A stretch of 40,516 nucleotides of DNA from Flavobacteriaceae bacterium. GTDB lineage: Bacteria > Bacteroidota > Bacteroidia > Flavobacteriales > Flavobacteriaceae. Within the stretch, counting starts at the first letter, position 1. Every line of letters starts with the position of its first letter. A program made the translations under genes and the position numbers. The DNA is taken from the NCBI GenBank assembly GCA_024644725.1, contig JAHEHE010000017.1, forward strand, positions 1 to 40,516. Direction: 5' to 3'. The notes under the pieces are model-generated. The model was not told the DNA's origin. It searched no databases and worked only from the letters and a program-made list of their open reading frames with translations. Positions 1 through 40,516 of the stretch are shown piece after piece.

Positions 1-2771
1 GTTCGTCCCCCAAGCTGCTGAAGTGTCCGTTCGTCTGCCAGGACAATTTTCTCAACCTCCTCTTTCGAAAGATCAAGGGCAAGTTCAAGCGTAAAGCGCA
101 TTTTACCATTGAAAGAAATCGGATATTCTTTCGTGCTTTCTATCAAATAGGTCTGGTCAAAAATGGGGAAATCAACCGAAGCAATGGATTGCGAATGACC
201 GAGTTTCTCCCAAATTTCCTCGGCGATATGAGGAGCGTACGGGGAGATCAACACAATCAGGGGCTCAAGAATGGCCCTCTTGTCACATTTCATGGTGGTT
301 AGCTCATTCACGGCGATCATGAAGGAACTTACCGAGGTGTTGAAAGAAAAGTTGGCAATATCCTCATCGACCTTCTTGATGGTCTTGTGCAGGGTTTTGA
401 GTTCTTCCGCGGTGGGCTCGTCATCCGATACCGAGAAAATGCCATCCGCACCGTTGTGGTATAGCTTCCAGAGTTTCTTCAAAAAACTGTGCACTCCCGA
501 AATTCCTGCCGTGTTCCAGGGCTTGGCTTGCTCAAGGGGACCCAGGAACATTTCGTAAAGTCGAAGGGTATCGGCACCGTAATCATGACAGATATCGTCC
601 GGATTGACCACGTTGTATTTCGACTTGGACATTTTTTCAACTTCGCGGCCCACGAGGTATTTTCCTTCATCCAGGATGAATTTGGCCTCCTGCGCCTCCT
701 TGTTCCGAGTGCTCTTCCTGAAGGCCTCCACATCCAATTCGTTTGAGGCATTGACCAGGCTTACATCCACGTGAATGGGTTGAACTTTTTGATCTCCGAT
801 AAGCGTTTGAGACACATAAGTGTTTTGCCCTTCCAGTCGATACACAAAGGCACTGGTACCCAATATCATCCCCTGGTTGATGAGTTTTTTCGCGTACTCA
901 TCGACCGGGACCAACCCGCGGTCAAACAAAAACTTCTGCCAAAAGCGTGAATACAACAAATGCCCTGTCGCGTGTTCGCTCCCTCCAATATATAGGTCCA
1001 CGTCGCGCCAGTACTCCAGCGCTTTTTCACCTGCAAAGGAAGCTGGGTTGCGGGCATCCATGTAGCGATTAAAGTACCAACTGCTGCCGGCCCATCCCGG
1101 CATCGTGTTGAGCTCGATCGGAAACACACTATCCTGATCGATCAGGTCGTTGCTCACAACTTGCTCGGTCTTCGTGCACCAGGCCCAGTCCTTTGCATTT
1201 CCGAGAGGGGGCTTTCCGTCTGAGGTCGGGAGGTATTTTTCGACCTCCGGCAGTCTCAATGGCAAGTGCTTCTCATCAATGATGCGAGGTACTCCATTGT
1301 CATAATAAACCGGGAATGGCTCTCCCCAATAACGTTGTCTCGAAAAGACAGCATCTCTGAGTCGGTAATTGATTTTTCCCTGCCCAATACCTCTTTTCTC
1401 CATCTCATCGATAATCTTCCGAATGGCTGTGGTCGCATCCATGCCGGAAATAAAATCAGAATTGGCGATGATCGCACTTTTGTCATCGCAGGCGGATTCT
1501 GAAATGTCCTGGTCCTTGAAAATATTCGGGATTTCAAGGCCAAAGTGCTTCGCAAAATCGTAATCGCGCTGATCACCACAAGGGACGGCCATGACCGCAC
1601 CGGTACCATAACTGGCCAGAACGTAGTCACCGATCCAAATCGGAACGTCTTCCCCGGTCAACGGATGAACCGCATAGGCCCCGGTAAAAACTCCACTGAT
1701 GGTTTTCACGTCCGACATGCGATCACGCTCACTTCTCTTGGAAGTGGCCATCACATAAGCCTCAACTTCATCCCGCTGATCAGAGGTCGTAATCTTTTCA
1801 ACCAACTCGTGTTCAGGTGCAAGGGTCATAAAAGAGACCCCAAAGATCGTGTCGGGCCGGGTGGTAAAAACCTGAAATTCTTCCTCTGAGTCCTTGATTT
1901 TAAAACGAACCATGGCTCCTTCCGACCTTCCGATCCAATTTTTCTGGGAATCCTTGAGTGACTGGGGCCAGTCAATCTTTTCCAACCCGTCCAGCAGGCG
2001 CTGTGCATAAGCCGTGATTCGCATGGACCACTGTTTCATTTTCTTTCTGACCACCGGGAAACCCCCTCTTTCAGAAACCCCATTGACAATCTCATCGTTG
2101 GCCAGAACTGTCCCCAGTTCAGGGCACCAATTAACCTCCGTTTCCGACAGATACGTAAGCCGGTATTTGGCCAAAACCGTTTCCTGCTCGAATGCCGTCC
2201 AACTGTTCCATTTTGAAGCGCTGAAATCTGGGACGTCGTCGTCGCATGCCGCATTGATTCTTTGATTCCCTTCCTTCTTGAAAACATCCACCAACTCTGA
2301 AATGGGTCGCGCCTTGTCTGCATCTTTACAGTAGTAGGATTCAAAAAGCTGTATGAATATCCATTGGGTCCAGCGATAGTAATCCGGATCAGAGGTTCGA
2401 ACTTCTCGACTCCAATCATAGGAGAATCCGATCTGGTCGAGTTGCCGCCTGTACGTTTTGATATTTTTCTCAGTTGTCTTCGCCGGATGCTGGCCTGTCT
2501 GAATCGCATACTGTTCCGCGGGAAGCCCGAACGAGTCGTAACCCTGAGGATGAAGCACGTTGAATCCTTTGTGTCTCTTGTAGCGCGCATAGATATCTGA
2601 TGCAATGTATCCCAGGGGATGCCCCACGTGGAGTCCGGCTCCACTTGGATAAGGAAACATGTCCAAAACATAGAACTTGGGTTTGGAACTCTCGTTCTGC
2701 GCCTTAAAGGTTTCGTTCTCCAGCCAGTATTTTTGCCATTTGGCCTCTATTTCATTGAAGTGATATTTCAT
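1..2771 (-). CDS. leuS: Leucyl-tRNA synthetase (3' end beyond window)
   Basis: Class I aminoacyl-tRNA synthetase that charges tRNA-Leu in the cytoplasm. The frame is open from the ATG at 2771 to the window edge, giving about 923 residues; probably only a short C-terminal piece is missing. The HIGH motif is HVGH at residues 48-51, after FYVLDMFPYPSGAG; the CP1 editing domain is seen in TRPDTIFGVSF and in GTGAVMAVPCGDQRDYDFA; KMSKS lies at residues 713-717 (about 618-635). These are the expected motifs in the expected order, and I saw no frameshift. A -7 element TAACTTTG (2824-2817) with TTTG 19 bases upstream (2847-2844) gives a short leader before this ATG. It is divergent from the amidohydrolase. 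Confidence 0.97.
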   Translation of the reverse strand, partial: MKYHFNEIEAKWQKYWLENETFKAQNESSKPKFYVLDMFPYPSGAGLHVGHPLGYIASDIYARYKRHKGFNVLHPQGYDSFGLPAEQYAIQTGQHPAKTTEKNIKTYRRQLDQIGFSYDWSREVRTSDPDYYRWTQWIFIQLFESYYCKDADKARPISELVDVFKKEGNQRINAACDDDVPDFSASKWNSWTAFEQETVLAKYRLTYLSETEVNWCPELGTVLANDEIVNGVSERGGFPVVRKKMKQWSMRITAYAQRLLDGLEKIDWPQSLKDSQKNWIGRSEGAMVRFKIKDSEEEFQVFTTRPDTIFGVSFMTLAPEHELVEKITTSDQRDEVEAYVMATSKRSERDRMSDVKTISGVFTGAYAVHPLTGEDVPIWIGDYVLASYGTGAVMAVPCGDQRDYDFAKHFGLEIPNIFKDQDISESACDDKSAIIANSDFISGMDATTAIRKIIDEMEKRGIGQGKINYRLRDAVFSRQRYWGEPFPVYYDNGVPRIIDEKHLPLRLPEVEKYLPTSDGKPPLGNAKDWAWCTKTEQVVSNDLIDQDSVFPIELNTMPGWAGSSWYFNRYMDARNPASFAGEKALEYWRDVDLYIGGSEHATGHLLYSRFWQKFLFDRGLVPVDEYAKKLINQGMILGTSAFVYRLEGQNTYVSQTLIGDQKVQPIHVDVSLVNASNELDVEAFRKSTRNKEAQEAKFILDEGKYLVGREVEKMSKSKYNVVNPDDICHDYGADTLRLYEMFLGPLEQAKPWNTAGISGVHSFLKKLWKLYHNGADGIFSVSDDEPTAEELKTLHKTIKKVDEDIANFSFNTSVSSFMIAVNELTTMKCDKRAILEPLIVLISPYAPHIAEEIWEKLGHSQSIASVDFPIFDQTYLIESTKEYPISFNGKMRFTLELALDLSKEEVEKIVLADERTLQQLGGR

Positions 2772-2816
2772 CTTGTCCGTTGGTTTCTCCTTGATTCATA
2801 CAGGGTTTGAGGAGCG

Positions 2817-2847
2817 CAAAGTTACGCTTAAAGGTCGAATGTGCAAA
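2817..2847 (-). promoter_or_regulatory. leuS promoter (TTTG / TAnnTTTG)
   Basis: Read on the minus strand, TTTG (2847-2844) is followed after 19 bases by TAACTTTG (2824-2817). This matches the Bacteroidota sigma-A promoter form, -33 TTTG and -7 TAnnTTTG. The leuS ATG lies about 45 bases downstream. Confidence 0.65.
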
Positions 2848-2909
2848 GAATCCAATTGTATCTTAATTTTCCTATATTTACCTTCCTATTCTCACTAACA
2901 TAAACACGC

Positions 2910-4529
2910 ATGTATAAACCCCTCATATACGTCGCGGTGATTTTTCTTCTGGCCGGATGCCAGGAAGAAACAGTAGCCGACCTCATTGTAACAAACGCCA
3001 AAATCATAACCGTCGATGATTCTTTTTCATCTGCGGATGCCTTTGCTGTAGCGGATGGCAAGTTCCTCGCCGTAGGTTCAAAAAAGGAAATCATGTCTCA
3101 GTTTCGATCTCAGAACAAGATAGATGCCGACGGAAAAACCATTGTACCAGGCCTGATTGATGGTCATTGCCATTTTTACAACTTGGGCATTTTCATGCAA
3201 AAGGTGGACTTGGCTGGAACGGAGAGCTACCAGGAAGTCCTGGATCGTGTCGTTATGTTCCAAAAAGAACAGAAGTCAGACTTTATTATTGGTCGGGGCT
3301 GGGATCAAAACGATTGGGACAGCAAAGAGTATCCAACCCGCAAAGATCTGGATCGTCTCTATCCGAAGACTCCTGTGGCCCTTACCCGGATTGACGGACA
3401 CGCCATGCTGGCCAACAAAGCAGCTCTTGACCTGGCAGGAATTGATTCGAATACCCAGGTTGAAGGAGGCGAAATCATTGTTGAAAATGGAAAAGCGACC
3501 GGGGTTCTTGTCGACAATGCCATGAACCTGGTGGAGGCTGTTATTCCAGCTCCCGACCGGGACACCAAGATCAAGAGCCTGCTCGACGCACAAGAGAAAT
3601 GTTTTTTACTGGGGCTGACCTCTGTGAGCGATGCCGGACTGAGCCGCGAGATCATTGAGCTCATCGACAGCCTCCAAAAAGCTGAGTCCTTGAAAATACG
3701 GGTATATGCCATGATCTCTGTTTCCAAAGAAAACCTGGATCACTACCTTGAGGCCGGAACCTATAAGACCGACAGACTCAATGTCTCTTCGTTCAAGGTA
3801 TACGCCGACGGGGCACTGGGCTCGCGCGGAGCGGTTCTGAAAGAACCTTATTCTGACCGGGAGAATCATTTTGGAGCGATGGTAACGCCTTTGGACACAA
3901 TGAGTCTGATCGCCCGCCGACTGTCTCAATCGAAATTTCAAATGAATACACATGCCATCGGCGACTCCGCAAATGCTTTTGTGCTGAAGACCTATGCCAA
4001 AAACCTGAAAAGCCAGACCAATCGTCGCTGGAGGATCGAGCACGCCCAGGTGGTATCCCCGGATGACTTCCTTTATTTTACGGAAATACTTCCATCCATC
4101 CAACCCACGCATGCCACAAGTGACATGTATTGGGCCGAGGACCGACTGGGTTCCGAACGAATCAAAGGAGCTTACGCTTTCAAGGAATTACTCGACATCA
4201 ACGGAAGGGTTATTCTCGGGACTGATTTCCCTGTTGAAAAAGTTGATCCCATGCTCACTTTTTACGCATCTGTGGCCCGCCAGGACCTCAGTGGCTTACC
4301 GGAGGGAGGATTTCAGATGCAAAACGGCTTGAGCCGGGAAGAAACCCTAAAGGGAATGACGATCTGGGCCGCTTATGGTAATTTCGAAGAGGAGGAGAAA
4401 GGGTCGATTGAGCCGGGCAAATTCGCTGACTTTGTAATTCTTGACAAGAATATCATGGAGATCGATATCGATGAGGTGCCTAAGACCAAAGTCCTTGGAA
4501 CCTATGTGAATGGCGAAAAAGTATACTAG
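2910..4529 (+). CDS. Amidohydrolase family lipoprotein (YtcJ-like, Amidohydro_3)
   Basis: Predicted metal-dependent hydrolase of 539 residues; the substrate cannot be told from sequence. Residues 1-17 form a lipoprotein signal ending LLAGC, so Cys17 is probably lipidated and the enzyme faces the periplasm. A small N-terminal beta region (ADLIVTNAKIITVD) leads into the metal site HxH in GLIDGHCHFY (His86, His88). Later come FKVYADGALGSRGAVL, NTHAIGDSAN, RWRIEHAQVV and ILGTDFPVE, the usual metal and catalytic segments of the YtcJ group. The C-terminus (GSIEPGKFADFVILD) is typical of amidohydrolases. A weak -7-like element TATATTTA lies at 2873-2880. Its stop overlaps the stop of the convergent DUF2911 gene. 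Alternative: an N-acyl-amino-acid deacylase-like enzyme. Confidence 0.9.
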   Translation: MYKPLIYVAVIFLLAGCQEETVADLIVTNAKIITVDDSFSSADAFAVADGKFLAVGSKKEIMSQFRSQNKIDADGKTIVPGLIDGHCHFYNLGIFMQKVDLAGTESYQEVLDRVVMFQKEQKSDFIIGRGWDQNDWDSKEYPTRKDLDRLYPKTPVALTRIDGHAMLANKAALDLAGIDSNTQVEGGEIIVENGKATGVLVDNAMNLVEAVIPAPDRDTKIKSLLDAQEKCFLLGLTSVSDAGLSREIIELIDSLQKAESLKIRVYAMISVSKENLDHYLEAGTYKTDRLNVSSFKVYADGALGSRGAVLKEPYSDRENHFGAMVTPLDTMSLIARRLSQSKFQMNTHAIGDSANAFVLKTYAKNLKSQTNRRWRIEHAQVVSPDDFLYFTEILPSIQPTHATSDMYWAEDRLGSERIKGAYAFKELLDINGRVILGTDFPVEKVDPMLTFYASVARQDLSGLPEGGFQMQNGLSREETLKGMTIWAAYGNFEEEEKGSIEPGKFADFVILDKNIMEIDIDEVPKTKVLGTYVNGEKVY

Positions 4530-5074
4530 ATATCGAAACGAATCGGTGCGGTCACCCGGGCCGTGTCCCATCCCAGGACCATATTGATGTGTTTGCCCTT
4601 TTCTTTGAAGGCTATTGAGAACGCCTCGATAAATTCGGCACGACTCACTTTGGCCTGAACCCTCGCCACATCGTATTTATCATCGTATTCGTAGGTACCC
4701 CAAACATCCGTCTTTGAGCTGAGGATCAGGGTCCATTCTTTTTCGTTGGGAATGGCGTAAAGAACATAAGTCCCTGCCTTTACTTCAGTTCCTCCAAAGA
4801 GCACGTCCTTGTAAAACACGACTTCGGTCGCCTCATTGGCACCCACTCTCCAGATCTGACCGTAGGGAATCACTTCTTCAAAAAGGTCCCTGCCCTTCTT
4901 CATGGGTCTGCCATAAAGTACTTTTATGCTAGGAGGAGCAATTTTATTGGTCCTGAAATAGACAATGTCATGGGGGCTTTCATCCAGATCCTTGAAATCT
5001 TGAGCTTTAGCGCTCCCAATGGATAGTATCGTCACAAAAGTGAACAAACAGGAAAATAAGAGGGTCTTTTTCAT
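4526..5074 (-). CDS. DUF2911 domain protein, secreted (copy B)
   Basis: About 182 residues from the ATG at 5074, which begins a clear signal peptide (MKKTLLFSCLFTFVTIL, then SIGSAKAQ). An upstream in-frame ATG at 5116 would add 14 charged residues before the signal and is less likely. The mature part has the DUF2911 core: PYGQIWRVGANEATEVVF, then KAGTYVLYAIPNEKEWTLILS, with a C-terminal beta-rich half. The function of the family is unknown; the compact beta fold and signal suggest a periplasmic or surface protein. It lies just downstream of a paralogue in the same direction, so both are probably co-transcribed. Convergent with the amidohydrolase, overlapping by a few bases at the stops. Confidence 0.85.
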   Translation of the reverse strand: MKKTLLFSCLFTFVTILSIGSAKAQDFKDLDESPHDIVYFRTNKIAPPSIKVLYGRPMKKGRDLFEEVIPYGQIWRVGANEATEVVFYKDVLFGGTEVKAGTYVLYAIPNEKEWTLILSSKTDVWGTYEYDDKYDVARVQAKVSRAEFIEAFSIAFKEKGKHINMVLGWDTARVTAPIRFDI

Positions 5075-5118
5075 CGCAATCATCTTTTCAAATTCTCGTT
5101 TCACCTTGGGTTTCAAGG

Positions 5119-5685
5119 TTAGATTTTGGCCAGCATTGGGCTAGTGTCATCCAACGGAATATCCACACGGGTTTCCTCCCACGCCAGAACCATAAAGGCA
5201 TCTTTGAAATCTTTCTTGAAGGCAATGGAGAAAACGTCAAGAGGTTCATTCACGTCCTTCTTCACTTTTATCTTGAAACGGGCCACATCTTTCTCCGGGT
5301 TGTAGAAAAAGGCGCCCCAGGTATTCGTATTGGAATTTAGGATTATGGTCCATTCTTTCTTGCCCGGAATGGTGTGCATTACATAAGTTCCCTGCTTTAC
5401 CAACTTGTTTCCAAACAACATGTCCTTGTAGAAAGTAATTTCGGTGGCCTCGTTGGCTCCGGTTCTCCATATCTCTCCATAGGGAACGAGTTTTCCAAAA
5501 ACCTTTCCTTCTTCAACAGAGGGCCTGCTGTAGACCACTTTGACGAGAGGTTCCGATTGATGGTTCGGTCTTAAATAGGCAATATCCACTGGGGCCTTAT
5601 CCAATTGATCAAACCGTTGGGAAAATGCATTAGATTGGAATAAGAGCGCACACAGGATGGCACAGGTAATAGCAATATTTTTCAT
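5119..5685 (-). CDS. DUF2911 domain protein, secreted (copy A)
   Basis: 188 residues with an N-terminal signal peptide (MKNIAITCAILCALLFQ, then SNAFSQ). The family block PYGEIWRTGANEATEITF and the following KQGTYVMHTIPGKKEWTIIL closely match the neighbouring copy, which points to a tandem duplication followed by divergence; the C-terminal thirds differ more. Function unknown. It is the first gene of a likely two-gene unit, divergent from the response regulator at 5860 across about 170 bases, so the two-component system could regulate it, but I did not find the CTTCAGA direct-repeat box in that gap. Confidence 0.87.
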   Translation of the reverse strand: MKNIAITCAILCALLFQSNAFSQRFDQLDKAPVDIAYLRPNHQSEPLVKVVYSRPSVEEGKVFGKLVPYGEIWRTGANEATEITFYKDMLFGNKLVKQGTYVMHTIPGKKEWTIILNSNTNTWGAFFYNPEKDVARFKIKVKKDVNEPLDVFSIAFKKDFKDAFMVLAWEETRVDIPLDDTSPMLAKI

Positions 5686-5823
5686 AGCAACAAATAATTA
5701 TTCGATAATCATTCGAAGGTTTATAACGAAGAATACCCTGAAATATTTTATCATTTCGAACCAAAAAATCAGAAAGATGGATGTTAAATAGGGTTAAAAG
5801 GCGGGTGCATGGCATTAAAATAC

Positions 5824-5831
5824 TATTTTTG
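5824..5831 (+). promoter_or_regulatory. -7 element upstream of the response regulator
   Basis: TATTTTTG matches TAnnTTTG and lies 28 bases before the ATG at 5860. No clear TTTG is seen 17-23 bases upstream, so activity may depend on a regulator. Confidence 0.5.
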
Positions 5832-5859
5832 TACTTAGCGAATATTAGAATGTCTAGAA

Positions 5860-6534
5860 ATGAAGCTATTGATTGTAGAGGATGAGCTTGAATTGCTGAA
5901 TTCCACTTGTGTATACCTGCAGAAAGAGGATTTTGTCTGCGAACCGGCTTCGAATTTTTTTGAAGCGGAGGACAAATTGCTTTCCTACAATTACGACGTA
6001 GTGATACTCGACATCAACCTTCCGGATGGAAATGGTCTGAATCTGCTCAAATATGTCAAGGAGAAAAGCCCGGAAACGGGGGTTCTTATCGTATCGGCCA
6101 AGGATTCACTCGATGACAAACTCAAGGGCCTCGACCTGGGAGCGGATGACTACATCACCAAGCCTTTTCACCTGGCTGAATTGAATTCCAGGGTCAATTC
6201 TCTTTTGAGAAGAAGAAAGTTCGAAGGGAACAACAATATAATTTTTGAGGAAATCGAGATCGATCCGGTGGCAAAGATCGCCTTGGTGAATGCCAAGCCC
6301 CTGGATCTCACCAAGAAGGAGTACTTTCTTCTATTGTACTTTATCACAAATAAAAACAGAGTACTTACCAAGGAGGCGATCGCTGAGCACCTATGGGGAG
6401 ACAATATAGATATGGTCGACAATTTTGACTTTATCTACACCCACATGAGAAATTTGAGAAAGAAACTCAAAAAAAGCGGAGCCAACGACTATCTGCAGAC
6501 GATTTACGGTCTCGGCTATAAATTTGGAGAATAA
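5860..6534 (+). CDS. OmpR/PhoB-family response regulator
   Basis: Cytoplasmic transcription factor of 224 residues. The receiver domain (1-115) has the acidic pocket VEDE, phospho-acceptor Asp51 in VVILDINLPDGNGL, Ser79 and the conserved Lys101 in DDYITKPFH. The C-terminal winged helix (about 125-224) has the family segments LDLTKKEYFLLLYF, LTKEAIAEHLWG and the end YLQTIYGLGYKF. It is followed after 21 bases by its histidine kinase, a normal two-component operon. OmpR/PhoB-type regulators bind direct repeats at 11-base period just upstream of the promoter; two such boxes lie in the gap downstream of the kinase (7838 and 8122), so those are the most likely local targets (inference). Confidence 0.95.
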   Translation: MKLLIVEDELELLNSTCVYLQKEDFVCEPASNFFEAEDKLLSYNYDVVILDINLPDGNGLNLLKYVKEKSPETGVLIVSAKDSLDDKLKGLDLGADDYITKPFHLAELNSRVNSLLRRRKFEGNNNIIFEEIEIDPVAKIALVNAKPLDLTKKEYFLLLYFITNKNRVLTKEAIAEHLWGDNIDMVDNFDFIYTHMRNLRKKLKKSGANDYLQTIYGLGYKFGE

Positions 6535-6555
6535 TCCTGAAGAAAAGAGTTCCAG

Positions 6556-7803
6556 GTGAAGTTAATAGAGAAAACAAGAAGGAGATACATCCCATACGCC
6601 ATTCTGATCTTTATCATTTCCAGCGTAGTAATCTATTTCACCTTGAAGAGAATCACCACCGCCAAGCAGGATGCAAACCTCAAATGGGACAAGGAGCTCA
6701 TAGCTCAAAAGATAAAATACGATTATCCCCTGCCGATTTTTGAAGTAGATGACTACAAATCGAAAACACCGGTCAAGGACACTCTTTATTTCAAGGATAC
6801 ATTGATCTACCAGGTAGTCAGCGGGGTCGAGAAATACGAATTGTACCGTCAACTTACTTCGGTCGAAAACCTGCAGAACAGAACCTATCGGATAGTCACA
6901 AGAACTTCACTTGTTCGAAACCAGGATTACATTCTGATCATTACCGTCTCTGTTGGGATTGTGGTACTCCTCTTGATGATCACCGTTTATTTTGTCAATA
7001 CACATGTTATGAGGAAGGCCTGGCTGCCTTTCAATAAGAATTTACAGATTGTCAAGAACTTTAGCGTAGAAGACAATAAACCAATCACATTGGAAAAATC
7101 CGGGATCGATGAGTTCGAGGAGCTCAATGACTCCCTCACGCGGCTTACAGACAAGATCGTTTCGGATTTCAACAACCTGAAAGAGTTCACTGAGAATGCT
7201 TCCCACGAGATGCAGACGCCTTTGGCCATCATGCAGTCAAAATCCGAGATGCTGCTGCAATCTGAGAATCTCGATCCTGAACATATTGATCACATCCGAG
7301 CCATCTACACTTCTGTGCAGCGCCTCTCCAAATTGAACAAGACGTTGCTGCTTCTATCAAAAATTGAGAACAACCAGTTCACCGAGAAAGAAACTATCGA
7401 CGTCAACAAGAGCATTGAGAGACAGTTGGAGATCTTTGAAGACTTTATCGAAAACAAAGAACTTGAACTGGTTATGAATACAGCGATGGATGTCACAATT
7501 GAAGCAAATCCATTGCTATTTGACATGGTGATATCAAACCTGATCAGCAATGCGATCAAACACAATGTCAAAGGCGGGAACATTACGATATCCACTACCA
7601 AACTATTCGTCAGTGTATCCAATTCGGGGGCCCCGACCAAATTGGACTCCTCATCCTTGTTTGAACGATTCAAAAAAGAGAGCCAATCGTCGAACTCCTT
7701 CGGGCTCGGATTGGCAATCGTCAAAAAAGTTTGCGACAACTACAACTGGAAGATCACCCACTCTTTTGCTGAAGACCAACACAATATTTCCATTTACTTC
7801 TAG
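6556..7803 (+). CDS. Two-component sensor histidine kinase
   Basis: 415-residue membrane kinase, partner of the regulator before it. It starts at GTG (6556), giving a short basic N-terminus, TM1 at about residues 11-31, a periplasmic sensor of about 90 residues, and TM2 at about 125-147. The dimerisation/phospho-acceptor region is NASHEMQTPLAIMQSKSEML with His217. The ATPase part shows the N-box (NLISNAIKHN), a G1-like VSNSG and the G2 box GLGLAIVKKV. No clear HAMP motif is visible, although the 150-205 linker could be a degenerate one. The sensor domain was not recognised, so the signal is unknown. The stop is only 34 bases before the first CTTCAGA box. Confidence 0.94.
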   Translation: MKLIEKTRRRYIPYAILIFIISSVVIYFTLKRITTAKQDANLKWDKELIAQKIKYDYPLPIFEVDDYKSKTPVKDTLYFKDTLIYQVVSGVEKYELYRQLTSVENLQNRTYRIVTRTSLVRNQDYILIITVSVGIVVLLLMITVYFVNTHVMRKAWLPFNKNLQIVKNFSVEDNKPITLEKSGIDEFEELNDSLTRLTDKIVSDFNNLKEFTENASHEMQTPLAIMQSKSEMLLQSENLDPEHIDHIRAIYTSVQRLSKLNKTLLLLSKIENNQFTEKETIDVNKSIERQLEIFEDFIENKELELVMNTAMDVTIEANPLLFDMVISNLISNAIKHNVKGGNITISTTKLFVSVSNSGAPTKLDSSSLFERFKKESQSSNSFGLGLAIVKKVCDNYNWKITHSFAEDQHNISIYF

Positions 7804-7837
7804 GAGATTCCTAAAATTTCAGGAAACATCTCGCAGT

Positions 7838-7872
7838 CTTCAGAATTTCTTTAGAATGACTCCCTATGTTTG
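7838..7872 (+). promoter_or_regulatory. Activator box plus -7 element of small RNA copy 1
   Basis: Two direct repeats, CTTCAGAAT (7838) and CTTTAGAAT (7849-7857), start 11 bases apart. Seven bases after the second comes TATGTTTG (7865-7872), an exact TAnnTTTG. There is no TTTG at the -33 place, which is taken up by the repeats. This is the geometry expected of a PhoB/OmpR-type activated promoter. The predicted RNA start is near 7879. Confidence 0.6.
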
Positions 7873-7998
7873 CCTTGTAATTGGATGTTGTTACTCATTC
7901 AGTAACTATTTCAGAACGTTCAAAATTCATGCTATGAATACTGAAATAAGCTAAACATCAATTGATTCTCAACGAGAACAGAATATTTTGAGGGGAAT

Positions 7999-8040
7999 AT
8001 GAAGTTTTCGTACAGAATCAGGTATAAATTGAAACATTAA
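7999..8040 (+). CDS. Possible 13-codon leader peptide inside small RNA copy 1
   Basis: ATG at 7999 follows GAGGGG with a spacing of about 4 bases and reads MKFSYRIRYKLKH before TAA. The peptide would be strongly basic. Copy 2 keeps the GAGGGG but its ATG is followed by a stop after three codons, which argues against conserved coding. Recorded as a weak alternative. Confidence 0.15.
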   Translation: MKFSYRIRYKLKH

Positions 8041-8057
8041 GCTGTTTTGATTTGCAA
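8036..8057 (+). repeat. Conserved 22-base segment, copy 1 (see 8300-8321)
   Basis: Starts ATTAAGCTGTTTTG and ends ATTTGCAA; it matches 8300-8321 at 20 of 22 positions. In both places it sits just before the terminator hairpin. Together with TGAGGGGAAT it is the part of the RNA units kept at sequence level. Confidence 0.8.
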
Positions 8058-8061
8058 TAAT

Positions 8062-8096
8062 AAGCCTGTAATTGATTCAATTACAGGCTTTTATTT
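8062..8096 (+). terminator. Rho-independent terminator, small RNA copy 1
   Basis: Perfect 13-base-pair stem AAGCCTGTAATTG (8062-8074) with its complement at 8078-8090, a 3-base loop, then TTATTT. Confidence 0.85.
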
Positions 8097-8121
8097 AAAA
8101 AAATTTCAATTCTGAACAAAA

Positions 8122-8156
8122 CTTCAGATTTTCTTCAGAATTCATACCTATTTTTA
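8122..8156 (+). promoter_or_regulatory. Activator box plus -7-like element of small RNA copy 2
   Basis: CTTCAGATT (8122) and CTTCAGAAT (8133-8141) again start 11 bases apart, and again exactly 7 bases separate the second repeat from a -7-like element, here TATTTTTA (8149-8156, last base off consensus). No TTTG lies at -33. The identical spacing to the copy-1 promoter is the main reason to treat both as regulator-dependent promoters. The predicted RNA start is near 8163. Confidence 0.55.
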
Positions 8157-8299
8157 CAACAGTTTTGATAGTAACGCTCTATTGTTGCTTGATGACTTTC
8201 AAATAAAAGTAAAACTTTAGTAGTTTTTGCTGTAAGAGTAAAATATTGGACTGAGGGGAATGATATTTTAGCTCGACCAGCGTTGCAAATACAACAAAT

Positions 8300-8321
8300 A
8301 TTAAGCTATTTTAATTTGCAA
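8300..8321 (+). repeat. Conserved 22-base segment, copy 2 (see 8036-8057)
   Basis: Starts ATTAAGCTATTTTA and ends ATTTGCAA; it differs from 8036-8057 at two positions, both G to A. Confidence 0.8.
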
Positions 8322-8324
8322 AAT

Positions 8325-8362
8325 AAAAAAAACCTGTTCAACACTTTGGACAGGTTTTTTTT
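8325..8362 (+). terminator. Rho-independent terminator, small RNA copy 2
   Basis: Stem of A-run plus CCTGTTC (8325-8339) paired with GGACAGG plus T-run (8348-8362), 8-base loop AACACTTT. The CCTGT/ACAGG core is shared with the copy-1 terminator. Confidence 0.85.
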
Positions 8363-8496
8363 GCTTCCAACCCTGAAATAATTCAATTCGGAACCCTAAT
8401 CCATCCAATTCCAAGGCCATAGAAAATACAGGCCGAATGTTGATAACTTAGAGCCTTATAGACACAAAATAAACCCATATAAAACAAGGGTTTTCT

Positions 8497-8504
8497 TATA
8501 TTTG
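8497..8504 (+). promoter_or_regulatory. gyrB -7 element
   Basis: TATATTTG, exact TAnnTTTG, 39 bases before the gyrB ATG. No clear -33 TTTG. Confidence 0.6.
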
Positions 8505-8537
8505 TACGGTTTAAACCGAAGGACAAAAACACAGTAG

Positions 8538-10481
<1,944 letters not shown>

Positions 10482-10498
10482 TTTTAAACTAGATAATA

Positions 10499-11434
10499 AT
10501 GAAAGTAACTATCGTAGGTGCAGGAGCCGTAGGAGCCAGTTGTGCCGAGTACATCGCCATTAAAGATTTCGCATCTGAAGTCGTGATCGTGGATATCAAA
10601 GAGAACTTCGCTGAAGGAAAGGCCATGGATCTGATGCAGACCGCCACCTTGAATGGGTTCGATACCAAGATCACAGGATCTACGAATGATTATTCAAAAA
10701 CAGCGAACAGTGACGTTGCGGTCATCACAAGCGGTATTCCAAGAAAACCGGGAATGACCCGTGAAGAGTTGATCGGAATCAACGCAGGAATTGTACAGAC
10801 GGTTGCGAAAAGCATCCTGGAACACTCTCCAAATGTCATTTTCATCGTGGTGAGCAATCCGATGGACACCATGACCTATTTGACGCACAAAGCCTTAGGA
10901 TTACCTAAAAACCGTATCATAGGTATGGGTGGTGCCCTTGACAGTGCAAGATTCAAGTACAGATTGGCAGAAGCCCTGGATTGCCCGGCCTCAGATGTGG
11001 ATGGCATGGTAATCGGTGGTCACAGCGACACTGGAATGATACCCCTGACACGACTAGCCGTGAGAAACAGCGTGCCGGTAACCAAGTTCTTATCTGAAGA
11101 AAGACTTCAGGAAGTAGCGGAAGCCACCAAAGTAGGAGGAGCCACACTGACCAAAATGCTCGGAACGAGTGCCTGGTATGCACCCGGTGCTGCCGTGTCT
11201 TCACTCGTTCAATCCATCGTATGCAACCAAAAGAAAATGTTTCCATGCTCAGCCATGCTGGAAGGGGAATACAACCTCAATGACATCTGTATTGGAGTTC
11301 CTTGCATCATCGGCAAAAACGGAATCGAAGAAATTGTATCGATCGACCTCAGCGAAGCTGAAAGCGACAAGTTGCAAAACAGCGCAGAGGCTGTGCGCAA
11401 GACTAATGGATTGTTAGAAGAGGTTTTGAGCTAG
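10499..11434 (+). CDS. mdh: Malate dehydrogenase
   Basis: NAD-dependent interconversion of malate and oxaloacetate in the TCA cycle. 311 residues, usual for the LDH-like bacterial MDH. Nucleotide site GAGAVGASCAEYIA at the N-terminus with the Asp of VVIVDI at the end of the second strand (NAD preference); the substrate-loop arginines are in GIPRKPGMTREEL; the Asn/Asp pair is in VVSNPMDTMTYL; the catalytic His is in VIGGHSDTGMIPL. It ends just before a strong bidirectional terminator. Confidence 0.96.
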   Translation: MKVTIVGAGAVGASCAEYIAIKDFASEVVIVDIKENFAEGKAMDLMQTATLNGFDTKITGSTNDYSKTANSDVAVITSGIPRKPGMTREELIGINAGIVQTVAKSILEHSPNVIFIVVSNPMDTMTYLTHKALGLPKNRIIGMGGALDSARFKYRLAEALDCPASDVDGMVIGGHSDTGMIPLTRLAVRNSVPVTKFLSEERLQEVAEATKVGGATLTKMLGTSAWYAPGAAVSSLVQSIVCNQKKMFPCSAMLEGEYNLNDICIGVPCIIGKNGIEEIVSIDLSEAESDKLQNSAEAVRKTNGLLEEVLS

Positions 11435-11460
11435 TGCCATTAGTTTTTCTACGCTTAAAC

Positions 11461-11497
11461 AAAAAAAACCACCTTGAATATCAAGGTGGTTTTTTTA
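11461..11497. terminator. Bidirectional terminator between mdh and M61 peptidase
   Basis: Stem AACCACCTTGA (11467-11477) with its complement at 11481-11491, 3-base loop, flanked by an A-run on the left and a T-run on the right, so it can serve both convergent genes. Confidence 0.9.
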
Positions 11498-11500
11498 TTT

Positions 11501-13384
11501 TTATCCTTTGAGCCAGGCTTCCAAGAGCTCAAGCTCCTTCTCCGTAGCGTCTTCCTTCCTTCCCAGCTTCTTACCGATCGTATAGGATGGTGTGAGCTCT
11601 TTGGCAATGATGATCTCTTCCCCGTCACGATCGAGTTTCACCTCTACCTTCTGACCGGGTGTCCATCCATAGGCTGCTCCGACCACAGCGTTTGCATTCT
11701 CCAGGGTGACAACGGTTCCATCAATCTCCTTGACAACGTCACCGGGCAACACTCCATTCTCATGCCAAAAGCTATTCTGAGCGACGGCTTCACTGAAGAA
11801 AATCGTTCCTTCTTTCTCACTTCCCATCAATATCAGAGTCCCATTGTTCATGATATAATTCGTCTGAATACGACCTTCGACCATCCCCAAACCAACTTTT
11901 GCGAAATAGATGTTGTAGTCAATTGGCGTACCCCCAATGACATGATTCTCAAAAAAGGCTCCTACTTCAGGATAAGTCATTGCGGTAATCTCTTCAATGA
12001 TCGATTCATCTTCAAAGGGCTTATCGACCCCGTATTTTTCAGAAAGCTCCTGCATCACCGAGAGTATACCTCGCTCCCCTTCGCTTTGTTCGCGGATGAT
12101 GATATCCAGGCACATACCTATCAGGGCACCTTTTTGATACACGTTGTAATAGTTTGACGCATAGGGCTGCTCCAGGATGTTCTCACTCATCTCCGTAAAG
12201 CTCATGGTGTCGTTCAAGGTCGCCGCCGTTTGTATTTTTTGCATTAGGTCCCCGTAGAATTCATCCTCATCAACAAGACTCTGGTTAACCTGGAAATGAG
12301 TGGCAAAGTACTCTGTTAGACCCTCGTACATCCATAGGTGCTTGGAAAAGCTCGGGTCGTGGTAGTCAAAGTAATGCACATCCTCAGAGTGGACCGACAG
12401 GGGCGTCAAAATATGGAAGAATTCATGACTCACAACATCTATCATGCTGGCATCGAGACTCGCCTCTGACATGGATTCGGCCATCACCACGACGGTCGAG
12501 GTATGATGCTCCAGGGCACCAAATCCTCCGGGAGCCTCATTGGAGTTGTCGGCGAGGTAGAGATAGATGTCATAGCGCTTTGTCGAATTGACCGATCCCA
12601 GGTAAGCCTTTTGAGCCTCCATCATTTTAAACATGGTCTCTTTAAGGTGCTTGGCATTGTGCTTCCCATTCGGGGAGAAGACACTGAGCACAATCTTTAT
12701 GTCGCCCACTTGGAATTCCTCTACGTCCAGGTCACCAAACATCATCGGATTGTCGGTGATTTCAAAATATCGATCGGCTGCGTAACGTGTCGTTGTCACC
12801 GAGCCTTCCTCGCTTGTTTTTTCTTCGATAACCGGCAATGCAGCCGTCCTGTCAAAAGACGAGGGAGATACAACCTCAAGCACATAGGAATTGTCCTTCA
12901 GGGAGTCAAAATACCCGATAAACCCATGCAGGTTCAAAACGAAATTCGAGGATTCGATATTAGTTCCTGCCGGCGAGAACGGAGTGGGTTTGCCACTGCC
13001 CTCCTGGTCAAAAGTGTCATTGACCCAATACGTGATTCGATCCAGTTCCCTGGAGCCATAGACGGCCCAGGAATTCGTGTCCAGGCGTTCGGTTTTTAAT
13101 TCCTTCCCGTCGTAATCGAGAGCTCTCAGCGAATCCACAAAGCTCCCGTAATCTCCTACGGCATAAGTTCCCTGGATCACACGGGGCAACCTGTAAACAA
13201 CAGTATCAGAGAGGAATCTGCCGGGATCCATCTCTACAGGAACCTTATCCTGCTCAACCCGTGTCAGGTCTATTTTTGATTGAATGACCGTTTCGGTTGC
13301 CAGGTCATTGGATGAAGATTTCGAGCTTCCGCAGCTTATCAGCAGCGCGCTCGTCATAGCAAATGCGAGTAATTGTTTTATCAT
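11501..13384 (-). CDS. M61 family metallopeptidase with PDZ domain, lipoprotein
   Basis: 627 residues. The N-terminus MIKQLLAFAMTSALLISCGS is a lipoprotein signal with Cys18 in the lipobox, so the protein is probably anchored in the outer membrane or periplasm. A beta-rich N-terminal domain is followed by GGFGALEHHTST and the zinc motif HEFFH (residues 320-324), with the third ligand Glu354 in MYEGLTEYF. This is the gluzincin pattern of M61 (glycyl aminopeptidase-like). A PDZ domain lies at roughly 500-600 (LPGDVVKEIDGTVVTLENAN). Probably a single-gene unit; the terminator at 11461 closes it. Confidence 0.92.
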   Translation of the reverse strand: MIKQLLAFAMTSALLISCGSSKSSSNDLATETVIQSKIDLTRVEQDKVPVEMDPGRFLSDTVVYRLPRVIQGTYAVGDYGSFVDSLRALDYDGKELKTERLDTNSWAVYGSRELDRITYWVNDTFDQEGSGKPTPFSPAGTNIESSNFVLNLHGFIGYFDSLKDNSYVLEVVSPSSFDRTAALPVIEEKTSEEGSVTTTRYAADRYFEITDNPMMFGDLDVEEFQVGDIKIVLSVFSPNGKHNAKHLKETMFKMMEAQKAYLGSVNSTKRYDIYLYLADNSNEAPGGFGALEHHTSTVVVMAESMSEASLDASMIDVVSHEFFHILTPLSVHSEDVHYFDYHDPSFSKHLWMYEGLTEYFATHFQVNQSLVDEDEFYGDLMQKIQTAATLNDTMSFTEMSENILEQPYASNYYNVYQKGALIGMCLDIIIREQSEGERGILSVMQELSEKYGVDKPFEDESIIEEITAMTYPEVGAFFENHVIGGTPIDYNIYFAKVGLGMVEGRIQTNYIMNNGTLILMGSEKEGTIFFSEAVAQNSFWHENGVLPGDVVKEIDGTVVTLENANAVVGAAYGWTPGQKVEVKLDRDGEEIIIAKELTPSYTIGKKLGRKEDATEKELELLEAWLKG

Positions 13385-13517
13385 GAATAAATTTGAATTG
13401 ATTTCCCAAATGAGAGTTCAAAGATGAACGATTGTTACTTTTCGCATACCTAAAGATTTGTTAAAAAATCAATTCTCGTTCCCCATCGACTTCATCAACA
13501 CCGGCAAAAAGGCCGTA

Positions 13518-15191
13518 TCACGAAAGGCCCGAAATGGTTCCCTCATTGTCGATCGACATGCCCTCAGAAGCAGGTTTGGAGGGTAATCCCGGCATTCGCA
13601 TCATCTTCCCCACAATGGGAATCACAAAACCTGCCCCGGCCGCAATCTCTATTTCTCTTACGTGGATCTCAAAGTTCTCCGGTCTTCCGATCAATTTCTC
13701 GTCATCGGAAAAACTCTTCTGGGTCTTGGCTATGCAGATGGCAAAATTTTCAAATCCGAGACGCTTGATCCTTCTCAGGTTCAACTTGGCCTTTTTCGTG
13801 TAGCTCACATGGGAAGCGCCGTAAATCTCTTTTGCGATCGTGTCGATTTTATCCACGACAGGTGAATCCCAGGAATAAAGGGGTTTGAAACGAGACGCCT
13901 CGCTCTCCACCACTTCCGCGACGGCAGCGGCCAGATCCATGGTTCCATCTCCTCCTTTTGCCCAGCCTTCGGATAAAACTGCCCTTACCCCCTGAGACGC
14001 ACAATGATCGATGATGAATTTCACCTCCTCGTCAGAATCATTCGTAAACCCGTTGATCGCTACAACGGGCTCAATTTGAAATTTCCTGATGTTTTCTATG
14101 TGCTTGTCCAGGTTTACAATTCCCTTTTGCACCTTTTCAAGACTTGGTGTATTGAGTTCATCCGGCAACGCACCTCCATGATGTCTCAGGGCCCGAATGG
14201 TAGCCACAAGAACCACGGCACTTGGGCTCAGGTTCGCAGCGGCACATTTGATGTTCAGAAACTTCTCCGCCCCCAGGTCGGCTCCAAATCCGGCTTCCGT
14301 GACGACGTATTCCGAAAGGGAGAGCCCCATCTTGGTGGCCAGTATCGTATTGGTTCCCTGGGCGATGTTGGCAAAGGGTCCACCGTGGATAATCGCGGGG
14401 TTTTTCTCCAGGGTCTGCACCAGATTCGGTTTGATCGCATCCTTGAGAAGAATGGCCATGGCGTTCTCGGCCTTCAGATCGCGGGCAAAAACAGGCTTCT
14501 TGTCAAAGGTAAAGCCGACGAAAATATTGCCCAATCGCTCTTTGAGATCCTCAAAACCGGTTGCCATGCAGAGGATGGCCATGATTTCAGAGGCGGGTGT
14601 GATGTTGAATCCGTCTTCACGTGGAATTCCGTTTGCCGTTCCTCCAAGACCTATGGTGATTTGACGCAGGGCCCGGTCGTTCATGTCAATGACCCGTTTC
14701 CAGAAAATCGCCCGTGGATCCAGGTTCAAATTCTCTACTTTCTGAAGATTGTTGTCAATTAGAGCAGCAAGCAAATTGTTGGCCTTCTCAACCGCATTGA
14801 AATCACCCGTGAAATGCAGGTTGATGTCCTCCATCGGAACCACCTGGGAATATCCTCCTCCGGCAGCACCGCCCTTGATTCCGAAAACGGGGCCCAGCGA
14901 AGGTTCACGCAAAACAACGGTCGCTTGCTTTCCTATTTTGTTCAAACCTTCGGTGAGTCCGATCGAAACCGTCGTTTTGCCTTCCCCTGCAGGAGTTGGT
15001 GTAAGCGCAGTTACCAGCACCAGGTTGTTCTTTTTTATTTTCTCCTCATCGATTAGGTCCAGGGGAAGCTTTGCTTTGTACTTTCCGTAAAGCTCCAGGT
15101 CATCTTCCTTGACACCCAGTTTTCGGGCAATTTCAACAACGGGCTGCAACTGTGTTTTTTGAGCAATTTCTATGTCGGATAAAGGTTTCAT
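13518..15191 (-). CDS. fhs: Formate-tetrahydrofolate ligase
   Basis: Makes 10-formyl-THF from formate, THF and ATP for one-carbon metabolism. 557 residues, normal length. The P-loop-like ATP site is TPTPAGEGKTTVSIGL; next the family signature GGAAGGGYSQVVPMEDINLH; then IHGGPFANIAQGTN and the C-terminal GFVIPIVGKMMRMPGLPSKP. The ATG start gives MKPLSDIEIAQ, as in homologues. Upstream on the minus strand TAATTTTG (15264-15257) with TTTG 16 bases before (15284-15281) looks like its promoter, divergent from that of secDF. Confidence 0.96.
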   Translation of the reverse strand: MKPLSDIEIAQKTQLQPVVEIARKLGVKEDDLELYGKYKAKLPLDLIDEEKIKKNNLVLVTALTPTPAGEGKTTVSIGLTEGLNKIGKQATVVLREPSLGPVFGIKGGAAGGGYSQVVPMEDINLHFTGDFNAVEKANNLLAALIDNNLQKVENLNLDPRAIFWKRVIDMNDRALRQITIGLGGTANGIPREDGFNITPASEIMAILCMATGFEDLKERLGNIFVGFTFDKKPVFARDLKAENAMAILLKDAIKPNLVQTLEKNPAIIHGGPFANIAQGTNTILATKMGLSLSEYVVTEAGFGADLGAEKFLNIKCAAANLSPSAVVLVATIRALRHHGGALPDELNTPSLEKVQKGIVNLDKHIENIRKFQIEPVVAINGFTNDSDEEVKFIIDHCASQGVRAVLSEGWAKGGDGTMDLAAAVAEVVESEASRFKPLYSWDSPVVDKIDTIAKEIYGASHVSYTKKAKLNLRRIKRLGFENFAICIAKTQKSFSDDEKLIGRPENFEIHVREIEIAAGAGFVIPIVGKMMRMPGLPSKPASEGMSIDNEGTISGLS

Positions 15192-15256
15192 AAAGTGCTT
15201 GATTTATTTGCTCAATTTAATAAAAATTAAATAGTTAGCCTTCAAATTAAGGCCGC

Positions 15257-15307
15257 CAAAATTATAGGTTTTATTTCTTTCAAACCTAAATCTTTTGAGT
15301 ATATTTG
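15257..15307. promoter_or_regulatory. Divergent promoters of fhs and secDF
   Basis: Minus strand: TTTG (15284-15281) and TAATTTTG (15264-15257) for fhs. Plus strand: TATATTTG (15300-15307) for secDF, 41 bases before its ATG. The two promoters lie back to back within about 50 bases. Confidence 0.55.
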
Positions 15308-15348
15308 CCCGATTAAATCAAAAATAGGATTACTAAATAGTAAAAAGC

Positions 15349-18318
15349 ATGCAGAACAAGGGACTTGTTAGATTATTTGCGATCATTTTGAGTGTAGTTT
15401 GTCTCTATCAACTATCCTTTACGTGGTTCGCAAAGAATGTGGAGAAAGAAGCAGCGATTTATGCAGAAACAACTGCTACATCCTCTGATTCAGAAGATAT
15501 TGGACGTCTCGAGAAAAAATACCTGGACTCTGTCGCAAACACACCGGTGGTGAATCTGGGTTTCACTGAGTTCACCTATGATGAAGTAAAGGAAAAGGAG
15601 ATCAACCTGGGACTCGACCTAAAAGGGGGTATCAATGCCATTTTGGAAGTATCCGTACGTGACATTCTCGTCGGGCTGTCGAACCAATCGAAAAACACGG
15701 TGTTCAACCAGGCCCTCGACGATGCAACCCAGGCACAGAAAAACAGTGACAAAGACTATTTAACCTTGTTCTTCGAGGCCTTTGAGGCGGCTAGCCAGGG
15801 AAGTGTCAAGTTGGGTGATCCCAGCATATTCGGAAACAAGTCGCTCAAGGACAAGATCAATTTCAAAATGACCGATGAGGAGGTCAAGCCTATTTTACAG
15901 GATGAGGTCAAGGGTTCCATAAACACGGCTTTCGAAGTTTTGAGAAGTCGTATTGACCGTTTCGGGGTGACACAACCCAATATCCAAAGGGTGGGAGAAT
16001 CCGGAAGAATCCTTATTGAACTGCCCGGTGCCAAAGACATCGACCGGGTGAGAAAACTCCTCCAGAGCACTGCAGAACTCCAGTTCTGGGAAGTATACAC
16101 TAACCAGGAAATGGCGCAGTTCTTTCTGTCTGCCAACACGACATTGGCTCAAATTCTCAAACCCGAAGAAGAGGTTGAAAAAGACAGCGCAACTACCACA
16201 GAAGAAGAAATTGACGACCTTTTGGGAGAAGTCAAGGACTCTGTAGACTTCGGAACTCAAAACCCTTTGTTTGCCAAGCTTTTCGTGCGTTTTCCCCAAA
16301 CCCAGGGAGACATCAGCTCGATGCTTGCATCTGCCAGTGTAAACGACACAGCAGCCATCAACAGTTACCTGGCGATGAAAGAGGTGAGAGCCTTGTTGCC
16401 AGCTGACATGAAATACACCAAATTCGCCTGGGATGTCAAGGCGAACAATGACTTGTTGACCCTTTATGCCCTCAAGTCAAATCGCGATGACGTGGCACCC
16501 ATCCAGGGAGATGTCATTTCGGATGCGCAACAGGTTTTCGACCAGTTGGGCGCCAATCCTGAGGTCAGCATGACCATGAACAGCAAAGGAACCAAGCAGT
16601 GGGCAAAAATGACTACGGCTAACGTCGGAAAATTTGTGGCGGTTGTTCTCGATGACTATGTCTACTCTGCTCCACGCGTGAACGACGCAATCACCACGGG
16701 CAGGACATCGATATCGGGACAGTTTACAATTGATGAGGCCCAGGATTTGGCCAACGCTTTGAAATCCGGAAAGCTACCAGCTGCAGCTCGCATCATCCAG
16801 TCTGACGTGGTTGGGCCCTCTTTGGGTCAGGAAGCCATCGACAGCGGTACCTATTCCTTTATCATTGCCCTGATCATCGTTTTACTGTGGATGATCTTCT
16901 ACTATGGAAAGGCAGGAATTTTCTCCGACATTGCACTGGCACTCAATATACTATTCATCTTTGGTGTTCTCGCCTCGTTTGGAGCGGTGTTGACACTGCC
17001 CGGAATCGCAGGTATCGTATTGACCATCGGTATGTCCGTGGATGCGAATGTTCTCATCTATGAGAGAATCAAGGAAGAGCTCAATAAAGGCAAAGGCATG
17101 AAAGAATCCATCAATGATGGTTTCAGCGGTGCCCTGTCATCTATTTTGGATGCCAATGTCACCACCCTTCTTACCGGTATCATCCTGTATGTATTCGGAA
17201 CCGGACCAGTAAAAGGTTTCGCAACGACGCTCATGATCGGTATCGTCACTTCTCTTTTCTCAGCCATCTTCATCACCCGACTGTTGATCGAGTGGTACGT
17301 GAGAGGAAACAAGACCCTGACCTTCAATACCAATATCACCAAGAACTGGTTCAAGAACGTCGATGTCGATTTCCTGAGAAAAAGAAAAATGGCCTATATC
17401 ATTTCAGGAACAATACTCATCGTCGGTATTGGTTCACTCCTGACCAACGGTTTGAACTACGGTGTTGACTTCAAAGGAGGTAGAACGTATACGGTAAGAT
17501 TTGCAGAGAACGTAAGTGCGCCTGAAGTAGCCAATAGCCTGAAGGACGCATTTGGAAGCTCTCCTGAGGTTAAAACCTTCGGTTCGGCCAACCAGCTCAA
17601 GATCACAACCAAATTCAAGATCGATGACAACAGCGTCGGTGTTGATGAGGAGATTCAGAACCTTCTTTACGCGGGAGTTCAGGGTTTCCTTCCCGAGGGA
17701 ATCAGCTACGACCAGTTCAAAGGAGCCGACAACGAAATGAATGTCGGAATCATGCAGTCGATCAAAGTCGGCCCAACGATTGCCGACGATATCAAACAAG
17801 CTGCTTTCTGGGCTATTTTGGGATCTCTCATTGTCGTATTCCTTTACATATTGCTTCGCTTTAGAAAATGGCAATTCAGCCTTGGGGCGGTTGCGGCGGT
17901 TTTCCATGACGTGCTGATCGTGCTTTCGATCTTCTCCTTGTTTTACAAGATATTGCCGTTTGACATGGAGATCGGACAGTCTTTCATTGCGGCGATACTG
18001 ACGGTTGTGGGTTACTCCCTGAACGATACGGTGGTTATCTTTGACCGTATCCGTGAGTTCCACATGAAGCATCCGGGCTGGGTTTACAGAAGGACGGTGA
18101 ACACCGCTCTGAGCAGCACCTTGGGAAGAACGGTGAATACCTCGCTTACCACCTTGATCGTATTGCTCGCGATATTCATCTTTGGAGGTGATTCAATCAA
18201 AGGATTCATGTTTGCCCTGATCATTGGTGTGATCGTGGGTACTTATTCCTCTCTTTTCATCGCCTCGCCAATCATGTACGATACGACTGAAAAGCTCGGA
18301 AAGAAATCCAAGAAATAA
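15349..18318 (+). CDS. secDF: Protein translocase SecDF fusion
   Basis: Membrane RND-type subunit that uses the proton gradient to finish Sec export. At 989 residues it holds SecD and SecF in one chain, as is usual in this phylum. SecD half: TM1 at about 7-27, the D1 motif LGLDLKGGINAILEV, a large periplasmic P1 domain, then the membrane block GIVLTIGMSVDANVLIYERIKEEL. SecF half: TM near residue 680, VDFKGGRTYTVRF, then VVGYSLNDTVVIFDRIREF and TVNTSLTTLIVLL. The periplasmic part between about 270 and 380 has an acidic insert (EEEVEKDSATTTEEEIDDLLGE). It ends in a lysine-rich tail. Confidence 0.97.
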   Translation: MQNKGLVRLFAIILSVVCLYQLSFTWFAKNVEKEAAIYAETTATSSDSEDIGRLEKKYLDSVANTPVVNLGFTEFTYDEVKEKEINLGLDLKGGINAILEVSVRDILVGLSNQSKNTVFNQALDDATQAQKNSDKDYLTLFFEAFEAASQGSVKLGDPSIFGNKSLKDKINFKMTDEEVKPILQDEVKGSINTAFEVLRSRIDRFGVTQPNIQRVGESGRILIELPGAKDIDRVRKLLQSTAELQFWEVYTNQEMAQFFLSANTTLAQILKPEEEVEKDSATTTEEEIDDLLGEVKDSVDFGTQNPLFAKLFVRFPQTQGDISSMLASASVNDTAAINSYLAMKEVRALLPADMKYTKFAWDVKANNDLLTLYALKSNRDDVAPIQGDVISDAQQVFDQLGANPEVSMTMNSKGTKQWAKMTTANVGKFVAVVLDDYVYSAPRVNDAITTGRTSISGQFTIDEAQDLANALKSGKLPAAARIIQSDVVGPSLGQEAIDSGTYSFIIALIIVLLWMIFYYGKAGIFSDIALALNILFIFGVLASFGAVLTLPGIAGIVLTIGMSVDANVLIYERIKEELNKGKGMKESINDGFSGALSSILDANVTTLLTGIILYVFGTGPVKGFATTLMIGIVTSLFSAIFITRLLIEWYVRGNKTLTFNTNITKNWFKNVDVDFLRKRKMAYIISGTILIVGIGSLLTNGLNYGVDFKGGRTYTVRFAENVSAPEVANSLKDAFGSSPEVKTFGSANQLKITTKFKIDDNSVGVDEEIQNLLYAGVQGFLPEGISYDQFKGADNEMNVGIMQSIKVGPTIADDIKQAAFWAILGSLIVVFLYILLRFRKWQFSLGAVAAVFHDVLIVLSIFSLFYKILPFDMEIGQSFIAAILTVVGYSLNDTVVIFDRIREFHMKHPGWVYRRTVNTALSSTLGRTVNTSLTTLIVLLAIFIFGGDSIKGFMFALIIGVIVGTYSSLFIASPIMYDTTEKLGKKSKK

Positions 18319-18362
18319 GATTCAGTGATCGGTTATTACCGGTCTTGAATTCAAACCATTCA

Positions 18363-18408
18363 AGTAAAAACCTTTTGGGCAATATGGCTCAAAAGGTTTT
18401 TACTTTTT
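18363..18408 (+). terminator. secDF terminator
   Basis: Long stem: AGTAAAAACCTTTTG (18363-18377) pairs fully with 18390-18404, and the helix extends inward by GGC/GCT with a wobble; 6-base loop; T-rich tail. Confidence 0.85.
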
Positions 18409-18410
18409 AC

Positions 18411-18418
18411 TAATTTTG
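18411..18418 (+). promoter_or_regulatory. hpt -7 element
   Basis: TAATTTTG, exact TAnnTTTG, 26 bases before the hpt ATG and just after the secDF terminator. Confidence 0.55.
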
Positions 18419-18444
18419 CAATCTCTCAGAATCAGTAGTCGACC

Positions 18445-18993
18445 ATGAGCTCTACGAGTAGCATTAAAATCAAAGATCGAACCTTTGTCCCCTTTATAGG
18501 CCGGGAGAGAATTGCGAAATACGTGAAGTTTTTAGCCAATCGGGTTGCGGAGGAAATGGAACCCGATGAGGTTCCTATCTTTGTTGGCATTCTCAATGGT
18601 TCTTTCATGTTTGCCGCAGATTTTATCCGGGAATACCCAGGGGATTGTCATATCACTTTTGTGAAAATGGCCTCCTATGATGGATTGAATTCATCCGGCA
18701 AGGTCAAACACCTGGTGGGGGTCAATGAAGACTTGAACGGCAAGACAGTTGTGATTTTAGAAGACATCATAGATACCGGGAACACGCTGGCTGAGATCTA
18801 TGAGATTTTCAGGGACAAGAACGTGAAGCAATTGAAAATTGCCACCCTGTTCTTTAAACCCGACGTCTTTAAAAAGGAACTGCCCATCGATTATATTGGC
18901 AAGTCCATTGAAGACAAATTCGTCATTGGCTATGGACTTGATTACGACGGGCTGGGCAGGAATCTGCCGGATTTGTATCAGCTCGAGGAATGA
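18445..18993 (+). CDS. hpt: Hypoxanthine phosphoribosyltransferase
   Basis: Purine salvage: joins hypoxanthine or guanine to PRPP to give IMP or GMP. 182 residues, the usual size. The PRPP-binding loop is VVILEDIIDTGNTL; the N-terminal GILNGSFMFAADFIR and the C-terminal KFVIGYGLDYDGLGRNLPDLYQL fit class I phosphoribosyltransferases of the Hpt group. First gene of a likely hpt-adk-obgE operon, 34 bases ahead of adk. All three genes deal with purine nucleotides. Confidence 0.95.
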   Translation: MSSTSSIKIKDRTFVPFIGRERIAKYVKFLANRVAEEMEPDEVPIFVGILNGSFMFAADFIREYPGDCHITFVKMASYDGLNSSGKVKHLVGVNEDLNGKTVVILEDIIDTGNTLAEIYEIFRDKNVKQLKIATLFFKPDVFKKELPIDYIGKSIEDKFVIGYGLDYDGLGRNLPDLYQLEE

Positions 18994-19027
18994 CCAAAGA
19001 AATAAAAGCGAACCAAATACAAAAAGC

Positions 19028-19600
19028 ATGAAGAATATAGTTCTTTTCGGACCTCCGGGAGCAGGCAAAGGTACTCAGGCCGTTCTTTTGAAAGACAAAT
19101 ACAATCTGGTCCATATCTCAACGGGTGACGTTTTCAGATTCAACATCAAAAATGAAACCGAATTGGGCAAACTGGCCAAGTCCTACATAGATAATGGAGA
19201 TCTCGTTCCTGATGAGGTGACCATCGATATGCTCAAGGCAGAGGTCAACAGCAACCCGGATGCCGAGGGATTCATATTTGACGGATTTCCAAGGACCGAG
19301 TCCCAGGCGATCTCCCTGGACGCCTTTTTGAATGAAAAGAACGAATCCATAAATGGAATGGTAGCCCTTGAAGTGCCCGAAGATTTGCTGGTTGAACGAA
19401 TTTTGAACCGCGGAAAAACAAGTGGCAGAGCCGACGATCAGGACGTTGAAAAGATCAAGAACCGGTTCCAGGAATACGAGACAAAAACCTCGATCCTGAA
19501 GGAATATTACCAGAATCAAAACAAGTACTTCGGAATTGACGGCGTAGGGAGCATCGAGGAGATCACCTCGCGCCTGGAGAAGGTATTTGACAATCTTTAG
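19028..19600 (+). CDS. adk: Adenylate kinase
   Basis: Interconverts ATP + AMP and 2 ADP. 190 residues from the ATG at 19028, which starts MKNIVLFGPPGAGKGTQA with the P-loop at the correct distance. The same frame is open upstream into hpt but that part is out of frame with hpt and has no family match, so the upstream extension was rejected. AMP-binding region HISTGDVFR; FIFDGFPRTESQA; the short LID (RGKTSGRADD) without zinc cysteines; DD.DVEKIKNRF. Nine bases before obgE. Confidence 0.97.
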   Translation: MKNIVLFGPPGAGKGTQAVLLKDKYNLVHISTGDVFRFNIKNETELGKLAKSYIDNGDLVPDEVTIDMLKAEVNSNPDAEGFIFDGFPRTESQAISLDAFLNEKNESINGMVALEVPEDLLVERILNRGKTSGRADDQDVEKIKNRFQEYETKTSILKEYYQNQNKYFGIDGVGSIEEITSRLEKVFDNL

Positions 19601-19609
19601 GGTCATTAC

Positions 19610-20599
19610 ATGACAGAAGGAAACTTTGTTGACTATATAAAAATCTGGGCCGCATCCGGCCACGGCGGAAAGGGGTCTGTTCATCTGCATCGAGAAAAGT
19701 TCGTGACCAAGGGTGGTCCGGATGGTGGTGACGGTGGACGCGGTGGTCATGTCATCCTCAGGGGAAACAAGAACATGTGGACCCTGTACCATCTCAAATT
19801 CAAAAAACACTTCAAAGCCGAACACGGGGCTGCTGGAAGCAAGAACAGGAGCACCGGGAAGGACGGAGAGGATGTGTATGTCGATGTCCCGTTGGGAACC
19901 GTTATAAAAGACGGGGAAACCCAGGAGATGCTCTTCGAGATCACGACGGACGGCGAGGAGTTGATCCTGTGTGAAGGAGGCAAGGGCGGCAAAGGGAACT
20001 GGCACTTCAAATCAGCCACGAATCAGACCCCGAGATATGCCCAACCCGGTCTGGAAGGACAGGAGGGATGGTACCAGCTTGAGCTGAAACTGCTTGCAGA
20101 CGTCGGACTGGTCGGATTCCCGAATGCCGGAAAATCGACTCTGCTTTCGGTCCTGACATCAGCCAAACCCAAAATTGCGGACTACGAGTTTACTACGCTC
20201 AAACCCAACCTGGGGATCGTAGAATACAGGGGTTTCAAGAGCTTTGTGATCGCCGACATTCCAGGGATCATAGAAGGGGCGGCAGAAGGCAAAGGGCTGG
20301 GACACAGGTTTCTCAGACATATTGAGAGAAATTCCACCCTACTTTTTCTAATACCGGCAGACAGCAAGGACATCCGTGAGGAGTACAAAATCCTCCTCAA
20401 TGAATTGAAAAAACACAATCCTGAGTTGCTCGATAAAGAAAGGCTTCTCGCCATCAGCAAATCGGATCTTCTTGACGAGGAGCTCGAAGCGGAATTGAAA
20501 CAGGAGCTCCCTGAAGACATTCCTCACATTTTCATCTCCTCGCTTTCTCAAAAAGGCCTTGTAGAGCTTAAGGACATGCTCTGGGCCATGCTCAACTGA
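19610..20599 (+). CDS. obgE: GTPase Obg (ribosome assembly)
   Basis: 329 residues. The N-terminal glycine-rich Obg fold (about 1-158) is plain in the repeated GGxGG patterns ([28 protein letters not shown]). The G domain follows: G1 GFPNAGKST, switch [11 protein letters not shown]3 [17 protein letters not shown]4 as SKSD (replacing NKxD), G5 ISSLSQKG. It lacks the C-terminal OCT domain of some homologues. It acts in the cytoplasm in 50S subunit maturation and the stringent response. Last gene of the hpt-adk-obgE run. Confidence 0.96.
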
Positions 20600-20602
20600 C
20601 CT

Positions 20603-20743
20603 CTATTCTCTCACTTCAAAAAGTCCCGACAGCAAGCTGTCGACATTGAAAAACAAAAAGAGGACTATGATCAGCAGGATCAACAGGATAATCGCCCTTT
20701 TGTAATTGGGCTTCTTTCTTTTTACAAATTTGGTTTCCGTCAT
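20603..20743 (-). CDS. Small single-pass membrane protein, 46 residues
   Basis: Found by reading the gap between obgE and mnmD on the minus strand. It begins MTETKFVKRKKPNYKRA, a strongly basic stretch, followed by a pure hydrophobic run (about residues 18-33, IILLILLIIVLFLFF), then a short polar tail ending FEVRE. This is the layout of an inner-membrane protein with its N-terminus inside. It follows mnmD after 48 bases in the same direction and ends next to the obgE stop. No function assigned; small proteins of this type are common next to housekeeping genes in this class and often unannotated. Confidence 0.6.
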   Translation of the reverse strand: MTETKFVKRKKPNYKRAIILLILLIIVLFLFFNVDSLLSGLFEVRE

Positions 20744-20791
20744 AGCGCCATAACTTAATCCAACTCCAAGTTAGCCAAAACGGGATCAAAT

Positions 20792-21469
20792 TCAAAGCAT
20801 TTCTGGCCCTTTTGTCCCCCTCAACATTTCTCGTTTCCCCGGAGGACCGGGAAGTCGTTCCACCTCGAAACCAACAGCCTGCAGAGCCCTTCTGACACTT
20901 CCCTTGGCCGAGTAGGTCACCAAAACACCCTTTTGGTCAAGGGCCCGATACATTTTTTCAAAAACGGTTTCCGTCCAGAGCTCCGGCTGCACCCGCGGAC
21001 CAAAGGCGTCAAAGTAGACCAGATCATAAGTTGCCGTCTCGTTGAAATCAGTCAATAGACCTTTTACCTTTCTCAATTCGAAGTTTTCGTCTATCACGAC
21101 GTTTCGGTCCCAGGGACTTTTGTGCAAGCTCTCAAAAAGGGATTGCGACTCCTCATGTCGAAGCGCAACCGGGTAATCGAGTTCCACAGCCATTTCGATC
21201 GAAACCGGGTACGCCTCAAGGCCGCAATAGTGTATCCTCAGATTTCGACTTTGGGCCTCGAGCCAGGTGATGAAGCAGTTCAAACCCGTGCCAAAACCCA
21301 TTTCTAAAATTCTGACCTCAGTGCCATCTCCAAACAAGTCCAGGCCGCTTCGAATAAAGACGTGGTAGGCTTCCTGCAAGGCCCCATGACGGGAGTGATA
21401 GGTCTCGTCGTGTTCCGGAAGGTAAAGGCTTTTGGAACCATCGGAAGTTTGGATGATTTTTCGCTCCAT
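20792..21469 (-). CDS. mnmD: tRNA (mnm5s2U34) methyltransferase, stand-alone MnmD
   Basis: SAM-dependent methyltransferase (Methyltransf_30) that completes mnm5U at the wobble base of some tRNAs; in this phylum it stands alone rather than being fused to MnmC. About 225 residues from the ATG at 21469 (MERKIIQTSDGSKS). A longer frame from 21517 begins upstream of the -7 element TACCTTTG (21493-21486, minus), so the shorter start is preferred. Motif I is ILEMGFGTGLNCF; HARHGALQE-like YHSRHGALQEAYHVF precedes it; the active-site segment is VYFDAFGPRVQPELWT. Confidence 0.9.
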   Translation of the reverse strand: MERKIIQTSDGSKSLYLPEHDETYHSRHGALQEAYHVFIRSGLDLFGDGTEVRILEMGFGTGLNCFITWLEAQSRNLRIHYCGLEAYPVSIEMAVELDYPVALRHEESQSLFESLHKSPWDRNVVIDENFELRKVKGLLTDFNETATYDLVYFDAFGPRVQPELWTETVFEKMYRALDQKGVLVTYSAKGSVRRALQAVGFEVERLPGPPGKREMLRGTKGPEML

Positions 21470-21485
21470 CTCAAGGGATTTGAAG

Positions 21486-21493
21486 CAAAGGTA
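21486..21493 (-). promoter_or_regulatory. mnmD -7 element
   Basis: TACCTTTG on the minus strand, exact TAnnTTTG, 16 bases before the chosen ATG at 21469. Confidence 0.55.
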
Positions 21494-21540
21494 ACCAAAT
21501 AAATTCCTTGGTGCCAAAGCCCTAATTGAGCCATATTGAC

Positions 21541-21548
21541 TACTTTTG
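21541..21548 (+). promoter_or_regulatory. ilvE -7 element
   Basis: TACTTTTG, exact TAnnTTTG, 17 bases before the ATG at 21566. It lies downstream of the earlier in-frame ATG at 21536, which therefore cannot be the start if this promoter is used. Confidence 0.55.
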
Positions 21549-21565
21549 TAGTAAAATACAATAGC

Positions 21566-22636
21566 ATGAGCTTCGAAGTCAGCAATACGATTCTAATTGA
21601 GAGAATTCAGCAATCAAAGATCAATGAGGTCGATTTTGAGAATTTGCCATTTGGAAAGATTCGAACCGATCACATGCTCATATGTGAATATTCGGATGGA
21701 AAGTGGAGCCAGCCCCGCGTTGTTCCCTACCAGGACATCAGCCTGGACCCTTCAGCCAAGATCTTCCATTACGGACAATCGATTTTTGAGGGGATGAAGG
21801 CCTATAAGGATGAAGAAGGCAGAATATGGCTTTTCAGGCCATTAGAGAATCAGAAGAGGCTGAACATCTCTGCGAAAAGACTGGCAATGCCGGAGCTCCC
21901 CGAGGGGTATTTCATGGAAGGTCTCAGCACATTGTTGAAGTTGGACAAGGACTGGATCCCCACCACGGCGAACAGCTCACTTTATGTGCGGCCATTCATG
22001 TTCGCCTCAGGAACGGGTTTCCACGCCTCTCCGTCAGACGCGTATACCTTTGTCATCGCCTGCTCTCCTTCAGGTCCTTACTTTGGAGGAAAGATCAAGG
22101 TGCTGATCGAGGAAAAGTACGCACGAGCTGCGAACGGGGGTGTCGGATTTGCCAAAGCCGGAGGAAATTATGCCGGACAGTTCTACCCGACCAACCTGGC
22201 CATCGAAAAGGGCTATCAGCAGGTGATCTGGACCGATGACATCAAACACGAATTCATTGAGGAAGCTGGCGCCATGAATATTTTTGTTCGCATCGGGGAC
22301 AAATTGCTCACGGCACCCACAAGCGACAGGATTCTTGACGGGGTGACGCGAAAGAGCATCATCGACGTGGCACAAGACATGGGAATCGAAGTGGAAGTCA
22401 GAAAAATCAGTGTTCATGAACTGATCGAGGCCCATGAAAAAGGACAGCTCAAAGAGATGTTTGGCGCCGGAACAGCAGCCGTTGTCTCTCCCATCTCGGG
22501 CTTCGGTTATCAAAACAAGGATTACGAGCTTCCTGAATTGGATAAAAATTACGCTGACGCCCTTAAAAAGAAAATAACCGACATCCAGTACAATCGGGAC
22601 GAAGACAAGTTCGGTTGGCGCTACGAGGTCAAATAG
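21566..22636 (+). CDS. ilvE: Branched-chain amino acid aminotransferase
   Basis: PLP enzyme (fold type IV) for the last step of Val, Ile and Leu synthesis and first step of their breakdown. 356 residues from ATG 21566 (MSFEVSNTILIERI), placed after the -7 element. Characteristic segments: HYGQSIFEGMKAYKDEEG, the PLP-lysine region GFAKAGGNYAGQF, IEEAGAMNIFV, ILDGVTRKSIIDVA and EMFGAGTAAVVSPI. The length fits the BCAT group with the longer N-terminus. Its last 8 bases overlap the convergent pyrophosphohydrolase gene. Confidence 0.95.
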   Translation: MSFEVSNTILIERIQQSKINEVDFENLPFGKIRTDHMLICEYSDGKWSQPRVVPYQDISLDPSAKIFHYGQSIFEGMKAYKDEEGRIWLFRPLENQKRLNISAKRLAMPELPEGYFMEGLSTLLKLDKDWIPTTANSSLYVRPFMFASGTGFHASPSDAYTFVIACSPSGPYFGGKIKVLIEEKYARAANGGVGFAKAGGNYAGQFYPTNLAIEKGYQQVIWTDDIKHEFIEEAGAMNIFVRIGDKLLTAPTSDRILDGVTRKSIIDVAQDMGIEVEVRKISVHELIEAHEKGQLKEMFGAGTAAVVSPISGFGYQNKDYELPELDKNYADALKKKITDIQYNRDEDKFGWRYEVK

Positions 22637-23021
22637 CCTTCTTCAGAATCGTTTCAATGTCAGGTTTGAAGTAATTCGGGCCCTTCATTACCTTGCCGTC
22701 TTCCCGGTAAATCGGTTTGCCGTCCTGGCCCAATTTGCTCATGTTGCTGCGCTGAATCTCTTCGAAAACTTCTTCGATCTTGTGCTGCATGCCGTGCTCG
22801 AGTATGGTCCCGCACAGGATGTAGAGCATGTCACCGAGCGCATCCGCAACTTCGATCAGATCCCCGTTTCGCGCGGCTTCCAGGTATTCTTCATTTTCCT
22901 CGGCCATTAGGTTGAACCTCAGCTGAAGCTTTTCTTCAGGAAGGGACGCTATGGGCTCGTGACAGATGCCCAGCCCAAAGGCCTCGTGGAAGTCCTGAAC
23001 CGCTTTTATTTTCTTGTTCAT
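22629..23021 (-). CDS. MazG-like nucleoside triphosphate pyrophosphohydrolase
   Basis: 130 residues, all-alpha NTP-PPase fold (PRA-PH/MazG superfamily). The metal-binding pattern is EENEEYLEA followed by EVADALGDMLYILCG, the ExxE-12-28-ExxD arrangement of this superfamily. The N-terminal HEAFGLGICHEP is like that of dimeric phage and Bacteroidota members. Likely hydrolyses a (d)NTP or related compound, a house-cleaning role; the exact substrate is not known. It follows the SDR gene after 3 bases, so both are read as one unit. Convergent overlap with ilvE of 8 bases. Confidence 0.85.
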   Translation of the reverse strand: MNKKIKAVQDFHEAFGLGICHEPIASLPEEKLQLRFNLMAEENEEYLEAARNGDLIEVADALGDMLYILCGTILEHGMQHKIEEVFEEIQRSNMSKLGQDGKPIYREDGKVMKGPNYFKPDIETILKKAI

Positions 23022-23024
23022 TCT

Positions 23025-23747
23025 TTAAAAAAATTTAACTAAAATTCCAGGAGGCAATATCCGTATCATCAGGGCGACCAAGCCCCAACGACGGGTGACA
23101 TAGACCTTCCTCTTCTTTTTCTTAATTCCTGCGTAAATCTGTCGGGACCCTTTGTCAAGGGTAGCCATCCAAAAGGTGTCGCCGGTGATTATATCCGTAT
23201 CGACATATCCCGGTAAGATATCGGTTACCTGAATTTTTGCCTTTTTTGTTCGTTTCGCCTTCATCCACAAGGATTCGAGATAGTTCGACTGAAAGGACTT
23301 CGAGGCGTGATAAGCCGGTACGTGTCTGTTTCCGACGAGGGAAGCTATCGAGGTAATGCCAACCAGATGCCCGTGCCCCTGAATTTTGAAGTAGTTGTAG
23401 GCCAGCTGATAAACGCGGGTAGCTCCGATCACATTGGTGTTTAGAGTCGGAACGTCCTTGTCCCATTCGAGATCAAAATTGTTCTCTCCAATTCCCGAAT
23501 TGTGGATGATCAGATCCACCTGGCCCAATGTGGAAGGCAGTTCTTCGAAGAGCCTTCCCGTGTCCTCGACATCGGTTATGTCATGCTGCCGGATCACGTA
23601 GGATTTCGGAGCGGTCGCTTGAAGTGACTCCAGTCGCTCCAGTCTTCGACCGGTGATCAATACCTTGTAACCGTCCTGGACCAACAGCTGAGAAAGCGCC
23701 CTTCCTATACCTGAGGTTGCCCCGAAAACAATCGCATTTCTGGTCAT
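23025..23747 (-). CDS. Short-chain dehydrogenase/reductase
   Basis: Classical SDR of 240 residues. The nucleotide site is FGATSGIGRALSQLL, with GRRLERL after the second strand (Arg favours NADPH); the NNAG motif appears as IHNSGIGEN; catalytic Ser is in GITSIASLVGN and YxxxK is YHASK. The tail is basic (AGIKKKKRKVYVTRRWG) and then hydrophobic, hinting at membrane contact, as in many Bacteroidota members of this group. Substrate unknown. First gene of a pair with the MazG-like protein and divergent from the 61-residue membrane protein. Confidence 0.9.
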   Translation of the reverse strand: MTRNAIVFGATSGIGRALSQLLVQDGYKVLITGRRLERLESLQATAPKSYVIRQHDITDVEDTGRLFEELPSTLGQVDLIIHNSGIGENNFDLEWDKDVPTLNTNVIGATRVYQLAYNYFKIQGHGHLVGITSIASLVGNRHVPAYHASKSFQSNYLESLWMKAKRTKKAKIQVTDILPGYVDTDIITGDTFWMATLDKGSRQIYAGIKKKKRKVYVTRRWGLVALMIRILPPGILVKFF

Positions 23748-23754
23748 AAACTCT

Positions 23755-23762
23755 TACCTTTG
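23755..23762 (+). promoter_or_regulatory. -7 element of the 61-residue membrane protein gene
   Basis: TACCTTTG, exact TAnnTTTG, 20 bases before the ATG at 23783. Confidence 0.5.
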
Positions 23763-23782
23763 CTGTCGTAAATATAACCAAA

Positions 23783-23968
23783 ATGTTCTCCAAGGGACAA
23801 ACGATTTTTGCCGTGCTATTTGCCCTCGCTTTCGTGGGGATCATGATATGGAGCTACCGGAAGGATATTCCTCTTCACAGGACCTATTACAGCAAAGTTT
23901 GGCTGGTGGCCCTGGGAATATTTTTGGTCATTGCCCTGTTCGCCGCCATTACTTTCTGGCTGCATTAA
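23783..23968 (+). CDS. Small two-pass membrane protein, 61 residues
   Basis: Unrecognised function. It has a first TM at about residues 7-24 (TIFAVLFALAFVGIMIW), a short basic loop SYRKDIPLHRTYYSKV, and a second TM at about 42-60 (WLVALGIFLVIALFAAITFW). The basic loop should be cytoplasmic, with both ends outside. Support for being real: consistent topology, a good -7 element 20 bases upstream, and snug placement between two genes. Ends 13 bases before the convergent U32 gene. Confidence 0.75.
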   Translation: MFSKGQTIFAVLFALAFVGIMIWSYRKDIPLHRTYYSKVWLVALGIFLVIALFAAITFWLH

Positions 23969-23981
23969 GATCGTACTCCTT

Positions 23982-25250
23982 TTAAATGCTTTCGACCGGC
24001 TTTTCCTCGGCCACAATCTTGTAGAGCTTGTCACTGGGCCTGATCCTGAATTCGAGAGGAAGGGTAATGGAGTCTCCGCGAGATGCGACATCTCCTTTCT
24101 CATCGTTTACAAACATTTCTTTCACCTGAAGCTCCTGGGCTCCTGTTGTGGGGCCGGTAATGAGAATCGTATCCCCGACCTTGAGATCAAACGCTTCAAG
24201 CTTGAATTCTCCGATGGAGGCTTTCGGGAAGTAGTGCACCCCTTTCCCGATGTACACCTTTTTCTGTGTGGCATGAGATCCTGATCCTTTGCTCCACTCT
24301 CCCAGCTTTTGGCCCAGGTAATACCCGTTCCAGAATCCGCGATTGTACACCTTCTCAAGATCCTTCATCCATTCGATCACCTTGTCCTTGTCATAGGTTC
24401 CTGCTGTAATAGAATCAATCGCGTCGCGATAGCAACGAATCACCTTGGCCACGTACTCCGGCGCCCTGCCGCGACCTTCTATCTTCAGGACCTTGATCCC
24501 GGCATCCGAAACCTGATCGAGAATGTCAATGGTGCATAGGTCCTTGGGTGACATGATGTATTCATTGTCGATCTCCATTTCGAAGCCTGATTCCTGGTCG
24601 ATTACCGTGTATTTCTTTCTGCAATTCTGCTTGCACGCTCCCCGGTTTGCAGAGGAATTGTGCGAGTGCAGGCTCAAATAGCACTTGCCCGATACGGCCA
24701 TGCAAAGGGCCCCGTGACCAAAGATCTCGATCTCGACAAGCCGTCCCGAAGGACCTTTGATCTGCTCCTTCTCGATCTGCTCCGTAATCTTTTTTACCTG
24801 TCGCAGACTGAGCTCCCTGCTCAAAACTACGGTATCCGCAAATAGGGCATAGAACTTCAGGGTCTCGATGTTGGTGACATTGATCTGGGTTGAGATGTGA
24901 ACCTCCATCCCTTCCTGTCGCGCTATGGCAATGACGGCCTGATCCATGGCAATTACCGCTGTGATCTTCGCTTCCTTTGCCTGTCGAATAAGGGTTTTCA
25001 CGATACTCAGATCGTGATCGTAAATGATGGTATTCAGGGTCAGGTAGGTACGAACGTTTTTTGCACGGCAGCGGTCGGATATCTCTTGCAGGTCATCCAG
25101 GGTGAAATTGATCGAGGCACGCGCCCGCATATTCAATTGCTCCACTCCAAAGTAAACCGAATCTGCTCCATTGTCGAGTGCCGCCTGCAGGGACTCGAAA
25201 TTACCCGCAGGAGCCATGAGCTCAATCTTGTTCTCGCTGTTCACTACCAT
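23982..25250 (-). CDS. U32 family protein (tRNA/rRNA hydroxylation type)
   Basis: About 422 residues from the ATG at 25250. Opens with KIELMAPAGNFESLQAALDNGADSVYFG and carries the U32 block EIFGHGALCMAVSGKCYLSL plus the cysteines of NRGACKQNCRKKY, which in TrhP/RlhA-type proteins are linked with an Fe-S cluster. Members once called 'collagenase-like peptidases' are now tied to tRNA U34 (TrhP/YegQ) or 23S rRNA (RlhA) hydroxylation using prephenate; which of these applies here is not decided. A longer TTG start at 25274 falls inside the -7 element TATTTTTG (25279-25272), so it was rejected. Confidence 0.88.
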   Translation of the reverse strand: MVVNSENKIELMAPAGNFESLQAALDNGADSVYFGVEQLNMRARASINFTLDDLQEISDRCRAKNVRTYLTLNTIIYDHDLSIVKTLIRQAKEAKITAVIAMDQAVIAIARQEGMEVHISTQINVTNIETLKFYALFADTVVLSRELSLRQVKKITEQIEKEQIKGPSGRLVEIEIFGHGALCMAVSGKCYLSLHSHNSSANRGACKQNCRKKYTVIDQESGFEMEIDNEYIMSPKDLCTIDILDQVSDAGIKVLKIEGRGRAPEYVAKVIRCYRDAIDSITAGTYDKDKVIEWMKDLEKVYNRGFWNGYYLGQKLGEWSKGSGSHATQKKVYIGKGVHYFPKASIGEFKLEAFDLKVGDTILITGPTTGAQELQVKEMFVNDEKGDVASRGDSITLPLEFRIRPSDKLYKIVAEEKPVESI

Positions 25251-25271
25251 AGTGCCATTTTTTCTGAGCTG

Positions 25272-25279
25272 CAAAAATA
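25272..25279 (-). promoter_or_regulatory. -7 element of the U32 gene
   Basis: TATTTTTG on the minus strand, exact TAnnTTTG, 21 bases before the ATG at 25250. Confidence 0.5.
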
Positions 25280-25439
25280 CGATATATTCTTAAAATGCCG
25301 CTTTGTTAAAAAAAACCGACTCCTGGGCAAAGCTGAAATAAATTAAACAATGTGCCAAGATTCGATGAAACCTTTACCTGACATCTCATATAAATTGTGA
25401 TATTTGCTCCTTCAAAAGCAAACAAATAAATATTTGAAA

Positions 25440-26435
25440 ATGAAAATTGCAGTTGTAGGAGCCACCGGAATGGTCGGTCACGTCATGTTAAAGGTGCTCG
25501 AGGAAAGAAATTTCCCGATCACCGAACTTTTGCTTGTCGCCTCTGAAAGATCAGTCGGAAAGACAATGCAGTTCAAGGGAAAAGACCATATTGTCATCGG
25601 GTTGGAAGATGCCGTGAAAGCCCGTCCGGACATAGCCCTGTTCTCTGCGGGTGGCGGGACGTCACTGGAATGGGCACCTAAATTTGCGGAAGTCGGAACT
25701 ACTGTGGTTGACAATTCCTCGGCCTGGCGGATGGATCCCGACAAAAAACTCGTCGTGCCCGAGATCAATGCTTCCGAGTTGACCGAGAATGACAAGATCA
25801 TCGCCAATCCGAATTGCTCCACCATACAGATGGTGGTCGCACTGGCCCCTCTGCACAGAAAGTACAAAATCAAACGCCTGGTGATTTCTACCTACCAGTC
25901 CATTACGGGAACCGGGGTGAAAGCCGTGCAACAGTTGGAAAATGAATATGAAGGTGTTCAAGGGGAAATGGCCTATCCCTACCCGATTCACAGGAATGCC
26001 TTGCCGCACTGTGATGTGTTCGAGGCCAACGGATACACCAAGGAGGAAATGAAGCTGGTCAGGGAGACCCAAAAAATTCTCAATGACAAAACCATAGCCG
26101 TAACAGCCACTGCAGTTCGAATCCCTGTGGTTGGAGGTCATTCGGAGAGCATCAATGTCGAGTTTGAGAAGGAATTCGACTTGGAGGAAGTCAGACAGGT
26201 CCTACGTGAGACCGACGGAGTCGTCGTGCAGGACGACCTGGAGACCAACTCCTACCCCATGCCGCGATTCGCAGAAGGAAAGGATGAGGTTTTTGTAGGA
26301 AGGCTGCGACGTGATGAGTCCCAGCCCCAAACCCTGAACATGTGGGTGGTGAGTGACAACCTGAGAAAAGGTGCGGCTACCAATACGGTTCAAATCGCAG
26401 AGTACCTGGCGAAGCACCGCCTCGTATCTGCTTAA
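25440..26435 (+). CDS. asd: Aspartate-semialdehyde dehydrogenase
   Basis: Reduces aspartyl phosphate with NADPH to aspartate semialdehyde, for Lys, Met, Thr and diaminopimelate synthesis. 331 residues from ATG 25440, which begins MKIAVVGATGMVGHVM with the nucleotide loop at the very N-terminus; the upstream extension to 25404 has no family match. Catalytic Cys is in IANPNCSTIQMVVAL; STYQSITGTGVKAVQQLE follows; substrate-binding His in VVGGHSESINVEF. Followed by a terminator shared with the convergent thioredoxin gene. Confidence 0.95.
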   Translation: MKIAVVGATGMVGHVMLKVLEERNFPITELLLVASERSVGKTMQFKGKDHIVIGLEDAVKARPDIALFSAGGGTSLEWAPKFAEVGTTVVDNSSAWRMDPDKKLVVPEINASELTENDKIIANPNCSTIQMVVALAPLHRKYKIKRLVISTYQSITGTGVKAVQQLENEYEGVQGEMAYPYPIHRNALPHCDVFEANGYTKEEMKLVRETQKILNDKTIAVTATAVRIPVVGGHSESINVEFEKEFDLEEVRQVLRETDGVVVQDDLETNSYPMPRFAEGKDEVFVGRLRRDESQPQTLNMWVVSDNLRKGAATNTVQIAEYLAKHRLVSA

Positions 26436-26461
26436 AAGACTTCTGAATCAAGACCACAAAA

Positions 26462-26487
26462 AAAAGGCTGCCATTCGGCAGCCTTTT
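26462..26487. terminator. Bidirectional terminator between asd and thioredoxin
   Basis: Perfect stem AAAAGGCTGCC (26462-26472) with GGCAGCCTTTT (26477-26487) and loop ATTC. Serves both convergent genes. Confidence 0.9.
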
Positions 26488-26499
26488 CCAATTTATCTC

Positions 26500-26868
26500 T
26501 TATTTCTCGACTTTCAGCACATCTTTGATCACTTGTTCCAGGTTGTGCTTTGGAAGGGCACCTTGGGCCATCTGTGGCTGCTCGTCTGAAGGACAGAACA
26601 ACATCGATGGAATGCTCCGGATGCCAAAGGCAGCTGAGAGCTCCTGCTCCACTTCAGTGTCGACCTTGTAGATGTCGACCTTTCCGGCATACTCCTCGGA
26701 CAACTCCTCTAGGATTGGGGCAACCATCTTGCAAGGGCCACACCAATCGGCATAAAAGTCTATGATACAGGGTTTGTCACCCTCGAATTTCCACTCTTTA
26801 TTTTGTTCGTAGTTGAAGACCTTCTGAAGGAAAGTCTCTTTTGTCAATAACTCGGTCATCGTATTCAA
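26500..26868 (-). CDS. trxA: Thioredoxin
   Basis: Dithiol-disulfide carrier of 122 residues. Active site DFYADWCGPCKMVAPIL (WCGPC), followed by the cis-Pro region GIRSIPSMLF. No signal peptide, so cytoplasmic. It is slightly longer than classical thioredoxin at the N-terminus (MNTMTELLTKETFLQKVF); a start at the second Met is possible. Single-gene unit, closed by the 26462 terminator. Confidence 0.9.
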   Translation of the reverse strand: MNTMTELLTKETFLQKVFNYEQNKEWKFEGDKPCIIDFYADWCGPCKMVAPILEELSEEYAGKVDIYKVDTEVEQELSAAFGIRSIPSMLFCPSDEQPQMAQGALPKHNLEQVIKDVLKVEK

Positions 26869-27007
26869 TTTTAATTTAACTCTTGTTTTTCAGAAGTATA
26901 GCAAATGCCATACCGCTTTGAAATCAGGTACAAAGTGACGCATTAATTGACATTCTGTCGGTCACCAAAGTTACAGTGTATTCTAAACTAAGGGTTCCTG
27001 TGGCACT

Positions 27008-29314
27008 TTAAACCGGAATATGTGCCCTTTTCATGCTGATATGGAAATCCTGGTAAAGCTCGAGCAGGCTCATAATGGCCGATATGAGATCTTTGGTCTC
27101 CAGCAGGTTTCCGAAATACAGGGTCGTATTCTTTGCACTGCTCTCTTCCGTTCTTATGCGCTGAATTTGCTTTTGAATGGAATCGGAAACGTGATCCAGC
27201 AGTTCCTGTTTTTCTGCTACAATCTTGACAATATTGTCAAAATCCTGATTCTCAAATGTAACTGCGATGTCTTTCAGCATATTGGACAACTGATCATCGA
27301 TGATTCTCAAATCGTCCGTCTGGGATTTTTTGAGGTTCTTGTGATTGTTGTTCACGTGTTTAAAACTCGCCGTTGAAATATAGCTTATGGACTGCGATAT
27401 GTCTTGCAAGTAACCCAGAACCAACAAATAGAAGCGGCTGGCTTCCACTGAGGACTCATCCATGGATTTGATAAAATAAAAGGCTTCATCTTTCAGGGTA
27501 TCAACCTCCTTATTGAGTTTCTTGACGTGTTTGTCTGTTTTCTTAAGCTTGTTCAAATCGTGTGAAGACAAATCCTTGACAACATTGCTGTATAATTTCT
27601 GAACTCGGGACACCACTTCGGCAATGTGGTCGGACGTTTCATCGATGACCTCTTTAGCCGTTATCAGCTCTGCCCGCTTGATGACCCGCTCCTGAGCCTT
27701 TTCTTTCTCTTCTTTCCTGTGACCAATATAGTTCCTCGCCAACAGAACCAGTACAAGCAACAATATCAGCCCAATGGCAGTAATGCCACCCAAATGAATG
27801 AGATAGGTGAATATGCCTGCAGTCAGGAAAGCAATAAAAGCCGTGAAAAACCACCCGCCAATCACATTGAGAACACCTGCAACGCGATAAACCGCACTCT
27901 CCCTGTCCCAGGCACGGTCAGCTAAAGACGTACCCATAGCAACCATGAAAGTGACATAAGTAGTTGAAAGAGGCAATTTGTACGAGGTTGCAATTGAAAT
28001 CAGGATTCCGGCCACCATAAGATTCGTTGAGGCTCTGACCGCGTCAAAAGCAGGCAGCTCATAGGACTTGCTCTTGGGCAGGTTAACCACAGGCTTTTCA
28101 AACCTCTTTCCAATGCTATGTTTTAGTCCATTCGGGATTATAGCGCTGAACGTATTCATCAAACCCAGAGAGGATCTCACCAAAAGTCTCGACATGGCAT
28201 TGGGTTCAAAACGTTCGTAACCCTCCGTCTGCCTGGCCAAATTCACTTCTGTTGCCGCTACTTTTCGAGCTTTTGATGAAAACCACAATGTCACCACCAT
28301 GATCATACCGGCTATAAAAAGAAAAACTGACGGCGTCGGTACCTTACCCGCAAGCACCTCCATGCTAAAATCCTGGGCTGCAACGCCCGAAACACTCCAG
28401 GCTTCATACGAGTTCCAGGCAGCCATGGGGACTCCGATGAAATTGACGAGATCATTTCCTGCAAAGGCCAGGGCCAATGCAAAAGTACCCACTGTAATAA
28501 TGATCTTATAAAGGTTCACTTTGAGTATCACGTTCAAAAAATAGGACAGGGATGTCCAGATGACAAAGGCAATGGCAATAATCATGGACTCGTTTCCCTC
28601 GAGGCTTCCCTTGATGTCATCGTAGTAACTGGTCCCTTTAAGACCCTTCATAAAAATGAAATAGGTGATTGCTGTCAATGCAATCCCGCTGAAAAGGGCT
28701 CCATAAATTCTGGGTTTCTGCTCAAAATTGAAACTCAGGAACAGCCGCGAAACGTATTGCACCAGGGCCCCTATCGAGAAAGCTACCACAACAGAAAGAA
28801 AAATACCCGATATGATGAGCACTGCTTTTTCGGTATTGATGTACTGAGAAAGATTTGCCAATGTTTCATCCTCAGCGGTCATGATTTTTATTATGGCCAT
28901 TGCCACAGCGGCTCCAAGGAGCTCAAAAACAATCGAAACCGTTGTCGAGGTGGGCATTCCCAGGGTGTTGAAAAAATCCAGGAGCAACACATCGGTCACC
29001 ATGACCGCCATAAAGATGATCATGATCTCATTAAAATAGAATTCCCCGGGATTAAAGATTCCCTTCCGTGCCACCTCCATCATTCCACTCGAAAAAATAG
29101 CTCCAATTGCAATTCCGAGACTCGCTACAATCATGATGGTTCGCATGGAAACGACCTTTGATCCGATAGCTGAATTCAAGAAGTTAACCGCGTCATTGCT
29201 AACTCCAACGACAAGATCGATTGCAGCCAAGGCTACCAGCGCAATGATCATCAAGATGTAAATATTTTCCACTTTTGAGAGTTCGTTTGGTACTGCAAAT
29301 CTATCACCTTCCAT
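27008..29314 (-). CDS. PiT-family phosphate transporter with C-terminal DUF47/PhoU-like tail
   Basis: 768 residues, much longer than simple PiT proteins (about 420-500). The first PHO4 repeat is GVSNDAVNFLNSAIGSK near residue 37; the second is in the C-terminal membrane half, ASTNLMVAGILISIATSYKLPLSTTYVTFMV. About ten TM segments run up to residue 540. A cytoplasmic helical tail from about 555 to 768 (SDHIAEVVSRVQKLYSNVV and after) resembles DUF47/PhoU-like helical bundles, which regulate phosphate uptake in trans in other bacteria. Imports inorganic phosphate coupled to H+ or Na+. Single-gene unit, divergent from the YyaL-type gene. Confidence 0.9.
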   Translation of the reverse strand: MEGDRFAVPNELSKVENIYILMIIALVALAAIDLVVGVSNDAVNFLNSAIGSKVVSMRTIMIVASLGIAIGAIFSSGMMEVARKGIFNPGEFYFNEIMIIFMAVMVTDVLLLDFFNTLGMPTSTTVSIVFELLGAAVAMAIIKIMTAEDETLANLSQYINTEKAVLIISGIFLSVVVAFSIGALVQYVSRLFLSFNFEQKPRIYGALFSGIALTAITYFIFMKGLKGTSYYDDIKGSLEGNESMIIAIAFVIWTSLSYFLNVILKVNLYKIIITVGTFALALAFAGNDLVNFIGVPMAAWNSYEAWSVSGVAAQDFSMEVLAGKVPTPSVFLFIAGMIMVVTLWFSSKARKVAATEVNLARQTEGYERFEPNAMSRLLVRSSLGLMNTFSAIIPNGLKHSIGKRFEKPVVNLPKSKSYELPAFDAVRASTNLMVAGILISIATSYKLPLSTTYVTFMVAMGTSLADRAWDRESAVYRVAGVLNVIGGWFFTAFIAFLTAGIFTYLIHLGGITAIGLILLLVLVLLARNYIGHRKEEKEKAQERVIKRAELITAKEVIDETSDHIAEVVSRVQKLYSNVVKDLSSHDLNKLKKTDKHVKKLNKEVDTLKDEAFYFIKSMDESSVEASRFYLLVLGYLQDISQSISYISTASFKHVNNNHKNLKKSQTDDLRIIDDQLSNMLKDIAVTFENQDFDNIVKIVAEKQELLDHVSDSIQKQIQRIRTEESSAKNTTLYFGNLLETKDLISAIMSLLELYQDFHISMKRAHIPV

Positions 29315-29427
29315 AAATACCCATGTTAAGTTAATGTTACCATTTCACCGGAGCATTTGAGTAAATTCAAGGCCCCGGAGACCGCATTTGGGAAGGCAGA
29401 ACGATCTCTTTATCCGTCAAATGATAG

Positions 29428-29435
29428 TATATTTG
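29428..29435 (+). promoter_or_regulatory. -7 element of the YyaL-type gene
   Basis: TATATTTG, exact TAnnTTTG, 14 bases before the ATG at 29450 and downstream of the earlier in-frame start at 29357. Confidence 0.55.
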
Positions 29436-29449
29436 CGAAAACTTCCTGC

Positions 29450-31573
29450 ATGCACAAGATACTCGTAGCGCTAATCACAGCCTTTGTCCTGTTTGTTTCC
29501 TGCGGAAATCCTAAAAAAGACGCCATGGACCAAGAACACAAGTACACCAACGACCTGATCCACGAAACCAGCCCCTATCTGTTGCAACACGCGCACAACC
29601 CGGTAGATTGGCATCCCTGGAACGAAGAGACCCTCGAGCTGGCAAAAAAAGAAGACAAGCTCCTGCTGATCTCAATTGGGTATGCCGCCTGTCACTGGTG
29701 CCATGTCATGGAACACGAGAGTTTTGAAGATTCCGCGGTCGCTGCAGTCATGAACGAGCATTTCATCAACGTGAAAGTGGATCGCGAAGAACGACCCGAT
29801 GTGGATCAAATCTATATGAACGCTGTTCAGCTGCTCACCGGCCGCGGTGGATGGCCCCTGAATTGTGTGGCCCTTCCTGACGGACGACCCATTTGGGGAG
29901 GAACCTACTTCCCAAAAGAGAATTGGATGAATGCCCTGAATCAGCTATCCGATCTGTACGCGAACGACCGGGAAAAAGCACTGGACTATGCCGAAAAGCT
30001 AACCCAGGGTGTGCAACAATCGGGCTTGATTGCCCTCAACGAAAAACCTGCAGACTTCTCCATGGAAGAACTTGAATTGTCGATCGAGAACTGGAAATCA
30101 AACATGGATATCAAGAATGGAGGACGCCCGGGAGCTCCCAAGTTTCCGATGCCGGTCAACATCGAGTTCCTGCTCCGCTACGGGGCTCAGAGCCAGGATA
30201 AGGAAATTCTCGATTACGTCAATACCACCTTGACCCAGATGGCCTACGGGGGCATCTTCGACCAGGTTGGAGGTGGCTTTGCACGTTATTCGGTAGACGA
30301 TCACTGGCATATTCCCCATTTTGAGAAGATGCTTTACGACAATGCCCAATTGGTCTCGTTGTATTCCCTGGCATTTCAGGCAACAGGAAATCCGCTCTAC
30401 AAAGAAATTGTTGAAGAAACCACAGGCTTTGTTGAGCGCGAGCTCTATGATGATCAGGGCGGTTTTTACTCTTCGCTTGACGCGGATAGTGAGGACGAAG
30501 CAGGAGAACTCGAAGAAGGCGCATTTTATGTCTGGACCAAGGAGGAGCTCCAGGCGCATCTCGGAGAGGATTTTGAGCTCTTTGCCAAATACTACAATGT
30601 AAACGGCTATGGCAAATGGGAAAAAGACCTGTATCACCTCATTCGATCGGTTTCGGACGAAACCTTCGCCCGGGAGAATGGCCTTGAGCTCCAGGAGCTC
30701 AAGCAAAAAGCAGGGTCCTGGAAAGAGAAATTGCTCACCGAAAGGGAAAAAAGAAGCAGACCGCGTCTCGACGACAAGATCCTGACCTCCTGGAATGCGC
30801 TCATGCTGAGAGGGTATGCACAGGCTTACGCCGTATTCGGAGAGGAGCATTACCTGAAAATGGCCCTTAAGAATGCCCATTTCATCCAACGCAATATGAT
30901 GCAGGAGGACGGAGGGCTCTTCAGAAATCACAAAGAAGGAAAGAGCAACCTGGATGCCTACCTGGAAGACTATGCCGCTGTTATTGAAGCCTATATTTCG
31001 CTTTACGAAGTAACGCTGGATATGAGTTGGTTGCAATCGGCCAAACAATTGGCTGACTACTGCTACGATCACTACTTTGACGACAAAAGCAAAATGTTCT
31101 TTTTCACCTCTGATCGTGAAAAGAACCTGATCTCCCGCAAAGTCGAGACAGATGACAATGTTATACCTTCTTCGAATGCTACGCTCGCTCAGAGCCTGTT
31201 CAAACTCGGGCATTACTTTGGAAACAAACATTATCTGCAAAGTGCCTCGACCATGCTGAACAACATGAAAATGAATGTGGTCGAATACGGAGCCGGTGCC
31301 GCAAAATGGCTGGGGCTCTATGCGAATTACCTGGGTGACTACTATGAAATTGCGGTCGTAGGCCCTCAAGCAAAACAACGCATCTCAGAGATCAATCGTC
31401 AGTACATCCCAAACAAACTGATTGTCGGTAGCGAGAAAGAAAGCTCTTTGCCCCTGCTGGAATACAAATACAGTGAAAACGAGACCACGATCTATGTTTG
31501 TATCGACGGGGCGTGCAAATTGCCCGTAACGGCTTCAGAAAAGGCCCTCGAACAAATTGAAATTGCCTTCTAG
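29450..31573 (+). CDS. DUF255 / YyaL-type protein (thioredoxin-like plus six-hairpin domain), lipoprotein
   Basis: About 707 residues from ATG 29450. That start yields a lipoprotein signal, [19 protein letters not shown], with Cys18 at the lipobox; the 31 residues gained from 29357 would hide it. The N-terminal domain is thioredoxin-like with [19 protein letters not shown] (CxxC as CHWC) and family block HNPVDWHPW. The rest resembles six-hairpin (alpha,alpha)6 glycosidases ([39 protein letters not shown]). The family includes human SPATA20; its biochemical role is not established. The export signal points to a periplasmic role here. Ends one base from the convergent tsaB end. Confidence 0.88.
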
Positions 31574-31574
31574 G

Positions 31575-32255
31575 CTAAAAATAACGCTTTGGCTTGCCGG
31601 CCACAAAATCTTTCAGGTAGAAGGGCTCGAAGTATGCAAGGTCTTCGAATTGCTCTGCAGCGGCTTTTTTTTCGGCAATACGAGCCATCTCACGAGCTGA
31701 AGGGAACCTGTCTTTAACAAATACGGCATTCGGATGATTAATCGCCTCGCGGGTCTTGGATGCTCCATCGCCCAAAAAGAAGACTTTGTTGTCATTGAGG
31801 TAATCTGAGAAGGAGCCGGCTTCAATAATTTCTGCCCGGGTCTCCCGAATTTCTTCAAAATGATCATTGTACACGGCTGAGTAGACTTCCATTCTTCTTG
31901 CGTCCAAAAGGGGTACGATAAGGCCTTTCTCGGTCATTTCTATCTGTCGGGCAAGACTCTCCAGGGTCGGCACCGAGATCAGTGGCTTGCCGAGGGCATA
32001 ACAGAGGCCTTTGGCCGCTGAGACCCCAATGCGCAGACCCGTATAGGACCCCGGGCCCTTGCTAACGGCCACCGCATCCAAATCGGCAAGTTTTCTGTCT
32101 GAGGAAGCCATCACTTCCAGGATAAAAGAGTGCAGCTTCTCAGCGTGGGAGAATTTCTCCTCGTGCAGCTCTTTCAAAGAAATGACTTCTCCATCCGCTG
32201 CCAGCGCGACAGAACAATTCTTTGTAGCCGATTCAATACTCAGGATAAGGGCCAT
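31575..32255 (-). CDS. tsaB: tRNA threonylcarbamoyladenosine synthesis protein TsaB
   Basis: 226 residues, ASKHA fold. N-terminal phosphate-binding loop ILSIESATKNCSVALA, then SKGPGSYTGLRIGVSAAKGLCYALG, the TsaB signature. It partners TsaD and TsaE in making t6A37 of ANN-decoding tRNAs; the enzyme activity resides in TsaD. It follows the TolC gene after 15 bases, so it is probably the last gene of that transcript. Confidence 0.93.
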   Translation of the reverse strand: MALILSIESATKNCSVALAADGEVISLKELHEEKFSHAEKLHSFILEVMASSDRKLADLDAVAVSKGPGSYTGLRIGVSAAKGLCYALGKPLISVPTLESLARQIEMTEKGLIVPLLDARRMEVYSAVYNDHFEEIRETRAEIIEAGSFSDYLNDNKVFFLGDGASKTREAINHPNAVFVKDRFPSAREMARIAEKKAAAEQFEDLAYFEPFYLKDFVAGKPKRYF

Positions 32256-32270
32256 GGAAAGGTCTTCAAA

Positions 32271-33722
32271 TCATTTTAGGTTCTCAACCGGAACACCGTA
32301 GTAGAACTCGAGCAGCTTCACCCGGAAAATAAAGTCGTATTTGGCCGTCAAAAAGTCGGAGTTGGCCCGTACCAGCTGGTTCTTGATCTGGCTGAAATCA
32401 AACGAATTCAAAACCCCAACATCAAAACGCTCCTGGGCGTAGTCGAAAGATATCTCACGAGCGTCAAGTGACCTCTTGGTAGCGTCATACAATTTCAGGG
32501 CTCCGATGGCATCGGCATATACCTGGTGGATGGTTCGCTCCAAGGTGAGCTCTTCTTGTTCGAGCTGGTATTTAGACTGATCGAAGTTGATCTTGGCTCT
32601 ACGCACATCGTTCGAAGCTGTGAACCCATTTAATATGGGGATGTTCAAACTTAATCCGAAGGCGCTACCCTTGTTCTGATCGATCTGATCAAAGAATGGG
32701 TTCGCGGGGCCAATGATAGGTGTGAAATTCGGAGAGATCACATTGTCTCCGGTAGTTTCCACCTGACCGATAACCACCGTCGGGTTGTTGGGGTCTATTT
32801 CCGAACCTGTGATGATGTCCCGGTCGGAGTACCTGGAATTCCACTGATAGAAACCAGACAAGGTTGGCTGCAAAGCTCCTTTGGCCAGTTTGATATCCGC
32901 CTCAGCGATCTCTATATTGGCGCGGGCCACCTTGATCTCATTCCTGTTTTCGAGGGCTGTGTCGTAAATTTGGTCTACCGAGTAATCCGCCAGGTTCAAC
33001 AGCGGCAAAGTCTCGATCTCCTCATTGGCGATGTCAAAGTTCTCGTAATCCTCGAGCTGCAGCAATTGAGCCAGGTTGATCAGTGCCAGGTTCACATTGT
33101 TCTCGGTGATGATCAGGTTCTGCTCGTCATTCGCCAGGGTAGCCTGCACATCCAGAAGGTCGCCCTGGGGCAATGTACCGGCATTGACCAGGCGCTGTGT
33201 CCGTTCGAGCTGCTCCTTGGTAATCTCTACCTGAGGAATCGCCACGTTCACGGCTTCCTTGTTGAACAGGACCTGCAGATAGGCATTGATGACCTGCAAG
33301 GTGACGTCGTCTTTGATTCGGTCGAGCTGATACTGGCTGGACATTATTCTGAGCTCCGCCCGTTTCAACTGGTTCTGATTGCGGAAACCCCTGTAGATTG
33401 GAACCCCAGATTGGATTCCTCCCGTGGTTGTTTGAGAGGTCTGGTTGATGAGGACTCCTGTAGCCGGATCCTGGGTCAGACCTGAGTTCCAGGCTCCAAC
33501 GCTGCTGAAATTCAGGCTCGGAATGAAATTTCCGATGGCCTGCCTCTTGTCGACTTCTGCAAGGGCTATGTCATTCTCACTCTGTTTTACTTGGATGTTG
33601 TTTTCAATCGCGTAGTTCACGCACTCTTCCAGAGTCCATTTCTTGTTGGAAAGATCTTCGGTCTGAGCTTGAATCGAAAGTATGATGCTGAAAAGCAAGA
33701 TCAGGGTTAGCGGTGCTTTCAT
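32271..33722 (-). CDS. TolC family outer membrane efflux protein
   Basis: About 483 residues from the ATG at 33722, which starts a clear signal peptide (MKAPLTLILLFSIILSIQAQ); a longer frame from 33794 is unlikely. The chain shows the two OEP repeats with long helical stretches rich in Glu, Leu and Asn (LTLEECVNYAIENN-like start; TLPQGDLLDVQATLANDEQN; VGVLNSFDFSQIKNQLVRANSDFLTAKYDFIF). It forms a trimeric outer membrane channel for efflux or type I export. No membrane fusion protein or RND pump gene is adjacent, so its partner lies elsewhere or it serves several pumps. Confidence 0.9.
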   Translation of the reverse strand: MKAPLTLILLFSIILSIQAQTEDLSNKKWTLEECVNYAIENNIQVKQSENDIALAEVDKRQAIGNFIPSLNFSSVGAWNSGLTQDPATGVLINQTSQTTTGGIQSGVPIYRGFRNQNQLKRAELRIMSSQYQLDRIKDDVTLQVINAYLQVLFNKEAVNVAIPQVEITKEQLERTQRLVNAGTLPQGDLLDVQATLANDEQNLIITENNVNLALINLAQLLQLEDYENFDIANEEIETLPLLNLADYSVDQIYDTALENRNEIKVARANIEIAEADIKLAKGALQPTLSGFYQWNSRYSDRDIITGSEIDPNNPTVVIGQVETTGDNVISPNFTPIIGPANPFFDQIDQNKGSAFGLSLNIPILNGFTASNDVRRAKINFDQSKYQLEQEELTLERTIHQVYADAIGALKLYDATKRSLDAREISFDYAQERFDVGVLNSFDFSQIKNQLVRANSDFLTAKYDFIFRVKLLEFYYGVPVENLK

Positions 33723-33823
33723 AAAAAGTAATTTCAATATTGGAATTCGTTGTATATGACGAGGGGTTAAAAAAAATGTTACAGTAATTCTCAATTATCT
33801 GAGCCGATCATTCAGGAAATGTA

Positions 33824-34078
33824 TCAGGCAGCGGATGAAGTTCGCCTCCAGTTTCTATAAAGGAGATAGGATGCCACGGCCACAACGACATAAGGAAAGG
33901 CCATCAGGTAAACAATGCCCGAATTGATACCCTCAGCGATTTCTTCACCGCCCTGCTCCACCACGGCCCGGCACATGGCACATTGAGCCCTCAAGGGTTC
34001 GGACTGAAGAACCAACATCCCGGCAAGGAGCGTCCAACCTCTTTTCTTTAGCCTGAGAATTTGGATTTTAGAGCGCAT
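33824..34078 (-). CDS. Small CxxC membrane protein, 84 residues
   Basis: Function not recognised. From the ATG at 34078: basic N-terminus, a signal-like hydrophobic stretch ending about residue 31 (GWTLLAGMLVLQSEPLRA), then QCAMCRAVVE with a CxxC, then one TM (about 55-75, GIVYLMAFPYVVVAVASYLLY) and a basic tail. The CxxC would therefore be outside the membrane. The longer start at 34117 lies upstream of the promoter. It sits at the end of the oxidase accessory cluster with its own -33/-7 promoter; a role in oxidase assembly or redox chemistry is inference. Confidence 0.75.
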   Translation of the reverse strand: MRSKIQILRLKKRGWTLLAGMLVLQSEPLRAQCAMCRAVVEQGGEEIAEGINSGIVYLMAFPYVVVAVASYLLYRNWRRTSSAA

Positions 34079-34103
34079 TTTGACCTGATTGAAAATACAT
34101 TTG

Positions 34104-34135
34104 CAAAAATAACCCATGTTTTGGGCATGACCAAA
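34104..34135 (-). promoter_or_regulatory. Promoter of the CxxC membrane protein gene
   Basis: TTTG (34135-34132) and TATTTTTG (34111-34104), 20 bases apart, minus strand. A complete -33/-7 pair, placing the RNA start near 34097 and ruling out the ATG at 34117. Confidence 0.65.
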
Positions 34136-34154
34136 GATTCACTTGACTTGAAAT

Positions 34155-34667
34155 CTAGTAGTAGGGTGAAATCATATAATAAACAATCACACCGGTAATG
34201 GTGACATACAACCAGATCGGAAAAGTGATCCTGGCTATTTTCTTGTGGCGCTCAACATCACGCGTTATGCCGCGCACAAAGGTGATCAGAACGAAGGGAA
34301 TTACTACAATTGAGAGCAGGATATGAGAAATCAGCACAAAAAAGTAAACCCATCGAATTACCCCTTCACCTCCAAATGAAGTGGAGTCCGACGTCATGTG
34401 ATACAAAACGTAAAGGATCAGGAAAACCGCGGAAAGCACCATACAGGCCTTGACCAGGTTCTCGTGAAGGTCAATCTTCTTGTTCTTGATCGCCCAAAAG
34501 GCAAGCAGAAGCAAAATCGACGTCACGGCATTGATACCCGCATAGATTGGAGGTAGAAAAACAGGCAGATCGAGGTCTATTTTCACTCCAAAAAGCGCTG
34601 CCACCACCAGGGGTATGGCAATCGACAGAATCGTGATCAGCTTGTTGTATTTCTTGGCGTCTTCCAT
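34155..34667 (-). CDS. DUF420 membrane protein (CtaM/YozB-like oxidase assembly factor)
   Basis: 170 residues with four to five TM segments. It shows the DUF420 pattern of conserved His in TM loops (HENLVKACMVLSAVFLI, YVLYHMTS, ISHILLSIVVIPFVL, RHKKIARITFPIWLYV). In Bacillus and Staphylococcus the DUF420 protein CtaM is needed for heme-copper oxidase assembly, which fits its place right after Sco and the oxidase subunits. Starts 8 bases after the Sco stop, so it is in the same operon. Confidence 0.88.
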   Translation of the reverse strand: MEDAKKYNKLITILSIAIPLVVAALFGVKIDLDLPVFLPPIYAGINAVTSILLLLAFWAIKNKKIDLHENLVKACMVLSAVFLILYVLYHMTSDSTSFGGEGVIRWVYFFVLISHILLSIVVIPFVLITFVRGITRDVERHKKIARITFPIWLYVTITGVIVYYMISPYY

Positions 34668-34674
34668 AACTTCT

Positions 34675-35310
34675 TTATTCTTTCAGTAAGGCGGCAATAT
34701 CCTCCTTGAGCCATTCCACCTCCTTGGGATCCAACCCGTTGTAAAACTTGATGGGGTTCACCATATCTCCATTCTTCACCGTTCTGGAGCGAATGTATCC
34801 TTGTTTGTCTATGAGCGCAAAAAGGCCGGAGTGCTCGAAGCCTCCCTCTACATCCTTATTCTCTCCCGCATAGAGTTTGAAGCCGTTGTTCGAAAAGTTG
34901 TAAATGGAATCCTTCTCTCCCGTCAAAAAGTACCAGTTCTTTAGCGTTGCCCCTTTCTTGCTGGCGTATTCCTTTAAAACCGACGGCGTGTCTCTTTTCG
35001 GATCGATGCTGATCGAGGCGATCCCGAACTCGGGATTGCCGTAAAACTCCTTCTGCAGCTTTAACATGCTCTCGTGCATCTTCGGACAGATCGTCGGGCA
35101 AGAAGTGAAGAAAAATTCGACCACGTAAACCTTGCCCTCAAAATTCTTCCGGCTGACTGTCACCGAATCCTGGCTGATAAACTCAAACGGGGGAACCTTT
35201 TCAAAGGTCATCAATTCTGTGCCTTCGAACCGGTCAATAATTTTCGGCACGGCCCAGATCCCGAAGATCAGGATGATAAAGGCTACCGCGATGTAGGAAT
35301 TCTTTTTCAA
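34675..35310 (-). CDS. Sco1/SenC copper chaperone
   Basis: 211 residues. One N-terminal TM anchor (about 6-22), then a thioredoxin-like domain facing the periplasm with the copper motif FFTSCPTICPKMHESM (CxxxCP) and the third ligand His in GGFEHSGLFALIDKQG. Delivers copper to the CuA site of cytochrome c oxidase subunit II. Two bases separate it from the Sco-like gene upstream, and 7 from the DUF420 gene downstream. Confidence 0.92.
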   Translation of the reverse strand: MKKNSYIAVAFIILIFGIWAVPKIIDRFEGTELMTFEKVPPFEFISQDSVTVSRKNFEGKVYVVEFFFTSCPTICPKMHESMLKLQKEFYGNPEFGIASISIDPKRDTPSVLKEYASKKGATLKNWYFLTGEKDSIYNFSNNGFKLYAGENKDVEGGFEHSGLFALIDKQGYIRSRTVKNGDMVNPIKFYNGLDPKEVEWLKEDIAALLKE

Positions 35311-35312
35311 CT

Positions 35313-35972
35313 TTAAATCTGTCTTTTGTTCTTCTTCAGTGCAAGCCGGTCTTCCGCCACGACAACTTTCACATCATCGACCATTTCCTGGTGGACGGTG
35401 GAAATCGACTCGGCATTGTACCCGTAGCGCATCCCATCTGGCATCTCATCATCTTCGGATCTGCCTCGCAGATTCATGTCACGATCAATGATGAAGGCAT
35501 TCTGGGTGTACAGCTTTTCATCCAGGGAAATATTGGTTTGAAGACTTTCGAACAGGTTTCTCACCTGACTTTCCGAACCGAATAGAAAGTGCCATTCGCT
35601 GACGTCGTAGGTTGCTCCCAACTCCTTTTTCAGCTGCTCGGCATCGGCCTCAGAACCTTCCGGCAAGACCACAACAAACTGAAACCCTTTGAAACCATAG
35701 AAATGTTTGTAAATCTTTTCGTTCAGGTTGAGCGCATTGGTTTTGTGCTTCAAGGGTTCCCGCCCCAGGAAACACATAATATTGATGTTGCCATCAAGAC
35801 TGACCGAATCTGAACCTGTATCAGAGCGAAACTCCTTAACGTCGTCAACTCCGGTAGTAAGTACCGGCAACTTCGCAAAGTTATTGGTTCCTGTCAGCAG
35901 GAAAATATAGAACAACAGGGGTCCGAAGAAAAGGATGGACAAGATTACCGTATTTCGTCCCGGTTTTGCCAT
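35313..35972 (-). CDS. Membrane-anchored thioredoxin-fold protein, probably degenerate Sco-like
   Basis: About 219 residues from the ATG at 35972 (MAKPGRNTVILSILFFGPLLF, one TM anchor); a start at 36002 adds 10 residues. Its middle and end follow the Sco layout (EWHFLFGSESQVRNLFES matches NWYFLTGEKDSIYNF of Sco; NAFIIDRDMNLRGR matches GLFALIDKQGYIRSR), but the region that should hold CxxxCP reads NIMCFLGREPLK, with a single Cys, and the copper His is absent. It thus probably does not bind copper as Sco does. Position between subunit IV and Sco suggests a role in the same assembly path. Confidence 0.8.
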   Translation of the reverse strand: MAKPGRNTVILSILFFGPLLFYIFLLTGTNNFAKLPVLTTGVDDVKEFRSDTGSDSVSLDGNINIMCFLGREPLKHKTNALNLNEKIYKHFYGFKGFQFVVVLPEGSEADAEQLKKELGATYDVSEWHFLFGSESQVRNLFESLQTNISLDEKLYTQNAFIIDRDMNLRGRSEDDEMPDGMRYGYNAESISTVHQEMVDDVKVVVAEDRLALKKNKRQI

Positions 35973-36033
35973 TACTGAAGATAAAAAAAGTGTTTTGAAC
36001 ACTCAAAACACTTGTTAAACTTTTCTCGATGCA

Positions 36034-36387
36034 TCAATTGTAAGACCAACGTGTCCACACTCGATCGATATCTCCCAGGGCGCCTCCCTCGTAGAGCAGG
36101 AAAAACGACAGGTATCCGATCAAAAACACCACAGTCCAGACAATAGCTCTTCTCAACCAGGTGACTTCGTCCTTGAGGTGCATGAAATACCAGGCGATAC
36201 CGTAAGCTTTGACCAGGGTCAGGATCAGGAATATCCAGTTCAGCCAGCTCGTTCCAAGAACGTTGGACAAGTGAAGAGGAGCAGGCTTGTAGATTCCGAG
36301 GACAACTTCAACGATAGTCACTACCGATAGGAATCCGAAGACTTTCCAAATCAATACAGCGTGTGAATGTGAATGTTCGTTCGACAT
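36034..36387 (-). CDS. Cytochrome c oxidase subunit IV family protein
   Basis: 117 residues with three TM segments, as in prokaryotic COX4/CtaF. The N-terminus is His-rich (MSNEHSHSHAVLIWKVFG), followed by VVTIVEVVLGIY, WLNWIFLILTLVKAYGIAWYFMHLKDE and a last TM. The MHLKDE block is typical of the family. It starts 19 bases after the subunit III stop. Small accessory subunit in the inner membrane. Confidence 0.88.
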   Translation of the reverse strand: MSNEHSHSHAVLIWKVFGFLSVVTIVEVVLGIYKPAPLHLSNVLGTSWLNWIFLILTLVKAYGIAWYFMHLKDEVTWLRRAIVWTVVFLIGYLSFFLLYEGGALGDIDRVWTRWSYN

Positions 36388-36406
36388 ATGCTATTCTTAT
36401 AAAGGA

Positions 36407-37384
36407 TTAAATCAAGTAGAAGAATGTGAATACAAATACCCAGACCAGGTCGACAAAGTGCCAGTAAAGACCGACCTTCTCAACCATTTCATAATGGCCT
36501 CTTCGCTCATAAGTTCCGATGATCACATTGAAAAAGATGATCACATTGATGACAATTCCTGAGAATACGTGGAAACCGTGAAACCCAGTAATGAAGAAGA
36601 AGAAATCGGCAAACAGCGTCTTTCCATATTCATTTTCAGTCAGATTGGCTCCTTCAACAACACGTACAGCGCTGTCGAGGAATTTATTCGCTTCGTCTCT
36701 TGAAACTATTGTCTTTTCTTTGGTTTCGAGATTGATCAGCTCAGTTCGCATGGCGATATCCGGATTCTTGGCAAACCCTTCCTTGACCTGCTGCAAGGTA
36801 ACAGAGGGCAAAGTGGACTCTTCCACAAACCACAATCCGTTGTGTTTCTCGTGCTGCACCCGCTCAGAAGGAGCATTCGATGCAAAGCTTTGAAGCGTCA
36901 CCTGGTGACCCGAAGCATCGACAAACTGGACGATCTTACCGTCTTCAAGCTGCAAGGCGCCATAGCTTCCGTTGATAAAGGTCTTCCATTCCCAGGCCTG
37001 AGAACCAACGAAGATCAAACCTCCGATGATTGTCAACCCCATATAGACGATGACTTTGTTCTTCTGCATCATTTTACCGGCGTCAACCGCCAATACCATC
37101 GTCACCGAGGAGAAGATCAGGATAAAGGTCATGAAGGCCACATAGTACATCGGGTAATTTCCGTGGATAAATGGGATGTGGGTAAAAACCTCATCCGCAA
37201 TCGGCCAGGAGTCGAGGTACTTGAATCGAATCAATCCATAGGCACCCAAAAAACCCGAAAAAGTGAGGGCATCCGACATGATGAAGAACCACATCATCAT
37301 TTTTCCATAACTGGCGTCAAAAGGTCGGTTTCCGCCTCCGCTCCAAACTCCACCTTTCGGTGTATCAGCAACTACTGCCTCCAT
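36407..37384 (-). CDS. Cytochrome c oxidase subunit III, long form
   Basis: 325 residues. TM blocks MMMWFFIMSDALTFSGFLGAYG near the start and FFFITGFHGFHVFSGI, then YWHFVDLVWVFVFTFFYL at the end are the subunit III signatures (GFHGFHV and WHFVD). Between about residues 120 and 240 lies a hydrophilic insert (from the GSYGALQLEDGK region to VRVVEGANLTENEYG) that ordinary subunit III lacks; it should form a large domain outside the membrane. It has its own promoter (37496-37462), and a second, shorter subunit III-type gene precedes it. Confidence 0.9.
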   Translation of the reverse strand: MEAVVADTPKGGVWSGGGNRPFDASYGKMMMWFFIMSDALTFSGFLGAYGLIRFKYLDSWPIADEVFTHIPFIHGNYPMYYVAFMTFILIFSSVTMVLAVDAGKMMQKNKVIVYMGLTIIGGLIFVGSQAWEWKTFINGSYGALQLEDGKIVQFVDASGHQVTLQSFASNAPSERVQHEKHNGLWFVEESTLPSVTLQQVKEGFAKNPDIAMRTELINLETKEKTIVSRDEANKFLDSAVRVVEGANLTENEYGKTLFADFFFFITGFHGFHVFSGIVINVIIFFNVIIGTYERRGHYEMVEKVGLYWHFVDLVWVFVFTFFYLI

Positions 37385-37461
37385 TTACTGTAAAAAGTTT
37401 AGTTTAAATGATCTTCTTGACTACAAAAAAACTGATATAAATCATGTTTTTTCTTAAGCAG

Positions 37462-37496
37462 CAAAAATATAAAAATTATTCATATGTCTTGTCAAA
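37462..37496 (-). promoter_or_regulatory. Internal promoter upstream of long subunit III gene
   Basis: TTTG (37496-37493) and TATTTTTG (37469-37462), 23 bases apart, minus strand, in a 130-base gap. The leader to the ATG at 37384 is about 70 bases, so the subunit III-IV-Sco part can be transcribed apart from ctaB. Confidence 0.6.
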
Positions 37497-37514
37497 CCTG
37501 AAAAAATGTTCTCC

Positions 37515-38081
37515 TTAACGGATAAAAAAGAAAAAGAGAAAAAGATAGATCCAGAGCGCGTCGACAAAGTGCCAGAAAATTGCAGCCAGGCTAAGGCCCA
37601 GGTGGTCCTCAACCGTATAACGATGCTTCATGTTTTTGTAAATGACACGGATCAAGACGATTATCCCCGCAAAGATGTGCAACAAGTGCGCTCCTGTGAT
37701 CACGTACAAAAACGAAGAAGCCACATTGCTCTCCGGACCCGTCGTGTACAATCCTGCCTCGATGAGCTGGTTGAATCCGTTGAATTGATAGAAGACAAAG
37801 GCCAGGCCCAAAACCAGGGTCAGACCCAGAAACAAGTTCGATCTTGAGTGATCTCCAGAAAGCAGGGATCGCCTGGCCAGGACAAAAGACACGCTGCTCA
37901 AAAGAATCAGAATCGTGCTGAGATAAAAAGCAGAGGGCAGCTCAAAGCTCACCCAGTCTTCCCGGACGCGGCTTACCACGTAGGCACTGGTCAGGCCGGC
38001 GAACATCATAGTCATGCTGATCATGGCGATCCAGAGCATCTGTTTGAAAGTCCTTTCCTTAACTTTTTGTTCCATTTGCAT
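37515..38081 (-). CDS. Heme-copper oxidase subunit III family protein, short form
   Basis: 188 residues, five TM segments. Family markers: WIAMISMTMMFAGLTSAYVV, FLYVITGAHLLHIFAGIIVLI and the end LAAIFWHFVDALWIYLFLFF. It lacks the insert of the second subunit III gene. The ATG at 38081 overlaps the ctaB stop in the form TGATG, indicating translational coupling; an ATG two codons later is also possible. Subunit III paralogues in tandem are usual in this phylum. Confidence 0.9.
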   Translation of the reverse strand: MQMEQKVKERTFKQMLWIAMISMTMMFAGLTSAYVVSRVREDWVSFELPSAFYLSTILILLSSVSFVLARRSLLSGDHSRSNLFLGLTLVLGLAFVFYQFNGFNQLIEAGLYTTGPESNVASSFLYVITGAHLLHIFAGIIVLIRVIYKNMKHRYTVEDHLGLSLAAIFWHFVDALWIYLFLFFFFIR

Positions 38082-38965
38082 CAGTGAAAGAATTTGTCGA
38101 TCACAAAAATAATTTGGATCGCGGTTATATATAAAACACTGGCCAGCATTAATTTTCGCGCCATCACGTTGGTCTGTTCACGGTGGAGTTTAACCCCATA
38201 CCAAAGCATCACCAGACCCAGTCCAAAAATGAGCACTGCAGAAAGAGGCAGCAGGTAGAGGCTCCCTGTGATCCTGAATACCGGGATCACGGAGACCACC
38301 AGCATGAAAATCGTGTACATGATAATGAGGCGCGTCGCTTTTTTATTCTTTTCGCCGGTAGGCATCAAATTGAAGCCCGCCTTTTTGTATTCGTCGAATT
38401 GCAGCCAGCCAATGGCCCAAAAGTGTGGGAACTGCCAAAAGAACTGGATCATGAAGAGCATGCCCGGCTCGATGCCGAACTGACCCGTCGCTGCTACCCA
38501 GCCCAGCATAAAAGGAATGGCACCAGGAATGGCACCCACAAAAACCGAAAGCGGCGTGATCGGCTTCAAAGGCGTGTAAGCCGAGGTATACAGAAATATC
38601 GAAACCGATCCGAACAGCGCGGTGCGTTCGTTGATCCCGTAAAGGATGATCACGCCCAACAGAGTCAGCGCAACTGCGATGACCATCGCGACGTTGACTG
38701 AAATCCGGCCGGCTGGAATGGGTCGGTTCATCGTTCTTTTCATCAAAGCATCGGGACCGCGTTCGATGATTTGGTTGAAGGCATTCGAAGCCCCAACCAT
38801 GCAATAACCGCCGACAGCCAGCAAAACAAGTATTTTCCAATCGATCTGATCGGCTGCCAACAGATAGCCCGCGATGGAGGAAAAAACCACGCTGACAGAC
38901 AGACCGAACTTGGTCAGCTGTTTGAGATCATCCAAAATGTTGTACTGTAAAACTGCGGTTTTCAA
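38081..38965 (-). CDS. ctaB: Heme O synthase (protoheme IX farnesyltransferase), TTG start
   Basis: UbiA-family membrane enzyme that adds the farnesyl group to heme b, giving heme o for the oxidase. About 294 residues. Prenyl-diphosphate motifs: GASNAFNQIIERGPDALMKR (NxxxDxxxD-like) and MNRPIPAGRISV; later FWQFPHFWAIGWLQFDEYKKAGFNLMPTG. No ATG is available near the N-terminus. A TTG at 38998 lies inside the -7 element TATATTTG (39003-38996), so the TTG at 38965, preceded by AGAAAGAGGG, is preferred. First gene of the oxidase run. Confidence 0.92.
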   Translation of the reverse strand: MKTAVLQYNILDDLKQLTKFGLSVSVVFSSIAGYLLAADQIDWKILVLLAVGGYCMVGASNAFNQIIERGPDALMKRTMNRPIPAGRISVNVAMVIAVALTLLGVIILYGINERTALFGSVSIFLYTSAYTPLKPITPLSVFVGAIPGAIPFMLGWVAATGQFGIEPGMLFMIQFFWQFPHFWAIGWLQFDEYKKAGFNLMPTGEKNKKATRLIIMYTIFMLVVSVIPVFRITGSLYLLPLSAVLIFGLGLVMLWYGVKLHREQTNVMARKLMLASVLYITAIQIIFVIDKFFH

Positions 38966-38995
38966 GATACTATCGCCCTCTTTCTTAAATCGCTG

Positions 38996-39003
38996 CAAAT
39001 ATA
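38996..39003 (-). promoter_or_regulatory. ctaB -7 element
   Basis: TATATTTG on the minus strand, exact TAnnTTTG, 31 bases before the proposed TTG start at 38965. Confidence 0.55.
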
Positions 39004-39058
39004 TCCATTAATTGAGATTCGCACCCACTTAAAAGCCAAAAAAATCTACCTAAAATAC

Positions 39059-39088
39059 TTTGCGATTTCTTAAAATGTATTAAATTTG
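39059..39088 (+). promoter_or_regulatory. Promoter of the tRNA-Gly/tRNA-Leu unit
   Basis: TTTG (39059-39062), 18 bases, TAAATTTG (39081-39088). Complete -33/-7 pair, about 55 bases ahead of tRNA-Gly. Confidence 0.7.
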
Positions 39089-39142
39089 CGCCTGCCTAAC
39101 GGACAATGTTTGAACGGAAGGCATGTTCATTGACTAAAACTT

Positions 39143-39214
39143 GCGAAAGTAGCTCAGGGGTAGAGCATCACCTTGCCAAGGTGAGGGTCGCGGGTTCAAA
39201 TCCCGTCTTTCGCT
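39143..39214 (+). tRNA. tRNA-Gly (anticodon GCC)
   Basis: 72 nt. Acceptor GCGAAAG pairs with CTTTCGC; D-arm AGCTCAGGGGTAGAGC; anticodon stem TCACC/GGTGA with loop TTGCCAA; T-arm CGGGTTCAAATCCCG; discriminator T. The CCA end is not encoded. Confidence 0.96.
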
Positions 39215-39238
39215 CTAGTGACACACCATTTAGGAGTG

Positions 39239-39324
39239 GCTCGGATGGTGGAATTGGTAGACACGTTGGACTTAAAATCCAATGGACAGCAATGTCCGTG
39301 CGGGTTCAAGTCCCGCTCCGAGTA
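39239..39324 (+). tRNA. tRNA-Leu (anticodon TAA)
   Basis: 86 nt with a long variable arm (class II). Acceptor GCTCGGA pairs with TCCGAGT (one G-T pair); anticodon stem TTGGA/TCCAA with loop CTTAAAA; variable arm TGGACAGCAATGTCCG; T-arm CGGGTTCAAGTCCCG; discriminator A. CCA not encoded. Co-transcribed with tRNA-Gly. Confidence 0.96.
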
Positions 39325-39330
39325 CGAATG

Positions 39331-39363
39331 AAAAAAGACCAGGTCGAAAGACCTGGTTTTTTG
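39331..39363 (+). terminator. Terminator after tRNA-Leu
   Basis: Stem CCAGGTC (39339-39345) with GACCTGG (39350-39356), GAAA tetraloop, A-run before and T-run after. Confidence 0.88.
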
Positions 39364-39462
39364 TTTTTAGGAAAGTCCGTAGAGCTCGCTCTTAAGGGCT
39401 TGGATAAAAACAAAAAACACGGGACGCGAAGCGGACCAGTCTTTTTTCTCAGCTCGTTCGGC

Positions 39463-39533
39463 CGGGACTCAGCGAAGCTAATTCCCGCATTTGCGGACGG
39501 GACTCGCCGCCAGGCAATTCCCGCTCCGAGTAC
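39463..39533 (+). repeat. Tandem 35-base hairpin repeats containing the duplicated tRNA tail
   Basis: Two units at 35-base period (39463 and 39498). Each reads CGGGACTC, an inner hairpin, then AATTCCCGC. The outer stem CGGGA/TCCCG is the same; the inner stem changes in a paired way, AGC-GAA-GCT in unit 1 and GCC-GCCA-GGC in unit 2. A third hairpin CCGCA/TGCGG (39485-39496) joins them. A degraded related piece (GGGACGCGAAGC) is at 39421-39432. The outer stem equals that of the tRNA T-arm. Confidence 0.7.
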
Positions 39534-39537
39534 AGAA

Positions 39538-39580
39538 TAAAACCTCGATTATTTGATTTTCAAGTAGTTGGGGTTTTTTT
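39538..39580 (+). terminator. Second terminator-like hairpin
   Basis: AAAACCTCGA pairs with TTGGGGTTTT with two wobble pairs, long loop, then a T-run. It follows the second copy of the tRNA-Leu tail. Weaker than the first. Confidence 0.5.
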
Positions 39581-39878
39581 ATTCTTCCTTTACAAAACAA
39601 AACTAAAATGACCCTTCCCTTGAGATTACTCCTACGCGTGTGTAAATAGTGGTTTTATACTTGGCGAATTTCTGCAGAGTACGCATGATTTGCCCTTTTC
39701 ATCCAAAAAATCTGAACTCATTTAGGTCATTCGTTCTATTATTCAAAAACTTCCAGTAAAGATTTCTTTAGGTGCCGTCAGAATTGAAATTTTGTCAGAA
39801 TTAATCGCTGGGGTTTAATTAGGTCGCTTTTGCGTTTTGGGGAAATCACAACAAAATAGTTACATCCTAAGAGAGCGT
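39581..39878. other. Gap without recognised genes
   Basis: About 300 bases, A+T-rich, stops in all frames. The only pattern noted is a 9-base direct repeat GTCAGAATT at 39777-39785 and 39794-39802 (17-base period), of unknown meaning. I see no gene or RNA structure. The end of the minus-strand oxidoreductase gene lies at 39879. Confidence 0.5.
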
Positions 39879-40516
39879 TTATACTATAAATGGCTGACGA
39901 TAGTGTCTCTTTCCCGAAGCTTTGTATAAAGCATTGGCCAAAGCACCGAAAACTGGAGGGAAGGTCGGTTCACCCAAGCCCGTTGGATCAATCTCGTTTT
40001 TAACAAAATGGACCTCAATTTCTTTAGGGGATTCGGGCATCCGAATCAGTCGATATTTGTCAAAATTGCTTTTCTGAGGCACTCCATCTCTAAACGTCAA
40101 CTCTCCAAAAAGGGCGTTTCCTATTCCATCTACAATTCCTCCTTCACAGAGATTGGTCGCCGCGTCTGGGTTGACTACAATACCACAGTCAATGGCGCAT
40201 ATCACTTTTTGGATGCTCGGTCTTCCATCTTTGATTTCCATTTCCAAAACTTGAGCGGCATAGGAGTTGTGGCAGAAATAGGCGGAGACACCTTTGCTCT
40301 TTTTCGAATCTCCGTCGTCCCAATTGGATTTGTCCCGGACAAGCTGCAACACTCCGGCATAGCGGTCGGCATCGTAGTCGTTATTCTCACCAACCGGATT
40401 CTTTTTGGCTTTGTCAAGCAGCTCCAATCGAAAATCAATTGGATCCTTTCCCAATTCTTCGGCCAGCTCATCTAAGAAAGACTGTTCGGCGCTTGCCATG
40501 AAATTGGATCGAGGGG
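39879..40516 (-). CDS. Molybdopterin-binding oxidoreductase subunit, C-terminal part (IorB-like)
   Basis: Partial: the frame is open through the window edge (PRSNF precedes the Met at 40499, so that Met is internal). The about 212 residues seen match the C-terminus of the xanthine dehydrogenase family large subunit, isoquinoline 1-oxidoreductase beta type: SFLDELAEELGKDPIDFRLELL, GVSAYFCHNSYAAQVLEMEI, the signature VICAIDCGIVVNPDAATNLCEGGIVDGIGNALFGELTF, and near the end the active-site region GLGEPTFPPVFGALANALYKA, whose Glu is the likely catalytic base. Holds a molybdenum cofactor; substrate unknown. An Fe-S small subunit gene is expected outside the window. Confidence 0.9.
   Translation of the reverse strand, partial: PRSNFMASAEQSFLDELAEELGKDPIDFRLELLDKAKKNPVGENNDYDADRYAGVLQLVRDKSNWDDGDSKKSKGVSAYFCHNSYAAQVLEMEIKDGRPSIQKVICAIDCGIVVNPDAATNLCEGGIVDGIGNALFGELTFRDGVPQKSNFDKYRLIRMPESPKEIEVHFVKNEIDPTGLGEPTFPPVFGALANALYKASGKRHYRQPFIV

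Follow-up and report, generated by a model that had tools for sequence, protein, structure and literature searches.

The regulatory RNAs of Flavobacteriaceae have been mapped only sparsely. In the window considered here (a stretch of 40,516 nucleotides, one contig of a marine Flavobacteriaceae genome of 2.83 Mb in 161 contigs, about 90% complete), 740 bases separate the gene for a sensor histidine kinase from gyrB (8544). What occupies this gap, what turns it on, and on what might it act? The reading we think probable is that the gap encodes two sibling trans-acting small RNAs, each switched on by the adjacent OmpR-type response regulator, in the manner of the csRNAs governed by CiaR. Comparative sequence argues for the RNA family, its structure, the anatomy of its promoters, and the box they share; we infer transcription, phosphorylation-dependent activation, pairing in trans, and the sign of the effect.

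Two tandem units between kinase and gyrB

The gap holds two units in tandem, members of one family of structured RNAs (Table 1). The first-pass annotation had described two tandem, diverged RNA units after the histidine kinase, and all the elements it named were found again in place. Each unit begins with direct repeats (CTTCAGA/CTTTAGA from 7838, CTTCAGA/CTTCAGA from 8122) that form part of a 34-nt repeat family, 79% identical and 284 apart. The G-rich segment TGAGGGGAAT (7989-7998 and 8252-8261) is the same at all ten positions in both units; a 26-nt segment (8032-8057 and 8296-8321) is 88% identical, with a 22-base core that agrees, on reading, at 20 positions; and both terminators contain CCTGT/ACAGG. 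Since gyrB is preceded by a -7-like element of its own, it need not depend on the RNA promoters. At the other end of the locus, two adjacent DUF2911 genes (4526-5685, minus strand) face the gene of the response regulator head to head.

Table 1. Features of the two-component locus and the gap that follows it (positions in the window)
Feature	Position	Strand	Evidence
OmpR/PhoB-type response regulator, presumed activator of both RNA genes	5860..6534	+	Pfam Response_reg 91.2 bits, Trans_reg_C 71.2 bits
Sensor histidine kinase, NCBIfam PorY family	6556..7803	+	NF052314 T9SS_HK_PorY 430.7 bits (cut-off 350), residues 2-415; HisKA, HATPase_c
Regulator box 1 (predicted), TTCAGA-N5-TTTAGA	7839..7855	+	Genome scan with box plus promoter element
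-7 element TATGTTTG, RNA gene 1	7865..7872	+	Fits TAnnTTTG (PMC9723704, in part); box-to-element distance 26
RNA gene 1, predicted transcript	7879..8096	+	Start inferred from -7 element, end from terminator; fold z -7.0 (0/200 shuffles as stable); R1 51.8 bits
RNA 1 hairpin H2, GAGGGGA (7990-7996) at tip	7962..8021	+	Free fold (loop GAGG); fold with heptamer forced open; helix covariation
RNA 1 hairpin H3, loop TTAAGC at 8037-8042	8025..8054	+	Free fold; covariation analysis of fitted alignment
RNA 1 intrinsic terminator	8056..8096 (about)	+	Hairpin -16.5 kcal/mol plus T run
Regulator box 2 (predicted), TTCAGA-N5-TTCAGA	8123..8139	+	Sequence and genome scan
-7 element TATTTTTA, RNA gene 2	8149..8156	+	Unit anatomy script, genome scan
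RNA gene 2, predicted transcript	8163..8362	+	Fold z -4.0 (0/200 shuffles as stable); R1 132.4 bits (one of R1's own 14 sequences)
RNA 2 hairpin H2, GAGGGGA (8253-8259) at tip	8229..8281	+	Free fold; fold with heptamer forced open; covariation
RNA 2 hairpin H3, loop TTAAGC at 8301-8306	8283..8321	+	Consensus of 14 units; absent from RNA 2's own minimum-energy fold
RNA 2 intrinsic terminator	8325..8362	+	Hairpin -16.3 kcal/mol plus T run
Separate -7-like element TATATTTG before gyrB	8497..8504	+	Read from sequence

The kinase scores above the cut-off of the NCBIfam PorY model, PorY being the library's label, so that the link of this kinase to type IX secretion is known here by name only. The response regulator exceeded the cut-off of no NCBIfam model among 25 of the 92 families listed. 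A PglZ protein (PglZ being a domain of PorX) is encoded elsewhere in all seven genomes searched, and the regulator adjacent to the kinase is of the OmpR type. Hfq (PF17209) was found in none of the seven (the window's own genome being about 90% complete), the same search being positive in 5 of 14 control genomes.

No described RNA family had been recognised in the units, and the Rfam search that the first-pass annotation had called for agrees: none of 4227 families gave a match at the gathering threshold, either in the gap or in eight related loci. Within the window Rfam finds two tRNAs, both outside the gap; at E<=10 the best score, 33.8 bits against a threshold of 54, is a terminator look-alike, and the csRNA model RF02379 gave an antisense match only (19.4 bits against 57). 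A search of the literature on Bacteroidetes, flavobacterial, and Lutimonas sRNAs (most subscription journals not covered) found, among the papers listed, neither a description of this RNA nor a paper joining type IX secretion, PorX, and small RNAs.

Conservation of the units among relatives

A collection of species genomes was scanned with the kinase; the best 80 of 336 loci were kept, and the gap was examined in 39 of those 80. Among the best 80, the closest named species by kinase belong to Lutimonas (71% identity), and a metagenome bin reaches 96%. Kinase identity is 57% or more in 22 loci (L009-L029 and L043), and 20 of these carry one to three units between kinase and gyrB; L. halocynthiae (L010) and L. 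saemankumensis (L014) have two apiece. The exceptions, both excluded from the extraction of units, are L012, whose contig ends 122 bases past the kinase, and L029, where the kinase matches only over residues 1-294 and the 1500 bases after the match lack GAGGGGA. Adding the window and L089, of the same genus, to the 20 loci brings the total to 50 units from 22 sources. Units were recognised by the 7-mer GAGGGGA and are alike in the rest of their anatomy; any unit without the 7-mer would be missed. Of the 51 found, 50 were kept, the third GAGGGGA of L009 lying past the start of gyrB.

A unit opens with a 5' part that varies; hairpin H2 follows, tipped by GAGGGGA, then in most units hairpin H3 with the loop UUAAGC, and finally a terminator. 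All but two of the 50 units, which are too short, were aligned, and a covariance model (R1) was made from 14 of the 15 units that come last in their arrays, leaving out that of L023. At E<=1.5e-5, R1 recognised 38 of the 50 units, spread over 20 of the 22 sources. Twenty-four of these matches lie outside the model, units of the first and middle types among them, and all run in the direction of the kinase; the window's first unit is thus detected by a model built from last-type units only. Over 397 genomes of the family, with few candidates scored per genome and filters strict enough that weak members can be missed, 23 genomes had a match at E<=0.001. Only five (G000, G025, G253, G146, and G330) reached 70 bits; the remainder, at about 40-47 bits, may be matches to terminators.

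The first-pass annotation had proposed such a search of related genomes and had named random divergence of the gap as the observation that would refute its reading. The same arrangement was found beside the same kinase, with compensatory changes, and the order of parts, the G-rich segment, the stems, the terminators, and the promoter spacing are all kept.

Structure

In both units the G-rich segment caps a long stem; the arms of this stem vary from one unit to the other and yet remain complementary. The open GAGGGGA loop was imposed, in that the heptamer was forced unpaired in the folds of units and consensus; left free to fold, RNA 1 has a loop of only GAGG, with the next two G's in G-U pairs. 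It had been supposed that the hairpins of the two units are unrelated in sequence. Strictly, this holds for the 5' hairpins. The 22-base segment, proposed at first as a possible site for target pairing or protein binding, makes up most of a hairpin, leaving mainly the UUAAGC loop open: AAACA-UUAAGC-UGUUU in unit 1 and, in the consensus, AAAUA-UUAAGC-UAUUU for unit 2. In the minimum-energy fold of RNA 2, the stretch is paired otherwise and H3 does not form; H3 is formed in the consensus.

Covariation was measured against shuffles that ignore relatedness, and whose counts are not to be taken as probabilities. In a plain MAFFT alignment of the 14 last-type units, 18 of 46 base pairs changed on both sides, compared with 11.6 in the shuffles (0 of 500 as high), and there were 58 cells with two-sided change compared with 23.9; 89.3% of cells were paired, against at most 50.6% when the structure was slid along the alignment. 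H3 had no two-sided change in this alignment. In the alignment of the R1 matches, which is fitted to the structure, 40 of 46 pairs changed on both sides, compared with 23.3 in shuffles (0 of 500).

Within the variable 5' part, the hairpin stretch TTCAAAATTCATGCTATGAA of RNA 1 (7919-7938) is nearly equal to TTCAAAATTCTTGCTATGAA, found in the leader of a DUF4382 mRNA (L168). The 5' part of RNA 1 may derive from that leader.

A box shared with lipoprotein genes

What might turn the units on? At the start of each stands the box TTNAGA-N5-TTYAGA, at a fixed distance before a promoter element that resembles TAnnTTTG, the -7 consensus of flavobacterial sigma-A (PMC9723704, in part). The distance from repeat to promoter was 26 in 38 of the 50 units, as found by script; the other 12 had no such pair or another distance, the window's first unit falling among them only through a wrongly picked repeat (a distance of 26 does fit). 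The extended pattern TTNAGA-N5-TTYAGA-N9-TANNTTTR has four sites in the window's genome and none in the reversed control. Two sites are those of the RNA genes, and the others lie before an OmpA-family gene and a DUF4382 lipoprotein gene (Pfam scores of the products 62.3 bits for OmpA and 112.6 bits for DUF4382). Both of the latter sites recur in relatives. The box scan found none before the response regulator's own gene.

Over 18 distinct genomes (G253 and G397 are one genome, counted once), there are 55 sites against none for the reversed control; the pattern, having been drawn up from the RNA units, is not independent of them. Thirty-five sites belong to the array between kinase and gyrB or, in G330, to a match of R1. 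Of the other 20, 11 stand before genes of OmpA-family-like lipoproteins, 6 before those of DUF4382-like lipoproteins, and 1 before a further lipoprotein-like gene; the last 2 have no visible gene after them. The proteins were grouped by eye from sequence, Pfam being run only on the two from the window's genome. In the distant genome G224, the box again stands before an OmpA-like lipoprotein. After a box of that genome (L332, on C26), no ORF is in view, and a possible hairpin has the C-rich loop TCTCCCC, the opposite, by eye, of the G-rich tips. A Chryseobacterium MAG (L075, about 1147-1267) has the box 105 bases past the related kinase; an ORF that by eye resembles an ECF sigma factor begins 86 bases further on.

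Across the family, the box is sparse: 43 sites in 26 of 299 family genomes, with seven for the reversed control. Nineteen genomes have a single site and seven have at least two. Four of the seven hold the locus (G000, G025, G253, G146), one is of the sister type described below (G119), one is of the distant type (G224), and G144 is the exception. G144 has two nearly identical matches to the box (C7:35035 and C21:2383) and is not among the genomes matched by R1. Multiple boxes appear, then, to accompany this two-component locus, G144 excepted, and would be bound by its regulator. Control by the adjacent response regulator, as first proposed, gains indirect support from the recurrence of the box with the kinase locus, the rarity of two or more boxes elsewhere, and the two further groups of genes that the box marks.

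A proposed mechanism and the search for targets

The mechanism we envisage would begin with a signal, sensed probably at the envelope by the PorY-type kinase. The response regulator would then bind the direct repeat TTNAGA-N5-TTYAGA, which takes the place of the -33 element, and turn on each RNA gene; it would also drive the envelope lipoproteins, that is, the OmpA-family protein and the DUF4382 protein. The RNAs would act in trans, adjusting other mRNAs through the G-rich tip UGAGGGGA, which would serve as seed for C-rich sites of target mRNAs without the help of Hfq. Two or three copies of the RNA might provide dose, or perhaps targets are divided among them.

Sites for such a seed did not stand out. 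The sequence TTCCCCTCA occurs 20 times in the window's genome (two of the sites being the RNA genes themselves) compared with 15 times for its reverse, hence is not enriched, and TCCCCTCA occurs 162 times within 0-25 nt before ATG in 18 genomes, compared with 169 for the reversed pattern. In 80 stretches surrounding sites in 10 genomes, examined together with five further loci, none of the free start regions had a site that recurred in like genes. Twenty-two sites had a frame nearby, four of them free of longer frames (L263, L264, L321, L322), and the proteins of those four are unlike by eye. The one recurrence, the same site in like proteins of two genomes (L254 and L283), lies inside a coding frame. 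Two candidates in the window's own genome are not claimed as targets: a site over the start of what we take to be an exonuclease/phosphatase-like protein (L164) and one 37-38 nt before the gene of a presumed SprE/PorW-like lipoprotein (L158). The outcome of the search lowers confidence in UCCCCUCA as a start-region seed; target sites may be shorter or may lie in coding regions. Separately, two TTTTCCCCTCATTATG sites 16 bases apart stand just before a terminator-like hairpin in the window's genome (G000 C154:4095-4119, L165). They could act as a sponge, or as a 3'-end target, for the G-rich tip.

The sister clade

In 14 loci with kinase identities of 44-51% (L030-L034, L036-L042, L044, and L055), the same gap is filled differently. 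Twelve have small protein genes with signal-like starts between kinase and gyrB, many behind a box; L038 is cut off inside one such gene, and L031 has none. One of two such proteins compared with the Pfam model PepSY_like scored 22.8 bits, below the cut-off of 28.3. Many of the mRNAs end in a conserved module, whose two parts are a hairpin (its loop AUUGGGUUGA) and the terminator GAAACAGCUUAA..UUAAGCUGUUUC. The module also stands free behind a box of its own in L031, L040, and L055; L032, L034, and L039 have free copies of a variant form, and in the free copy of L044 the loop is AAUAGGGUAA. L040, L055, and L336 have a box-driven unit whose sole frame is a 47-residue, remnant-like peptide (the likeness judged by eye). 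The exact 18-base core of the module was found in one of 299 family genomes. Because the module varies little, pair counts are little informative. A model of the sister type made without L044, L032, L034, and L039 found all four: the last three scored 48.1-52.6 bits, L044 scored 35.3 bits (E 1.2e-4), and antisense matches in this search reached up to 27.7 bits. Its support is confined to the sister type.

Place, promoter, and plan would be consistent with common descent of the two RNA types. This can be offered only as a hypothesis, because the covariance models do not cross-detect: on both strands, the sister model R2 reached at most 27.9 bits on the 22 Lutimonas-type sources, and R1 at most 24.4 bits on 13 sister loci. 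By eye, the H3 loop TTAAGC resembles the sister terminators.

A bolder idea, which we hold tentatively and think rather unlikely, is that the gap is a cassette array of the PorY-type sensor, with one box per cassette. Its payload would have been exchanged in evolution between genes of small secreted PepSY-like proteins, whose mRNAs end in the G-loop module, and sRNAs with no frame. The units of L040, L055, and L336 and the free modules would be intermediate steps, and the window's sRNAs would be related to those mRNA ends as descendants, or ancestors, that have no ORF. If true, the window's sRNAs would form the RNA arm of a family of sensors that takes its name from type IX secretion.

Other explanations

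The RNAs might instead work by holding a protein, their G-rich tips serving as multi-copy binding sites with no base pairing at all. RsmY/Z and CsrA provide a case of a protein held by RNA, and CsrA-type titration follows a GGA rule. Several units with an identical G-rich tip in one locus, the constancy of the tip while stems vary, and the failure to find a C-rich target signal would all be understandable on this account. Each RNA has only one G-rich tip, however, and the sister-clade module has a different loop, AUUGGGUUGA, with no GGA. Nor was a candidate protein identified, CsrA not being among the searches run. We judge titration unlikely, while giving it serious weight.

The units might also be cis elements, either a leader or attenuator of gyrB or the read-through 3' end of the kinase mRNA, as their position between the two genes in the same orientation could suggest. 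This is very unlikely, given that each unit has its own box, -7 element, and terminator, that gyrB has its own TATATTTG, and that the number of copies varies from one to three.

Short secreted peptides might be read from the unit promoters, in the fashion of the sister clade, where genes for small proteins with signal-like starts occupy this slot behind the box. In the 50 units, however, the longest closed ATG frame on the sense strand has 35 residues, 15 units have no frame of at least 10 residues, and for no unit peptide did BLASTP (E 0.001) give over three hits in other loci; moreover, the base pairs covary. Peptide genes are accordingly a highly improbable explanation, and the earlier judgement that no ORF accounts for the gap stands, as no reading frame recurs in the units. 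Scarcely credible is a dispersed repeat or mobile element, for which the tandem copies might speak, since the position beside the same kinase is conserved and the genome has no second copy of the gap (apart from inverted arms of the terminators, only short matches at E 0.04 or worse).

Significance and relation to known systems

Two sibling sRNAs acting in trans remain the reading we prefer. The locus would then be a compact, conserved system: a PorY-type sensor, its regulator, a box of low background, and sibling RNAs as its most repeated outputs. The sister clade offers a case for how the ends of mRNAs and free sRNAs may interconvert.

The closest parallel in arrangement may be CiaRH of streptococci, where a repeat bound by CiaR, TTTAAG-N5-TTTAAG, drives several sibling csRNAs, some in tandem, beside other promoters (PMC8186281, in part). 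Common to both are the two-component locus, a pair of hexamers separated by N5, and sibling sRNAs accompanied by other promoters. The window's promoters are built like those of the csRNAs, in that the length of the hexamers and the N5 spacing are identical. The letters differ, however, TTNAGA-N5-TTYAGA in place of TTTAAG-N5-TTTAAG, and so does the phylum. The window RNAs, moreover, adjoin the regulator's own genes, are predicted to be about 200 nt in length, and carry a G-rich tip. Targets have been identified for some csRNAs, whereas for the window RNAs the search for targets was negative.

The kinase recalls PorXY(-SigP) of Porphyromonas gingivalis, as it falls in the NCBIfam PorY family. 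There, however, PorY works with a separately encoded PorX, CheY-like plus PglZ-like (PMC10951265, in part), whereas the window's kinase adjoins an OmpR-type regulator. Rfp18 of Flavobacterium is, like the window RNAs, a structured sRNA of Flavobacteriaceae, and one of its stem-loops has been proposed to contain a pairing region; the portion of the paper at hand states no two-component link (PMC9723704), and the comparison is one of description, not of sequence. GibS of Bacteroides thetaiotaomicron is a trans-acting sRNA from a member of the Bacteroidetes that has no obvious Hfq (PMC7366714, in part), and action in trans is proposed for the window RNAs as well. The locus makes it possible to ask how sRNAs find their targets in these bacteria without Hfq, and whether a G-rich hairpin tip can be the seed. 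GibS pairs through its unstructured 5' part (PMC7366714, in part), whereas the most conserved parts of the window RNAs are the tips of hairpins.
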